From assembly GCF_019890615.1 (NCBI RefSeq), contig NZ_JAINVZ010000014.1, positions 124,001 to 188,000 of the forward strand: a stretch of 64,000 nt of DNA. Direction: 5' to 3'. This document shows positions 1 through 64,000 of this stretch, piece by piece (within the stretch, counting starts at the first letter, position 1; every line of letters begins with the position of its first letter). The notes under the pieces are model-generated. The model ran no database searches. It saw only the letters and a list, made by a program, of their open reading frames with translations, and was not told the DNA's origin. The position numbers were made by a program, and so were the translations under genes. Source of the stretch: Streptantibioticus parmotrematis. GTDB taxonomy: Bacteria; Actinomycetota; Actinomycetes; Streptomycetales; Streptomycetaceae.

Positions 1-69
1 CAGGCGCGCGCAGCGCACGCCCCGAGTCCCCAACCCCAGGCCATCCCCACACGCCACCGCAACGCCCGA

Positions 70-99
70 CGGGGTGCCGGCGCGAACGCCGGCACCCCG
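70..99 (-). terminator. Rho-independent-type terminator hairpin of nrdJ
   Basis: A perfect 13-bp G+C-rich inverted repeat (70-82 with 87-99) closes on the tetraloop CGAA. It lies about 35 bp past the nrdJ stop codon on the minus strand. There is no U-tract, which is normal for actinomycete terminators. Confidence 0.8.
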
Positions 100-133
100 C
101 CCGAGCTGGTTCACCCCCGCCGGGGGCGCACGG

Positions 134-3028
134 TCAGCTGCAACCGCTGGTCGAGCCGCAGCCCTCGCAGACGTAGCAGCTGCCCGCGCGGCGCATCTTC
201 GTGCCGCAGGAGAAGCAGAGCGGGGCGTCCGCGTTCAGGCCCTGCTGGATCTCCAGCAGCTCCGTGGAGTTGTGCGCCTGCTTCGGCGCGGGCGCGGGGT
301 CGGCCTTGGCGGTCGCGGCCTGCGGCGCGCTGAGCTGGCGCGGCGCCGACTGCGCCAGGCCCTCCACGTCGACGTCCTCGCCCTCCGGCTCGTACGAACC
401 GGTGTCGAGGTGCCGCTGGCGCTCCTCGGCGGAGTGGATGCCGAGCGCGGAGCGGGTCTCGAAGGGCAGGAAGTCCAGCGCCAGGCGGCGGAAGATGTAG
501 TCGACGATCGACTGCGCCATCCGCACGTCCGGGTCGTCGGTCAGACCGGCCGGCTCGAAGCGCATGTTGGTGAACTTCGAGACGTAGGTCTCCAGCGGCA
601 CGCCGTACTGCAGGCCGACGGAGACGGCGATGGAGAAGGCGTCCATCATGCCCGCGAGGGTCGAGCCCTGCTTGGACATCTTCAGGAAGACCTCGCCGAG
701 GCCGTCGTCCGGGTAGGAGTTGGCGGTCATGTAGCCCTCGGCGCCGCCGACCGTGAAGGACGTCGTGATGCCGGGGCGGCCCTTGGGCAGGCGCTTGCGG
801 ACCGGGCGGTACTCGATGACCTTCTCGACCGCGGCGGCCGGGGCCTCGGTCGCGGCGGTCGCGGTCGCCGCCGCGTCGTCCTTCTTCTTCGCCGACAGCG
901 GCTGGCCGACCTTGCAGTTGTCGCGGTAGATGGCCAGCGCCTTCAGGCCGAGCTTCCAGCCCTCGTAGTAGATCTCCTCGATCTCCTCGACGGTGGCCGA
1001 CTCCGGCATGTTGACGGTCTTGCTGATCGCGCCGGACAGGAACGGCTGGGCCGCCGCCATCATGCGCACGTGGCCCATCGGCGAGATGGCCCGGTCGCCC
1101 ATGGCGCAGTCGAAGACCTCGTAGTGCGCGGGCTTGAGGCCGGGGGCGTCCACCACGTTGCCGTGCTCGGCGATGTGGGCGACGATCGCCTCGACCTGCT
1201 CGGGCTGGTAGCCGAGCCGCTTGAGCGCCTTCGGCACGGTGTTGTTGACGATCTGCATCGAACCGCCGCCGACCAGCTTCTTGAACTTGACCAGGGCCAG
1301 GTCCGGTTCGACGCCGGTGGTGTCGCAGTCCATCATCAGGCCGATGGTGCCGGTCGGGGCCAGCACGCTCGCCTGCGCGTTGCGGAAACCGTTCTTCTCG
1401 CCCAGCCGCAGCACGTCCTGCCACGACTCGGTGGCCGCCGCCCAGACCGGGGTGTCCAGGTCGTCCATGCGGCGGGCGACCGCGTTGGCGTCCGAGTGCT
1501 GCTTCATGACGCGCTGGTGGGCGTCCGCGTTGCGGGCGTAGCCGTCGTACGCGCCGACCACGGCGGCCAGTTCGGCGGAGCGCTTGTACGACGTACCGGT
1601 CATCAGGGAGGTGATGGCGCCGGCGAGCGCGCGGCCGCCGTCGGAGTCGTAGGCGTGGCCGGTGGCCATCAGCAGGGCGCCGAGGTTGGCGTAGCCGATG
1701 CCCAGCTGGCGGAAGGCGCGGGTGGTCTCGCCGATCTTCTGGGTCGGGAAGTCCGCGAAGCAGATGGAGATGTCCATGGCGGTGATGACCAGTTCCACGA
1801 CCTTGGCGAAGCGCTCGGCCTCGAAGGTCTGGTGGCCCTGGTCGTCGTCGCGCAGGAACTTCATCAGGTTGAGCGAGGCGAGGTTGCACGAGGAGTTGTC
1901 CAGGTGCATGTACTCGCTGCACGGGTTGGAGGCGGTGATGCGGCCCGACTCCGGCGAGGTGTGCCAGTGGTTGATCGTGTCGTCGTACTGGATGCCCGGG
2001 TCGGCGCACGCCCAGGCGGCCTCGGCCAGCTTGCGGAACAGCGCGCGGGCGTCGACCTCCTCGATGACCTCGTTGGTCAGGCGGCCGCGCAGCCCGAACT
2101 TCTCGCCGTTCTCGTACGCCTTCATGAACGTGTCGTTGACACGCACGGAGTTGTTGGCGTTCTGGTACTGGACGGACGTGATGTCGTCGCCGCCCAGGTC
2201 CATGTCGAAGCCCGCGTCACGCAGCGCGCGGATCTTCTCCTCCTCCTTCACCTTGGTCTCGATGAAGGCCTCGACGTCCGGGTGGTCCACGTCGAGCACG
2301 ACCATCTTGGCCGCGCGGCGGGTGGCGCCGCCCGACTTGATCGTCCCCGCGGAGGCGTCCGCGCCGCGCATGAAGGAGACCGGTCCCGAGGCGTTGCCGC
2401 CGGAGGAGAGCAGTTCCTTGGAGGAACGGATGCGCGAGAGGTTCAGGCCGGCGCCGGAGCCGCCCTTGAAGATCATGCCCTCTTCCTTGTACCAGCCGAG
2501 GATCGACTCCATGGAGTCCTCGACGGACAGGATGAAGCAGGCGCTGACCTGCTGCGGCTGCTTGGTGCCGACGTTGAACCAGACCGGCGAGTTGAAGCTG
2601 AAGACCTGGTGCAGCAGGGCGTACGCGAGCTCGTGCTCGAAGATCTCCGCGTCGGCCGGGGAGGCGAAGTAGCCGTACTTCTCGCCCGCCTCGCGGTAGG
2701 TCTTCACCACGCGGTCGATCAGCTGCTTGAGGCTGTTCTCGCGCTGCGGGGTGCCGACCGCGCCACGGAAGTACTTGCTGGTGACGATGTTGACCGCGTT
2801 CACCGACCAGAAGTCGGGGAACTCCACGCCGCGCTGCTCGAAGTTGACCGAACCGTCGCGCCAGTTCGTCATGACGACGTCGCGCCGCTCCCACACCACC
2901 TCGTCGTACGGGTGAGTGCCGGGCGTGGTGTGGATGCGCTCGACGCGCAGACCCTTCGCCGCCTTGTCGGCCGTCGCCTTGCCGCCCTTGGCGCGAGAGC
3001 GTGCCGAACCGCTCGCCGTGTCTGTCAT
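134..3028 (-). CDS. nrdJ: Vitamin B12-dependent (class II) ribonucleoside-diphosphate reductase
   Basis: Reduces ribonucleotides to deoxyribonucleotides in the cytoplasm using adenosylcobalamin as radical source, so it works with or without oxygen. The 964-residue product matches the long class II family. FNSPVWFN lies at about 145-152, the substrate-site Cys in VSACFIL at about 164, and the thiyl-radical/acid pair in NPCSE at about 369-372. A Cys-rich zinc-finger-like tail (CFSCGTK...CYVCEGCG) fills the last 25 residues and carries the shuttle cysteines of the family. The ATG start has GGGAGG 5 bp upstream. It follows nrdR in the same direction with a 165-bp gap, so both are probably expressed from the NrdR-controlled promoter upstream of nrdR. 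Confidence 0.97.
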   Translation of the reverse strand: MTDTASGSARSRAKGGKATADKAAKGLRVERIHTTPGTHPYDEVVWERRDVVMTNWRDGSVNFEQRGVEFPDFWSVNAVNIVTSKYFRGAVGTPQRENSLKQLIDRVVKTYREAGEKYGYFASPADAEIFEHELAYALLHQVFSFNSPVWFNVGTKQPQQVSACFILSVEDSMESILGWYKEEGMIFKGGSGAGLNLSRIRSSKELLSSGGNASGPVSFMRGADASAGTIKSGGATRRAAKMVVLDVDHPDVEAFIETKVKEEEKIRALRDAGFDMDLGGDDITSVQYQNANNSVRVNDTFMKAYENGEKFGLRGRLTNEVIEEVDARALFRKLAEAAWACADPGIQYDDTINHWHTSPESGRITASNPCSEYMHLDNSSCNLASLNLMKFLRDDDQGHQTFEAERFAKVVELVITAMDISICFADFPTQKIGETTRAFRQLGIGYANLGALLMATGHAYDSDGGRALAGAITSLMTGTSYKRSAELAAVVGAYDGYARNADAHQRVMKQHSDANAVARRMDDLDTPVWAAATESWQDVLRLGEKNGFRNAQASVLAPTGTIGLMMDCDTTGVEPDLALVKFKKLVGGGSMQIVNNTVPKALKRLGYQPEQVEAIVAHIAEHGNVVDAPGLKPAHYEVFDCAMGDRAISPMGHVRMMAAAQPFLSGAISKTVNMPESATVEEIEEIYYEGWKLGLKALAIYRDNCKVGQPLSAKKKDDAAATATAATEAPAAAVEKVIEYRPVRKRLPKGRPGITTSFTVGGAEGYMTANSYPDDGLGEVFLKMSKQGSTLAGMMDAFSIAVSVGLQYGVPLETYVSKFTNMRFEPAGLTDDPDVRMAQSIVDYIFRRLALDFLPFETRSALGIHSAEERQRHLDTGSYEPEGEDVDVEGLAQSAPRQLSAPQAATAKADPAPAPKQAHNSTELLEIQQGLNADAPLCFSCGTKMRRAGSCYVCEGCGSTSGCS

Positions 3029-3193
3029 GCCGCCTCCCTATACGGGCAAAACGCCCAGAAGTGCCGCGGTTCTTCCCGCGTCACGATGTTCTCTGCAGCC
3101 TCGGCACGCCCGGCGCCTCGGCACGTCTGTGTCGGTGTCCTGCCGGCCTACGCGGGGCGGGCGCCGCAGCGGGCGCGCCGGGCCGCGTGGTCG

Positions 3194-3928
3194 TCAGCCG
3201 GCGACCGGACCGCCGGGGGCGGGAACCGCCGCACCCCCGTCGCCGCCGCGCCGGCCGGTGGGTGGCCGTTCCCTGGCCTGCTCCGGGCACCGGCCGTCGT
3301 CGGCACGGGTACCCGTGGGGGTGCGGGCCGGCTCGGCCGCACTCGTGTCCTTCGCGGTGTTTCCGCCGCGGCTCGCGTCGCACCGGGCGCCCGTGTCGTT
3401 CCGGGGGCCCCCGGCGCTCGCCGGGTTCTCGCCGTCCGCCGCTTCCGGGGCGTCCGTGTCACCGGCGGGCCCGGCGTCCGCCGCGTTCCGCTCGCGCAGC
3501 TCGCCGACGGCCGCCTCGAAGTCCTCGAGGGAGTCGAAGGCGCGGTAGACCGAGGCGAACCGCAGGTAGGCGACGAGATCGAGGTCCTGGAGGGGGCCGA
3601 GTATGGCGAGACCGACGTCGTGGGTGGACAGCTCCGCGCTGCCGGTCGCCCGTACGGCCTCCTCGACGCGCTGGCCGAGCTGGGCGAGCGCGTCCTCGGT
3701 GACCGGGCGGCCCTGGCAGGCCTTGCGGACACCGGCGATGACCTTGTCGCGGCTGAAGGGCTCGGTGACCCCGCTGCGCTTGATCACCATGAGTGACGCG
3801 GTCTCGACGGTCGTGAAGCGCCGGCCGCAGTCGGGACACTGGCGACGACGCCGGATCGAGGTGCCGTCGTCGGTGGTGCGGCTGTCGACCACACGGCTGT
3901 CGGAGTGCCTGCAGAAGGGGCAGTGCAT
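3194..3928 (-). CDS. nrdR: Transcriptional repressor NrdR with long disordered C-terminal extension
   Basis: ATP/dATP-sensing repressor of ribonucleotide reductase genes. The N-terminal zinc ribbon has MHCPFC (residues 1-6) and CPDC (about 31-34). It is followed by the ATP-cone (VIKRSG...PFSRDKV, about 49-63) and the conserved SVYRAF near 133. The family usually ends at 150-180 residues. This one runs to 244, and residues from about 154 on are Pro/Ala/Gly/Asp-rich with no recognisable fold. The open frame continues cleanly to its stop, so I see no frameshift. The gene precedes nrdJ and faces away from lexA. Confidence 0.95.
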
Positions 3929-4061
3929 CTGATTCCCTCCTCACCCTCCGGCCGCACGCGTCACCGTCGCACGGTATGGACCAAGCGTCACAGGGACCTC
4001 AGGGGCCCCCGCGAACACATCCCCAAGCATAGGCGATCCCTTGGGCGATGACGCCCCCGGG

Positions 4062-4077
4062 ACCACAACCTGTAGGC
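4062..4077. promoter_or_regulatory. Candidate NrdR box (nrdR-proximal)
   Basis: The 16-mer ACCACAACCTGTAGGC is an imperfect palindrome resembling the NrdR box consensus (ACACwAtATaTwGTGT type). It is in the nrdR upstream region, about 130 bp from the start codon. A second, similar box begins exactly 32 bp away, the roughly three-turn spacing typical of paired NrdR boxes. Confidence 0.65.
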
Positions 4078-4093
4078 CGACGCCGGACATCAA

Positions 4094-4109
4094 ACCACTA
4101 GATGTGGGG
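4094..4109. promoter_or_regulatory. Candidate NrdR box (distal)
   Basis: The 16-mer ACCACTAGATGTGGGG shares ACCAC and TGTxGG with the box at 4062 and sits on the same face of the helix (32 bp start to start). The two sites are inferred to bind tetrameric or higher-order NrdR-dATP and shut down the nrdR-nrdJ promoter. Confidence 0.65.
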
Positions 4110-4579
4110 TGTACAAGCGAGGAGCACCTGCGCGTGTCGCCCCGGCGCGGCGCCTGTGAGCCTACGCGAGGCGGGCGTACGGTGTGCGGGCGGCCCACGC
4201 GGCGACGGGCTCGCGGCGACGCGCGTACGGCGCGCCCAAGGTCGGGAGTGCGGGGCTTCGCGCTCCGGCGCGACGGCGGCCCGGCCGCACGGCGTACGCG
4301 AACGGGAGCGTCGCCGCTGCGGCCGACGCCGACGCGGCCTCGAACGCCCCGGGTCCGCCGCTCGCGGCGTCGGCTACGCGCAGTGGCGACGGGGGTGTCG
4401 CACCCGCGTACCGGGGGGCCGGGGATGATGTACGGGGTGCGGGTGCGGGGGTCGCGCCGGGGACGACCACGGGAGCGTCAACGGCGAATCTCGGTGCAAT
4501 CACGGAATTCCCCGAAGGGCAATTCGGCGAGCTACACCCAGTAGCTTGATCGTGTCAGTGGATTCGTGAATTTTCACTC
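4110..4579. other. Gene-free divergent region between nrdR and lexA
   Basis: This 470-bp stretch is very G+C-rich to about 4490, then shifts to A+T-richer promoter-like DNA before lexA. Open frames exist on both strands (for example 4184-4549 plus and 4162-4503 minus), but they are Ala/Pro/Arg-rich, lack ribosome-binding sites and show no recognisable domain. I see no gene here. Confidence 0.55.
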
Positions 4580-4591
4580 GAACGTGTGTTT
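4580..4591 (+). promoter_or_regulatory. LexA box in the lexA promoter
   Basis: GAACGTGTGTTT matches the actinobacterial/Gram-positive SOS box GAAC-N4-GTTC with one mismatch and has the usual flanking C and G. It overlaps the -35 of the putative lexA promoter, as expected for autorepression. Confidence 0.85.
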
Positions 4592-4619
4592 GGCGCAACC
4601 TTTCGAAACCAACTACCGT
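4590..4619 (+). promoter_or_regulatory. lexA promoter (-35 TTGGCG, -10 TACCGT)
   Basis: TTGGCG at 4590-4595 and TACCGT at 4614-4619 are 18 bp apart and lie 36 bp before the GTG start. The LexA box covers the start of the -35 element. Assigned by consensus only. Confidence 0.6.
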
Positions 4620-4654
4620 TGTCTCACTAGGGAGAACACCAGAGAGGGGCCGCC

Positions 4655-5470
4655 GTGACCACCACCGCAGACAGTGCCACCATCACCGCCCAGGACCGCT
4701 CCCAGGACCGGCTCGACGCCATGACACAGATGACTTCCGTTACCTCAGTGAGCCCAGTGAATCCGATGAGCCCGGTGAATGACGAAACCTCCAAGCCGGC
4801 ACGCGCGTTGCCCGGTCGTCCACCCGGGATCCGCGCCGACAGCTCGGGGCTCACCGACCGTCAGCGCAGGGTCATCGAGGTCATCCGGGATTCGGTGCAG
4901 CGTCGCGGCTATCCCCCCTCCATGCGTGAGATCGGCCAGGCGGTGGGCCTGTCCAGCACCTCGTCGGTGGCGCACCAGCTGATGGCGCTGGAGCGCAAGG
5001 GCTTCCTGCGGCGCGACCCGCACCGGCCGCGCGCCTACGAGGTCCGCGGCTCCGACACCGCGCACTCCCAGCCCACGGACACCACGGGCAAGCCGTCCGC
5101 GTCCTACGTGCCGCTGGTCGGGCGGATCGCGGCGGGCGGCCCGATCCTGGCCGAGGAGTCCGTCGAGGACGTCTTCCCGCTGCCGCGTCAACTGGTGGGC
5201 GACGGCGAGCTGTTCGTGCTCAAGGTGGTCGGCGACTCGATGATCGAGGCGGCCATCTGCGACGGCGACTGGGTGACGGTCCGCCGCCAGCCGGTCGCGG
5301 AGAACGGCGACATCGTGGCCGCGATGATCGACGGCGAGGCCACCGTCAAGCGCTTCAAGCGGGAGAACGGCCATGTGTGGCTGCTCCCGCACAACTCCGC
5401 GTACCAGCCCATCCCCGGTGACGACGCCACCATCCTGGGCAAGGTCGTCGCGGTGCTGCGGCGGATCTGA
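4655..5470 (+). CDS. lexA: SOS repressor LexA
   Basis: Represses DNA-damage genes and self-cleaves when stimulated by RecA filaments. The 271-residue product has an unusual 60-residue N-terminal leader rich in Thr/Ser/Pro. A winged helix-turn-helix follows ([10 protein letters not shown]...[10 protein letters not shown], about 66-99). The peptidase domain has cleavage site A160-G161 in RIAAGG, nucleophile S195 in VVGDSM and general base K232 in ATVKRF. The GTG start has AGAGAGGGG about 6 bp upstream. LexA boxes in front of this gene and recA give a self-contained SOS circuit in the window. Confidence 0.97.
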
Positions 5471-5488
5471 CCGCACCGCGCCTCCACG

Positions 5489-5521
5489 GGACCCCGGAAC
5501 CTCGCGTCGGTTCCGGGGTCC
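5489..5521 (+). terminator. Terminator hairpin after lexA
   Basis: Perfect 13-bp inverted repeat (5489-5501 with 5509-5521) with a 7-nt loop, starting 18 bp after the lexA stop. It also separates lexA from convergent dinG. Confidence 0.8.
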
Positions 5522-5572
5522 TGTCGTGTGCGGGGGCGCCGGTCTTTCCGGGTGCGGAGGGCGCCGCGCGCC

Positions 5573-7642
5573 CTACGACGCGTCCGCCTCCGCCGCGCCC
5601 GCGGTCTCCGCCGCCTCGGCAGTCCCGGTGGCCTCCGCGGTCCCGGCTGCCCCCGGCGCCGCGGCCCCGGTCGCCCCCGGCGCGTCCGCCGCCGCGGCGA
5701 TGGCCGCCAGGGAGCGGCGGACCTGGGCGCGGTCCGTCGTGTACCAGAACTCCGGCATCGACGTGCGCAGGAATCCGCCGTACCGCGCGTTGGCCAGCCG
5801 GGGGTCGAGGACGGCGACCACGCCGCGGTCGCCGGTGGCCCGCACCAGCCGTCCCGCGCCCTGCGCCATCAGCAGCGCGGCGTGGGTGGCGGCGACCGCC
5901 ATGAAACCGTTGCCGCCCTTCTCCTCCACCGCCTTCTGCCGCGCGCTCATCAGCGGGTCGTCCGGCCGGGGGAACGGAATGCGGTCCATCACCACCAACT
6001 GGCAGTTGGGGCCCGGCACATCGACGCCCTGCCAGAGCGACAGCGTGCCGAACAGGCAGGTGGCCGCGTCGCCCGCGAACGTCTTGATCAGCTCGCCGAG
6101 CGTCTCCTCGCCCTGGAGCAGGATCGGGAAGTCCAGCCGCCCGCGCAGCGCCTCGGCCGCCGCCTGCGCGGCCCGCATCGAGGAGAAGAGCCCGAGGGTG
6201 CGGCCGCCCGCGGCTTGGATCAACTCGGCCAGCTCGTCCAGCATGTCGGTCCGGCCGCCCTCGCGTCCGGGCTGCGAGAGATGGCGGGCGACGTAGAGGA
6301 TGCCCTGCTTGCGGTAGTCGAACGGCGAGCCGACGTCCGTACCGCGCCAGACCGGCAGGTCCTCCCCCTCGGTGCCCTCCGGCGCCAGCCCCAGCGAGGC
6401 CGCGAGCCCGTTGAAGTCGCCGCCGAGCTTCAGGGTCGCCGAGGTCAGCACCACCGACCGCTCGGTGAACAGCTTCTCGCGCAGCAGCCCGGCCACGGTG
6501 AGCGGCGCGATCCGCAGCGAGGCGCCGAAGCGGTCGTGCCGCTCGCACCACACCACGTCGTACTCCGAGCCCGCGAGCAGCCGTTCGGCGACGCCGTGCA
6601 CGTTCTCGACGGCGGCCAGGGCCTGCTTGCGCACCGCGTCCTCGTCCTGCACGGACTTGTCGCGTACGTCGCCGAGCGCGGTGATCACCAGGCGGCAGGC
6701 GTCCCGCAACGAGGCCAGTACGTAGCCGAGATCCTCCGGGATCTCCTCCAGGCGGCCGGGCAGCGCCAGCTCCATGAGCCGTTCGAAGCCCTCGGAGGCG
6801 GTCTGGAGCGCGTCGGCGGCCTTCTCGTTGACCAGCCGGGCCGAGCGCTTCACCGCACGGTTGACGCCGCCGGGGGTCAGCTCGCCGGTGGCCACGCCGG
6901 TCACCCGGGAGACCAGTTCGTGGGCCTCGTCGACGATCAGCACCTCGTGCGGCGGCAGGACGGGGGCGCCCTCGATGGCGTCGATGGCGAGCAGCGCGTG
7001 GTTGGTGACCACGACGTCGGCGAGCTTGGCCCGTTCGCGGGCCGCCTCGGCGAAGCACTCGGCCCCGTACGCGCACTTGCTCGCGCCCAGGCACTCGCGC
7101 GAGGTCACCGACACCTGCGACCAGGCCCGGTCGGAGACGCCCGGGGTGAGCGCGTCGCGGTCGCCGGTCTCGGTCTCGTCGGCCCAGTCCCGCAGCCGCA
7201 CGAGGTCCTTGCCGAGCTTGCTGGTCGGCCCGCCCATCTGCTCCATCGGGTCGAACAGCCCGTCGTCCTCGTCGCTGGGCACGCCTTCGTGGAGGCGGTG
7301 CAGGCAGAGGTAGTTGGAGCGGCCCTTGAGCATCGCGTACTGCGGCTCCCGGCGCAGCAGCGGCTTGAGCGCCTCGACGGTGCGCGGCAGGTCGCGTTCC
7401 ACCAGCTGGCGCTGGAGGGCGAGGGTCGCGGTGGCGATGACGACGCGTTCGCCGTGCGCCAGCGCGGGCACGAGGTAGCCGAGCGACTTGCCGGTGCCGG
7501 TGCCGGCCTGGACCAGCAGGTGGGAGCCGTCGTCCACGGCGGTCTCGACGGCCTCGGCCATCGTGACCTGGCCGGGGCGTTCCACGCCGCCGACCGCGGT
7601 GACGGCGGCGTGGAGGAGTTCGGTGAGGGCGGGCTTGGTCAT
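5573..7642 (-). CDS. dinG: DinG/XPD-family ATP-dependent DNA helicase
   Basis: Superfamily 2 iron-sulfur helicase that unwinds 5'-3', implicated in repair and in resolving R-loops or blocked forks. In 689 residues I see Walker A GTGTGKS at 47-53, a cysteine cluster between motifs I and II (YLCLH, then CLGASKCAYGAEC) that should hold a 4Fe-4S cluster, the DEAH box (IVDEAHEL) and a C-terminal helicase domain with LWQGVDVPG and a QGAGRLVR motif VI. The tail is Ala/Gly-rich. It is convergent with lexA. I found no clear LexA box in front of it, despite the E. coli name (damage-inducible). Confidence 0.92.
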   Translation of the reverse strand: MTKPALTELLHAAVTAVGGVERPGQVTMAEAVETAVDDGSHLLVQAGTGTGKSLGYLVPALAHGERVVIATATLALQRQLVERDLPRTVEALKPLLRREPQYAMLKGRSNYLCLHRLHEGVPSDEDDGLFDPMEQMGGPTSKLGKDLVRLRDWADETETGDRDALTPGVSDRAWSQVSVTSRECLGASKCAYGAECFAEAARERAKLADVVVTNHALLAIDAIEGAPVLPPHEVLIVDEAHELVSRVTGVATGELTPGGVNRAVKRSARLVNEKAADALQTASEGFERLMELALPGRLEEIPEDLGYVLASLRDACRLVITALGDVRDKSVQDEDAVRKQALAAVENVHGVAERLLAGSEYDVVWCERHDRFGASLRIAPLTVAGLLREKLFTERSVVLTSATLKLGGDFNGLAASLGLAPEGTEGEDLPVWRGTDVGSPFDYRKQGILYVARHLSQPGREGGRTDMLDELAELIQAAGGRTLGLFSSMRAAQAAAEALRGRLDFPILLQGEETLGELIKTFAGDAATCLFGTLSLWQGVDVPGPNCQLVVMDRIPFPRPDDPLMSARQKAVEEKGGNGFMAVAATHAALLMAQGAGRLVRATGDRGVVAVLDPRLANARYGGFLRTSMPEFWYTTDRAQVRRSLAAIAAAADAPGATGAAAPGAAGTAEATGTAEAAETAGAAEADAS

Positions 7643-7781
7643 AGGCCTCCCAGCCTACGCGGAGCCACTGACAGCGCCCGCCGCGTTCGAACGAGGAGCG
7701 ACCGCCGCGTTCGAAGGGTGACGGTCACGCCTGCCGCGGCGACCGGTCCGCGCCCATCGGCGACCGGCCCCGCGCCCGCCC

Positions 7782-8606
7782 TCAGAGCCGATCGCGCAGC
7801 GCCCGCTCGCGGATCATGAGGGCGGCGCGTTTGTCCGGCAGGTCGGTCTCCAGGGCGAAGCGGAAGCCTCCGGCGAGGAAGGCGGCCACCGACGCGGTGT
7901 TGCGCAGGTCGGGCTCGGCGATCACGCGGGCGCAGGCCGGTCGGCGGTCCAGCACGTGGTCGGCGACCGCCCGCAGCAGCGCGGCGCCGGTCCCCCGGCC
8001 GCGGTCGGCGATCCGGCCGATCAGCACGTGCAGGCCGGTGTCGTGGGGGCGGGCCGGGTAGTAGCGGGCGAGCGGGTCGAGGTCGGCGCGGTAGACCTCC
8101 CAGTAGCTCATCGGCGTCCCGTCGAGCACGCCCAGGCACGGGACGCTGCGGCCGTCGCCGTCCAGCTGGGCGCGCAGGTGCTCCTCGGTGGTCCGGGGCG
8201 GGCCCGCGAGGTGCCAGTACTCCGCGACGGCCGGATCGTTCATCCACCCGGTCAGCAGCGTGAGGTCACGTTCCACCTCGACCGGGACGAGGTGGAAGGC
8301 GCCCAGCGGCGTGGCCACGGGCCCCCAGCCGGCGAGGCCGTCCAGCGGATCGTCGCCGCCGGGGCCGGGAGGCCCCGGCGGAGCGGCGGCGGAGGGCACG
8401 GGGACGGACGGGAGCGGGACGGGGGCGTGCAGGTCGAGGTCGAGCGTGTCCTCGCACCCGCCCGCGCCGGTGCGTGCGACGGCCGGCTCGCCCGCGCCCG
8501 CCTCGTCTCCCGAGGCGGTCCGCGCGCCCCCGCCCGCGTCCGTTCGCGCGCCGGGCTCCCCGCTTTCCGTCCCCCGGTCCTCGGTCCTTGCGTCAGTGGG
8601 CGGCAT
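7782..8606 (-). CDS. GNAT acyltransferase, siderophore-type (IucB/RhbD/MbtK-like)
   Basis: Third gene of the siderophore operon. The first 90 residues are low-complexity (Gly/Ala/Pro/Asp). The rest is a siderophore N-acyltransferase fold: LTGWMNDPAVAEYW near the start, MSYWEVYRADLDPLARYY, then GRGTGAALLRA, the acyl-CoA-binding loop, and RNTASVAAF. Family members acylate the hydroxylated amine of a diamine or lysine to make a hydroxamate. No N-hydroxylase is present nearby, so the true acceptor may be a free amine or arise elsewhere. It starts 21 bp after the synthetase gene stop. Confidence 0.8.
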   Translation of the reverse strand: MPPTDARTEDRGTESGEPGARTDAGGGARTASGDEAGAGEPAVARTGAGGCEDTLDLDLHAPVPLPSVPVPSAAAPPGPPGPGGDDPLDGLAGWGPVATPLGAFHLVPVEVERDLTLLTGWMNDPAVAEYWHLAGPPRTTEEHLRAQLDGDGRSVPCLGVLDGTPMSYWEVYRADLDPLARYYPARPHDTGLHVLIGRIADRGRGTGAALLRAVADHVLDRRPACARVIAEPDLRNTASVAAFLAGGFRFALETDLPDKRAALMIRERALRDRL

Positions 8607-8627
8607 CGTCGGCGCCCTCCTCGTGGT

Positions 8628-10508
8628 TCACGCCGCCGCGGTGGCGGCCAGTGGGTTGGGAATGGTGACGTAGACGGACTGGGTGGCCACCGGGCCCACG
8701 AGTTCGTCGAGGCCGCGGACTCTCGTCAGGAGGTTGGCCTTGCAGCCCAGCACCGGGCTGTGCAGCAGGAGTTCGGGCAGCGACGAGGTCCCGGTGCGGG
8801 CGCGTTCGGCCAGGAAGCGGCGGAACGCGGCCAGCAGCACGCGTTCGTCCGCGAGCCCCTGCGCGCCGAAGGCGCCGATCAGGCCGAGCACGTTGTTGAC
8901 GCCCAGGTAGTACGCGAAGCGCTCGTCGGCGACCGCGTCGGGCACGAAGGTGTCGCTGACCTCGCCGATGCCGGGCAGCCGGGCGGCCAGCGCCGCGCGG
9001 TGCGACTCGCGGAAGTAGTAGCCCTGGTTGTCGCGGTAGCGCCCGCCCACCGGCCAGCCCTCGCCGTCGAGCACGACGAGCGTGTTCTGCTGGTGGGCCT
9101 CCAGCGCCACGCCCGCCTCGCCGTCCAGCCACAGCACCGGCCGGACCACGGCGTCCAGGTAGCGCAGGAACCATTCGGTGGCCACCGCGGCGCCGGGACG
9201 GCCGGTGCGCGCGGCGAGCCGGGCGGTCAACTCGGCCAGCCGGGACCGCAGTTCGGTCGCGGGACGGTCGGGGCGGGGCCGGGGCGAGGTGAGCCCGGCC
9301 AGGCAGCACACGTCGTCCTCGTCACCGAACGGCGCGTGCCGCAGCACCACGTCCAGGCCCGGCACCGGTTCGCCGTCCGGGGTGTCGACGGCGAGCCACG
9401 CGGGGTCGCGCACGACGTCGAAGCGCGGGTGGACGGCGTGCCACTGGGCGGCGAGGCCGCTGCGCAGCAGCCGGTGCACCTCGACTCCGCGCACGAGTTC
9501 CTTGCGCAGGTTCTCCCGGCGGGAGTTGGTGACCCGTACCGCGAGCGACAGCTTGAGCATCGCCGGGGCGCCGGGCCGGTGCACGGTGCGCAGTGAGGAG
9601 GTGGGGAACCACGGGTCGCCGTGCGGACCGAGGTCGTGCAGCAGCCCGGCTTCCACCAGGGCCCGCACCTGGGGCCGGTGGCGCAGCTCGCGGGCCTGCC
9701 AGGGGTGCACCGGCAACGCCACGGTCCCCTCGGGCAACCGGGGCCCGCAGCCCGCGAGTTGGGCGGTGATCCGGGCGGCGGGCACCGGTCTGCCGCGCTG
9801 CGTCCACGCGGAGTCGGTGGCCAGCACGGAGCGGTCGACGGCCATCCAGTGCAGGGCGAACGACCCGCGGGTCTCCGGGGACCAGTCACGGGCCTCGGCG
9901 TCGGTGAAGCCCTCGCGGCTCTTGGGCGTCGGGTGCAGCGGGTGTCCGAGCAGCAGCGCCTGTTCGCCGTCGAGGAACGCGGTCGTGTCCGCCGGGGGCG
10001 CGGGCCGGGCCCTGCGCTCCTCCAGGAACAGCGCGGTGCGGCGCACCGAGTCGGCGATCCGTCCGGCCAGGTCGGCGCTGTCGGCCGGTGCGGCGCCGGA
10101 CTCGCGGGCGAGCAGCGCGCCGAGGGTGACCGCGTCCAGGCAGGCGTCGGCGGCGACGCCCTCGACGGTGGGCGGGCCGAAGCGGTGGGCGCCGGCGAGC
10201 GACCAGTGGCGCACCGGCACCCGCAGCACGATGCCGGTCGCCGCCAGCGGGACGCGCAGCACGCGGCCGGTGGCGGAGGCGGTCGAGCCGATCGCGGAGG
10301 CGGTCGAGCCGTCGCCGTCCTCGGGTGTCAGGCCGGTCTCGCGCGCCCAGCAGCGCAGCAGGTTCTCGGTGGTGGCCGCGTCGGCCGCCGCGTGGGCGCC
10401 GGACTGCTCCAGCGGGTCGTCCCCGGCGGCCCGGGGCGCGGGCACCGTCGGGGTGGGCGGGGTGCGGGTGGCGCCGTTCGGCGACGCCGACGAGGAGTGG
10501 GAGGTCAT
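8628..10508 (-). CDS. IucA/IucC-family NIS siderophore synthetase
   Basis: NRPS-independent siderophore synthetase that adenylates a carboxylate (often citrate) and condenses it with an amine. The 626-residue product has the family landmarks: GHPLHPTPKSR, SSLRTVHRP (nucleotide-binding Ser/Arg), KLSLAVRVTNSRREN, EAHQQNTLVVLDG, and a C-terminal FhuF-like part with NQGYYFRESHR. The ATG overlaps the upstream aminotransferase stop by 4 bp (ATGA), indicating translational coupling. The first 80 residues are low-complexity and include a duplicated STASAIG/STASATG heptapeptide. A longer open frame to 12362 is rejected because it merely overlaps the aminotransferase. Confidence 0.92.
   Translation of the reverse strand: MTSHSSSASPNGATRTPPTPTVPAPRAAGDDPLEQSGAHAAADAATTENLLRCWARETGLTPEDGDGSTASAIGSTASATGRVLRVPLAATGIVLRVPVRHWSLAGAHRFGPPTVEGVAADACLDAVTLGALLARESGAAPADSADLAGRIADSVRRTALFLEERRARPAPPADTTAFLDGEQALLLGHPLHPTPKSREGFTDAEARDWSPETRGSFALHWMAVDRSVLATDSAWTQRGRPVPAARITAQLAGCGPRLPEGTVALPVHPWQARELRHRPQVRALVEAGLLHDLGPHGDPWFPTSSLRTVHRPGAPAMLKLSLAVRVTNSRRENLRKELVRGVEVHRLLRSGLAAQWHAVHPRFDVVRDPAWLAVDTPDGEPVPGLDVVLRHAPFGDEDDVCCLAGLTSPRPRPDRPATELRSRLAELTARLAARTGRPGAAVATEWFLRYLDAVVRPVLWLDGEAGVALEAHQQNTLVVLDGEGWPVGGRYRDNQGYYFRESHRAALAARLPGIGEVSDTFVPDAVADERFAYYLGVNNVLGLIGAFGAQGLADERVLLAAFRRFLAERARTGTSSLPELLLHSPVLGCKANLLTRVRGLDELVGPVATQSVYVTIPNPLAATAAA
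10273..10312 (-). repeat. 21-bp tandem duplication inside the NIS synthetase gene
   Basis: Two near-identical copies (10273-10293 and 10294-10312) encode the repeated heptapeptide STASAIG/STASATG in the low-complexity N-terminus. The frame is preserved. Confidence 0.75.
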
Positions 10509-12079
10509 CGCTGGGCTCCGTCGCAGGGGGTGGGGTCCGCCGCGCGGCGGTCGCGCCGGGCGGTCCGTTCGGCCGCGTCGATGGCGTCGGCCAGCCGGTC
10601 CAGGACCGCTTCGGCCTGTTCGTCGGTGATGGTGAGCGGGGGCAGCAGGCGTACGACGGCGCCGTGCCTGCCGCCGAGTTCGACGATGAGTCCGCGGCGC
10701 AGCGCCTCGGCCCGCACCGCGGCGGCGAGTCCCGGGGCCGCGGGCAGCGCGCCGTACTCGTCGCGTTCGGCCTCGGCATCGACGAGTTCCACGCCGATCA
10801 TCAGCCCGCGGCCGCGGACGTCGCCGACGCAGGAGTGGTGGGCGGCGAGCGAGCGCAGCCGGGTGAGCATCACGGCGCCGACCGCGCCGGCGCGCTCGGC
10901 GAGGCGGTTGGCGGTGACGTACCGCAGCGTGGCCGTGCCCGCCGCCATCGCCAGCTGGTTGCCGCGGAAGGTGCCCGCGTGGGCGCCCGGTTCCCAGACG
11001 TCGAGGTCGTCGCGGTAGACGATGACGGCGAGCGGCAGGCTGCCGCCGATCGCCTTGGACATCACCATCACGTCGGGCACGACACCGCTGTGGTCGGTGC
11101 CCCAGAAGGCGCCGGTGCGGCCGACGCCGGTCTGCACCTCGTCGGCGACGAGCGGGATGCCGCGCGCGGCGGTGATCTCCCGCATCCGGCGCAGCCACTC
11201 GTCCGGCGCGGGCACCACGCCGCCCTCGCCCTGCACCGGCTCGACCAGCATCGCGGCCGGGGGTTCGACGCCGCCCGCGGGATCGTCCAGCAGGTTGGCG
11301 GTGAGCCGCGCGGACAACTCGGCGGCCTGCCGACCCCCGACGCCGAACGGGCAGCGGTAGTCGTACGGGTACGGCAGCCGCGTCACGCCGGGCACGGCGG
11401 CGGGCGGGCGCGCCGGGGTGCCGCCGCTCGCCGCGTGCGCGCCGTCGGTCATGCCGTGGTAGGCGCCGGAGAAGGCGAGCAGGCCGTGGCGGCCGGTCGC
11501 GGCGCGGGTCAGCTTCAGCGCGGCCTCGACCGCGTCGGTGCCCGCGGGGCCGCAGAACTGCACCTTCGCGCGGTCGGCCAGCGCGGGCGGCAGGGTCTCG
11601 AACAGGGCGGTGGTGAAGGCGTCCTTGACCGGCGTCGCGAGGTCGAGCACGTGCAGCGGGGCGCCGGAGTCGAGGACCGAGCGGATCGCCTCCAGCGCGA
11701 CCGGGTGGTTGTGGCCGAGGGCCAGCGACCCGGCGCCGGACAGGCAGTCGAGGTAGCGGCGGCCGTCGGCGCCCTCCACGGTCATCCCGCGGGCGCGCAC
11801 CGGGACGATGGGGAGCGAGCGAGCGTAGGTGCGGGCGGCGGACTCGCGCGCGGCCTGTCGGCGCAGGATGCCCTCGCCCGAGACCTCGTCCCCCGGGGCC
11901 TGCGGCGCGCCCGAGACCTCGTCCCCGGAGGCCGACGGGGCGTCCACGGCGTCCCCGTCCGGGGCGGACGCGCCGCCGGTGGCGCCCGGGTGCGGGGGCG
12001 GAGCGCCGCCGGTGTCGTCCCCGTGGGCGGACGGTCCGCCGTGCGGCGGTGACGGGGCGATGGATGGCGGTCCGGCCAC
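10505..12079 (-). CDS. Diaminobutyrate--2-oxoglutarate aminotransferase family protein
   Basis: PLP class III aminotransferase of the DABA type. Relatives make L-2,4-diaminobutyrate from aspartate semialdehyde and glutamate as a siderophore building block. A low-complexity leader of about 65 residues is followed by the family core: LDCLSGAGSLALGHNHP, FCGPAGTDAVEAALKL, AFSGAYHGMTDGA, LVADEVQTGVGRTG and the PLP lysine in VMSKAIGG. The GTG start is favoured by GGGAGGT 8 bp upstream, although it includes the disordered leader. It is first in the three-gene operon and is coupled to the synthetase. Confidence 0.9.
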   Translation of the reverse strand: MAGPPSIAPSPPHGGPSAHGDDTGGAPPPHPGATGGASAPDGDAVDAPSASGDEVSGAPQAPGDEVSGEGILRRQAARESAARTYARSLPIVPVRARGMTVEGADGRRYLDCLSGAGSLALGHNHPVALEAIRSVLDSGAPLHVLDLATPVKDAFTTALFETLPPALADRAKVQFCGPAGTDAVEAALKLTRAATGRHGLLAFSGAYHGMTDGAHAASGGTPARPPAAVPGVTRLPYPYDYRCPFGVGGRQAAELSARLTANLLDDPAGGVEPPAAMLVEPVQGEGGVVPAPDEWLRRMREITAARGIPLVADEVQTGVGRTGAFWGTDHSGVVPDVMVMSKAIGGSLPLAVIVYRDDLDVWEPGAHAGTFRGNQLAMAAGTATLRYVTANRLAERAGAVGAVMLTRLRSLAAHHSCVGDVRGRGLMIGVELVDAEAERDEYGALPAAPGLAAAVRAEALRRGLIVELGGRHGAVVRLLPPLTITDEQAEAVLDRLADAIDAAERTARRDRRAADPTPCDGAQR

Positions 12080-12507
12080 GAGGCGCTACCTCCCGGGTGG
12101 GGTCGGCGTACTGACGACGCTGATCACGCTGATGACACTGACGAGGGAGTGCCCACGGACCGGACCCGTGCCGACCGGGACTCCCCCTCGGTATCAACGC
12201 GACGGCGCTTGATCGGCAACGGGCGGGATTCCGTTTCGTCCGGGGCGCGCACGCGAGTTCGTCCGAGGCGCGCACGCGAGTGCGCGGCGCGCGCGACGCG
12301 TACGCCCGACGCGGCGTGCGCCCCTGTGCGCACCCATGCGCACCCACCCGCCGCCCGGCCATCCTTCACACGGGAACCACAGCCCCGCCCCGATCCGTCC
12401 TCAACCGCACCGGCATCATGGGAACGCCCCAGCCGGGGCCATGACAACGAGCAGCGAGCGGCGGCCACCGCCCAGCGTGCGCCGCCGCACACAGGGGGAC
12501 AGACCCA
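12080..12507. other. Divergent intergenic region, siderophore operon / secreted protease
   Basis: 428 bp that must hold both divergent promoters. It contains four degenerate 9-bp tandem units (12109-12144, consensus CGCTGATGA) just upstream of the aminotransferase. Two 21-bp direct repeats lie at 12238-12258 and 12261-12281 (GTCCGRGGCGCGCACGCGAGT). I searched by eye for a DmdR/IdeR-type iron box (TTAGGTTAGGCTAACCTAA) and saw none. Confidence 0.6.
12109..12144. repeat. Four degenerate 9-bp tandem repeats upstream of the siderophore operon
   Basis: Units TACTGACGA, CGCTGATCA, CGCTGATGA and CACTGACGA run head to tail. They end 29 bp before the GTG start of the aminotransferase on the opposite strand, in the 5' leader or promoter. 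Confidence 0.65.
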
Positions 12508-13689
12508 ATGCCACGCATCCGGCCGCGAATTCGCCGGTCGGCGTTCGCGGCGGTGGCCGTCACGGCGCTCGTCGCCGCGTCGGCCACCGCCTGCGGGCCC
12601 GACGGCGACAGCGCCGACGCCAAGCCGAGTCAGGCCGCCACGGCCGCCTCATCCACCTCGTCCGCCACCGCGGGCCCGCATCTGCCCGGTGATCTGCCCA
12701 CCAGCTTGCAGGAGTTGCGCAAGTGGAAGCAGGGCGACTGGAAGAAGTGGGACCACTGGGCGCGCCAGGCGGCCGACTTCGCCAACCCGGTCATCAAGGA
12801 CCTGTGGAAGCCGTCGCGCATGAGTGAGGCCAAGGACAGCCCCGACCAGGTGCCCACGGGCGTCGGCCAGGACCAGGGCATCACGGACCCGGCGCCGGCC
12901 AGGAAGCAGGCTCAGGCGGTGCCGACGCCGTACCACGCCGACGCGGCCCCGGTCGGCAAGGTCTTCTTCGACAGCCCCAGCGGCCCGATGGTCTGCTCCG
13001 GCACGGTCGTCGAGGACCCGGCGCACCCCGGCAAGTCCGATCTGGTGTGGACGGCGGGGCACTGCGTGCACTCCGGCGCCAAGGGCGGCTGGTACCGCAA
13101 CATCGCCTTCGTGCCGTCCTACAACGACGACGGCCTGTCCGCCGCGCAGACGCAGAACGCGCCGGAGTCCGAGGTGGCCCCGTACGGCGTGTGGTGGGCG
13201 GACTGGGCGCAGACCTCCAGCCAGTGGATCTCCACCGGCGCGGAGACCGGCGGCAGCGGGTCCCCGTACGACTTCGCGATCCTGCACGTGAAGCCGGAGA
13301 ACGGCGGCGGCAAGTCGCTCCAGGAGACGGTCGGCGCGGCGCTTCCGGTGTGGTTCGACGCGCCGTCGGCGACCGCCATGTCGTCGCTGGGCGCCTGGGG
13401 TTACCCGGCCGCGCCGCCGTACGACGGGCAGCGGATGTTCGACTGCGTCGACAAGCCGGGGCGGCTGTCGCTCGACCCGGCGGCGCCCACCGAATACCGC
13501 ATCGGCTGCTCGATGACCGGTGGTTCGTCGGGCGGCGGCTGGTTCACCAAGGAACCGAACGGGCAGCTGGCGCTGGTGTCGAACACCTCGATCGGCCCGT
13601 CGGACAACTCCTGGCTGGCGGGCCCGCACCTGGGCTCGGTCGCGCAGGGTGTCTTCGACTCGATCAGCGAGAAGTTCGCCAACCAGTAG
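12508..13689 (+). CDS. Secreted trypsin-like serine peptidase
   Basis: Exported endopeptidase of the chymotrypsin/V8-like fold. The 393-residue product begins with a basic n-region and a hydrophobic stretch (AAVAVTALVAASATAC). The Cys at about 29 could be a lipidated cysteine, but the lipobox is weak. A low-complexity and helical propeptide-like region runs to about 150. The catalytic triad is visible: His in WTAGHC (about 184), Asp in PYDFAIL (about 255) and Ser in TGGSSGGGW (about 339). Cysteines flanking the triad could form disulfides. GGGGGACAG precedes the ATG. It is monocistronic with a strong terminator after it. Substrate unknown. Confidence 0.85.
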   Translation: MPRIRPRIRRSAFAAVAVTALVAASATACGPDGDSADAKPSQAATAASSTSSATAGPHLPGDLPTSLQELRKWKQGDWKKWDHWARQAADFANPVIKDLWKPSRMSEAKDSPDQVPTGVGQDQGITDPAPARKQAQAVPTPYHADAAPVGKVFFDSPSGPMVCSGTVVEDPAHPGKSDLVWTAGHCVHSGAKGGWYRNIAFVPSYNDDGLSAAQTQNAPESEVAPYGVWWADWAQTSSQWISTGAETGGSGSPYDFAILHVKPENGGGKSLQETVGAALPVWFDAPSATAMSSLGAWGYPAAPPYDGQRMFDCVDKPGRLSLDPAAPTEYRIGCSMTGGSSGGGWFTKEPNGQLALVSNTSIGPSDNSWLAGPHLGSVAQGVFDSISEKFANQ

Positions 13690-13711
13690 GCGCACGGCCG
13701 CCGTTGGACCG

Positions 13712-13755
13712 ACGCGACGGGCCCGCACCCCGGAGAGGGTGCGGGCCCGTCGCGT
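13712..13755. terminator. Bidirectional terminator between protease and hflX
   Basis: A perfect 19-bp inverted repeat (13712-13730 with 13737-13755) with a 6-nt loop lies between two convergent genes, 22 bp past the protease stop and 64 bp past the hflX stop. Confidence 0.85.
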
Positions 13756-13819
13756 TCGGGACGTCCGCCTGCTTCGGCCTGCCTCCCGCTTCCGGGGCGG
13801 CCGTCGCCTGCGGGGCCGG

Positions 13820-15334
13820 TCAGTGCCGGGCGGCCAGTGCGTACGGCTCCAGCTCGGCCGCCAGGTCGTCGTGGACCCGCGCGGCCAGCAGGGTGCCCTC
13901 GGCGGTGTGCTCCTCGCGCAGCACCTCGCCCGCCGCGTGCACCCGGGAGACCAGCGCCCCCTGGGTGTACGGCACGAGCGCCTCGATCTCGACCGCCGGG
14001 CGCGGCAGTTCGTCGTCGATCAGGGTGAGCAGGTCGGCGACGCCCTCGCCGGTGCGCGCGGAGACCGCGATCGCGTGCTTCTCGTGGCGCAGCAGCCGCT
14101 GGAGGACCAGCGGGTCGGCCGCGTCGGCCTTGTTGACCACCACGATCTCCGGCACGTCCAGCGCGCCGACGTCGCGGAACACCTCGCGGACGGCGGCCAG
14201 TTGCTCCTCGGGCACCGGGTGCGAGCCGTCGACCACGTGCAGGATCAGGTCGGCGTCGGCGACCTCCTCCATCGTGGAACGGAACGCCTCCACCAGGTGG
14301 TGCGGCAGGTGGCGGACGAAGCCCACGGTGTCGGCCAGGGTGTAGAGGCGGCCGCTGGGGGTCTCCGCCCGGCGCACGGTCGGGTCCAGGGTGGCGAACA
14401 GCGCGTTCTCCACCAGCACGCCCGCGCCGGTGAGGCGGTTGAGCAGGGAGGACTTGCCCGCGTTGGTGTATCCGGCGATGGCGACCGACGGGACCTGGTG
14501 GCGCTTGCGTTCCTTGCGCTTCAGGTCGCGGCTGGTCTTCATCTCCGCGATCTCCCGGCGCATCTTCGCCATCTTCTCGCGGATGCGGCGCCGGTCGGTC
14601 TCGATCTTGGTCTCACCAGGGCCACGGGTGGCCATGCCGCCGCCGGACGAGCCGGAGCCACCGCCACCCATCTGCCGGGACAGCGACTGGCCCCAGCCGC
14701 GCAGCCTGGGCAGCATGTACTGCATCTGGGCCAGCGAGACCTGCGCCTTGCCCTCCCGGGACTTGGCGTGCTGGGCGAAGATGTCGAGGATCAGGGCGGT
14801 GCGGTCGACCACCTTGACCTTGACGACGTCCTCCAGGTGGATCAGCTGGCCGGGGCTCAGCTCACCGTCGCAGACCACGGTGTCGGCGCCGGTCTCCACG
14901 ACGATGTCGCGCAGCTCGTTCGCCTTGCCGGAGCCGATGTAGGTGGCCGGGTCGGGCTTGTCACGGCGCTGGATCACGCCGTCGAGGACGAGGGCGCCGG
15001 CGGTCTCGGCGAGCGCGGCCAGCTCCGCGAGGGAGTTGTCGGCATCGTCCGCGGTGCCGTCCGTCCAGACGCCGACCAGCACGACGCGCTCCAGGCGCAG
15101 CTGCCGGTACTCGACCTCGGTGACGTCTTCGAGCTCGGTGGAGAGCCCGGCGACCCGGCGCAGCGAGGCGCGCTCGGAACGGTCGAACTGGTCGCCGTCG
15201 CGCCCGCCGTCGTTCTCAAGGCTCCACGCGACGTCCTCCTCCATGAGGGCGTTCGCCCGGGTGTTCGCCTGAAGACGCCGGCGGTCGGCGGATGCGGAAG
15301 AGGCGGAAGAGGAGGAAGGGGTGGAGTGGGTCAT
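13820..15334 (-). CDS. hflX: Ribosome-associated GTPase HflX
   Basis: Binds the 50S subunit and splits or rescues stalled ribosomes under stress. The 504-residue product has the N-terminal HflX domain (about 50-210: DNSLAELAALAETAGA, YIGSGKANEL), a linker coiled coil and a Gly/Ser-rich loop (MGGGGSGSSGGG). The GTPase domain has G1 GYTNAGKSS at about 290, G2/G3 region LADTVGFVRHLPHHLVEAF and G4 VVNKADAAD. The first 20 residues are Ser/Ala-rich. Start ATG with GAAGGA upstream. In many bacteria hflX sits next to miaA. Here they are 6 kb apart on the same strand. Confidence 0.95.
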   Translation of the reverse strand: MTHSTPSSSSASSASADRRRLQANTRANALMEEDVAWSLENDGGRDGDQFDRSERASLRRVAGLSTELEDVTEVEYRQLRLERVVLVGVWTDGTADDADNSLAELAALAETAGALVLDGVIQRRDKPDPATYIGSGKANELRDIVVETGADTVVCDGELSPGQLIHLEDVVKVKVVDRTALILDIFAQHAKSREGKAQVSLAQMQYMLPRLRGWGQSLSRQMGGGGSGSSGGGMATRGPGETKIETDRRRIREKMAKMRREIAEMKTSRDLKRKERKRHQVPSVAIAGYTNAGKSSLLNRLTGAGVLVENALFATLDPTVRRAETPSGRLYTLADTVGFVRHLPHHLVEAFRSTMEEVADADLILHVVDGSHPVPEEQLAAVREVFRDVGALDVPEIVVVNKADAADPLVLQRLLRHEKHAIAVSARTGEGVADLLTLIDDELPRPAVEIEALVPYTQGALVSRVHAAGEVLREEHTAEGTLLAARVHDDLAAELEPYALAARH

Positions 15335-15505
15335 TGGATCCTTCGGTCAGCGGGAACTGCGGAACGGGACGGAACGCGGCGGCGTGGGCCGACAGGTCCC
15401 GTCGAGGGGAACAACGTACGGCGGGCCCGGTGGATTCCCGGGCCTGCCCCGCGTCGTCGCCCGCACGATGGTCGCACGGTGCGTCGGGCCCGTCACCCGG
15501 GTTTG

Positions 15506-16948
15506 CTAGCGGGCCGGGTCGGTGCGCCAGTCCGGGTGCCCGGGCATCGGCGGGGTGCGGTCGCCGTAGAGCCAGGGGTCGAGGAATCCGCGCAGGTCAC
15601 GGCCGCTGACCCGGGAGGCGAGGGCGATGAGGTCGGCCGTGGTGGCGTTGGCGTCGCGGTAGCGGGTGACCCAGGCGCGCTCCAGAGCACGGAAAGCGCG
15701 GTCGCCGATCTCCTGGTGCAACGCGTACAGCACCAGGCCGCCGCCGTCGTAGACGTTGTCGCGGAAGATGCCCAGCTGGCCGGAGCCGGGGCGCTTGGGG
15801 CGGGCGGGCGGTCCGTCGTCGGCGCGGTTGGCGGCGTCGCGGCGGTAGGCGGTGCGGGCCTGCTGTTCCAGGGAGGGGCCGTGTTCGACCTCGGCGCGGT
15901 AGCGCCACTCGTACCAGGTGGCGTGTCCCTCGTTGAGCCACAGGTCGGACCAGTCGGCGGGGGTGACACTGTCGCCGAACCACTGGTGGGACAGCTCGTG
16001 CACCATCAGCGGTGCCGCGAAGGACGCCGGGGCGAGCAGGACGCGGCGTTCGAAGAGCGAGAGCGTCTGGGTCTCCAGCTCGAAGCCGGTGGAGGTGTCG
16101 ACGCTGAGGATCCCGTACGTCTCGAACGGGTAGCGGCCGACCTGCCGCTCCATCCAGGCGATCTGCCCGGGCACCAGCGCGGCGCGGGCCGCCAGCCGGA
16201 TGCGGTCGGCCGCGCCGACCACGTCGCGCACCGGCAGCCCCTCGGGGCCGGTGGCGCGCAGGACGGCGGAGTGTCCGATGGAGATCTGGGCCAGTTCGGT
16301 GGCCATCGGGTGCGCGGTGCGGTACGTCCAGGTGACGCCGCCCGCGGTGGCGTGCGGCCGTCCGACGGGCAGTCCGTTCGCCACCACCGTGTAGCCGCGC
16401 GGCGCGGTGACGTGGAAGGTGAAGCGGGCCTTGTCGGAGGGGTGGTCGTCGCAGGGGAAGACCCGGCGGGCCGCCTCCGCCTGGTCGGCCAGGGCCAGGC
16501 CGTCCGGGGTGCGCACCCAGCCCCCGTCGTCGGCGGGCCCGCCCGGGTCGCTGGTGTGCCGGACGATGACGTCCAGTGGGCCACCGCGCGGCACCCGGTG
16601 CGCGGGCGTGACCAGCAGCCGCCCGCCGGACAGCCGGAAGCGCGCGGGCGCGCCGTCCACGCCGACCGAGCGCACGGTGCCGCGGGTGAAGTCCAGGTGG
16701 AAGCCGGTCAGCGCGGTCCTGGCGCGGGCGCGGATCCGGGTCACCGCGTCCAGCGGACGACCCGCGCCGCGGTAGTCGAAGGTCAGGTCGTACGCGGTGA
16801 CGTCGTAGCGGGGGTCGCCGACCTTCGGGTAGAGCCGGTCGCCGATCCCGGGCTGCGGGGGCTGCGGCAGCTGGGCGGCGGTCAGGACGGCGGCGGCGAG
16901 GAACGCGGTGGCGGTGGCGGCGGCCCGGCGTGCGGCGGATCGGGTCAT
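15506..16948 (-). CDS. Secreted M1-family zinc metallopeptidase
   Basis: Aminopeptidase of the M1 (gluzincin) family. A Sec signal peptide (RRAAATATAFLAAAVLTAAQ) starts the 480-residue protein. The N-terminal beta domain covers about 45-230. The catalytic domain has HELSHQWFG (HExxH) with the third zinc ligand in LWLNEGHATWYEW, the spacing of the family. It stops after the catalytic region and lacks the large C-terminal helical domain of PepN-type enzymes. A YDGGGLVLYALH segment follows. It lies between hflX and rshA on the same strand. Likely exported to scavenge peptides. Confidence 0.9.
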   Translation of the reverse strand: MTRSAARRAAATATAFLAAAVLTAAQLPQPPQPGIGDRLYPKVGDPRYDVTAYDLTFDYRGAGRPLDAVTRIRARARTALTGFHLDFTRGTVRSVGVDGAPARFRLSGGRLLVTPAHRVPRGGPLDVIVRHTSDPGGPADDGGWVRTPDGLALADQAEAARRVFPCDDHPSDKARFTFHVTAPRGYTVVANGLPVGRPHATAGGVTWTYRTAHPMATELAQISIGHSAVLRATGPEGLPVRDVVGAADRIRLAARAALVPGQIAWMERQVGRYPFETYGILSVDTSTGFELETQTLSLFERRVLLAPASFAAPLMVHELSHQWFGDSVTPADWSDLWLNEGHATWYEWRYRAEVEHGPSLEQQARTAYRRDAANRADDGPPARPKRPGSGQLGIFRDNVYDGGGLVLYALHQEIGDRAFRALERAWVTRYRDANATTADLIALASRVSGRDLRGFLDPWLYGDRTPPMPGHPDWRTDPAR

Positions 16949-17104
16949 GCGTCCACGGCTATCAGCGGGGCGCGCGATGCGCGGGCGTGACGCGCCTGGG
17001 GCGCGGCCGCCCGCATCCGATCGGATCAGGCGGGGTCCGGCAGGTGGCGGTGGGCGGCGGCGGATCGCGGAGGGCGGGAGCCCGGCGGAGGCCGGGGAAG
17101 CGGC

Positions 17105-19324
17105 TCAGGCGGTCGCGGCCTGGCGCTGGGTGCGGTAGACGTCGTAGACCCCGGGGACCCGGCGCATCGCGCGCATCAGGTCGGGAAGGGAGCCCGGCTC
17201 GGGCAGTTCGACCGTGTACGTGTGCCGGACCCGCTGTTCCTGCGGGGGTTCGACGGCGGCGGAGACGATGCCCACGCCCTCGGCGGAGATGGCCTCGGTC
17301 AGGTCGGCGAGCAGCCGGGGGCGGCCCAGCGCCTCGGCGCGCAGCGTGACCCGGTATCCGGCGGCGGGCGCTCCCCCGCGCCAGCTGACCGCCTGCGGGA
17401 CGCGGCCCGCCGAGCGCATCCGGGCCACGGCCGGGCACTCGTCGCGGTGCACGGCCACGGCGCCGCCGCGAATGACGAAGCCGGTGACCGCGTCGGGCGG
17501 CACCGGCGTGCAACAGCGGGCGAGGCGTACCGCCGCGCCGGGTACGTCGGTCACCGCGACCGGCTCCGCGATCCCTCCGGCGTCCCCGTGGGGTACCGCG
17601 GCGGCGTGCGCGGGCGCGGCGTGGGCGCCGTCGGCCTCGGCGGCCTCGACGGCTTCCGCGGCTTCCTGAGCTTCGGGGCCGGTCGCCCCCAGTGGCGGAT
17701 GGGCGGTCAGCCAGCGGGTGATGGCGATGCGGGCGGCGGGGGTGCGCACGTGGTCGAGCCAGTCGGCGGACGGCGTGGAGCCCGCCGCCATCAGCAGGTG
17801 GAGGGTGTCGCCGTCGCGCAGCGCGGTGGCGAGCGAGACCAGGCGTCCGTTGACCCGGGCGCCGACACAGGAGTGGGCGGCCTCGCCGTGCAGCGCGTAG
17901 GCGGCGTCCACGCAGGTCGCGGCGGCGGGCAGGCCGATGGTGCCGCCGTCGGCGGAGAAGACGGTGATCTCGCGGTCCTGGGCGAGTTCGTCGTGCAGCG
18001 CGTTCCAGAAGGTGTCCGGGTCGGAGGCGTCGCGCTGCCACTCCAGCAGCCGTGAGAGCCAGCCGGGCCGAGTGGGGTCGTCGCGCTCGCCCTCGGGCAC
18101 GGCGCGGTCGTCGGAGGGAACGGCGACCGCCGACTCCTCCGGCTCGCCCTGCCCGGGCTGCTGCGCGTACGGGTTGCCCAGCGCGATGACGCCTGCCTCG
18201 GCGACCCGGTGCATCTGCCGGGTGCGGACCAGGACTTCGGTGATCGCGCCGTCGCGGTCGGCGACCGCGGTGTGCAGCGACTGGTAGAGGTTGAACTTCG
18301 GCGCGGCGATGAAATCCTTGAACTCCGAGATCACCGGGGTGAAGCAGGTGTGCAACTCGCCCAGCACCGCGTAACAGTCGGCGTCCTCGCCGACCAGCAC
18401 CAGCAGCCGTCCGAAGTCGCTGCCGCCCGGCTCCCCGCCGCGCTTGATCCGTACCCGGTGCACCGACAGCACATGCCGGGCGCGGATGACCACCTCGGCC
18501 GCGATTCCCGCCTCCCGCAGCACGGCGCGCACCTGGTCGGCGACCCGCTCCAGCGGATCGGGGAGCGCGGCGTGGGCGGCCGTCAACTCCTTGGCGCGGG
18601 CGTAGTCCTCGGGGTGGAGGATGGCGAAGACCAGGTCCTCCAGCTCGGTCTTGAGGGCCTGGACGCCCAGGCGTTCGGCGAGCGGGATCAGCACGTCGCG
18701 GGTGACCTTGGCGATGCGCGCCTGTTTCTCCGGGCGCATGACGCCGAGGGTGCGCATGTTGTGCAGCCGGTCGGCGAGTTTGATGGACATCACGCGCACG
18801 TCGTTGCCGGTGGCCACCAGCATCTTGCGGAAGGTCTCCGGCTCGGCCGCGGCGCCGTAGTCGACCTTCTCCAGCTTCGTGACGCCGTCGACGAGGTAGC
18901 GCACCTCGGCCCCGAACTCCGCGCCGACCTGATCGAGTGTCACCTCGGTGTCCTCGACCGTGTCGTGCAGCAGAGAGGCCGTCAACGTCGTTGTCTCGGC
19001 GCCGAGTTCGGCCAGGATCAGGGTGACGGCGAGCGGGTGGGTGATGTACGGCTCGCCGCTCTTGCGCGTCTGGCCGCGGTGCGAGGACTCCGCGAGCACG
19101 TAGGCGCGGCGCAGGATGTCGAGATCGGCGCGCGGATGGTGGCCGCGGTGCACCTTGGCGACGTGCTCGATGGCGTCGGGCAGGCGGTCCCGGGTGGCGG
19201 TCGCCCCGAGCAGGGCGGCCCGGCCGAGCCGGCGCAGGTCCATGCGGGACAGCCCGCGCCTGCGCTCGTTCCCCCGGGTGACGGCGGCGGCGGACACGGC
19301 GTCGGTCGCGTTGTCTGCGCTCAT
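17105..19324 (-). CDS. rshA: RelA/SpoT homologue with HD hydrolase and divergent synthetase domain (RshA-like)
   Basis: Second, RelA-like (p)ppGpp enzyme of streptomycetes. In 739 residues I see the HD hydrolase domain (HPLAVTLIL, LLHDTVED at about 120-128), the synthetase domain with CYAVLGELH and PKFNLYQSLHT at about 345-355, TGS at about 455-515, and a C-terminal ACT domain. The hydrolase HD pair is intact. In the synthetase domain the usual GRFKDYI reads SEFKDFI and the AEYGVAAHW segment reads AEAGVIALG. The ATG at 19324 is preferred over the open frame's 19438 because GGAGGT precedes it by 5 bp. Other RelA is presumably elsewhere. Confidence 0.88.
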   Translation of the reverse strand: MSADNATDAVSAAAVTRGNERRRGLSRMDLRRLGRAALLGATATRDRLPDAIEHVAKVHRGHHPRADLDILRRAYVLAESSHRGQTRKSGEPYITHPLAVTLILAELGAETTTLTASLLHDTVEDTEVTLDQVGAEFGAEVRYLVDGVTKLEKVDYGAAAEPETFRKMLVATGNDVRVMSIKLADRLHNMRTLGVMRPEKQARIAKVTRDVLIPLAERLGVQALKTELEDLVFAILHPEDYARAKELTAAHAALPDPLERVADQVRAVLREAGIAAEVVIRARHVLSVHRVRIKRGGEPGGSDFGRLLVLVGEDADCYAVLGELHTCFTPVISEFKDFIAAPKFNLYQSLHTAVADRDGAITEVLVRTRQMHRVAEAGVIALGNPYAQQPGQGEPEESAVAVPSDDRAVPEGERDDPTRPGWLSRLLEWQRDASDPDTFWNALHDELAQDREITVFSADGGTIGLPAAATCVDAAYALHGEAAHSCVGARVNGRLVSLATALRDGDTLHLLMAAGSTPSADWLDHVRTPAARIAITRWLTAHPPLGATGPEAQEAAEAVEAAEADGAHAAPAHAAAVPHGDAGGIAEPVAVTDVPGAAVRLARCCTPVPPDAVTGFVIRGGAVAVHRDECPAVARMRSAGRVPQAVSWRGGAPAAGYRVTLRAEALGRPRLLADLTEAISAEGVGIVSAAVEPPQEQRVRHTYTVELPEPGSLPDLMRAMRRVPGVYDVYRTQRQAATA

Positions 19325-19495
19325 CGGGCACCTCCGGCAGCGTTCACCGGCGGCGGGCTGGATGCCGCGCCGGTGCTTGATGCTATCGAGCCCACCACGC
19401 GCCGCTGTCGGCCTCTCGCCGAGCGTGAGATGGATCACCCGTTGGAGGGAACCTGTCCCCTTGGGACCCGAACACCGCCGGCGTCCGGCGGAACG

Positions 19496-20383
19496 TCATC
19501 CGCGCAGCCACGCGGTGTCGACGGTGCCCTCGGCCACGATCACCGCGGGACCGGTCATCTCCACCCGGCCGTCCGGCCGTTCGGTGATCGCCAGGCGGCC
19601 GCCGGGCACGTCCACGACGTACGTGACGGGTTCGCCGGTGACCGCCGGGTCCAGTCCGTCGCGCCGGGCCGCGGCGACCATCACGGCGCAGGCGCCGGTG
19701 CCGCAGGAACGCGTCTCGCCCGAGCCGCGCTCGTGCACCCGCAGGGCGACGTGGCGCGGGCCGCGGTCGACCACGAACTCCACGTTGACGCCCTCCGGAT
19801 AAGCGGTCGCCGGGGCCACGCCGGGGGCGTCCAGCAGGTGTCCCGCCTCGTCCAGGGCGGCGACGAAGGCCACCGCGTGCGGGTTGCCCATGTTGACGTT
19901 GCGCGCGGGCCAGGAGCGCTCGCCGACGCTCACGGTGACGTCGCCGCCGGGCAGCGCCGCGGTACCCATGTCGACGGTGATGTCGCCGGGCGCGCCGGGC
20001 GCGGCGGGCTTGGCGATGTGGACGCGGCGCACCCCGGCCCGGGTGGCGATCACCAGGTCACCGGCGTCCACGAGGCCCGCGCGTTCCAGGTGGCGGGCGA
20101 AGACCCGCACCCCGTTGCCGCACATCTCGGCGACGCTGCCGTCGCTGTTGCGGTAGTCCATGAACCACTCGGCCTCGTCCGCGTACCGGGCGGCCTCCGG
20201 GTGCGCGGCGGAGCGCACGACGCGCAGCACCCCGTCGGCCCCGAGACCGGCCCGGCGGTCGCAGAGCCGGGCGACGTCGGACGCGGTCAGCTCCACGCGT
20301 CCGTACGGGTCGGGAATGATCACGAAGTCGTTCTCGGTGCCGTGTCCCTTGAGGAAGGGCAGGCCCTGCGCTGCGTCGTTCAC
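19496..20383 (-). CDS. dapF: Diaminopimelate epimerase
   Basis: Converts LL-diaminopimelate to the meso form in lysine biosynthesis. Streptomyces peptidoglycan uses mainly the LL isomer, so the main need here is lysine. 295 residues, the normal size. The two catalytic cysteines are in EMCGNGVRVF and GSGETRSCGTGAC. The N-terminal FLKGHGTENDFVII motif is the actinobacterial form. Transcribed with miaA and the intervening membrane protein, with short gaps. Confidence 0.96.
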   Translation of the reverse strand: MNDAAQGLPFLKGHGTENDFVIIPDPYGRVELTASDVARLCDRRAGLGADGVLRVVRSAAHPEAARYADEAEWFMDYRNSDGSVAEMCGNGVRVFARHLERAGLVDAGDLVIATRAGVRRVHIAKPAAPGAPGDITVDMGTAALPGGDVTVSVGERSWPARNVNMGNPHAVAFVAALDEAGHLLDAPGVAPATAYPEGVNVEFVVDRGPRHVALRVHERGSGETRSCGTGACAVMVAAARRDGLDPAVTGEPVTYVVDVPGGRLAITERPDGRVEMTGPAVIVAEGTVDTAWLRG

Positions 20384-20462
20384 GCGTCCGATCGTACGGG
20401 CCCGGGCGCGCGGATGTCGTACGGCGGGTATGGAGAGGATCGGTGGGCGCGGGTGGGGGGCG

Positions 20463-21122
20463 CTACCGCAGCCGGGCGACCCGCCACACGGCGAGCAGCG
20501 CGACGAGCGCGACCAGGGCGGTGTACCCGGCGACGAAGCGCCAGTCGGGCCGCTCCCCCGAGCCGCGCGCGGGCAGTCCCGGCCAGGTGTAACCGACGCG
20601 GCGGGCGGCCATGATCGCCCACCCCGCCGAGCAGCAGCTCAGCAGCAGTCCGAGCATGGCGACGACCGGGCCGCCGTCACCGAACTCGAAGGCGAGCGGG
20701 AAGGCGAACATCAGCGACCCGAGCGCGCCGAGCGCCACGATGGGGATGAGCTGCCAGATGCGCAGCCGCCGCTGGGGCCGCAGTTCGAGGAAGGACTGCG
20801 CGGTGGGCGGGACGTCCTCGCCCGGCACGTCGTCGGAGAGTCCGCCGTCGCCGAGCGGGTCGCCGTCGAGGGGGCCGTCGTCAAGTGCGCTGTCGTCGAG
20901 CGGGTCCTGAGCGAGTGCGTCGGCGTCCGGTCCCCCGCTGTCGAGGGCGTCGAGTACGTCGTCGTCCGGCGCGCCCGAGCCGTCCAGGCCGTCGAGTTCC
21001 CGGTCGTCGCGGGCGGCTTCCGTTTCGGCCTGGCGTTCCGGGTAAGGAGACAGGTCGGTACGTGCGCCGTCGAGGCGGTCGCGCTGGTCCTGATGCGATC
21101 GGTTGCGAGGGCCGGCCTCCAT
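20463..21122 (-). CDS. Uncharacterised membrane protein with acidic cytoplasmic N-terminus
   Basis: I do not recognise a named family. Residues 1-120 are hydrophilic and Asp-rich (repeats of DDSALDDGPLDGD type). Three or so hydrophobic segments follow: IPIVALGALGSLMFAFPLAF, VVAMLGLLLSCCSAGWAIM, and FVAGYTALVALVALLAVW near the C-terminus. The ATG at 21122 is chosen because GGGAGGG lies about 10 bp upstream. An in-frame GTG at 21152 is possible. It lies between miaA and dapF in the same direction, probably co-transcribed. Confidence 0.65.
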   Translation of the reverse strand: MEAGPRNRSHQDQRDRLDGARTDLSPYPERQAETEAARDDRELDGLDGSGAPDDDVLDALDSGGPDADALAQDPLDDSALDDGPLDGDPLGDGGLSDDVPGEDVPPTAQSFLELRPQRRLRIWQLIPIVALGALGSLMFAFPLAFEFGDGGPVVAMLGLLLSCCSAGWAIMAARRVGYTWPGLPARGSGERPDWRFVAGYTALVALVALLAVWRVARLR

Positions 21123-21228
21123 CGCCACACGCCCTCCCACCTCGTCCGACACGGTGACTCGCTGGTCGATGATGGCACGGCGCCGGGGCCGTCAAGCCCC
21201 GGCGAGGCGTCCCGTGGCCATCACGTGA

Positions 21229-22167
21229 TCAGGCTGTGACCGCTCGTTCGAGCAACGTCAGTGCCTGCTCTGCGAGTTCCGCTCCGCTGGCTGTCAGCCA
21301 GTGAACGCGAGGGTCGCGGCGGAACCACGAATCCTGCCGTCGCGCGAAGCGCTTGGTGGCGCGTACGGTCTCGGCGCGCGCCGCGTCCAGCGTGCAGTCC
21401 CCGGCGAACGCGGCCAGCACCTGCTGGTAGCCGAGCGCCCGCGAGGCGGTCCTGCCCTCGCGCAGTCCGGCCTTCTCCAGCGTGCGGACCTCCTCCACGA
21501 GACCGGCGTCCCACATCCGGTCCACCCGCAGGGCGATCCGTTCGTCGAGCTGCGGACGCGGCACGTCGACGCCGATCTGCACGGTGTTGTAGACCGACTC
21601 GTGGCCGGGGAGGTTGGCGGTGAACGGGCGCCCGGTGATCTCGACGACCTCCAGGGCGCGCACGATGCGGCGGCCGTTGCCGGGCAGGATCGTCTCGGCG
21701 GCCTTCGGGTCGACGGCGGCCAGCCGGGCGTGCAGCGCTCCGCTGCCGTGCTCGGCCAGTTCGTCCTCCAGCCGCGCGCGCACCTCGGGGTCGGTGCCGG
21801 GGAACTCCAGGACGTCGATCGCGCCGCGCACGTAGAGCCCGGAGCCGCCGACCAGGACCGGGGTGCGGCCCTCGGCCAGCAGGCGGTCGATGTGGGCGCG
21901 GGCCAGCCGCTGGTACTCGGCGACGCTGGCCGCCTCGGTGACGTCCCAGATGTCCAGCAGACGGTGCGGGACTCCGTCGCGCTCCTCGACGGTGAGCTTC
22001 GCGGTACCGATGTCCATGCCGCGGTACAGCTGCATGGAGTCCGCGTTGATCACTTCGCCGCCGAGGACGCGGGCGATCGCGGTGCCCAGATCGGACTTGC
22101 CGGCCGCGGTCGGGCCCACGACGGCGATGACGCGGGGGGCGCTGGAGGGAGGGACGACCTTGTTCAC
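21229..22167 (-). CDS. miaA: tRNA dimethylallyltransferase MiaA
   Basis: Adds the dimethylallyl group to A37 of UNN-reading tRNAs, making i6A, the substrate of MiaB encoded 1.5 kb away. About 312 residues. P-loop GPTAAGKSDL, then NADSMQLYRGMDIGTAK (substrate binding), VGGSGLYVRG and the C-terminal RATKRFARRQDSWFRRD motif. The GTG at 22167 gives VNKVVPPSS, the usual family start. An upstream start at 22197 adds ten residues without support. A bldA-relevant modification, since tRNA-Leu(UUA) is a substrate class. Confidence 0.95.
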   Translation of the reverse strand: MNKVVPPSSAPRVIAVVGPTAAGKSDLGTAIARVLGGEVINADSMQLYRGMDIGTAKLTVEERDGVPHRLLDIWDVTEAASVAEYQRLARAHIDRLLAEGRTPVLVGGSGLYVRGAIDVLEFPGTDPEVRARLEDELAEHGSGALHARLAAVDPKAAETILPGNGRRIVRALEVVEITGRPFTANLPGHESVYNTVQIGVDVPRPQLDERIALRVDRMWDAGLVEEVRTLEKAGLREGRTASRALGYQQVLAAFAGDCTLDAARAETVRATKRFARRQDSWFRRDPRVHWLTASGAELAEQALTLLERAVTA

Positions 22168-22292
22168 CTGCCCAGTCTCCCAAATATCGGGTCGCACTCC
22201 GATCGAGCGGCGTTACGGGGCACACGTTCGGTCGTTGCCTCGGGAGGAGATACGGATTCTCCCCCCGCACGAGCACGGTCTGGAGTAGGTAC

Positions 22293-22655
22293 ATGGGTGT
22301 TTTGGGATGGTTCCGTCGTGGAGCACGGCAGCAGGGCGCGCAGGCGCAGGCCGTGACCGCCGAGCCGGAGGAGTCCGCGGCGGTCGCCGCCGCCGGTGAG
22401 GAGGCTCCGGCCGGGACCGGGGCCACCGAGGCCGTCGCGGCCGAGAAGGAGGAGGCGGCGGCCCCGGTCACGGAGGAGTCGGTGGCCGAGCCGGAGCCGG
22501 AGGACGACGAGGACGAGGAAGCGGCTGCGGCCTCGACGTCGACGAAGACGGGCGGGACGGAGGGCGAAGGGGCCGGTGAGGCGGCCGGGATCCCCAAGCA
22601 GCAGTCCGCGCGGGAGGCGGCGGACAGCGACGCGGGCGAGGGCGCACGCCAGTAG
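22293..22655 (+). CDS. Small acidic low-complexity protein, unknown function
   Basis: 120 residues. A short amphipathic basic N-terminus (MGVLGWFRRGARQQG) is followed by an Ala/Glu-rich, probably disordered acidic body with an EPEPEDDEDEEA stretch. No signal peptide or transmembrane segment. It is isolated between divergent miaA and convergent LigB-like genes. G+C at third positions and frame integrity support coding. The N-terminus could dock to membrane or a partner, which is inference only. Confidence 0.6.
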   Translation: MGVLGWFRRGARQQGAQAQAVTAEPEESAAVAAAGEEAPAGTGATEAVAAEKEEAAAPVTEESVAEPEPEDDEDEEAAAASTSTKTGGTEGEGAGEAAGIPKQQSAREAADSDAGEGARQ

Positions 22656-22779
22656 GCTCCGGGCGGACACCCTGGCGGCGGCGTGCCGCCCCGCCACGGG
22701 TTCCGTCCCGGCACGGGTTCCGTCCCCCGCTCCGGCCGGCGCCCGGATCGCGCCGCCCCTGGTGTCGCGCCGCCGCGCC

Positions 22780-23496
22780 TCAGGACCAGGCGGCCACGAA
22801 GTACCCCACCCCGTAGGGCGCGTCGTCGTACAGCAGCCGCCCACTGAGCCCCGCGTCCTCGGCGGCACCGGCCAGCACCTGCCAGGGCGCCCGGCCCGAC
22901 GCGAGCAGTTCAGCGGCCAGATCGGCCTCCAGGGCGGCGAGGGCGGCGGTGTCGGCCTCGCCCAGCGCCTTGGCCGCACGGGCGTCGAAGGCGCCCGCCC
23001 GTTCGTCGTAGTAGCCGGGGGCCTTCAGGCCGCGCCGGGCGCTTCCGTCCCCCGCGATCAGCAGCGCGACGCGTTCCGCTGACGTCGCCAGCTCGCGGCC
23101 GACCTGCGCGCACTGCTCCTGGGGCAGCGGTTCGCCGACGCCGAGCCCCTCGACCGGCGCGGCCTGCCAGCGGTGCCGGGCCAGCAGCCAGGCGGCGACC
23201 GCGAGCGACGGCGGCAGGGAGCGGCCGGGCACGGCGGACCCGCGCTGCTCGCCGAGCGTCACGTCCAGGTGGACCCCGAAGGCGCGGAACGACCCGGTGG
23301 CGCCCTGCGGATGCGGACCGCGCCCGCAGCGCTCGGCCGGGCCCAGCACGATCAGGCGGTCGGGCGCGGCGGCGGCCAGCACGCCCAGCGCGTCCCCGCA
23401 GGCGGCGCGCAGGCCGTCCAGCTCGTGCGCGGCGCCCGCCGCGACCTCGGACACCAGCAGGGGCGGACACGGCACTACGGCGGCGGCGACGAGCAT
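22780..23496 (-). CDS. Class III extradiol dioxygenase subunit B-like (LigB-fold) protein
   Basis: 238 residues with the LigB/Memo fold signature at the N-terminus (LVAAAVVPCPPLLVSEV) and internal RLIVLGPAERCG, LLIAGDGSARRGL and AFDARAAKAL. In active extradiol dioxygenases the PHPP motif supplies a metal-binding His. Here the equivalent reads PCPP, so an iron-dependent ring-cleaving activity is doubtful. It lies just after miaB on the same strand (100-bp gap). Possibly a non-catalytic or non-canonical member. Confidence 0.75.
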   Translation of the reverse strand: MLVAAAVVPCPPLLVSEVAAGAAHELDGLRAACGDALGVLAAAAPDRLIVLGPAERCGRGPHPQGATGSFRAFGVHLDVTLGEQRGSAVPGRSLPPSLAVAAWLLARHRWQAAPVEGLGVGEPLPQEQCAQVGRELATSAERVALLIAGDGSARRGLKAPGYYDERAGAFDARAAKALGEADTAALAALEADLAAELLASGRAPWQVLAGAAEDAGLSGRLLYDDAPYGVGYFVAAWS

Positions 23497-23596
23497 GCGG
23501 GCCAGCCTATCGGGACCCCCGCGAGGCCCGGCGCGTACGACGTCGCCTCTCGGGCCGCGCCCGGTCCCGGCCTCCCGCTACCGCCGCCCTTGGCCG

Positions 23597-25078
23597 CTAC
23601 TCGCAGCCGCAGCCGCCCGCCGGAGCCGGGGCCTGCTGCGGCACGCCGATCGTGGGCAGCCCGAGCATCACGCCCTGCGGCGCGGCCGGAGCCGCCGTGC
23701 GGCGCTCCCACGCGTCGCCCGCCGGGGTACGGCGGACGCCGTACGCGGGCCGCTCGGCCAGCAGGTGGTGCGGGGCGGCGTAGGTGATGTCGGCCAGCAC
23801 CATGTCGCCGGGGCGCACCGGGTCGGCGGGGGGCGCGAAGTGGACCAGGCGGTTGTCGGGGGCGCGGCCGGACAGCCGCCGGGTCGCGTCGTCCTTGCGG
23901 CCCTCACCCTCGGCGACCAGGACTTCGAGGGTGCGTCCGACCTGCTTCTTGTTCTCCGCCCAGGAGATCTCCTCCTGGAGGGCGACCAGCCGCTCGTACC
24001 GCTCCTGGACGACCTCCTTGGGGATCTGGCCGTCCATGGTGGCCGCCGGGGTGCCGGGCCGCTTGGAGTACTGGAAGGTGAACGCCTGCGCGAACCGCGC
24101 CTCACGCACCACGTGCAGCGTCTGCTCGAAGTCCTCCTCGGTCTCGCCGGGGAAGCCCACGATGATGTCGGTGGAGATGGCGGCGTCCGGCATGGCGGCG
24201 CGCACCTTCTCGATGATGCCGAGGAAGCGCTCCTGCCGGTACGAGCGCCGCATCGCCTTCAGCACGGTGTCGGAACCGGACTGCAGCGGCATGTGGAGCT
24301 GGTGCATGACGTTGGGCGTCTCGGCCATCGCCGCGATCACGTCGTCGGTGAAGTCGCGCGGGTGCGGCGAGGTGAACCGCACCCGCTCCAGCCCCTCGAC
24401 GTCGCCGCAGGCGCGCAGCAGCTTGCCGAACGCCTCACGGTCGCCGATGTCGGAGCCGTAGGCGTTGACGTTCTGGCCGAGCAGGGTGATCTCCACGACG
24501 CCGTCGGCGACCAGCGCCTCGACCTCGGCGAGGATGTCGCCGGGGCGGCGGTCCTTCTCCTTGCCGCGCAGCGCCGGGACGATGCAGAACGTGCAGGTGT
24601 TGTTGCAGCCCACCGAGATGGCGACCCAGGCGGCGTAGGCGGACTCGCGCCGGGTCGGCAGCGTGGAGGGGAACGCCTCCAGCGACTCGGCGATCTCGAC
24701 CTGCGCCTCCTCGGCGATCCGGGCGCGCTCAAGCAGCACGGGCAGCTGCCCGATGTTGTGCGTGCCGAAGACGACGTCCACCCAGGGCGCCTTCTTGACG
24801 ATCGTGTCGCGGTCCTTCTGCGCCAGGCAGCCGCCGACCGCGATCTGCATCCCGGGGCGGGCGGCCTTCCTGGGCGCGAGCTGCCCGAGGTTGCCGTAGA
24901 GCCGGTTGTCGGCGTTCTCCCGCACCGCGCAGGTGTTGAACACGACGACGTCGGCGCCGTCCGCGTCCTTGGGTGCCCGCACGTACCCGGCGTCCTCCAG
25001 CAGGCCCGACAGCCGCTCGGAGTCGTGGACGTTCATCTGGCACCCGTAGGTGCGCACCTCATATGTCTTCGCGCTCAT
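23597..25078 (-). CDS. miaB: tRNA-2-methylthio-N6-dimethylallyladenosine synthase MiaB
   Basis: Radical-SAM methylthiotransferase that converts i6A37 to ms2i6A37 after MiaA. Order in 493 residues: UPF0004 domain with cysteines in [14 protein letters not shown] and VGGCLAQ; radical-SAM CxxxCxxC in [12 protein letters not shown] (about 159-170); and a TRAM domain ([13 protein letters not shown]). A C-terminal extension of about 60 residues ends GGCGCE, typical of actinobacterial MiaB. Divergent from the TAXI protein gene with a 68-bp gap. Confidence 0.96.
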
Positions 25079-25146
25079 CTCAATGCACCAGGGTACGTGC
25101 TGTCGGCCTTCCCCCGTCCAGGTGACGGCTGGCAGGATCGCGGCCC

Positions 25147-26133
25147 ATGAGGTTCTCCGGGAGGTTCACCAGGCGGCGCGCGGTGCGGGCCGGGCTCGCC
25201 GGCGCGATCGCGCTCGGCCTGCTGCTGTGGTGGCTGCTGCCGACCGGCCGTCCCGCCTTCCACCAGTCCTCGGTCACGGTGGCCACGGGCGTGAAGAGCG
25301 GGGTCTACGACAAGTACGGCCAACTGCTCGGCCCGGTGCTGGCGAAGTACCTGCCGGGCGTCTCGGTGCACCTGCTGCCCTCGCAGGGGTCGGTGCAGAA
25401 CATCGACTACGTGGCCTCGGGGCGGGCCGACTTCACGTTCGCGCAGGCCGACGCGGTCGCCGACTACCACGGGCCGCAACGCTCCCGGCTGCGCGCGGTG
25501 GCGCGGCTTTACGACGACTACATGCAGCTGATCGTGCCGGCGGACTCGAAGGTGACCTCGGCGCGCGACCTGCGCGGGCTGCGGGTCGGCATGGGGCAGC
25601 CCGGTTCCGGGGTGAACCTGATCGCCCAGCGGCTGGTGCGCGCCGCCGGGCTGACCCCGGGCAAGGACTTCACCGCGGTGCCCGCGGGCATCGACACCGC
25701 GCCGGAGCTGCTGGAGCAGGGCAAGCTGGACGCGTTCTTCTGGTCGGGCGGCATCCCGACCGGTGCGGTGCAGGAACTCGCCGCGCACTACCCGGTCAAA
25801 CTCGTGCAGCTCGGCGACCTGGTGCAGTCGCTGCACAAACTGGGCGCCGCGGCCGACTACTACCGGGCGGCCGTGATGCCCGTCGACGCCTACGCCCACC
25901 TGCACAACACCGAGGCGGTGCCGACCATCGCGGTGGCGAATTTACTCATCACCACCGACCGCGCCGACGCCGCGCTGGTGGAACGCGTCACCGAGGCCGT
26001 CATCGACAGCCGCGACCGCATCGGCGCGGTGGTGCACTCCGCCCAGCAGGTCGACCTGCGCACCGCGATCTACACCGACCCGCTGCCCCTGCACGAGGGC
26101 GCCAGGCGCTACTACCTGTCGGTGAAGCCGTAG
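25147..26133 (+). CDS. TAXI-family TRAP-transporter solute-binding protein
   Basis: 328 residues. An N-terminal membrane anchor ([16 protein letters not shown]) is followed by the TAXI periplasmic-binding fold: [57 protein letters not shown] and [15 protein letters not shown]. Relatives bind small carboxylates such as glutamate or 2-oxoglutarate for a 12+4 TM TRAP permease. No permease gene is nearby, so it may act as a sensor accessory or use a permease encoded elsewhere. Convergent with the adjacent histidine kinase (36-bp gap), a layout that suggests functional linkage to that two-component system. Confidence 0.85.
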
Positions 26134-26169
26134 CGGCCGCCGGTTGTCCGCGCTCCGGCGTCGGCCCCC

Positions 26170-27591
26170 TCACGCCTCGTCCGGTGCCGTACGCGGCAGG
26201 CTCACCGTCACGCGCAGCCCGTGCGGCGCGTTGGGCGCGTACGCGATCGAGCCGCCGCCCTGCGCGAGCAGCACCCGGGCGATGGACAGGCCCAGCCCCG
26301 AACCGTCGACGTTCTGGTGGCGGGTGCTGCGCCAGAATCGGTCGCCGATACGGCTGAGCTCGTCGTCGGTGAGGCCGGGGCCCTCGTCGACGACGGTGAC
26401 CGCGAGCGTGTCGCCGTCCCCGGTCACCGTCACCCGCACCCCGCCGCCGGAGGGCGTGAACTTCACCGCGTTGTCGACCACCGCGTCCAGGGCGCTGGAC
26501 AGCGCGACCGGGTCGGCCCACGCGGTCGCCGCGGGCTCGCCCTCCTGGACGAGGCCGACGCCCGCGCGCTCGGCGGCCGGACGCCAGGCCGTCACGCGTT
26601 CCGCGACCAGTGCCACGACGTCCGTCGCCTCCGGCTCCGCGGCGGTGTGCTCGGCCAGCGCCAGGCCCAGCAGGTCGTCCAGCACGGTGGCGAGCCGCTT
26701 GCCCTCGTCGCGTACGGAGGCCATCTCGGCGTTGTCCGGCGGCAGTTCGAGGCCGAGCAGCTCGATGCGCAGCAGCAGCGCGGACAGCGGGTTGCGCAGC
26801 TGGTGGGAGGCGTCGGCGACGAAGGCCCGTTGCTGTTCGAGGACGTCCTCGACGTTGTCGGCCATCTCGTTGAACGAGCGCGCCAGCCGCCGCAGTTCCG
26901 GCGGCCCGCCGGCCACCGCGACCCGGGAGGCCAGCCGGCCGGTGGCGATGTCGTGGGTGGCCCGGTCCAGTACCCGCACCGGCCGCAGCACCCAGGCGGT
27001 CAGCCGGATCGCGGCCAGCACGGCGACGGCGGTCGCGGCCAGCTCTCCGCCCGCGATCAGCAGCCAGCCGTGCAGGATCCGCGAGCGCATGGCTCCGGTC
27101 GGCGAGTCGGTGAGCACGACCGCGACCACGTCGCCGTCCTGCACGATCGGGGAGGCGACGGTGATCCGGCTGTGCTGCCAGGGCCACACCTGCGGCGGGT
27201 TGTGGCTGCGGCGCCCGGCCAGCGCCTCCTGGAACTGCTCCTCGTCGAGGACCTGGCGCGGGGAGCGCCAGTCGCGGGGGGCGGCGGCCATCGCGGTGCC
27301 GTCGCGGTAGAAGACGCCGACCCTGATGCCGTACAGGTCCTCGTAGCGGGCGAGTTCCGAGCGCAGGGTGTCGAGCCGTTCGCCCTCGTCGGTGACGACC
27401 GTCCCGTCCGCGTCGTCGCCGCGCGTGGTCACGTACTGCGCGATCGCGCCGAACCGGGCGGTGTCGTCGATCCGGTCGATGATCAGGTCCTGCTGCTGGG
27501 CGGCGGCCAGGCTCGCGGCGAGCGGGAAGCCGAGGGCGAGCAGCACGGCGGCCATCAGGACCAGCAGCAGCGGCAGCAGACGCGAGCGCAC
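26170..27591 (-). CDS. Sensor histidine kinase (HAMP-containing)
   Basis: Membrane sensor paired with the response regulator just upstream. 473 residues with TM1 at about 5-27, an extracytoplasmic sensor region (DRIDDTARFG...MAAAPRDW) to about 160, TM2 at about 162-182, HAMP (LRPVRVLDRATHDIATGRL) and HisKA with the phospho-acceptor in ADASHQLRNPLS. The ATPase domain has DAVVDNAVKF, DEGPGLTDDE and GSGLGLSIAR. GTG start 15 bp after the regulator stop. The extracellular region may read ligand-loaded TAXI protein (inference). Confidence 0.92.
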   Translation of the reverse strand: MRSRLLPLLLVLMAAVLLALGFPLAASLAAAQQQDLIIDRIDDTARFGAIAQYVTTRGDDADGTVVTDEGERLDTLRSELARYEDLYGIRVGVFYRDGTAMAAAPRDWRSPRQVLDEEQFQEALAGRRSHNPPQVWPWQHSRITVASPIVQDGDVVAVVLTDSPTGAMRSRILHGWLLIAGGELAATAVAVLAAIRLTAWVLRPVRVLDRATHDIATGRLASRVAVAGGPPELRRLARSFNEMADNVEDVLEQQRAFVADASHQLRNPLSALLLRIELLGLELPPDNAEMASVRDEGKRLATVLDDLLGLALAEHTAAEPEATDVVALVAERVTAWRPAAERAGVGLVQEGEPAATAWADPVALSSALDAVVDNAVKFTPSGGGVRVTVTGDGDTLAVTVVDEGPGLTDDELSRIGDRFWRSTRHQNVDGSGLGLSIARVLLAQGGGSIAYAPNAPHGLRVTVSLPRTAPDEA

Positions 27592-27606
27592 GGCGGGGCG
27601 GGCCGG

Positions 27607-28320
27607 TCAGTCGGTGGGCACGACGAGCCGGTAACCGACCCCTCGTACCGTCTCTATCAGCGCGGGCAGCCCGAGCTTGGCGCGCAGCGACGCGACGTGC
27701 ACCTCCAGGGTGCGGCCGGTGCCCTCCCAGTTGGTACGCCACACCTCGCTGATGATCTGCTCGCGCCGGAAGACCACGCCGGGCCGCTGGGCGAGCAGCG
27801 CCAGCAGGTCGAACTCCTTGCGGGTCAGCGCCACCTGCGCGCCGCCCACCACGACCTGCCGCGTGGCGGTCTCGATGGCGACCGGCCCGAAACGCACGGT
27901 GCGCCGCGCGGGCTCCGTCTCGCCCGTGCCTGCCGCCGGGTCGCGGTCCTCGGCCGCCCTGCGACGGCTGACGGCGTGGATACGGGCCAGCAGCTCGCCG
28001 GTGTCGTACGGCTTGACCACGTAGTCGTCCGCGCCGAGGTTGAGCCCGTGGATGCGGGAGCGCACGTCGGCCCGCGCGGTCACCATGATCACCGGAGTGC
28101 GGCTGCCGCGCCGGATGCGGCTGCACACCTCGAAGCCGTCCTGGTCCGGCAGGCCGAGGTCGAGCAGGACCACGTCGAAGGGCGGCCCGTCGTCCGGCAG
28201 CAGGGCCCGCAGCGCCTCCTCGCCACCCCGCGCGTGGGCGACGTCGATGCCGTGCTTGGCGAGTACGGCCGACAGCGCCGCGGCGACCCTGTCGTCGTCC
28301 TCGACCAGCAACAGCCGCAT
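27607..28320 (-). CDS. OmpR/PhoB-family response regulator
   Basis: 237 residues. Receiver domain MRLLLVEDDDRV with phospho-Asp in VVLLDLGLPDQDG (about 51), Thr/Ser at MVTARAD and Lys in YVVKPYD. A winged-helix DNA-binding domain follows (VALTRKEFDLLALL, RTLEVHVASLRAKLG, IETVRGVGYRL). The ATG at 28320 has GGGAGGAGA 5 bp upstream. The open frame extends to 28584, but that part is translated tandem-repeat DNA and is rejected. Operon with the kinase. Confidence 0.93.
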   Translation of the reverse strand: MRLLLVEDDDRVAAALSAVLAKHGIDVAHARGGEEALRALLPDDGPPFDVVLLDLGLPDQDGFEVCSRIRRGSRTPVIMVTARADVRSRIHGLNLGADDYVVKPYDTGELLARIHAVSRRRAAEDRDPAAGTGETEPARRTVRFGPVAIETATRQVVVGGAQVALTRKEFDLLALLAQRPGVVFRREQIISEVWRTNWEGTGRTLEVHVASLRAKLGLPALIETVRGVGYRLVVPTD

Positions 28321-28348
28321 GGGCTCTCCTCCCGTGAGGGCGTTCGTC

Positions 28349-28434
28349 TTACGTCCACTTCTTACAGTCCATGTCTTACGGCCCATGTCCTGCGGTCCAC
28401 GTCCTGCGGTCCACGTCGTCGTCCGGTCCACGTC
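28349..28434. repeat. Degenerate 14-bp tandem repeats upstream of the response regulator
   Basis: Six units with consensus YTGCGGTCCACGTC (13, 14, 14, 14, 14 and 17 bp). Units 4 and 5 (28390-28403, 28404-28417) are identical. The block begins 29 bp upstream of the regulator start, so it lies in or next to its promoter. Confidence 0.85.
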
Positions 28435-28520
28435 GTCGTCCGGCGCGCGTCCGTCGTGCGGCCGGGTCCGGCGTGGGCGACCCCGGCGGTTGCGACGCTT
28501 CCAGGGCCTCGGCGGTTCCG

Positions 28521-28588
28521 GTGCTCCGGCCACTCCGGTGCTCCGGCCACTCCGGTGCTCCGGCCACTCCGGCGCTCCGGCCACTCCG
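28521..28588. repeat. Four perfect or near-perfect 17-bp tandem repeats
   Basis: Unit GTGCTCCGGCCACTCCG at 28521, 28538 and 28555, with one substitution in the fourth copy at 28572. The 17-bp period is not a multiple of three, which argues against coding. Confidence 0.92.
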
Positions 28589-28874
28589 GCGCCGCGACGA
28601 CGGCGGACCCGGGTACGGTACGGTCACCGCGCCGTCCGCGCGACGCCCCCGCGGCAACGAATACACCCCGATTCCGGGGCGCCGCGTCAAGAGGGCCCCG
28701 GGAGCGGGTACGCCAGGTGCGCGCAGCGTAGCGCAGAGTCGCCGGGGCACGGGAGCGGCGCGTTCAAGCCATGGCCAGCGCTTTCGCGAGCCGCCGGGGT
28801 CGGCGCTTTGCGAGCCACTGCGGCCGGTGCTTCGCGAGCCAGCGGGGTCGCGCGTCCAGCCGCACCTGGACACC

Positions 28875-28898
28875 GTCACACATGTGACGCAGCGTCAC
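28875..28898. promoter_or_regulatory. Overlapping palindromes, candidate operator for the FAD monooxygenase
   Basis: GTCACA-CA-TGTGAC (28875-28888) overlaps GTGACGC-A-GCGTCAC (28884-28898), followed by CACCAATGGTG. Located about 225 bp upstream of the monooxygenase start. Regulator unknown. Confidence 0.45.
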
Positions 28899-29121
28899 CA
28901 ATGGTGTCCGCAGGGCGAACTGATCACTGGTCAGCGACAGCCGGACCGGGCGGCTCTCCCGCGTCAGGTGACGACGGCACGTGACGGTGTACGACCTCGC
29001 GTCGCTTGACGCACGCACCGGCAGTGGGTTGCATACGCTATGTGACCGAATGCCGGGCAGCCTCCACCACCGCATCCTCGCGTGCCCGCACGCGTCCGCA
29101 GACCCGCGCCGAGGACGTGGC

Positions 29122-30930
29122 ATGGACCCGGTGATCGTCGCGGGGGCGGGGCCGACCGGCCTCTCGCTCGCGCTCTGCCTCGCCCGGCACAACGTTCCCG
29201 TCGTCCTGCTCGATGAGGAGGGCCCGGGCTCCGAACCGCGCGCGGAACGCACCGCCGTCCTGCGCCCGCGCACCGCCGACCTGCTCGCCCGCCTCGGCTA
29301 CACCGCCGTGCACGCCGACGCCGCGCGCTGGACGGCGTGGCGGACGCTGCGCCGACGTCAGGTCATCGGCACGGCGGTCTTCTCGTCCGGTCCCGATACC
29401 GCGGGACCGGTGGCGGGTGTGGAGGGCGTGGCGGACTTGGCGCACGGCTCCGGCGAGGAGGCCGAGGTCGTCGACGCCGGGCCCTCGCCCCTGCACCTGG
29501 CGCAGGACCGGCTGCGTCACGGACTGCGCGAGGCGCTCTCCGGCCAGGAACTGATCACGGTGGCGCACGGCTGCCGCCTGACCGCGATCGAACAGGACGA
29601 CCACGGGGTCAGCGTCCACACCCGGGGCACCGGGGGCGGTCCCGAGACCTGGTGGCGCGGCTCGTTCCTGGTCGGCTGCGACGGCCCGCGCTCCACCGTC
29701 CGCAAACTGCTCGACGTCCGGTTCCCCGGCCGCACCGCCGTCGACCGCTACGCCGTCGCCGCCCTGCGCGTCGCCCTGCCCGAGCCCGGCAGCGCGTTGC
29801 TGCACCGCGACCCGCCCGGCGGACGCGGCACCGAGGCCCTCGCCCGTCCGCTGCCCGACGGCGTCTGGCGGCTCGACTGGTCCCTGCCGACCGGCATGGC
29901 GCCGCTGACCCCCGACGGCCTGGTGGCCCGCATCCGCGCGACCCTGTCCGCCTGGTGCGACGGCACGATCCCGGCGTACGAACTGCTGGGCTGGTCCGAG
30001 TACCCGGTCCACCAGCGGCTGGCCCGGCGGTGGCGCACCGGCCGGGCGTTCCTGGCCGGCGACGCCGCCCACCTGCTGGGCGCGCTGGGCACCCAGGGCT
30101 TGGAGGAGGGCCTGCGCGACGCCGACAACCTCGCCTGGAAACTCGCTCTGGCCTGGCACCACGGCGCCTCCGACGTCCTGCTCGACAGCTACCAGGCGGA
30201 ACGTCGCGGCGCGGTCGGCACCCGGCTGCGCGCCGCCGACCAGGCCCTGCCCCCGCTGCGGGCCAACGGCGCCTGGCACACCCTGCGCCACTCGCTGCTG
30301 TCGGGCCCGGCGAACCGCCATGCCCAACTCCTCACCGACGCGCCCTTCGGTCGCGGACTGCTCGGCGCTCCCCCGGTCTACGACCGCTCCCCGCTGGTCC
30401 TGCCCGCGCCGCGCGGCGGCAAGTCGGCGCCCTCGCCGCTGGTCGCACCCGGTGCCGGGGTGCCCGGGGAGATGGTGGACGACGTGCCGGTCATCGATCT
30501 GGACGGCGTGCGCGGGCGCCTTCGCGACCGCCTCGGCCGCGACCTGCTGGCCGTGCTGGTCGCTCCCGGCACCGGCGTCTGGGAGAGCCGCCACTGGCTC
30601 ACCGCCGGACTGATGCCCCAGCTGTCGGCCGCCGTCGCCGCCCTGCCGACCCGCACCGAACTGCTGGTCACGGAGTCCTACCCGGGCGCCACCGCGCACA
30701 CCGTGCTGCTGGTGCGGCCCGACGGCCACCTCGTCGGCGCGATGACCGGCTGCCGCCCGGCGGAGCTGTACGCCTACGCCGACCTGGCCCGCGGCGGGCC
30801 CCCGCAGCACAGGGCGCCGGAGGGCGGCGACGGGGAGGCGGCCGCCGGTGCGGCGGGTGGTGCGGCGTCCGCCGACGCGGGCATGGCCGGGGCGAGCGGC
30901 AGCGGCGGGGAGCGACGCGGGGGCGCGTGA
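29122..30930 (+). CDS. FAD-dependent aromatic-hydroxylase-type monooxygenase
   Basis: Flavoprotein hydroxylase of the PheA/MhpA/TetX-like class, typical of polyketide tailoring or phenol catabolism. In 602 residues: FAD-binding VAGAGPTGLSLALCLA (about 5-20), the DG motif in GCDGPRSTVRKL, and the FAD/flavin GD motif GDAAHLLGALGTQGLEEG followed by DADNLAWKLALAW. A C-terminal thioredoxin-like domain is followed by an Ala/Gly-rich tail of about 40 residues. The start at 29122 gives MDPVIVAG; the open frame from 28981 is rejected because the family fold begins here. Substrate unknown. It stands alone, not in a recognisable pathway cluster. Confidence 0.88.
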   Translation: MDPVIVAGAGPTGLSLALCLARHNVPVVLLDEEGPGSEPRAERTAVLRPRTADLLARLGYTAVHADAARWTAWRTLRRRQVIGTAVFSSGPDTAGPVAGVEGVADLAHGSGEEAEVVDAGPSPLHLAQDRLRHGLREALSGQELITVAHGCRLTAIEQDDHGVSVHTRGTGGGPETWWRGSFLVGCDGPRSTVRKLLDVRFPGRTAVDRYAVAALRVALPEPGSALLHRDPPGGRGTEALARPLPDGVWRLDWSLPTGMAPLTPDGLVARIRATLSAWCDGTIPAYELLGWSEYPVHQRLARRWRTGRAFLAGDAAHLLGALGTQGLEEGLRDADNLAWKLALAWHHGASDVLLDSYQAERRGAVGTRLRAADQALPPLRANGAWHTLRHSLLSGPANRHAQLLTDAPFGRGLLGAPPVYDRSPLVLPAPRGGKSAPSPLVAPGAGVPGEMVDDVPVIDLDGVRGRLRDRLGRDLLAVLVAPGTGVWESRHWLTAGLMPQLSAAVAALPTRTELLVTESYPGATAHTVLLVRPDGHLVGAMTGCRPAELYAYADLARGGPPQHRAPEGGDGEAAAGAAGGAASADAGMAGASGSGGERRGGA

Positions 30931-31077
30931 GGCGGGGGCGCCTGGGGGGCGTGCGCGGGGACGCGTTGGCACCAGGGGGGCTTCTAGGCGGCTCCGAGGC
31001 GGCTCCTGCGCCGGGGCCGGGGTTGTTGTGCCCGAAATGCGTGTCAGTGACAAGGATTCGCCCGTGGCGGCTCCTGG

Positions 31078-31107
31078 TTGACCCTGCGGCGAAGCCCGTG
31101 GTTCACT
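31078..31107 (+). promoter_or_regulatory. Candidate promoter of a leaderless Cys-leader transcript
   Basis: TTGACC (31078-31083), an 18-bp spacer, then TTCACT (31102-31107). The predicted start of transcription falls at or within one base of the GTG at 31115, so the message would be leaderless, consistent with the absence of a ribosome-binding site. Confidence 0.5.
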
Positions 31108-31114
31108 CCGAAAC

Positions 31115-31201
31115 GTGACCGGCACCGAACTGCGCCTCGTGCGGAGGGTCCACCTGGACCTCGTCCGCTACGCGGGCTGCGTGTGTCGTCCGTCCTGTTG
31201 A
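31115..31201 (+). CDS. Putative Cys-rich regulatory leader peptide upstream of cysteine dioxygenase
   Basis: A 28-codon open frame from GTG 31115 to TGA 31201. The C-terminal half reads RRVHLDLVRYAGCVCRPSC, the RRxHxDLxR form of actinobacterial leader peptides found before sulfur-metabolism genes. Three cysteine codons fall in the last seven positions. No Shine-Dalgarno sequence precedes it. Known precedent: polycysteine leaderless short ORFs in mycobacteria act as cysteine-responsive attenuators. A hairpin follows 25 bp after the stop. Inferred role: ribosome stalling at low Cys-tRNA alters expression of the downstream gene. Confidence 0.75.
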   Translation: MTGTELRLVRRVHLDLVRYAGCVCRPSC

Positions 31202-31226
31202 TGCGCCAGTTCTCCTGAACCCTTGC

Positions 31227-31246
31227 CGCGCGGTCTCTGCCGCGCG
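31227..31246 (+). promoter_or_regulatory. Candidate attenuator hairpin between leader peptide and cysteine dioxygenase
   Basis: CGCGCGG (31227-31233), loop TCTCTG, CCGCGCG (31240-31246), followed by CTTT. It sits between the leader stop and the likely TTG start at 31274. It could be a terminator or could sequester the downstream initiation region. Confidence 0.5.
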
Positions 31247-31273
31247 CTTTCGCGATCACCGGGACGGTCCCCC

Positions 31274-31822
31274 TTGCCGCACACTCTTTCCGCGTCCGCG
31301 CAGTCGTCCGGGCAGAAGTCCACGCCCTCGTCCGCGCCGACCGTCGACGAACTCCTCGACTTCGCCCGCCGCGCCGCCGCCGACCCCGACGTCGTCGGCC
31401 GGCTGCCGCTCGATCCCGAGGGCCGTACCTGGCTGCGGCTGGAGGGTCCCGGCGGCAGCGAGGCCTGGCTCATCGGCTGGCCTCCGGGGGCCGAGACGGG
31501 CTGGCACGACCACGGCGGCTCCCGCGGCGCGTTCGTCACCGCCGCGGGCGAACTCGCCGAGCAGTCCGTCTCCGTACCGCTGCCCGGCGCGGGCTGGCTC
31601 TCCCTCGAACTCGCCACCGACGTCGACCGCGTCCGCAGCCTCCCGCCCGGCCAGGGCCGCGCCTTCGGCCCGCACCACGTCCACCAGGTCGTCAACGCCT
31701 CCGACGACCATCACGCGATCTCGGTCCACGCCTACTACCCGCCCCTCCCCCTGATGCGCCGCTACAGCAGGCGCGGCCAGGTCCTGCGCCTCGAACTCGT
31801 CGAACGCCCGGAGGAGTGGTGA
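31274..31822 (+). CDS. Cysteine dioxygenase-family cupin protein
   Basis: Oxidises L-cysteine (or a related thiol) to the sulfinate with non-haem iron. 182 residues from the TTG at 31274. An alternative TTG at 31223 would place the attenuator hairpin inside the gene and is less likely. Iron ligands are visible as HDH in GWHDHGGSRGAF and His in GPHHVHQV. The HAYYPPLP near the C-terminus holds the conserved Tyr. It is preceded by a Cys-rich leader peptide and overlaps the rhodanese gene by 4 bp. Together they suggest catabolism of surplus cysteine and handling of its sulfur. Confidence 0.88.
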   Translation: MPHTLSASAQSSGQKSTPSSAPTVDELLDFARRAAADPDVVGRLPLDPEGRTWLRLEGPGGSEAWLIGWPPGAETGWHDHGGSRGAFVTAAGELAEQSVSVPLPGAGWLSLELATDVDRVRSLPPGQGRAFGPHHVHQVVNASDDHHAISVHAYYPPLPLMRRYSRRGQVLRLELVERPEEW

Positions 31823-32247
31823 GCCTCCCCCGCCCCCACGGCATCGACGAACTGCTGGCCCGGGCTCGCGAGGGCCTGACCCGCCTGACGGCACATCAGG
31901 CACAGGCCGCCGCCGCGAAGGGCGCCCTGCTGGTCGACATCCGCTACGCGGCCCTGCGGGACCGTGACGGCACGATCCCCGGCGCCCTGGTCGTCGAACG
32001 CAACGAGCTGGAATGGCGTCTCGACCCGCAATGCCCGCACCGCCTCCCCGAGGCGGTGGACCACGACATCACGCCCATCGTCATCTGCAACGAGGGCTAC
32101 GCCTCAAGCCTCGCGGCGGTCTCCCTCCAGGCACTCGGCCTGCACCGGGCCACCGACCTCGCTGGCGGCTTCCAGTCCTGGCGCGCGGCGGGCCTCCCCG
32201 TCACCGCACCGAGCGAGCTCCGAGGCGAAGTTCACGGAGGCAGCTGA
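31819..32247 (+). CDS. Rhodanese-like sulfurtransferase
   Basis: 142 residues, single rhodanese domain. LLVDIRYAALRDRDGTIPGA is the N-terminal rhodanese signature, the active-site loop is ICNEGYASS with the persulfide-carrying Cys, and GGFQSWRAAGLPV ends the domain. GTG start overlaps the cysteine dioxygenase stop (GTGA); GGAGGA lies only 3 bp before it, and a GTG one codon upstream is also possible. Co-transcription with cysteine dioxygenase suggests sulfane-sulfur transfer to or from products of cysteine oxidation. Convergent with recX. Confidence 0.9.
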   Translation: MSLPRPHGIDELLARAREGLTRLTAHQAQAAAAKGALLVDIRYAALRDRDGTIPGALVVERNELEWRLDPQCPHRLPEAVDHDITPIVICNEGYASSLAAVSLQALGLHRATDLAGGFQSWRAAGLPVTAPSELRGEVHGGS

Positions 32248-32266
32248 GCTCACAGTCGGCTCCGGC

Positions 32267-32833
32267 CTACTCGGGCAGGTGCCCCTCGAGGAATTCCGCG
32301 TCCTCGCCTTCCTCCTCCAGCGCCCGGCGGACCACCCTCAGGGCCAGCCCCTCCCCGTAGCCCTTGCGGGCGAGCATGCCCGCGAGGCGACGTATGCGCC
32401 GGTCACGGTCGAGGCCTCGGGTGGCGCGCAGCTTGCGGTCGACCAGGGCGCGGGCCGTCGCCTCCTCCTGGTCGGCGTCGAGCTGCTCCACCGCGCGCTC
32501 GATCACGCCCGACTCGACCCCCCGGGTGCGCAGTTCCCGGGCGAGCGCGCGCCGGGCGAGGCCCCGGCTGTAGTGACGGGACTCCACCCACGCGTCCGCG
32601 AAGGCCGTGTCGTCGATCAGTCCGACGTCCTCGAAGCGGGACAGCACATGGTCCGCCACTTCTTCGGGGATCTCCCGGCGGCGCAGGGCGTCGGCGAGTT
32701 GCTTGCGGGTCCGGGGCGTCCCGGTGAGCAGGCGGAGGCACACCGCCCGGGCCCGCTCCTCGGGATCACGTGGCGGTCCCTGCTCCGCCTCCGAGGAGGA
32801 GGGCCCGCCGCCGTTCTCAGCCCGCCGGGTCAT
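32267..32833 (-). CDS. recX: Regulatory protein RecX
   Basis: Binds RecA filaments and modulates strand exchange. 188 residues of three-helix repeats: ICLRLLTGTPRTRKQLADAL-type start, VLSRFEDVGLIDDTAFADAW and AWVESRHYSRGLARRALARE are diagnostic. Begins 3 bp after the recA stop on the same strand, so it is read through from the SOS promoter. The N-terminal 25 residues are variable. Confidence 0.95.
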   Translation of the reverse strand: MTRRAENGGGPSSSEAEQGPPRDPEERARAVCLRLLTGTPRTRKQLADALRRREIPEEVADHVLSRFEDVGLIDDTAFADAWVESRHYSRGLARRALARELRTRGVESGVIERAVEQLDADQEEATARALVDRKLRATRGLDRDRRIRRLAGMLARKGYGEGLALRVVRRALEEEGEDAEFLEGHLPE

Positions 32834-32836
32834 GGC

Positions 32837-33955
32837 TTACGCCTTGGCCGCGGCGGCCTTGGTCGCCTTGCTCGTCTTCGCGGGGGCCGGGACGGCCGCT
32901 GCCGGAGCGGTGGCCGCGGTCGCCGCGTCCGCGCCGGGCTCCGTGCCCGGGGCGTCGGTCCTGGCGCCGATACCCAGCTTCTCCTTGATCTTCTTCTCGA
33001 TCTCGTCGGCGAGGTCGGGGTTGTCCTTGAGGAAGTTGCGGGCGTTCTCCTTGCCCTGGCCGAGCTGGTCGCCCTCGTAGGTGTACCAGGCACCGGACTT
33101 GCGGACGAAGCCGTGCTCGACGCCCATGTCGATCAGGCCGCCCTCACGGCTGATGCCCTGGCCGTAGAGGATGTCGAACTCGGCCTGCTTGAAGGGCGGG
33201 GCGACCTTGTTCTTGACCACCTTGACGCGCGTGCGGTTGCCGACCGCCTCGGTGCCGTCCTTGAGGGTCTCGATACGGCGGATGTCGAGACGCACGGAGG
33301 CGTAGAACTTCAGCGCGCGGCCACCGGTCGTGGTCTCCGGCGAACCGAACATCACGCCGATCTTCTCGCGGAGCTGGTTGATGAAGATCGCGGTGGTCTT
33401 CGACTGGTTGAGAGCGCTGGTGATCTTTCGCAGCGCCTGGCTCATCAGGCGGGCCTGAAGGCCCACGTGCGAGTCACCCATCTCGCCCTCGATCTCGGCC
33501 CTGGGCACGAGGGCGGCGACGGAGTCGATGACGATGAGGTCGAGCGCGCCAGAGCGGACCAGCATGTCCACGATCTCCAGCGCCTGTTCGCCGTTGTCCG
33601 GCTGGGACAGGATCAGGGAGTCGATGTCGACGCCGAGCTTCTTCGCGTACTCGGGGTCGAGCGCGTGCTCGGCGTCCACGAAGGCGACCGCTCCGCCGGC
33701 CCGCTGGGCGTTGGCCACGGCGTGCAGCGTGAGGGTGGTCTTGCCGGAGGACTCCGGCCCGTAGACCTCCACCACGCGGCCGCGCGGCAGACCGCCCACG
33801 CCCAGGGCCACGTCGAGGCTGGTCGACCCGGTCGGGATGACCTCGATGGGTTCGTTGGGCCGCTCGCCGAGGCGCATGACGGCACCCTTGCCGAATTGTC
33901 GTTCAATCTGCGCGAGCGCGGCGTCGAGCGCCTTCTCGCGGTCGGTCCCTGCCAT
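32837..33955 (-). CDS. recA: Recombinase RecA
   Basis: Strand-exchange protein and coprotease for LexA. 372 residues starting [18 protein letters not shown]. Walker [11 protein letters not shown] at about 66-75, [15 protein letters not shown] (Walker B) and loop L2 [20 protein letters not shown]. The Ala/Pro/Lys-rich tail after about 335 is longer than in E. coli, as usual in streptomycetes. ATG 33955 with GGTGGAAG upstream. The open frame to 34072 is not supported. Controlled by the SOS promoter at 34071-34100. Confidence 0.98.
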
Positions 33956-34070
33956 GGCTTCCACCCGGTTTGCTTGAGTCGATCGCTTCACGTCCACCGA
34001 CGCTAGCGCCTGCCACTGACAATGCGCCCCGACGGCGGTCCCGACCGGCACGACCGGCCTGGCACAGACC

Positions 34071-34100
34071 ATGAGAATGGATGTTCGAATTCCGTGTCAA
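34071..34100 (-). promoter_or_regulatory. recA promoter (-35 TTGACA, -10 TCTCAT)
   Basis: On the minus strand TTGACA (34100-34095) and TCTCAT (34076-34071) are 18 bp apart. The LexA box fills the spacer and touches the -10. About 115 bp before the recA ATG, so a long 5' leader is expected. Confidence 0.75.
34075..34086 (-). promoter_or_regulatory. LexA box of recA
   Basis: Minus strand GAACATCCATTC, one mismatch from GAAC-N4-GTTC and, from memory, identical to the box described for other Streptomyces recA genes. Placed in the promoter spacer. Confidence 0.88.
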
Positions 34101-34116
34101 GCGACCCGCCGAACCC

Positions 34117-34125
34117 TGTGGATAA
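34117..34125 (-). promoter_or_regulatory. DnaA-box sequence upstream of the recA promoter
   Basis: TTATCCACA on the minus strand, a perfect E. coli-type DnaA box, 17 bp upstream of the recA -35. Single copy. Could link recA expression to DnaA, or be coincidence. Confidence 0.4.
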
Positions 34126-34126
34126 C

Positions 34127-34491
34127 TCGATAACCGCAGGTCAGGGGGGCGCAGGAGTGGCGGGCGGACTGGTGGACCGAGGGGCGAGGAGGCAGGAAGA
34201 GAAAGAAGGACGAGGGCGGACGAAGACGGACGAGGGCTCTCCCCGCGGGCCACGCCCGCGGGGCTGGCCCGCGGGCCATGGGTCCAAGGGCCTGTCGAGC
34301 GGTCGGGCGGCCTGACCGGCGCCTTGAGGGCCGCGCGTCCAACCCACGCGTTCAGCCTGCTCGCCCAGTCCGCCTCAGCCAAGGAGCCCCGACCAAGGGG
34401 GCACTCCCGACCCGGACCACACGGACCCGGACCACCCCGACCCTGGCCCCCAGGCCCCATCCCATCAAGCCCCCGCAACACCCCGCGGGAG
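34127..34491. other. Gene-free region between recA promoter and the DUF3046 gene
   Basis: Contains a purine-rich stretch on the plus strand (about 34185-34235) and a perfect 10-bp stem hairpin with 3-nt loop (34241-34250 with 34254-34263). It could end the DUF3046 transcript. Open frames across it are repetitive and unsupported. Confidence 0.5.
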
Positions 34492-34686
34492 TCAGCGGCG
34501 GTCGGCCGGGATGTCGACCGCCGCGCAGACCGCCCGCCACACGTTCTTCGCTTCCCAGCCCGCCTCGAACGCCTGCATCACGGTCCGGCCGCCGAGTTCC
34601 GACATCACGTGGTCGCGGGCGAAGGAATCCGCGTACGCCTCGCCGAAGTGTGTGTGCATCCGCTGCCAGAAGACCGTCAACTTCAT
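34492..34686 (-). CDS. DUF3046 family small protein
   Basis: 64 residues starting MKLTVFWQRMHTHFGEAYAD, the family's opening motif, with FARDHVMSELGGRTVMQAFE following. Function unknown. The family is conserved next to recA in actinobacteria. The start at 34686 removes a 30-residue basic/Gly-rich extension present in the longer open frame (to 34776). Confidence 0.85.
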   Translation of the reverse strand: MKLTVFWQRMHTHFGEAYADSFARDHVMSELGGRTVMQAFEAGWEAKNVWRAVCAAVDIPADRR

Positions 34687-34899
34687 AGCCCCAGTATCGC
34701 GCCCCCGAGCAGGGCCCACGCCGGACCCCGAGGCCGGCGGACCCCGTCCGCGCTCACCCCGCCCTCCGGCCCGCACGGTCCGCCCATTGGGATGAACTCT
34801 GTGAAACGCACCACCTCGATCCGACGCGATCCACCCAGGTCAGCGGCGTTCTCTGCGTCTTCGGAGCTGTTCCGCCGGGAGATTTTCCGTCCGCCGAGT

Positions 34900-34917
34900 C
34901 TTTAGTCAGAGCTAAAG
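34900..34917. promoter_or_regulatory. Palindrome upstream of the XRE regulator, candidate operator
   Basis: CTTTAG-TCAGAG-CTAAAG, a perfect 6+6 inverted repeat in a locally A+T-rich spot, 70 bp before the XRE gene start. Likely autoregulatory site. Confidence 0.55.
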
Positions 34918-34986
34918 GTGGCATGCTGTCATCAAGGCAACCTGGGCTGTGGAACGGTGAGTTGGGAGAGGTTGGGGGGTTCGGGC

Positions 34987-35298
34987 ATGAACTGGTTCGC
35001 CAAGGACGAAGGCTGCGCCGAGTTGCCGGGAGGTGGGCTGGCGCGGCAGGCCACGGCGGAGCTCGCGGGGCTCCTCGCGGCACGCGGGATGACGAGGGCG
35101 GACCTCGCCAAGGCCATGGGGGTCAGCCCCGGGCGCGTCAGCCAGATCCTGTCCGGTGACGCGAATCTCACCGTGCGCACCCTGGCCTCCGTGGCGGAGG
35201 CGCTGGGCGCGTGTGTGGAGATCAAGTTCTTCGACCCACCGCGGGCCGCCGGCCGCCCCGTGTCGGACGCCATGGCCGACGCCATGACGGGTTCCTGA
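34987..35298 (+). CDS. Small XRE-family helix-turn-helix protein
   Basis: 103 residues. The HTH lies at about 34-60 (RADLAKAMGVSPGRVSQILS followed by GDANLTVRTLASVAEALG), the arrangement of HigA-like antitoxins and XRE regulators. No toxin-like partner overlaps it. The ATG is preceded by GGGAGAGG about 13 bp upstream, a long spacing. A palindrome (34900-34917) lies in the promoter. The C-terminal 20 residues are variable. DNA-binding is well supported; target and role unknown. Confidence 0.8.
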   Translation: MNWFAKDEGCAELPGGGLARQATAELAGLLAARGMTRADLAKAMGVSPGRVSQILSGDANLTVRTLASVAEALGACVEIKFFDPPRAAGRPVSDAMADAMTGS

Positions 35299-35637
35299 CC
35301 GCTTCACGCCTGACTTCCCGGCCGCCTCGCGTCTATTTCCCGGCCGCTTCGGCGCCCGACTTCCCGGCCCGGACCGCTCCTACTCCTGGCCGCTTCGGCG
35401 CCCGACTTCCTGGCCGGACCGCTCCTACTCCTGGCCGCTTCGGCGCCCGACTTCCTGGCCGGAGCGCTGCTTCTCCTGTCCGCCCGCTTAGGGGCCGTCG
35501 CTTCGGCGCCCCGCTTAGGAGGCCGTCGCTTCGGCGCCGCCCGGGCGACGGTGACCGACCGCCGCGGCCCTATGGCTGGAAACCGACGCCCGAGAGCCTG
35601 CCCCCGCTCCCGCCCCCAAAAAGCGGAAACGCGCCGC
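35299..35637. other. Gene-free repeat region after the XRE gene
   Basis: No gene. Dominated by three 45-46 bp tandem repeats (35342-35477) and degenerate versions before and after them (GGCCGCTTCGGCGCCCG-type half-units to about 35540). Confidence 0.65.
35342..35477. repeat. Three tandem 45-46 bp repeats
   Basis: Units start at 35342, 35388 and 35433 with GGCCGCTTCGGCGCCCGACT and end TCCTACTCCT or TTCTCCT. Copies 1 and 2 differ by two changes plus a 1-bp length difference. Confidence 0.9.
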
Positions 35638-36513
35638 CTACCCCCGCTCTCCCCTGACCAGCCCGAAGAGCCCCCGCTGCACGGGAACGGACGACGAACC
35701 GAAACCGTCCGAAGGGACCACCCTGTCGCGGAGCGCCTCCAGCGTCGCCATGTCGGAGCGACGGCCGTGCACGTGGGCCAGGGCCAGCAGTTGCTTGCAG
35801 CGTTCGAGCGCGACGCCGAACGCCCTCAGGTACTCGATCTCCTCATGCTGGCCGCCCGGCCATTCCTGGTCCACGTCGAGCGCGGTCAGCACCCCGCCGC
35901 CGGCCCGCCGCACCCGGGCGTCGAGCAGGGCGAAGACCGCGCCGACCGCCCCGTCCACCTCCGTGTGGCGTTCGTTGACCACTTTGGTCAACGCCTTGTT
36001 GCCCTCATGGCGGGAGAGCAGGTGCAGCTTGAGGTCGTGGGCGAAGACGCGCAGTTGCCGTGGTTCCTTGAAGCCGCTCATGAACGAGTCGGCCCACGTC
36101 ATGTAGTCGGTGATCAGCCGGTATTCGAGCCGTTCGAGCAGGGAGGCGACGCCGAGGGTGAGGACCTTCACGACCGGCTGGGTGACGTCGCCGTCCCGGC
36201 GTCCTCGCGGCGCCACGCCCGCGCCCGCGACCAGGCCCACCGCGACCGGAGGCAGTCGCGCCACGTGCGGCAGCAGCAGGCCGGTTCCCAGCGCGATCAC
36301 ACAGGTCATCCCGGTCACCGACAGCGCGAGTCCGACCGCTTGGCGACTGCCGAACAGACGCCCCTTGCCGGTGAACCGCCGCACCAGGCTGATCCAGGTG
36401 ACGACCGCGCAGGAAGCGGCGGGTAACGCGAGCTGCGCGATCCAAGGCTCCTGATACCAACGCAAGGTGACCGTCCCACTAACCGCGCGAACAACGACAG
36501 GACCGTCGTTCAC
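35638..36513 (-). CDS. Uncharacterised membrane protein
   Basis: About 291 residues from the GTG at 36513 (start uncertain, no strong ribosome-binding site; the open frame extends to 36642). Two clear membrane segments near the N-terminus (LALPAASCAVVTWISLV and VGLALSVTGMTCVIALGTGL), a third weaker one after them, then a soluble C-terminal region of about 190 residues rich in charged helices (LEYRLITDYMTWADSFMSGF, VFAHDLKLHLLSRHEGNKAL). I do not recognise a family. It stands alone between a repeat block and the prenyltransferase-like gene. Third-position G+C supports coding. Confidence 0.6.
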   Translation of the reverse strand: MNDGPVVVRAVSGTVTLRWYQEPWIAQLALPAASCAVVTWISLVRRFTGKGRLFGSRQAVGLALSVTGMTCVIALGTGLLLPHVARLPPVAVGLVAGAGVAPRGRRDGDVTQPVVKVLTLGVASLLERLEYRLITDYMTWADSFMSGFKEPRQLRVFAHDLKLHLLSRHEGNKALTKVVNERHTEVDGAVGAVFALLDARVRRAGGGVLTALDVDQEWPGGQHEEIEYLRAFGVALERCKQLLALAHVHGRRSDMATLEALRDRVVPSDGFGSSSVPVQRGLFGLVRGERG

Positions 36514-36788
36514 CGACGAGGCGACCCCCCGCTCGCGTTCGGCGGCGTACGCCCGTCCAGCGCCACGACGCGTCACCCGCCTCGACGACTCCTCGCGCGC
36601 GGGCGCACCGTGGCACGGTCCGATCCTCCCATTCAGCCACACGAGGCAGTGACGGTTTCAGCGACTCCCGGCCATCGGCACATCACGCTTCGGACACGCG
36701 TCCACCGCCGCGGCACCGCACCGTCTCGTACGAGTGCACCCTTGCCGCAGCCGTAGGCAGCGCGACGCGGGCGCCCTACTGTGCGCGC

Positions 36789-37748
36789 ATGGCAGGACGC
36801 GCGGCAGGACGTGACGAGACGGCGGAACGGCCCGTGGGATCCGCGCTCGAGCGCGCCGGGCACTTCGTGTGGCTGACCGCGCGCGTGCTCGAACAGCGGC
36901 GTTTCGCGCTGCACTTCCTGGACGGCGACGCGGACGCGGTGGAGACCGCACTGCTCGCCTACCGCAACGACGACGACGGCTACGGACACGCGCTCGATCC
37001 CGACCTGCGCGGCCCGTCGAGTCAACCCCTGCACGCCGCTCACGCGTTGCGGCTCCTGGACGAGACCGGGCGGTGCTCCGGGCAGCGGGTGGAGCGCTTG
37101 TGCCGCTATCTGACCGCGGTCTCGACCGCGGACGGTGCGCTGCCCACGGTGAGTCCGACACCGCCCGGGCACCCGCGCGCGCCGTGGTTCCCGGCGACGG
37201 ACCGGTCGCCGGGAAGTCTGCTCGCCACCGGCCCGGTCGTCGGCACGCTGCACGCCAACGGTGTGTGGCACGCATGGCTCTTCAGGGCGACGGACTTCTG
37301 CTGGGCGGCAGTCGACGCGCTGGAGAAGCCGCATCCGGGCGAGGCGCTGGCGGCACTCGCGTTCCTCGACTCGGCCCCGGATCGCGCGCGTGCCGAGGCG
37401 GCGGCGGCCAGGCTGGGGCGGCTGGTGCGCGATCAGCACCTCGTCGCACTCGACCCGGAACGCGGCGGCACCAGGGGCACCAGGGACGTGGACGCCCCCT
37501 GGGAGGGGGCGGACGAGGCTCGTTTCGCCTACGACTTCGCGCGTTCGCCGGAGTCGCTGGGCCGCCGGTGGTTCTCCGACGCGGAGATCGACCGGTCGCT
37601 CGACTTCCTGGAGCACGCCCAGCAGCCGGACGGCGGCTGGCCCTTGCGGCGGCGGCCGTGGGCTCCCGCACCGCGCCTGGAGTGGCGCCCCGTCATCACC
37701 ATCGAGGCGTTGCTGACGCTGCGAGCTTACGGACGTCCCGTCACGTGA
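36789..37748 (+). CDS. Prenyltransferase/squalene-oxidase-repeat-like protein
   Basis: 319 residues with the alpha-toroid repeat character of terpene cyclases and prenyltransferases: AYRNDDDGYGHALDPDLRG, QPLHAAHALRLLDE, and near the C-terminus FLEHAQQPDGGWPLRR (a QW-like motif). It lacks the DxDD or zinc ligands of known cyclases and farnesyltransferases, so catalysis is unproven. About half the length of squalene-hopene cyclase. Two Trp-rich loops (GVWHAWLF, DFCWAAVDAL) could line a hydrophobic pocket. Monocistronic, convergent with the PucR gene. Confidence 0.65.
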   Translation: MAGRAAGRDETAERPVGSALERAGHFVWLTARVLEQRRFALHFLDGDADAVETALLAYRNDDDGYGHALDPDLRGPSSQPLHAAHALRLLDETGRCSGQRVERLCRYLTAVSTADGALPTVSPTPPGHPRAPWFPATDRSPGSLLATGPVVGTLHANGVWHAWLFRATDFCWAAVDALEKPHPGEALAALAFLDSAPDRARAEAAAARLGRLVRDQHLVALDPERGGTRGTRDVDAPWEGADEARFAYDFARSPESLGRRWFSDAEIDRSLDFLEHAQQPDGGWPLRRRPWAPAPRLEWRPVITIEALLTLRAYGRPVT

Positions 37749-37769
37749 CGCATACGGGCCGTTTTCAGC

Positions 37770-37833
37770 ACGTAGGAGGCGGATTTCGGTACGTCAGGAG
37801 GCGGGTTTCCGCCCGTAGGAGGCGGATTTCGGC
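37770..37833. repeat. Three tandem ~21-bp repeats
   Basis: Consensus ACGTAGGAGGCGGATTTCGG at 37770, 37791 and 37813, between the convergent 3' ends of the prenyltransferase-like and PucR genes. Confidence 0.85.
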
Positions 37834-37876
37834 ACGTACGACCTGACCGGGAACAGCGGCTGCGGCAGCCCGGTTC

Positions 37877-39124
37877 TCAGTGGTCCTCCTTGAGCAGCAG
37901 CGCGGCGAGCGCCAGCGCGGTGCCGCGCGGGGAGGCGAGGTCGAGCGACGTGAGAGCGGTGACGCGGGCGAGCCGGTTGTCGACCGTGTTGGGGTGAAGG
38001 CCGAGCAGCCGGGCGGTGGCGCGGCGGTCCTGCTGGTGTTCCAGGTAGGCGCGGAGCGTCTCCGTCAGTTCGGGGCGGTCCGCGATCGGGTCGAGCAGCG
38101 CCGCGATCAGGCCGCTGCTCTCGTCGCGCCGCGAGAGGTGGAACTCCAGCAGCACGTCGCCGAGTCGGTGCAGTCCCGGGGGTCTGCCGCCCGCGCGCGC
38201 CACCCGTACGACCTCCGCGGCGGTCCGCGCGGCCTCCGACACCCCCGCCGCGCCGCCCGCCGTGACGGCCGCGACACGCACCTCGCCCCCGCAGGCCCTG
38301 CCCAGCGCTTCGGCGAGTCCGTCCGGCGCTTCGGGCGGACCGTCGGCGCCGGAAGGGGCGGCAACGACCGCGTACCCGCCCTCGTCGTCGAGCAGGGTGA
38401 GCACGTCCGCCCCGAACGCCCGGTCCAACGCGGTCTGTACGCGCCTTCCACGCCGCCGTACGGCGATCGGAGGGGGCGTGGTGGAGCCAGGGGCGGGCGC
38501 GAGGCGCGGGGCGCGCAGGCAGAGCACGAGGGCGCCTCGGTCCAGTCCGAGGGCGCGCCGCGTCGCGTCGTCCGGCAGCGGCGAGCCGTCGAGCAGACCG
38601 CGCACCAGCAGGCGGCGGTGTTCCCGTCGCTCGGCCAGCAGGGCGGCCTGTTCGTCGAGGTACGTCTCGGCGACCGCGGCCGCGATGCCCTCCTGCGCCC
38701 TCAGCAGGAAGCCGGACAGCTCGACGAGGGCCGTCTCCTCGCCCGGCCGAGCGGTCTCGCGCAGCGTCCGCCACAGCACGTAGACGCCGAGTGCGTGGGC
38801 GCGCAGCAGCAGGTGCAACGGCATGCCCTCCTCGGCGCGCTGGGCGGCGCGTTCGCGGAAGAGCCCGTAGTCGCCGAAGCGGCCGTGCTGGTCGTGCACC
38901 CGCCGCAGGAACAGGCGCAGACCGTGCCGTGCGGTGGCGGCGACCTCGATGTCCTTCACGTCGGCGGGCAGTTCCGGATAGCCGGGTATCTCCTCGAACG
39001 AGACGCGGGACATGCGGCGGGCGACCTCGTTGACGCGCGGTTCGCAACGGGCCGCGAGGGCGCGGGCCGCGGCGGACAGCTCATGGGTGAACGCCACACC
39101 GTCCTGTGGGGGGACCGTCGTCAT
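37877..39124 (-). CDS. PucR/CdaR-family transcriptional regulator
   Basis: 415 residues. N-terminal RsbRD/GGDEF-like sensor region (HELSAAARALAARCEPRVNE, LHLLLRAHALGVYVLWRTLR), middle domain, and C-terminal HTH of the PucR type (LRAYLEHQQDRRATARLLGL, then HPNTVDNRLARVTALT). ATG 39124 with GAGGAGG 6 bp upstream; the longer open frame to 39187 lacks this. Divergent from the metallo-beta-lactamase-fold gene with a 191-bp shared region carrying a 7-bp inverted pair (39182-39213), so it probably controls that gene. Confidence 0.85.
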   Translation of the reverse strand: MTTVPPQDGVAFTHELSAAARALAARCEPRVNEVARRMSRVSFEEIPGYPELPADVKDIEVAATARHGLRLFLRRVHDQHGRFGDYGLFRERAAQRAEEGMPLHLLLRAHALGVYVLWRTLRETARPGEETALVELSGFLLRAQEGIAAAVAETYLDEQAALLAERREHRRLLVRGLLDGSPLPDDATRRALGLDRGALVLCLRAPRLAPAPGSTTPPPIAVRRRGRRVQTALDRAFGADVLTLLDDEGGYAVVAAPSGADGPPEAPDGLAEALGRACGGEVRVAAVTAGGAAGVSEAARTAAEVVRVARAGGRPPGLHRLGDVLLEFHLSRRDESSGLIAALLDPIADRPELTETLRAYLEHQQDRRATARLLGLHPNTVDNRLARVTALTSLDLASPRGTALALAALLLKEDH

Positions 39125-39181
39125 CGCGCCTCCTCGACGGAGCGGGTTCGCGACGGGAGCCTCGCTCCGGTGGTTGTGAGG

Positions 39182-39213
39182 CGTCACAGTAGTCCGCCCC
39201 GCGAGGTGTGACG
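39182..39213. promoter_or_regulatory. Inverted pair CGTCACA / TGTGACG in a divergent promoter region
   Basis: Arms at 39182-39188 and 39207-39213, 18 bp apart. Positioned between the PucR regulator and the hydrolase. Candidate operator for the regulator. Confidence 0.45.
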
Positions 39214-39315
39214 AGATCTTCTGTCGACGCCCGGGCGGCGGGCGGAGGATCGGCGGCGGGAGCGGTCGGCCCGCCCACCGGGGGCCATGGTCGGCGGCGT
39301 CCAGGAGGAGTACTT

Positions 39316-40752
39316 ATGACGCGGCACAACGAAGGCCGCCCCGACGGCGCCCCCACCACGGAGGGGGCCGCCGACGACCTGTCCGGCGCCTACCTCGCGT
39401 ACACCGAACGTGTTTGGCGGGGCGAGGAGAACCTCTCGGCGCAGATGGCGGGCGTCTACACCCGTCACGAACTGGTCAGGATGGGTGACCGGACGGGCTT
39501 CTTCCCCGCCTTCGCGAACGTGTGCGTCTTCGACACCGGCGACGGGATCGTGCTCGTCGACTCCGGTGACTTCCGCACAGGGGCCCAACTGTGCGCGGCG
39601 GTGGGCGCGTTCTCGCCCGGTGACGTGCGGTCCGTCGTGTACACGCACGGGCACGTGGACCACACCTTCGGGGTCTTCGCCGTCGACGCGGCCGCGAAGG
39701 AGCGGGGAGCCGCCGCGCCGGAGGTGATCGCGCACGAAGCGGTCGCCGCGCGCTTCGACCGCTATGTGGAGACCGCCGGGTACAACGCGTGGATCAACCG
39801 GCGGCAGTTCGGCGTCCCGGCCCTGGAGTGGCCGACCACCTACCGCTATCCGGACATCTCGTACCGCGACCGCTTCACGTTGCGTCAGGGCGAGTTGACG
39901 TTCGAGCTGACGCACGCACGCGGGGAGACCGACGACCACACCTACGTGTGGATTCCCGAACTGCGCACCTTGTGCACGGGCGACCTGTTCATCTGGAACG
40001 CGCCGAACGCGGGCAACCCGCAGAAGGTGCAGCGCTATCCGGTGGAATGGGCGCGGGCGTTGCGCGCGATGCGGGAGCTGGGCGCCGAGATTCTGCTGCC
40101 CGGGCACGGCGTGCCGATCCTCGGCGCCGACCGCGTACGGCAGGCACTCGGTGAGACCGCCGAGCTCCTGGAGTCGCTGTGCCGTCAGACGCGCGACCTG
40201 ATGAACGAGGGCCGCCGCCTCGACGAGGTGCTGCACGCGGTGCGCGTGCCGGAAGGGCTGCTGAACAGGCCGTACCTGCGTCCCGCCTACGACGAGCCGG
40301 AGTTCGTGGTGCGCAACCTGTGGCGGTTGTGGGGCGGCTGGTACGACCAGAATCCCGCGCATCTCAAGCCCGCTCCCGAGGCCGAGGTCGCCGCCGAACT
40401 GGCCGGCGCGGCGGGCGGTGCGGCGCGCCTGGCCGGGCGGGCCGCCGCGTTGCTGGAGGCGGGGAGGCTGCGGCTGGCCTGCCACCTGGCGGAGGCCGCC
40501 GCCCTGGCCGCGCCCGAGGACCGGGACATCGCGAGGGTGAGGGCCACGGTGTACGCGAAGCGGGCGGCGGCGGAGTCGTCCACCATGGCGCGCGGAGTCT
40601 TCTCGTGGGCGGCGGCCGAGTCGGCGGCGGTGGCCGAGGGGACCGACGTGACCACCGAACTCACCCGCACCGAGGACGGCCGCAGGCGTGCCGCGGGCGC
40701 CATCAGCGTGGGAGCGTTCGACGACGCCCACTCCGGCGAGGAAGCGTCCTAG
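39316..40752 (+). CDS. Metallo-beta-lactamase-fold hydrolase, alkylsulfatase-like
   Basis: 478 residues. Zinc-binding THGHVDHTFG (HxHxDH) at about 115-122, LCTGDLFIWNAPNAGNP (third Asp/His region) and LLPGHGVPI. The C-terminal part matches the alkyl-sulfatase dimerisation domain: NPAHLKPAPEAEVAAELA and LACHLAEAAALAAPED. Relatives hydrolyse alkyl sulfates such as SDS. Start at 39316 with a strong AGGAGGAG. The 36-residue upstream extension in the open frame is rejected. Likely regulated by the divergent PucR protein. Confidence 0.87.
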   Translation: MTRHNEGRPDGAPTTEGAADDLSGAYLAYTERVWRGEENLSAQMAGVYTRHELVRMGDRTGFFPAFANVCVFDTGDGIVLVDSGDFRTGAQLCAAVGAFSPGDVRSVVYTHGHVDHTFGVFAVDAAAKERGAAAPEVIAHEAVAARFDRYVETAGYNAWINRRQFGVPALEWPTTYRYPDISYRDRFTLRQGELTFELTHARGETDDHTYVWIPELRTLCTGDLFIWNAPNAGNPQKVQRYPVEWARALRAMRELGAEILLPGHGVPILGADRVRQALGETAELLESLCRQTRDLMNEGRRLDEVLHAVRVPEGLLNRPYLRPAYDEPEFVVRNLWRLWGGWYDQNPAHLKPAPEAEVAAELAGAAGGAARLAGRAAALLEAGRLRLACHLAEAAALAAPEDRDIARVRATVYAKRAAAESSTMARGVFSWAAAESAAVAEGTDVTTELTRTEDGRRRAAGAISVGAFDDAHSGEEAS

Positions 40753-40789
40753 GACGAGTGGGCGCCGTCGCGCGACGGGCCGTGCGCCC

Positions 40790-40841
40790 GCCCGCTACGT
40801 GCCGCACGAGGCGTGCGTCAGCCCGCTACGTGCCGCACGAG
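40790..40841. repeat. Direct repeat of the azlD 3' end
   Basis: GCCCGCTACGTGCCGCACGAG occurs at 40790-40810 and 40821-40841. The second copy is the last codons of azlD; the first lies just beyond its stop. Confidence 0.85.
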
Positions 40842-41126
40842 CGCCGTCACCACGACGGCGGCCCCGACGATGACCAGGAACGGCGCGCGCAGCAGCAGGG
40901 CGACGAGCGCCGCCGCGAGTCCGGCAGCCCGCGCGTCGACCACCAGGTGGCGGCCGGTGGAGAAGGTCTGCACGGCGGTCAGCGCGGCGAGCAGGGCGAC
41001 CGGCACCAGTGCGGCCAGCCGCCGCACCGTGGGGCGCTCCAGCAGCCCGGCGGGAACGGACAGGCCGAGCAGTTTCACCACGTACGCGCCGATCGCCGTC
41101 AGTGCGATGGCGATCCAGGTGGTCAT
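40818..41126 (-). CDS. azlD: AzlD-family branched-chain amino-acid exporter subunit
   Basis: 102 residues and four hydrophobic segments ([54 protein letters not shown], then VIVGAAVVVTALV). Small partner of AzlC in the LIV-E exporter family (BrnE-like). Its ATG overlaps the azlC stop by 4 bp, so the two are coupled. Likely exports branched-chain amino acids or related compounds across the cytoplasmic membrane. Confidence 0.88.
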   Translation of the reverse strand: MTTWIAIALTAIGAYVVKLLGLSVPAGLLERPTVRRLAALVPVALLAALTAVQTFSTGRHLVVDARAAGLAAALVALLLRAPFLVIVGAAVVVTALVRHVAG

Positions 41127-41857
41127 CGTGCATCCCCCCGTTCGCGGCGGTCACGTCGTACGAGCAGCACGGCGGGCGCGGCCAGCGCGGCGACCAGGAT
41201 CGGCACACCGGCGGGCAGCAGCGGCACGCAGACCAGCACCGCGACGACCGCCACGGCGGCCGTGGCGCGCTCCCGGCCGCCCACGCGCACCATGGGCGCG
41301 AGCAGGGCGAGGAAGACCGCGGGGCCCGCCGCGTCCAGCCCCCAGGCGGCGGGGTCGCCGAGCGCGGAGGCCCCGAGTGCGCCCAGCAGCGTCGTCGCGT
41401 TCCACAGCACGTACAACGTCGCACCGGTCACCGTGAAGCCGAGCCGGGCGGTCGCGGTGTCGGGCTGGGCGAGGGTGACGGCCGTCGTCTCGTCGATCAC
41501 CCACTGCGCGGCCAGCGGCCGCACGGTCGTCGGCAACCGCAGCAGTTGCGACAGCCGCAGCCCGTAGAACGCGTTGCGCACGGACAGGAAGAACGCTCCG
41601 GTCGCGGCGGCGAGCGGCGCGGCCCCCACGCCGAGCGCACCGACCAGCGCGAACTGGGACGCGCCGGTGAAGACCAGCAGGCTGAGCACGCAGGCCTGCG
41701 GCACGCTGATGCCGTCCCCGGCGGCGGTGGCGCCGAAGGCGAAGCCGGACAGGCCGACGGCGATCCCGACGCCGAGGGCGTCGCGGACGACGGCGGAGCG
41801 GGGCTTGGCCGCCGCGGCGGCCGGTGGATCGTCGAGAGGGGGAGCTGGTGCGTTCAC
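41123..41857 (-). CDS. azlC: AzlC-family branched-chain amino-acid exporter permease
   Basis: 244 residues with five or more membrane helices. Diagnostic stretch GLSGFAFGATAAGDGISVPQ (first helix and loop), TGASQFALVGALGVG and LSVRNAFYGLRLSQLLRLP. GTG 41857 is preferred; the open frame to 42079 overlaps the upstream regulator and is rejected. Starts 10 bp after the AraC regulator stop. Exporter pair with AzlD. Confidence 0.9.
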   Translation of the reverse strand: MNAPAPPLDDPPAAAAAKPRSAVVRDALGVGIAVGLSGFAFGATAAGDGISVPQACVLSLLVFTGASQFALVGALGVGAAPLAAATGAFFLSVRNAFYGLRLSQLLRLPTTVRPLAAQWVIDETTAVTLAQPDTATARLGFTVTGATLYVLWNATTLLGALGASALGDPAAWGLDAAGPAVFLALLAPMVRVGGRERATAAVAVVAVLVCVPLLPAGVPILVAALAAPAVLLVRRDRRERGDAR

Positions 41858-41867
41858 CGGACCGACG

Positions 41868-42779
41868 TTAGGCGGGAGCCGGGCGCCCGGTCTTGTACGT
41901 TCTTGCGGCCGGTCCCGCAGGTTCCCGCGACCAGGCTTGTGCGTTCTCGCGGGCGGGTCGACCCCGGCGTTCCCGCTGGTAGGCGCCGGGCGGCACGCCG
42001 ACGATCCGGGTGAAGTGCCGGTTGAGGTGCGGCTGGTCGGTGAAGCCGACCTCGACCGCGGCACTGGCGGGAGGCTCACCCGCGTCGAGCAGCGTGCGGG
42101 CGCGGCGCACCCGGGCGTCGGTGAGCCAGGTGTGCGGTGGCATGCCGTACGTCTCGCGGAACGCTCTCAGTAGGGCGAAGGGGCTGGTCCCGAGGTCGCC
42201 GGCGAGATTCCGCAGCGAGGGCGGGTCGGCCATGCGGTCCCGCAGTACGTCACGGGCCCGGGCCGCGACGCGGGCGCCGGCGCTCAGCGGCGCGCGGGGA
42301 GGAACGGGGGCGCCGTAGCGGCGCAGTAGGTGGGCGACGGCGGTGCGCAGCAGGGTGTCGGCGGCGAGCGCGTTGTCCGCCTCGGCGGCCCCGTGGAGCT
42401 CGGTGACCAGGTGGGAGGCGTACGGGTCGAGGGCCACCGGCGAGGTGAAGGCGGGGGTGCCGCGGATGGTGGTGGTCTCGGCGGCGATGGCGGCGACGAC
42501 ACCGGGATCCGGGTACACGACGCTGTAGGTCCAGCCGGAGGGCACGCCCGCGAAGCCGGTGTGCGGGACGTCGGGGTTGAGCAGCGCCAGCCCTCCGGGC
42601 GGCACCCGTTCCAGGCTCCCGGCGTGGTCGAAGGCCTCGACGCCCTCGGTGACAGCGGCGATCACGTAGCTGTCGTGGGTGTGGCGGGCGAAGGTCTTGC
42701 TGACGTAGCGGGCCCGCAGCAGATCGACCCCGGGCAGCTCGGCGTGCTGCCAGTGCCGCGCCTGTTCCGCCGATCCCAT
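41868..42779 (-). CDS. AraC-family transcriptional regulator
   Basis: 303 residues. N-terminal cupin ligand domain (SKTFARHTHDSYVIAAVTEG, GLALLNPDVPHTG) and C-terminal double HTH (LRNLAGDLGTSPFALLRAFR, then VEVGFTDQPHLNRHFTRIVG). First gene of the araC-azlC-azlD unit, so it is probably a ligand-responsive regulator of its own operon and exporter. The ATG is close to a repeat-rich upstream region. Confidence 0.9.
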   Translation of the reverse strand: MGSAEQARHWQHAELPGVDLLRARYVSKTFARHTHDSYVIAAVTEGVEAFDHAGSLERVPPGGLALLNPDVPHTGFAGVPSGWTYSVVYPDPGVVAAIAAETTTIRGTPAFTSPVALDPYASHLVTELHGAAEADNALAADTLLRTAVAHLLRRYGAPVPPRAPLSAGARVAARARDVLRDRMADPPSLRNLAGDLGTSPFALLRAFRETYGMPPHTWLTDARVRRARTLLDAGEPPASAAVEVGFTDQPHLNRHFTRIVGVPPGAYQRERRGRPARENAQAWSREPAGPAARTYKTGRPAPA

Positions 42780-42792
42780 GAGTCCATTGTGC

Positions 42793-42816
42793 GACTACCG
42801 GACTACCGGACTACCG
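42793..42816. repeat. Three perfect 8-bp tandem repeats upstream of the araC-type gene
   Basis: GACTACCG three times in a row, 14 bp before the regulator start, followed by more degenerate copies to about 42930 (GGACTACCGGACGACTACCG). Confidence 0.85.
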
Positions 42817-43017
42817 GACAGCTGGCCTGTCGGAATACCAGACGGCCGGCCCGTCGGACTACCGGACGACTACCGGGCCACCCGACCGCTGGGCCACTGG
42901 GCCGCCGGACCACCCGACCGCTTGACCCGATGATCGCATGATCATTTCCGCGCGGGTTGTCCACAGGCCGGGCGGTGGCGCGGGCCGATGTCAGTGGTCC
43001 GAGGCACGATGGGTGGC

Positions 43018-47694
<4,677 letters not shown>

Positions 47695-47770
47695 CGAGGT
47701 GTCCATGGCGGGCCGTCGCGGGACGGAAGCTCGCCTTTGCAGAGCGCAAAAGTGGCGGGAGAATGGAGAC

Positions 47771-48574
47771 ATGCCCGAAGGCGACACCGTATGGCTGACC
47801 GCCCGCCGGTTGCGGCAGGCACTCGCCGGGCGGGAGCTGACACGCACCGATCTGCGGGTGCCGCGGCTCGCGACGACCGACCTGACCGGATGCCGGGTCG
47901 AGGATGTCGTACCCCGCGGCAAGCACCTGCTGATGCGGGTCGAGGGCGGCTGGACGCTCCACTCCCACCTGCGCATGGACGGCCAGTGGCGGGTCTACCC
48001 GGCCGGTGAGCGCTGGCACGGCAGCCCCCAGCACCAGATCCGGGCGATCCTGGCCAACGCCGACTCGGTGGCGGTGGGCTACCGGCTGCCGGTGCTGGAG
48101 CTGGTCAAGACCGCGCAGGAGGACACAGCGGTCGGGCACCTCGGACCGGATCTGCTCGGGCCCGACTGGGATCCGGCGGAGGCTGTGCGCCGCCTGCTGG
48201 AGGATCCGGGGCGGACCGTGGGCGAGGCGTTGCTCGACCAGCGGAACCTCGCCGGGATCGGCAACGTGTACAAGTCGGAGCTGTGCTTCCTGCGCGGTGT
48301 GACCCCGTGGACGCCGATGAGCGAGGTGGGCGATCCCGGCCGGATGGTGGTGCTGGCGCAGGAGTTGCTGGAGGCCAACAAGGCCCGGCACGGGCATGTC
48401 ACCACCGGTGATCTCAGGCGCGGCCGCACCCACTGGGTCTACAACCGCGCCCACCGGCCCTGCCTGCGGTGCGGTGCGCTGGTGCGCACCGCACCGCAGG
48501 GGCCGGTGGGCGAGCAGCGGGTCACCTACTGGTGTCCCTCCTGCCAGAACGGGCCGCCCCCGCCGGGCAGTTGA
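47771..48574 (+). CDS. nei: Fpg/Nei-family DNA glycosylase/AP lyase
   Basis: Removes oxidised bases and nicks abasic sites. 267 residues from MPEGDT, where Pro2 is the catalytic amine and Glu3 the acid. Helix-two-turn-helix near LLDQRNLAGIGNVYKSELCF and a C-terminal zinc finger with CLRCG and CPSC. Closest in type to mycobacterial Nei2. ATG 47771 with GGAGAC upstream; longer frame from 47597 is not supported. Cotranscribed with lhr is likely. Confidence 0.95.
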   Translation: MPEGDTVWLTARRLRQALAGRELTRTDLRVPRLATTDLTGCRVEDVVPRGKHLLMRVEGGWTLHSHLRMDGQWRVYPAGERWHGSPQHQIRAILANADSVAVGYRLPVLELVKTAQEDTAVGHLGPDLLGPDWDPAEAVRRLLEDPGRTVGEALLDQRNLAGIGNVYKSELCFLRGVTPWTPMSEVGDPGRMVVLAQELLEANKARHGHVTTGDLRRGRTHWVYNRAHRPCLRCGALVRTAPQGPVGEQRVTYWCPSCQNGPPPPGS

Positions 48575-48851
48575 CGACCGGACGGGGTCGTGGCCGAACC
48601 GCCGGGGCCAGCGGGCCACGCGGCGTGGGCAGGCGCCGTACGCGTGCGGCGTGACCACGGTGGTCGGTGGAGCGGCGCGGGCGGGGCGCCGCGTGCACCG
48701 GGAGGACGCTCAGCGTCCAGCCGCCGACGGCCAGGCCCTGTTCGACCGGACCCGCGTGCGAGGGCTGAGCGGCCACCTTCAGCACGGAGCAGACCCAGGC
48801 CAGCCCCAGCAGCGCCGCGAACGTAAGACGGAGCGAACGACGAGCATTCAT
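48522..48851 (-). CDS. Small hypothetical membrane-anchored protein, antisense overlap with nei
   Basis: 109 codons. The start ATG 48851 is well supported by GGGAGGCGG 3 bp upstream. The N-terminus is MNARRSLRLTFAALLGLAWV, a clear hydrophobic signal or anchor, followed by CSVLKVAAQ. The C-terminal 60 residues are Arg/Pro-rich and overlap the nei 3' end by 53 bp on the other strand, so that part may be unselected sequence. The organism probably makes at least the N-terminal half. Function unknown. Confidence 0.5.
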   Translation of the reverse strand: MNARRSLRLTFAALLGLAWVCSVLKVAAQPSHAGPVEQGLAVGGWTLSVLPVHAAPRPRRSTDHRGHAARVRRLPTPRGPLAPAVRPRPRPVVNCPAGAARSGRRDTSR

Positions 48852-49128
48852 GACCGCCTCCCACATCCCCGAGGGTGTGGTGGAGACCCATGGAGGGTTT
48901 CCGTAAGACGATGGATTCCCCGTACGAGTGATCGACACTCCCTTTGGCCCGCGGCCATCAAGGGTTTCACCCGATAGGAGCAACCCACCGACGCGCGCGG
49001 CGCCGGTGGGTCGCAGAATGCCGTCCGTCAGGCCTCACGGCCGGTGCGGGCCAGCCGATTCAGGTCCTGGCCCGATCGAGCCAGGGCCCGGACTCGATTC
49101 CAGGTCCGAGTGGCTCAAGGTCCAGGTC

Positions 49129-49605
49129 TCAGACCGTCGAGTTCTCCGCCTGGAACATCCAGTGGTGCTTCTCCAGGTCCGCGGTGAGGCCGATCAGGAT
49201 GTCCTGGCTCACCAGGTCGGGGCCGTCGGTGGCCTGGATGCGGTCGCGCATCTTGGCGATCACGGCCGACAGAACCTTGATCATGTAGTCGACGACGTCC
49301 TTGTCGTTGATCCAGCCGTCCCGCACGGTCTCCAGCGCACTGGACTTCGCCACGGTCTCCGCCCGGCCGTCCGGCGACACGCCGATCGCGGAAGCCCGCT
49401 CGGCCACGGTGTCCGCGTAGGTCCTGGCCGTGGTGACGACCTCGTCCAGCTGGAGGTGCACGGAGCGGAAGCGCGGACCGACGATGTTCCAGTGCACCTG
49501 CTTGGCGACGAGGGACAGGTCCACCAGATCGACCAGCGCACCCTGGAGAGCGTCACCCGTGATCTTCCGGGCCTCGTCGGAGAGCGTGCTCGTCACGACA
49601 GTCAT
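49129..49605 (-). CDS. Dps-family DNA-protecting ferritin-like protein
   Basis: 158 residues, the short Dps type. Ferroxidase-centre residues lie at the dimer interface: KQVHWNIVG (His) and SVHLQLDEVV (Asp/Glu). Bundle helices run to the C-terminal EKHHWMFQAENS. Dodecamer that stores iron and shields nucleoid DNA under oxidative or osmotic stress. Streptomycetes carry several paralogues; from memory one (dpsC) maps in this neighbourhood. Monocistronic; GGAGG lies before the ATG. Confidence 0.93.
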   Translation of the reverse strand: MTVVTSTLSDEARKITGDALQGALVDLVDLSLVAKQVHWNIVGPRFRSVHLQLDEVVTTARTYADTVAERASAIGVSPDGRAETVAKSSALETVRDGWINDKDVVDYMIKVLSAVIAKMRDRIQATDGPDLVSQDILIGLTADLEKHHWMFQAENSTV

Positions 49606-49711
49606 ACCCCAACCTCCTGAGCGTGAAGTCCCCTTTGTCCACCGTACGTCTTCCCGCTCACGGCCGTTGAAACATCATCCGCGGGGCTCGTGACGCGGTC
49701 GGGAGACACGG

Positions 49712-49758
49712 AAGCCGGGGCGCGACCGGACGGGTTCCGTCCGGTCGCGCCCCGGCTT
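49712..49758 (-). terminator. Strong hairpin terminator after clgR
   Basis: 22-bp inverted repeat (49712-49733 with 49737-49758) with a 3-nt loop, 56 bp after the clgR stop. It separates clgR from dps on the same strand. Confidence 0.82.
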
Positions 49759-49813
49759 TCCGAAACGTTGCGAGCCGTCGGCGCGTACGCGCCGGGGATG
49801 GCGGAGGCGGCGG

Positions 49814-50182
49814 TCAGGCCGCGACCACGTCCACGGCCTTCGCCTGTGGCGCCTTGATCGTCACACGCTTGCCGGGTACCGGCACGTGCTTGATCGTTTC
49901 CAGCCGCACTGGCGCGGGAACCGACTCCGAGGCCGCCGACTGCGCCAGCTCGGCGAGCGACAGTTCGTCGCTGACCTCGCGCATGACCTCGGACATCCGC
50001 ACGTCCAGGGCGTCGCAGATCGCGGAGAGCAGTTCGGAGGAGGCTTCCTTCTGGCCGCGCTCCACCTCTGAGAGGTAGCCGAGCGAGACCCGGGCGGATG
50101 CCGAGACCTCGCGCAGAGTGCGGCCCTGACGTTGGCGCTGCCGACGTAGTACGTCACCCAGCAGGCGACGGAGCAGAATCAT
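49814..50182 (-). CDS. clgR: XRE-type regulator ClgR of protease genes
   Basis: Activator of clp and lon protease genes in streptomycetes and corynebacteria. 122 residues. N-terminal HTH (LRRQRQRQGRTLREVSASAR, VSLGYLSEVERGQKEASSEL) and a linker ending KAVDVVAA. The terminal Ala-Ala resembles the degradation signal by which ClpP controls ClgR. Located just downstream of cinA, as in other actinobacteria. Gap of 109 bp from cinA to clgR allows its own promoter. Confidence 0.88.
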   Translation of the reverse strand: MILLRRLLGDVLRRQRQRQGRTLREVSASARVSLGYLSEVERGQKEASSELLSAICDALDVRMSEVMREVSDELSLAELAQSAASESVPAPVRLETIKHVPVPGKRVTIKAPQAKAVDVVAA

Positions 50183-50291
50183 CGGTGCCTCCCTCCTCGG
50201 ACCGCGGAACCAAGAGCTTCTCGCCCCACCGTACCGCCTCGGGCATCGGCCGTGCGGGGAGCGATGACGTGTTCACTAAGGGCTGCAAACA

Positions 50292-50996
50292 TCACAACCG
50301 CCCGTGCTGTTCCGTATCCTGCCCCGCGATGTTCGCCGTGATGTCGCCCGACGGTGCTTCCTCGGCCTCCGTCAGCGCGACGACCAGCATCTCCAGCACC
50401 GCCGAGACGGTCTCCGCGCGGATGGCGGCGCGATCGCCCTCCAGGTTCAGCGCGGCGGCCGACGCGCCGTGCGGCCCGGCGACGGCCACGTAGACCGTGC
50501 CGACCGGCCTGCCGTCCTGCGGATCGGGACCGGCGACCCCGGTCGTGGCCAGGCCCCAGCGGGCACCCAGCAGGTCCCGCACACCCTGCGCCATCTCGCG
50601 CGCCACCGCCGGGTCGACCGCCCCGCGGACCGCCAGGAGTCCGCCGCCGACGCCGAGGACGTCACGTTTGACGTCGGTCGCGTACGCGGTCACCGAGCCG
50701 AGGAAGGTACGGGACGCGCCGGGGACCCCGGTGAGCACGGCGGCGACCAGGCCACCGGTGAGCGATTCGGCCACGGCCAGCGTCGCGCCCTGCCGCTCCA
50801 GCAGCGCCAGTGCCTCGGCCGCGACGGACGGCGGCGCGACAGCGGCCAGGGAGGCGCCGTTCTCCACGGCGTCCGCCGCCGCGGTCGTCGGGCCCGCGTC
50901 CCGCGTGCCGGCCGGACCCGCGCCCCCCGGACCGCCCGGACCGCCGCCGCCCGGTGTCGTGTCCCGCTGCGCGTGGTCCCCGCGTTCCTCGTTCAC
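50292..50996 (-). CDS. cinA: CinA C-terminal domain protein (nicotinamide-nucleotide amidase type)
   Basis: 234 residues: a low-complexity N-terminus of about 60 residues, then the CinA amidohydrolase domain (TLAVAESLTGGLVAAVLTGV, YATDVKRDVLGV, GLATTGVAGPDPQDGRPVGT). The N-terminal molybdopterin-like domain of full CinA is absent, as in most actinobacteria. Enzymes of this type deamidate NMN to NaMN. The start overlaps the pgsA stop by 4 bp (GTGA), so translation is coupled. Confidence 0.9.
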   Translation of the reverse strand: MNEERGDHAQRDTTPGGGGPGGPGGAGPAGTRDAGPTTAAADAVENGASLAAVAPPSVAAEALALLERQGATLAVAESLTGGLVAAVLTGVPGASRTFLGSVTAYATDVKRDVLGVGGGLLAVRGAVDPAVAREMAQGVRDLLGARWGLATTGVAGPDPQDGRPVGTVYVAVAGPHGASAAALNLEGDRAAIRAETVSAVLEMLVVALTEAEEAPSGDITANIAGQDTEQHGRL

Positions 50997-51697
50997 GACC
51001 CGTCGCCCTCTTCCTCCGCCTTCGCGGCCGCGCGGCTCGCCGCCTGCCGGGCCAGACCCGCGCGGCGCAGGACGATCGCCTGCCGTACGTAGTCAAGCCC
51101 GGTCAGCACGGTGAGCGCCACCGCGGCCGCCATCAGCCAGGCGCGCAGCGAGGCCAGCGGTCCGGTGAGCACGAGGACGTACATGCCCACGGCGACGCCC
51201 TGCGTCAGGGTCTTGAGCTTGCCGCCCCGGCTGGCCGGAATCACTCCGTGGCGGATCACCCAGAAGCGCATCAGGGTGATGCCGATCTCGCGGAAGAGGA
51301 TGACCGCGGTGACCGCCCAGGGCAGGTCGCCCAGCGCGGACAGGCCGATGAGCGCGGCGCCCATGATGGCCTTGTCGGCGATCGGGTCGGCGATCTTGCC
51401 GAAGTCGGTGACCAGGTCGTAGCGCCGGGCGAGCTCGCCGTCGAACAGGTCGGTGATCATCGCGACGGCGAAGGCCGCCCAGGCGAAGGAGCGCCAGGCC
51501 GGGTCGCGCCCGTCGTCGTGGATCAGCAGCAGCACGAAGCCGGGGACGAGCAGCAGCCGGACCATGGTCAGGACGTTCGCCACGTTCCACAGTCGCACCG
51601 GCCGGGTCACCCGGTCGCCCAGGTGGTCGGGGGCCGGGGCGGGGGTGGAGGCGGACGGCCGGTGACCGCCCGCCGCCGACGCGGGGACACCGGTCAT
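50993..51697 (-). CDS. pgsA: CDP-diacylglycerol--glycerol-3-phosphate 3-phosphatidyltransferase
   Basis: Makes phosphatidylglycerol phosphate, the precursor of PG and cardiolipin. 234 residues. CDP-alcohol phosphotransferase motif [10 protein letters not shown] followed by [11 protein letters not shown] (D-x2-D-G-x2-A-R-x8-G-x3-D-x3-D, about 86-108) and four to six hydrophobic helices. Start 51697 overlaps the rimO stop (ATGA). The open frame to 52573 covers rimO in another frame and is rejected. Confidence 0.95.
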
Positions 51698-53229
51698 CCG
51701 CGCACCGCCTCCGTACAGCCGCCCAGCGGTTCGGCGACGAGGTCCACCCCGTCGGTGTCCACCACCTTGGCGGCCACGACCATGCCGGGCCGCAGCCCTT
51801 CGCCCGAGGTCAGCACGGTCTGGCCGTCGGTCTCCGGGGCCTGGTGGGCGGCCCGGCCCACGGCCTCGCCGTCCTCCCCGTCGACCGTCTCGACCAGGAC
51901 GTCCACGGTCTCCCCGAGGCGTTCCTCGGCGCGCTGCGCGGTCAGCTCCTCGGCCAGCCGGGAGACCCGGGCGAGCCGGGCGGCCACCTCGTCCTCGTCC
52001 AGCTTGCCGTCGTAGCCGGCGGCCTCGGTGCCCTCCTCGTCGGAGTAGCCGAAGACGCCGATGGCGTCGAGGCGGGCGGCGCCGAGGAAGCGTTCCAGCT
52101 CGGCCACGTCGTCCTCGGTCTCGCCGGGGAAGCCGACGATGAAGTTGGACCGCACGCCCGCCTGCGGGGCCTTGCCGCGGATCGTCTCCAGCAGCTCCAG
52201 GAAGCGTTCGGTGTCGCCGAAGCGGCGCATCGCCCGCAGCACGCCGGGCGCGGAGTGCTGGAAGGACAGGTCGAAGTACGGGGCCACCTTGGGGGTCGAG
52301 GTCAGCACGTCGATCAGCCCGGGCCGCATCTCGGCGGGCTGGAGGTAGCTGACCCGGATGCGCTCGATGCCGTCGACCGCGGCCAGCTCCGGCAGCAGCG
52401 TCTCCAGCAGGCGGATGTCCCCGAGGTCCTTGCCGTACGAGGTGTTGTTCTCGCTGACGAGCATGACCTCGGTGACGCCCTGCCCGGCCAGCCAGCGGGT
52501 CTCGCCCAGCACGTCGGACGGCCGGCGGGAGATGAACGAGCCGCGGAACGAGGGGATCGCGCAGAACGCGCACCGCCGGTCGCAGCCGGAGGCGAGCTTC
52601 ACCGAGGCGACCGGACCGCCCCCGAGCCTGCGCCGCAGCGGCGCGCGGGGGCCCGAGGCGGGCGCGACACCCTCGGGCAGATCGGGCACGCTCACCGGAG
52701 CCTCGGCCTCCGCCCCGGTCACGGAAGCGGTGCCTGTCACGGAAGCGGCGCCGTCCTGCGCGTGCCCCGGGAGCGCCACCGCGCCGCCCTGGCCCTGCCG
52801 CTCCGCCGGGCTGATCGGCAGCAGCTTGCGGCGGTCGCGCGGGGTGTGGGAGGCGTGGACGCCGCCGGACAGGATGGTGCGCAGGCGGTCGGAGATGTCC
52901 GCGTAGTCGTCGAAGCCCAGCACGCCGTCCGCCTCGGGCAGCTCCTGGGCCAGCTCCTTGCCGTACCGCTCGGCCATGCAGCCGACGGCGACGACCGCCT
53001 GGGTGCGGGCCTGGCCCTTGAGGTCGTTGGCCTCCAGCAGGGCGTCGACGGAGTCCTTCTTGGCGGCGTCCACGAAGCCGCAGGTGTTGACGACGGCGAC
53101 GTCGGCGTCCGCGGCGTCCTCGACGAGCTGCCAGCCGTCCGCCGCCAGACGACCGGCAAGCTCCTCCGAGTCCACCTCATTGCGCGCGCAGCCGAGTGTG
53201 ACCAGAGCGACGGTACGGGGTTCGGGCAT
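51694..53229 (-). CDS. rimO: Ribosomal protein S12 methylthiotransferase RimO
   Basis: Radical-SAM enzyme that methylthiolates Asp of ribosomal protein S12. 511 residues: UPF0004 domain ([37 protein letters not shown]), a variable insertion of about 60 residues rich in Gly/Ala/Ser/Val, then [15 protein letters not shown] (CxxxCxxC) at about 218 and a C-terminal TRAM domain. Distinguished from MiaB (window 23.6 kb) by [20 protein letters not shown] and the S12-type end. First in the pgsA-cinA operon; rodZ-like gene lies upstream with a 89-bp gap. Confidence 0.94.
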
Positions 53230-53318
53230 GGGCTCAGCCTACTTTGTCCGCGCCCGCGCGTTTCCCGCCAGGGCCCGTCGCGCCGTGCGCCTCGGGCTCG
53301 CGCCCGGCTCCCCGGCCG

Positions 53319-54152
53319 TCAGCCCGCCTGCGGGTTGCCGGGCGTGAAGTCGGTGCGCACCAGCTGGCCGTCGGAGCCGGCCGGGCCCAGGTCCTTGCCG
53401 TTGACGAACATGTCGACCGCGCCCGCGTTGCCGATCACCAGGTAGACGCGCTTGTCGTCGGTGAACGTCTTGGACTGCCCGGAGCCGAGCATGCCCTCGA
53501 ACAGCGACTTGCCGTCGTCGTTGGTGGCCGCCACCCAGCTCTTGCCCTTGTCGGCGGTGAGCTTGACGACGACCTTGTTGCCGGGCGCCGCCGCGATCGG
53601 GCTGTTGCTGGAGGCGGTGCTGGGCGGGGTGGACGGCTTGGCCGGGTGCGAGGCGGCCGGGGTCGGGGCGGTGCTCTGCGAGGCCTGCGCGCCGATCGTC
53701 TGACCGCCTCCGCCGCGTGCGCCGTCGAACATCGTGAAGCCGACGAAACCGACCACCACGACGATCGCCGCGACCATGGCGGCGGTCCAGTTGGGGCGGC
53801 GCGGCTCGGCGCTGATCTTGCGCTTGTCGTAGACCGGGGCGACCGGCGTCGGCGCGGGGCGCCCGCCGTGCTCGGCGTCGTACTGCTCGATCAGCGGCGC
53901 CGGGTCGAGCCCGACGGCCTTGGCCAGCGAGCGGATGTGGCCGCGGGCGTAGACGTCGCCGCCGCAGCGCGAGAAGTCGTCGCTCTCGATCGCGTGCACG
54001 ATGGGCGCCCGCACCCGGGTGGCCGCGCTGATCTCCTCGACGGTCAGACCGGCGTCCAGTCTGCCCTGGGCCAGCGCGCGGCCCACGGACGGTACGGAGG
54101 GGGGCGCGTCGGAGGTCGAAGGTGCGTCGGGCGGTGAGTTGCCGATGGACAC
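53319..54152 (-). CDS. RodZ-like helix-turn-helix membrane protein
   Basis: Cell-shape/cytoskeleton-linked protein. About 277 residues from the GTG at 54152, preceded by AAAGGCG; a GTG at 54179 is an alternative. Cytoplasmic HTH (GRALAQGRLDAGLTVEEISA, RGHIRSLAKAVGLDP), a transmembrane helix (MVAAIVVVVGFVGFTMF, about 125-141), a Ser/Pro/Thr-rich linker and an extracytoplasmic DUF4115 domain (KVVVKLTADKGKSWVAATND). In rods RodZ links MreB to the wall machinery. Same strand as rimO. Confidence 0.85.
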   Translation of the reverse strand: MSIGNSPPDAPSTSDAPPSVPSVGRALAQGRLDAGLTVEEISAATRVRAPIVHAIESDDFSRCGGDVYARGHIRSLAKAVGLDPAPLIEQYDAEHGGRPAPTPVAPVYDKRKISAEPRRPNWTAAMVAAIVVVVGFVGFTMFDGARGGGGQTIGAQASQSTAPTPAASHPAKPSTPPSTASSNSPIAAAPGNKVVVKLTADKGKSWVAATNDDGKSLFEGMLGSGQSKTFTDDKRVYLVIGNAGAVDMFVNGKDLGPAGSDGQLVRTDFTPGNPQAG

Positions 54153-54493
54153 GGGGACGCCTTTCAAACGTGTAGCCACCTGCTGGAAATTCAGTCTAGG
54201 GGCGGTCGGCGAAAGCGGGGCAAGCGGGCAGTGGAGGTTTGTCCGCCATCAGGGGCCGCCTCCTCGGTGCGACGTCGGGGCCGTCCGTTGCGGACCGCGC
54301 GCCGGGCCGAACGGCGGTCCTCCATGGGCCTTCCCCGCCCCGTCGGCGTCTATGGCTCCATAGGGGGTCCATATGCGGTTTCCCTGTCTCCATTTGACGC
54401 GCCGCCAGCGGAAAGGGTTGCCCCGCTCTCCGTACCCCCGCACTACGGATGAGCATCGGGCCGGACACGAACGGGCTACGGCGAGCCGCCCGG
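54153..54493. other. Gene-free region between ftsK and the rodZ-like gene
   Basis: 341 bp without a credible gene. Holds the palindrome CTATGG-CT-CCATAG (54350-54363), with CATATG nearby on the minus strand as a possible -10. Open frames here lack support. Confidence 0.5.
54350..54363. promoter_or_regulatory. Palindrome in the rodZ-like gene promoter region
   Basis: Perfect 6+2+6 inverted repeat CTATGGCTCCATAG, about 200 bp upstream of the rodZ-like start. Candidate regulator site. Confidence 0.4.
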
Positions 54494-57313
54494 CTAGCCC
54501 TGGACGTCGCCCCGGATGACCGCCAGCACGCCGTCCAGCTCGTCGGGCTTGACCAGGACGTCCCGGGCCTTGGACCCCTCACTCGGTCCCACGATGTCGC
54601 GTGACTCCATCAGGTCCATGAGCCTGCCCGCCTTGGCGAATCCCACGCGCAGTTTGCGCTGGAGCATCGAGGTCGAGCCGAACTGCGTGGAGACGACCAG
54701 CTCCGCCGCCTGCAACAACAGGTCGAGGTCGTCGCCGATCTCCTCGTCGATCTCCTTCTTGGGGCCGCCGCCCACGGTCACGTCGTCCCGGTACGAGGGC
54801 GTGAGCTGCGCCTTGCAGTGCTCGACGACAGAGGCGACCTCGTCCTCGGTGACGAACGCGCCCTGGAGCCGGACCGGCTTGTTCGCGCCCATCGGCAGGA
54901 ACAGCCCGTCACCCTTGCCGATGAGCTTCTCGGCGCCGGGCTGGTCCAGGATGACCCGGCTGTCGGCGAGCGAGGAGGTGGCGAACGCCAGCCGGGACGG
55001 CACGTTGGCCTTGATCAGGCCGGTGACCACGTCGACGCTGGGCCGCTGGGTGGCGAGCACCAGGTGGATGCCGGCCGCCCGCGCGAGCTGCGTGATGCGC
55101 ACGATGGCGTCCTCGACGTCGCGCGGCGCGACCATCATCAGGTCGGCCAGCTCGTCCACGATCACCAGCAGGTACGGGTACGGGGCCAGTTCGCGTTCGC
55201 TGCCGGCGGGCGGCTTGGCCTTGCCGGAACGCACCGCCGCGTTGAAGTCGTCGATGTGCCGGTAGCCGTAGGCGGCCAGGTCGTCGTAGCGCAGGTCCAT
55301 CTCGCGCACGACCCACTGCAACGCCTCGGCGGCCTTCTTGGGGTTGGTGATGATCGGCGTGATCAGGTGCGGGATGCCCTCGTACGCGGTCAGTTCGACG
55401 CGCTTGGGGTCGACCAGCACCATGCGCACCTCGTCCGGCGTGGCCCGCGCCATGATCGAGGTGATCAGGCAGTTGATGCAGGACGACTTGCCGGAGCCGG
55501 TGGCACCGGCGACGAGCACGTGCGGCATCTTGGCGAGGTTGGCCATCACGTAGCCGCCCTCGACGTCCTTGCCGAGGCCGACCGTCATCGGGTGGTCCTC
55601 GCCCGCCGCGTCCGCCGAGCGCAGCACGTCGCCGAGCTTGACCATCTCCCGGTCGGAGTTGGGGATCTCGATGCCCACGGCCGACTTGCCCGGAATCGGG
55701 CTTATGATCCGCACGTCCGGACTGGCGACGGAGTACGCGATGTTCTTGGCCAGCGCGGTGATCCGCTCGACCTTGACCGCGGGGCCGAGCTCCACCTCGT
55801 AGCGGGTGACGGTGGGGCCGCGGCTGAAGCCGGTGACGGAGGCGTCCACCTTGAACTCGGTGAAGACGGTGCTGAGCGCCGCGACCACGGCGTCGTTGGC
55901 GGCGCTGCGGGTGCGCCCGGGGCCGCCGCGCTCCAGCAGGTCGAGCGAGGGCAGCGCGTAGGTGATGTCGCCGGACAGCTGGAGTTGTTCGGCGCGCGGC
56001 GGCAGCGCGTCGGCCGCGGGCGGCGAGGGCTGCTTGGTCAGGTCGGGTACGGTGCCGGGCCGCTCGTCGGGCGTGCCCGGTCGCTCGTCGCGGGCCGCGG
56101 GCACCGAGCCGGAGGCGGCGGCCCGCTCCTCGTCGGCGGCGGGCGACGCGGCGTCCTTGGTCCTGATGCGGCTGGTGAGGTCCGCGACGACCGGCGAGGG
56201 GTGGACGCCGTGCAGCACCGCGCCGTCCAGCGCGGCGGCCGCCGCCGCGGCCACGTCGACCGCGTCCGGGTCGCGCTTGGTGAAGTCCGGTACGACCGGG
56301 CCGCCTGCTGACGCGTCGGGGTCCTGGCCCTTGCGGCCCTTGCGGCGCTTGCCGAGTTCCGCGACCTCTATGGCCTCGGGGTCGTCGGCCGGGGGTGCGT
56401 TGCGGCGGCCCTTGCGGGCGGAGGCGGCGCGCGGCGCCACCGGCGCGTCCGCGTCCTGTTCCGCCTCGGCCTCCTCGTCGTCGTACGGGACCGGTCCGCC
56501 TGCGGACTCCTCGGCGAGCGGCGGCTCGTACAGCCCGAGCCGGGTGCCGGCCTCACGAAGCCTGCGCGGGATGGCGTTGACCGGCGTGGCGGTGACCACC
56601 AGCAGCCCGAAGACGGCGACCAGCACCAGCAGCGGCACCGCCAGCGCCGAACCCACGGTGAACAGCAGCGGTTTGGAGGCCGCCCAGCCGATCAGTCCGC
56701 CCGCCGCGCGCATCGCCTCCTCGCCCTGGCCCCGGCCGGGCGCTCCGCAGCCGATGTGGACCAGCCCGAGGACGCCGACGAGCAGCGCGGACAGGCCGAT
56801 GACGACGCGGCCGTTGGCCTCCGGCTGCTCGGGGTGGCGCATCAGCCGGATCGCCACGACGACCAGCAGTATCGGCACCATCAGGTCGAGGCGGCCGAAC
56901 GCGCCGGTCACGATCATCTGGACGAGGTCGCCGACCGGGCCGCTGAGGTTGGACCAGGTGCCGGCGGCGGTGACCAGCGCCAGGCCGAGCAGGAACAGCG
57001 CGAGGCCGTCCTTGCGGTGCGCCGGGTCCAGGCCGCGGGCGCCGCGCCCGACGCCGCGGAAGACCGCGCCGACGCTGTGCGCGAAGCCCAGCCAGACGGC
57101 GCGGGTCAGGCGGTAGACGCCGTTGGTCGGACTCGGCGCGGGCCTGGGCGCCACCTTGGGGGCGGCCCTCTTCGCGGGCGCCCTCCGCGCGGCGGGCGCC
57201 GCCTTCTTCGCCGGGCGGGCTGCCGCCTTCTTCGCGGTGCCGCTCGTGCGCCCGGCGCGCTTCACTGGCGCCGCAGCGCTGTTCGAGCCCTTGCCGGACG
57301 TACGTGAAGCCAT
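54494..57313 (-). CDS. ftsK: FtsK/SpoIIIE DNA translocase
   Basis: Moves chromosomes through closing sporulation septa and aids dimer resolution. 939 residues. N-terminus is Lys/Ala-rich ([19 protein letters not shown]). Four membrane helices follow (for example [47 protein letters not shown]). The linker is about 190 residues. The motor has Walker [10 protein letters not shown] at about 600 and Walker [14 protein letters not shown] near 718. The C-terminal gamma winged helix contains [20 protein letters not shown] for KOPS-type sequence reading. ATG 57313 (MASRTSGK) favoured; the frame to 57583 is unsupported. Confidence 0.96.
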
Positions 57314-57525
57314 GACGCCGAGGTTACCGCCGCTTGCCCGGGGCGGCCTACGAGGCGCACCCTTCGCCCGTTCGTGTCGCCTTGCGGGCGTGTCGAGGTG
57401 ACACGCCGTCACCCGTGCGAGGACCGCGGTTACCCCACCCTTACGGAGTACACGCCCACCCCCGGGGAGCCGTCGGCCCGCCCGAACCTCCGTCGGCGCG
57501 GCGGCCGCCGGGAACCGGCTCGGGC

Positions 57526-57565
57526 TCAGCCCTGCGGCGGCACCGTCAGCCCTGCGGCGGCACCG
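57526..57565. repeat. 20-bp tandem duplication at the osaB 3' end
   Basis: TCAGCCCTGCGGCGGCACCG at 57526-57545 and 57546-57565. The second copy contains the osaB stop and last codons (VPPQG); the first is downstream. Confidence 0.9.
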
Positions 57566-58232
57566 TCGGGCCGCTTCCGCCACCGCCCGTGCCCGGCTCC
57601 AGCGCGTCCAGCGCCCGCCGCAACCCGGTCAGCTTGCGCTCCAGGTGCGCCGCGGTCGCCACCGCCGCGGCGTCGGCGGAGTCGTCGAGCTGCTTGGTGA
57701 GCGCCTCCGCCTGCTCCTCCACCGCCGCCAGGCGCGCGGACAGCTCCGCGATCAGCCCGGCCGGTTCCTTGCCGTTCGACGCCCCGGACTGGCCGCCCTG
57801 TTCCAGCTGGAGCCGCAGCAGCGCCGCCTGCTCCCGCAGTTGGCAGTTCTTCATGTACAGCTCGACGAAGACCGAGACCTTGGCGCGCAGCACCCACGGG
57901 TCGAACGGTTTGGAGATGTAGTCCACCGCGCCCGCCGCGTAGCCGCGGAAGGTGTGGTGCGGACCGTGGTTGATGGCGGTCAGGAAGATGATCGGGATGT
58001 CGCGGGTGCGTTCGCGGCGCTTGATGTGCGCGGCGGTCTCGAACCCGTCCATGCCGGGCATCTGCACGTCCAGAAGGATCACCGCGAAGTCATCGGTGAG
58101 CAGCGCCTTGAGCGCCTCCTCCCCGGACGATGCCCGCACCAGCGTCTGATCGAGCGCGGAGAGGATGGCCTCCAACGCCAGCAGATTCTCCGGCCGGTCA
58201 TCGACCAGGAGGATCTTGGCCTTCTGCACCAT
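57546..58232 (-). CDS. osaB: Response regulator OsaB
   Basis: 228 residues from [14 protein letters not shown] (ATG 58232, GAGGAGGG upstream). Receiver domain with phospho-Asp in [13 protein letters not shown] (about 56), FLTAIN and DYISKPFD. No DNA-binding domain: a C-terminal coiled coil ([39 protein letters not shown]) fills the rest. In S. coelicolor OsaB is needed for aerial growth under osmotic stress; mutants overproduce antibiotics. Downstream partner kinase OsaA is adjacent. Frame to 58370 rejected. Confidence 0.9.
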
Positions 58233-58650
58233 GGCCCGCCCTCCTCGACCCGGCATCACGCCGGGCGCCGCCCCCAGGGACGACTCCTGAACGCCGCCCG
58301 TCCTTGTGCCGGTCATGGTAGCCGCACCCTGTCGTTCGCCACACCCTGTCACCGCCATGTCACTGTGCACGTAGCAAAAACGTAGCGGGAGACCAGAAGG
58401 TTCCCGGTATCACGCACTCTCACACCCTCGCGGGTACGCCGAGTGACGCGACGGCGCAATCTCACTCCGCTCTCATGCACTCGTCACCGGACCGTCATAG
58501 GCTCCACGATCCGTGCCCGGCACGTCACCGCGCCGCCACCCCGGAGCACCGCGCCGCCAGCGCGCGGCCTCGGGCCGCCATCTTGTGGCCTCGCGCCGCC
58601 ATCCCGCGGCCTCGGGCCGCCTTCCCGCGTCACCGCGCCGCCGTCCCGCG
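58233..58650. other. Gene-free region between osaA and osaB with tandem repeats
   Basis: 418 bp. The right part is filled by six 21-bp repeats (58531-58656). The left part holds the osaB promoter region. No gene. Confidence 0.6.

Positions 58651-58656
<6 letters not shown>
58531..58656. repeat. Six 21-bp tandem repeats running into the osaA stop codon
   Basis: Units at 58531, 58552, 58573, 58594, 58615 and 58636 (consensus SGCCGCCATCCCGCGKCMYCG). The osaA stop (58651-58653) and last codons lie inside unit 6 and a partial unit 7, so the array looks grown from the gene's 3' end. Translated on the minus strand in another frame it gives a DGGAVTR-type heptapeptide repeat, judged a by-product. 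Confidence 0.9.

Positions 58657-64000
<5,344 letters not shown>

Follow-up and report, generated by a model that had tools for sequence, protein, structure and literature searches.

A cysteine-codon leader peptide upstream of a cysteine dioxygenase–rhodanese operon: a candidate translational switch with a putative UGU sensor codon

Polycysteine leaderless short open reading frames of mycobacteria were reportedly described by Canestrari et al. in 2020. Such mycobacterial cysteine leaders stand before cysA2, Rv0485 and nirA (PMC4633059, legend to Figure 7), and translation attenuation is given for them in the excerpted text of PMC13236596. The locus described here was found in a window of 64,000 nucleotides from Streptantibioticus parmotrematis, the whole stretch of DNA that was analysed. 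As far as excerpts of the mycobacterial reports go (cysA2/Msmeg_5788, Rv0485, nirA; PMC4633059, PMC9031893, PMC9094748, PMC13236596), the two share terminal Cys codons and sulfur genes downstream and, by the prediction made here, a leaderless-type arrangement. Unlike in mycobacteria, the gene presumed to be controlled breaks cysteine down, the Cys codons follow a long invariant core, and a single putative UGU sensor with flanking Cys takes the place of the Cys run. The strict DNA pattern of the core is moreover confined to its own family: of 296 genomes searched in the class, 21 have it, all of them among the 28 of the family, against 0 of 268 others. The same RRxHxDLxR-type core is held by NF042934 (cis_reg_atten), a name for leaders before different genes whose model states no target or mechanism. 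TnaC, the leader peptide of the tryptophanase operon, is similar in that it precedes an amino-acid-degrading operon and in that its residues at tunnel positions ahead of the stall site are conserved, but differs in acting through Rho-dependent termination and free tryptophan. No report of a leader before a cysteine dioxygenase was found in the open-licence literature; as far as searched, the novelty appears to lie in the target and its recurrence across several types of leader, in the UGU rule and in the anti-Shine–Dalgarno (anti-SD) geometry named here.

Leader frame, promoter and downstream genes

31078..31083, + strand: -35 element TTGACC of the leader promoter (position-specific conservation)
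31102..31107, + strand: likely -10 element TTCACT (region -16 to -6 conserved across 80 leaders from the best 80 of 160 relatives)
31115..31201, + strand: leader peptide gene, 28 codons from GTG 31115 to TGA 31201, MTGTELRLVRRVHLDLVRYAGCVCRPSC
31142..31168, + strand: core motif RRVHLDLVR (codon conservation in aligned leaders)
31178..31180, + strand: Cys22 codon UGC (Cys in 79 of 80 leaders, best 80 of 160)
31184..31186, + strand: Cys24, putative sensor codon, the rare UGU (TGT in 80 of 80 leaders, best 80 of 160)
31274..31822, + strand: cysteine dioxygenase (CDO), CDO_I PF05995, TTG start (Pfam, start-site comparison)
31819..32247, + strand: rhodanese, its start overlapping the CDO stop at GTGA (GTG 31816 in the ORF list)

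The Pfam search returned CDO_I PF05995 at 132.9 bits for the first gene and confirmed Rhodanese PF00581 for the second, in agreement with the operon named in an earlier note on this DNA. An HDH (HxH motif) and a conserved Arg, presumably the substrate Arg, align across five CDO homologues. The nearest solved relatives, 8qfr and 8qfl, are both named cysteine dioxygenase, and by family and motif the gene is identified as a bacterial cysteine dioxygenase. Its most likely start is TTG 31274, because this codon stands 6 nt after the conserved GGACGG site, as do the start codons of 71 loci from the best 80 of 160 relatives, at 5–7 nt (63 GTG, 5 TTG, 3 ATG). A longer ORF from 31223 was not supported.

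CDO loci for comparison were the best 80 of 160 confirmed relatives from a genome-contig scan. They come from Streptomyces, Streptantibioticus and Actinacidiphila, plus one MAG, and are related by descent, so that counts across them are not independent. A leader lies upstream of CDO in 79 of these 80 loci, and a rhodanese gene follows CDO on the 3' side in 79 of 80. The first search pattern recovered the leader in 57 of the 80 and a wider search in 22 of the remaining 23; neither detected one upstream of CDO in L050, which stands outside the leader counts. The 80 leaders referred to below are thus the window plus 79 loci of this best 80 of 160, and sets of 71 are the window plus 70 loci, nine loci with leaders ending TAAR or TTAR being outside.

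Translation of frame 31115–31201 places Cys at codons 22, 24 and 28. The peptide passes NCBIfam NF042934 (“putative leader peptide”) narrowly, scoring 28 bits where 27 is the cut-off (E 1.1e-6), with residues 6–24 on profile positions 1–19 of 19; in a six-frame search of the genome it scored 26.5 bits, just below that cut-off. With NF042933, the Ms5788A family Cys-rich leader, the score stayed below threshold (19.6 bits, cut-off 45). Across the 80 aligned leaders (best 80 of 160), 8 of the 15 core codons always encode the same residue, zero amino-acid changes being counted for R, V, H, D, L, R, G and Cys24. Relative to the most frequent codon, the core has 110 synonymous and 89 non-synonymous departures, 75 of the latter at three free positions; in the eight codons 5' of the core, 65 synonymous departures stand against 200 non-synonymous ones. 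A chance origin of the leader is excluded because those eight positions are unchanged in 80 leaders. The codon comparison indicates that the core is under purifying selection, and a leader so strongly conserved reads as translated. Three claims of the earlier note are hence borne out: that the 28-codon frame is real (NF042934 match, leader in 79 of 80 CDO loci from the best 80 of 160), that it carries the RRxHxDLxR signature (profile score above cut-off, eight unchanged core positions), and that a cysteine-containing regulatory leader precedes the CDO–rhodanese genes (conservation in the same 79 loci).

The sequence TTGAC is found 36–37 nt 5' of the leader start codon in 79 of the 80 leaders (best 80 of 160 relatives), whereas a control stretch farther 5' has it in 0 of 80. 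Positions -16 to -6 relative to the leader start hold a conserved TGGTNTACTCC-like stretch in the same 80 leaders. A generic sigma-70 promoter scan gave no match for the leader promoter, and conservation was used instead. From the position of TTGAC, transcript start is predicted at or near the leader GTG or ATG. A leaderless transcript appears likely, and the promoter position fits the leaderless-type placement proposed earlier.

Alignment of the leaders across relatives, as suggested in the earlier note, finds the Cys codons conserved. In the 80 leaders (best 80 of 160), Cys24 is TGT in 80 of 80, and Cys22 is TGC in 74, TGT in 5 and replaced by Tyr in 1; the terminal codon is Cys in 61 of 71 leaders among the same best 80. 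For comparison, TGT makes up 13 of the 133 Cys codons in 35 ORFs of the window. For the leaders before CDO2 (the second CDO paralogue), SseA and SiR, 30 loci were taken per gene, the best among 41 genomes searched in the family; loci without a leader pattern match were counted as misses (L125 for CDO2, a short locus and probably a contig end, L164 for SseA, L172 and L184 for SiR). The aligned Cys is TGT in 28 of 28 SseA and 28 of 28 SiR leaders from these best loci. Among the SseA leaders 28 of 29 have Cys at the aligned place, the remaining one being misplaced by the automatic alignment. The other Cys codons of the SseA and SiR leaders are nearly all TGC, and the gene bodies of these loci have TGC in 68 of 68 Cys codons. 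TGT at the aligned Cys as against TGC elsewhere therefore suggests that the rare UGU, which is read by wobble, marks the sensor position. The core codons CGG and GTC are found in 80 of 80 leaders (best 80 of 160). As a separate observation, the rare Arg codon AGG occurs in the core of 72 of the 80 leaders (best 80 of 160), against backgrounds of 1.8% of Arg in gene bodies and 76 of 1512 in window ORFs, and His is CAT in 66 of 80 vs 4% in gene bodies. This preference for AGG and CAT would amount to a further nucleotide-level constraint.

Predicted pairing of the leader end with the CDO ribosome-binding site

31190..31197, + strand: putative anti-SD CCGTCCTG in codons P26-S27-C28 (8-bp helix with 31260–31267)
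31227..31246, + strand: inner local hairpin, containing the 7-bp stem (folding and covariation)
31260..31267, + strand: CDO Shine–Dalgarno region CGGGACGG (GGACGG conservation)

The leader end, CCGUCCUG at 31190–31197, is complementary to CGGGACGG at 31260–31267 at the CDO ribosome-binding site. The codons CCG-TCC-TGY include CCGUCCUG, the complement of CAGGACGG; in the window, UGAU at 31199–31202 additionally pairs with AUCA at 31255–31258. The 119-nt piece of the window with these pairings has a folding energy of -47.4 kcal/mol (z -2.87), which 0 of 200 shuffles matched. GGACGG lies at most 100 nt from the leader stop in 71 of the 80 loci (best 80 of 160). Of the 71 loci, 53 allow all 8 pairs, 14 allow 7, 3 allow 6 and 1 allows 5, so that 18 of 71 are down 1–3 of 8 pairs, most of them without compensation. 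Pairing was measured between the site's four core bases and the last 21 nt of the leader including the stop, plus 3 nt; its predicted mean probability is 0.92, with values above 0.5 in 67 of 71 loci among the best 80 of 160.

Ribosomes were simulated by masking the leader up to the ribosome leading edge. Across the 71 loci, predicted pairing was 0.89 with the ribosome at Cys22, 0.05 at Cys24 and 0.00 at the stop, and with Cys24 occupied leader-end pairing exceeded 0.5 in 0 of 71 loci. The pairing at Cys22 was stable for leading edges of 12–16 nt and weaker at 17–18 (0.65 and 0.50). The energy for opening the site was 9.2 kcal/mol in the free RNA, 8.6 at Cys22, 4.1 at Cys24 and 4.3 at the stop (71 loci), with a difference between Cys22 and Cys24 of more than 1 kcal/mol in 61 of 71. 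It should be noted that the mean unpaired probability of the site reached 0.22 at Cys24 and 0.26 at the stop, and that with Cys24 occupied it exceeded 0.5 in only 1 of 71 loci. Because the site is then mostly paired elsewhere, the ribosome is predicted to lower a barrier rather than to bare the site.

The codons concerned are CCG in 61 and TCC in 67 of 71 leaders (among the best 80 of 160), while the adjoining Arg codon varies freely; L057, a shortened frame without the last Cys, still keeps CCGTCCTGA. A fixed synonymous swap of CCGTCC brought pairing down to 0.26 (59 loci). When the last 8 codons were recoded at random with synonyms, using codon frequencies from the loci for Arg, Pro, Ser and His and general high-G+C values for the rest, the mean was 0.53, and 558 of 1065 recodings still exceeded 0.5, a weaker contrast than hoped. 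The native sequence pairs better than every one of its 15 recodings in 28 of 71 loci, and in 58 of 71 it does better than 13 or more of them. The nine of 80 leaders (best 80 of 160) that end in TAAR or TTAR are without the anti-SD site, and simple folding of the 8 such loci with a start found gave no ribosome-dependent opening; ribosome-binding sites were here picked by rule, and L028, for which no CDO start was found, was outside this folding.

The earlier note had singled out a 7-bp hairpin between the leader stop and CDO. Its stem (31228–31234 with 31239–31245, 9 pairs with extension) is real and covaries in relatives, but it lies inside a larger structure and is not the switch alone. In alignment A1 (61 of 64 dereplicated sequences from the 71; L049, L062 and L065 omitted for long or odd gaps), the inner hairpin is 93.4% paired, and in 5 of its 6 aligned pairs both sides show changes; for the anti-SD helix the values are 95.5% paired and 1 of 8 pairs with both bases exchanged, from U-A to C-G in two loci. 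For the whole structure 24 double-change cells were counted vs 5.7 in shuffles and 1–12 in slid versions; the structure counted was specified by the authors, and its hairpin columns came from an RNAalifold run on A1. That run itself favoured a short 5' helix together with the inner hairpin and left the anti-SD helix out. The comparison thus supports the inner hairpin well, and the predicted anti-SD helix rests more on invariance, on the fixation of CCG and TCC and on L057, together with complementarity, single-sequence ensembles and the pair count. Rfam at gathering thresholds gave nothing at the leader locus; the only Rfam match in the window is an nrdJ RNA at 3050–3126.

Cysteine leaders at other loci

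The second CDO paralogue of the source genome (L107, L111) has the leader MSVTHAPTGTRLSATRAAAVPDHDLFLRRCCRGCCR. Polycysteine leaders, located by a Cys-rich pattern, precede CDO2 in 29 of 30 loci (best loci, 41 genomes), with 3–8 Cys in the last 16 codons and TGT outnumbering TGC (97 vs 39). As a control for this pattern, frames with at least 4 Cys in the last 16 codons number 31 of 2660 in the DNA upstream of 90 loci; 25 of the 31 precede CDO2 on its coding strand, and the other 6 are found elsewhere. In another family (f4), a short frame, mostly ending in ECCRG, is present at 16 of 25 CDO loci, and these Cys codons are TGT in 31 of 32 cases vs 9 of 49 elsewhere in the same loci; the leader of L251 reads GLHVDLVHVAGGSCGCCCHCLD. 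Several f4 leaders pair with the CDO site (CCCAGGAGUGU with ACAUUCCUGGG in L266, GGUUCCU with AGGAACC in L251), and in other f4 loci the best helix between leader and CDO site is short. The CDO loci of a further family (f17, 30 loci) were unconvincing, with 6 loci flagged by a loose Cys rule and no common motif. Judged by these comparisons, the link between leader and CDO recurs, other leader types being found before the second CDO paralogue and before the CDO of another family.

The anti-SD mechanism itself was rejected for SseA and CDO2. Leader-end pairing was low in these controls (0.03 in 29 SseA and 0.13 in 29 CDO2 leaders, ribosome-binding sites picked by rule), and opening of at least 2 kcal/mol at the sensor was predicted in 0 of 29 and 5 of 29, respectively. 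As the SseA and CDO2 leaders are without the pairing, the mechanism is not common to the whole leader set.

Proposed switch and direction of the response

We propose that the leader is a cis-acting translational switch that is ON at moderate cysteine shortage, a reading to which we give slightly the better part of the probability. According to the folding predictions, the CDO site would be closed without a ribosome near the leader end. A ribosome with Cys24 in the A site, or one at the stop, would cover CCGUCCUG and loosen the CDO site, and one at Cys22 would leave the anti-SD exposed and the site closed. When charged tRNA-Cys is scarce, ribosomes would dwell on Cys24 and Cys28, and more CDO–rhodanese translation would follow, in the direction of the mycobacterial cysteine leaders; under extreme starvation they would rarely pass Cys22 and CDO would be off, i.e. 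a band-pass response. In a stochastic model with assumed rates, the open time of the wild type was 21% at full charging, 55–66% at 10–1% and 13% at 0.01%; in the model without Cys22 it climbed to 97% and stayed there. Anatomy and kinetic model therefore predict ON at moderate and OFF at extreme shortage. The earlier note had supposed a reversed logic for a gene that destroys cysteine. This was not supported: a ribosome at Cys24 is predicted to open the site, the model is ON at moderate limitation, and CDO would join the general cysteine-leader regulon rather than form a logic-reversed exception.

Two genes of S. coelicolor bear on the sign of the response, SCO5772, which we take to be located near recA, and SCO3035, which we take to be the second CDO. 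In the excerpted text and table of PMC4991794, SCO5772 rose 8.0x and SCO3035 (labelled hypothetical in the table) 6.5x under 0.15 mM H2O2, and ssuCBA-cysNDCHI, SCO4164-4165 and SCO2910-2912 rose alongside SCO5772. In that data set, the only one found to show SCO5772 next to biosynthetic genes, the reversed logic is likewise without support, since they rose together. By gene name, 16 of the 28 up-regulated genes in PMC4991794 could be assigned to operons whose counterparts in the source genome have a putative Cys leader. The response was absent in an hbpS-senS-senR mutant and is credited by the authors to HbpS-SenS-SenR (same excerpt), so that it need not act via leaders. An excerpt of PMC3087709 names SCO5772 ‘putative cysteine dioxygenase’ and has the same gene raised by nitrogen starvation via GlnR in S. 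venezuelae. Conversely, cdo1 rose 50.2x and cdo2 8.3x in another Streptomyces grown on cysteine-rich feather (PMC7181669, in excerpt), which may point to induction by cysteine. Destroying scarce cysteine would, moreover, make little metabolic sense. Because the feather data may mean induction by cysteine, the same-sign reading (ON when Cys decoding is slow) is rated only somewhat better than even.

The main rival to the same-sign reading is a cysteine-liganded arrest peptide. Here RRVHxDLxRYAGCVC in the exit tunnel would sense free cysteine in the manner of TnaC and, with cysteine plentiful, stall near Cys24 or the stop, masking the anti-SD and turning CDO on, which we regard as unlikely, at roughly one chance in five. 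It would fit the fixed residues at 8 core positions (80 leaders, best 80 of 160), with synonymous variation in the His, Tyr and Leu codons, and the folding prediction that any ribosome held at Cys24 or the stop loosens the site; substrate induction is also metabolically sensible, and agrees with the rise of cdo genes on feather in the excerpt of PMC7181669. However, similar cores head biosynthetic genes, where induction by cysteine would be wrong, and the CDO2 leader, in which the Cys codons and little else are conserved, points to codon reading. The invariant UGU likewise suggests decoding, and SCO5772 rose together with biosynthetic genes in the excerpt of PMC4991794.

Control by transcriptional attenuation or Rho-dependent polarity, instead of at initiation, is improbable. 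The published changes were seen at the RNA level (PMC7181669 and PMC4991794, both in excerpt) and the segment after the leader stop is, by eye, pyrimidine-rich in many loci; yet the consensus scan found no intrinsic terminator between leader and CDO (31201–31274), its only terminator-like match, at 31000–31019, lying upstream of the leader, and in 67 of 71 loci it is the ribosome-binding site that the predicted pairing involves. Plain translational coupling, in which any ribosome on the leader loosens the site, CDO output tracks leader initiation and the Cys codons matter little, is a shade more improbable still. A ribosome at the stop abolishes the predicted pairing, and the modelled open time is already 21% when cysteine is not limiting, but coupling leaves unexplained the conservation of Cys22 (79 of 80) and of UGU at Cys24 (80 of 80; best 80 of 160), as well as the polycysteine leaders before CDO2 and in another family. 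Least probable is a sign reversed by geometry, in which starved ribosomes wait at Cys22 with CDO off, and CDO is on with plentiful cysteine: Cys22 is kept in 79 of 80 leaders (best 80 of 160) and a ribosome there keeps the site closed, but Cys24 and Cys28 come later and would keep the site open while ribosomes wait there as long or longer, Cys is found at the same place in 13 of 29 SseA leaders, and the kinetic model, OFF only at extreme limitation, rejects Cys22 as a simple sign inverter at the assumed rates.

A broader joint reading is held tentatively and is more doubtful than the switch itself: several unlike leader types (RRVHxDLxRYAGCVC, polycysteine, ECCRG and GGSCGCCCHC) would control cysteine breakdown in actinobacteria, the Streptomyces type as a band-pass device or an arrest peptide. 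In the band-pass branch, the order Cys22-Cys24(UGU)-anti-SD-stop would set CDO on at moderate limitation or oxidation and off in starvation; in the arrest-peptide branch, a cysteine-binding core peptide would induce cysteine catabolism.

Amino-acid leader peptides are textbook devices of biosynthetic operons, and here several unlike Cys leaders precede an enzyme that destroys cysteine. For one leader type it is possible to name the precise pairing, the putative sensor codon and the geometry of the ribosome. Whether slow Cys decoding switches cysteine breakdown on or off, and whether the rare UGU acts as the sensor, thereby becomes testable by point mutants. If the proposed switch is correct, the reading speed of the leader Cys codons probably decides CDO production, and this may explain why SCO5772 tracks the cysteine-assimilation genes in the excerpted Streptomyces data.

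Conserved stretch inside the leader

Within the leader peptide gene that precedes the cysteine dioxygenase (CDO) and rhodanese genes, a segment was compared at the equivalent position in 80 leaders, namely that of the window and those of 79 related loci.

31142-31156, inside the leader (31115-31201, plus strand): CGGAGGGTCCAYNTG, Shine-Dalgarno-like with a start-like NTG codon

As judged from its sequence, this segment looks like a Shine-Dalgarno element followed by such a codon. The Shine-Dalgarno-like part reads CGGAGGG in 72/80 leaders and CGGAAGG in 6/80, and the codon is ATG in 40, CTG in 31, GTG in 5, TTG in 1 and CTC in 3. The stretch may represent an internal start, a pause site or another RNA constraint.

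Among the best 80 of 160 confirmed CDO relatives, L050 is the sole CDO-rhodanese locus without a leader; it adjoins an apparent ABC substrate-binding gene, as read by eye. Elsewhere in the window, an nrdJ RNA (RF03034; 3050-3126, minus strand) scores 43.3 bits, over its own gathering score.

Other leaders preceding cysteine dioxygenases

Loci L028, L030, L031, L032, L036, L037, L040, L043 and L051: CDO leaders ending in TAAR (TTAR in L037)
G000:C10:144473-144877, minus strand: second CDO paralogue of the window's genome (L107/L111), polycysteine leader in the upstream stretch
Loci L258, L260-L272, L274 and L275: ECCRG-type mini-leaders, mostly 200-310 nt upstream of the CDO match

The TAAR/TTAR subtype, in several loci of which a GCGCGC-UGA-GCGCGC palindrome spans the leader stop, is a different RNA design preceding the same CDO gene. 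The leader of the second paralogue contains RRCCRGCCR, with TGT at 4/4 Cys codons. Polycysteine leaders precede 29 of the 30 loci of this family (the best from 41 genomes), the remaining peptide being weakly conserved. In another actinobacterial family, 16/25 CDO loci carry a mini-leader with an ECCRG or similar end that contains UGU-UGU; in several of these loci, the codons preceding this end are predicted to base-pair with the ribosome-binding site of CDO.

Leaders elsewhere in the genome

Loci L001, L002, L006, L008, L009 and L010: leaders of the same kind as the CDO leader, own genome

Those of L008-L010 score under the NF042934 (putative leader peptide) cut-off. By Pfam, the genes behind the own-genome leaders encode an FMN reductase, an arylsulfotransferase, an ABC permease, a GST-like protein and a 2OG-Fe(II) oxygenase; an amino-acid-type ABC permease was read by eye. 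The leader regulon looks to extend beyond cysteine synthesis.
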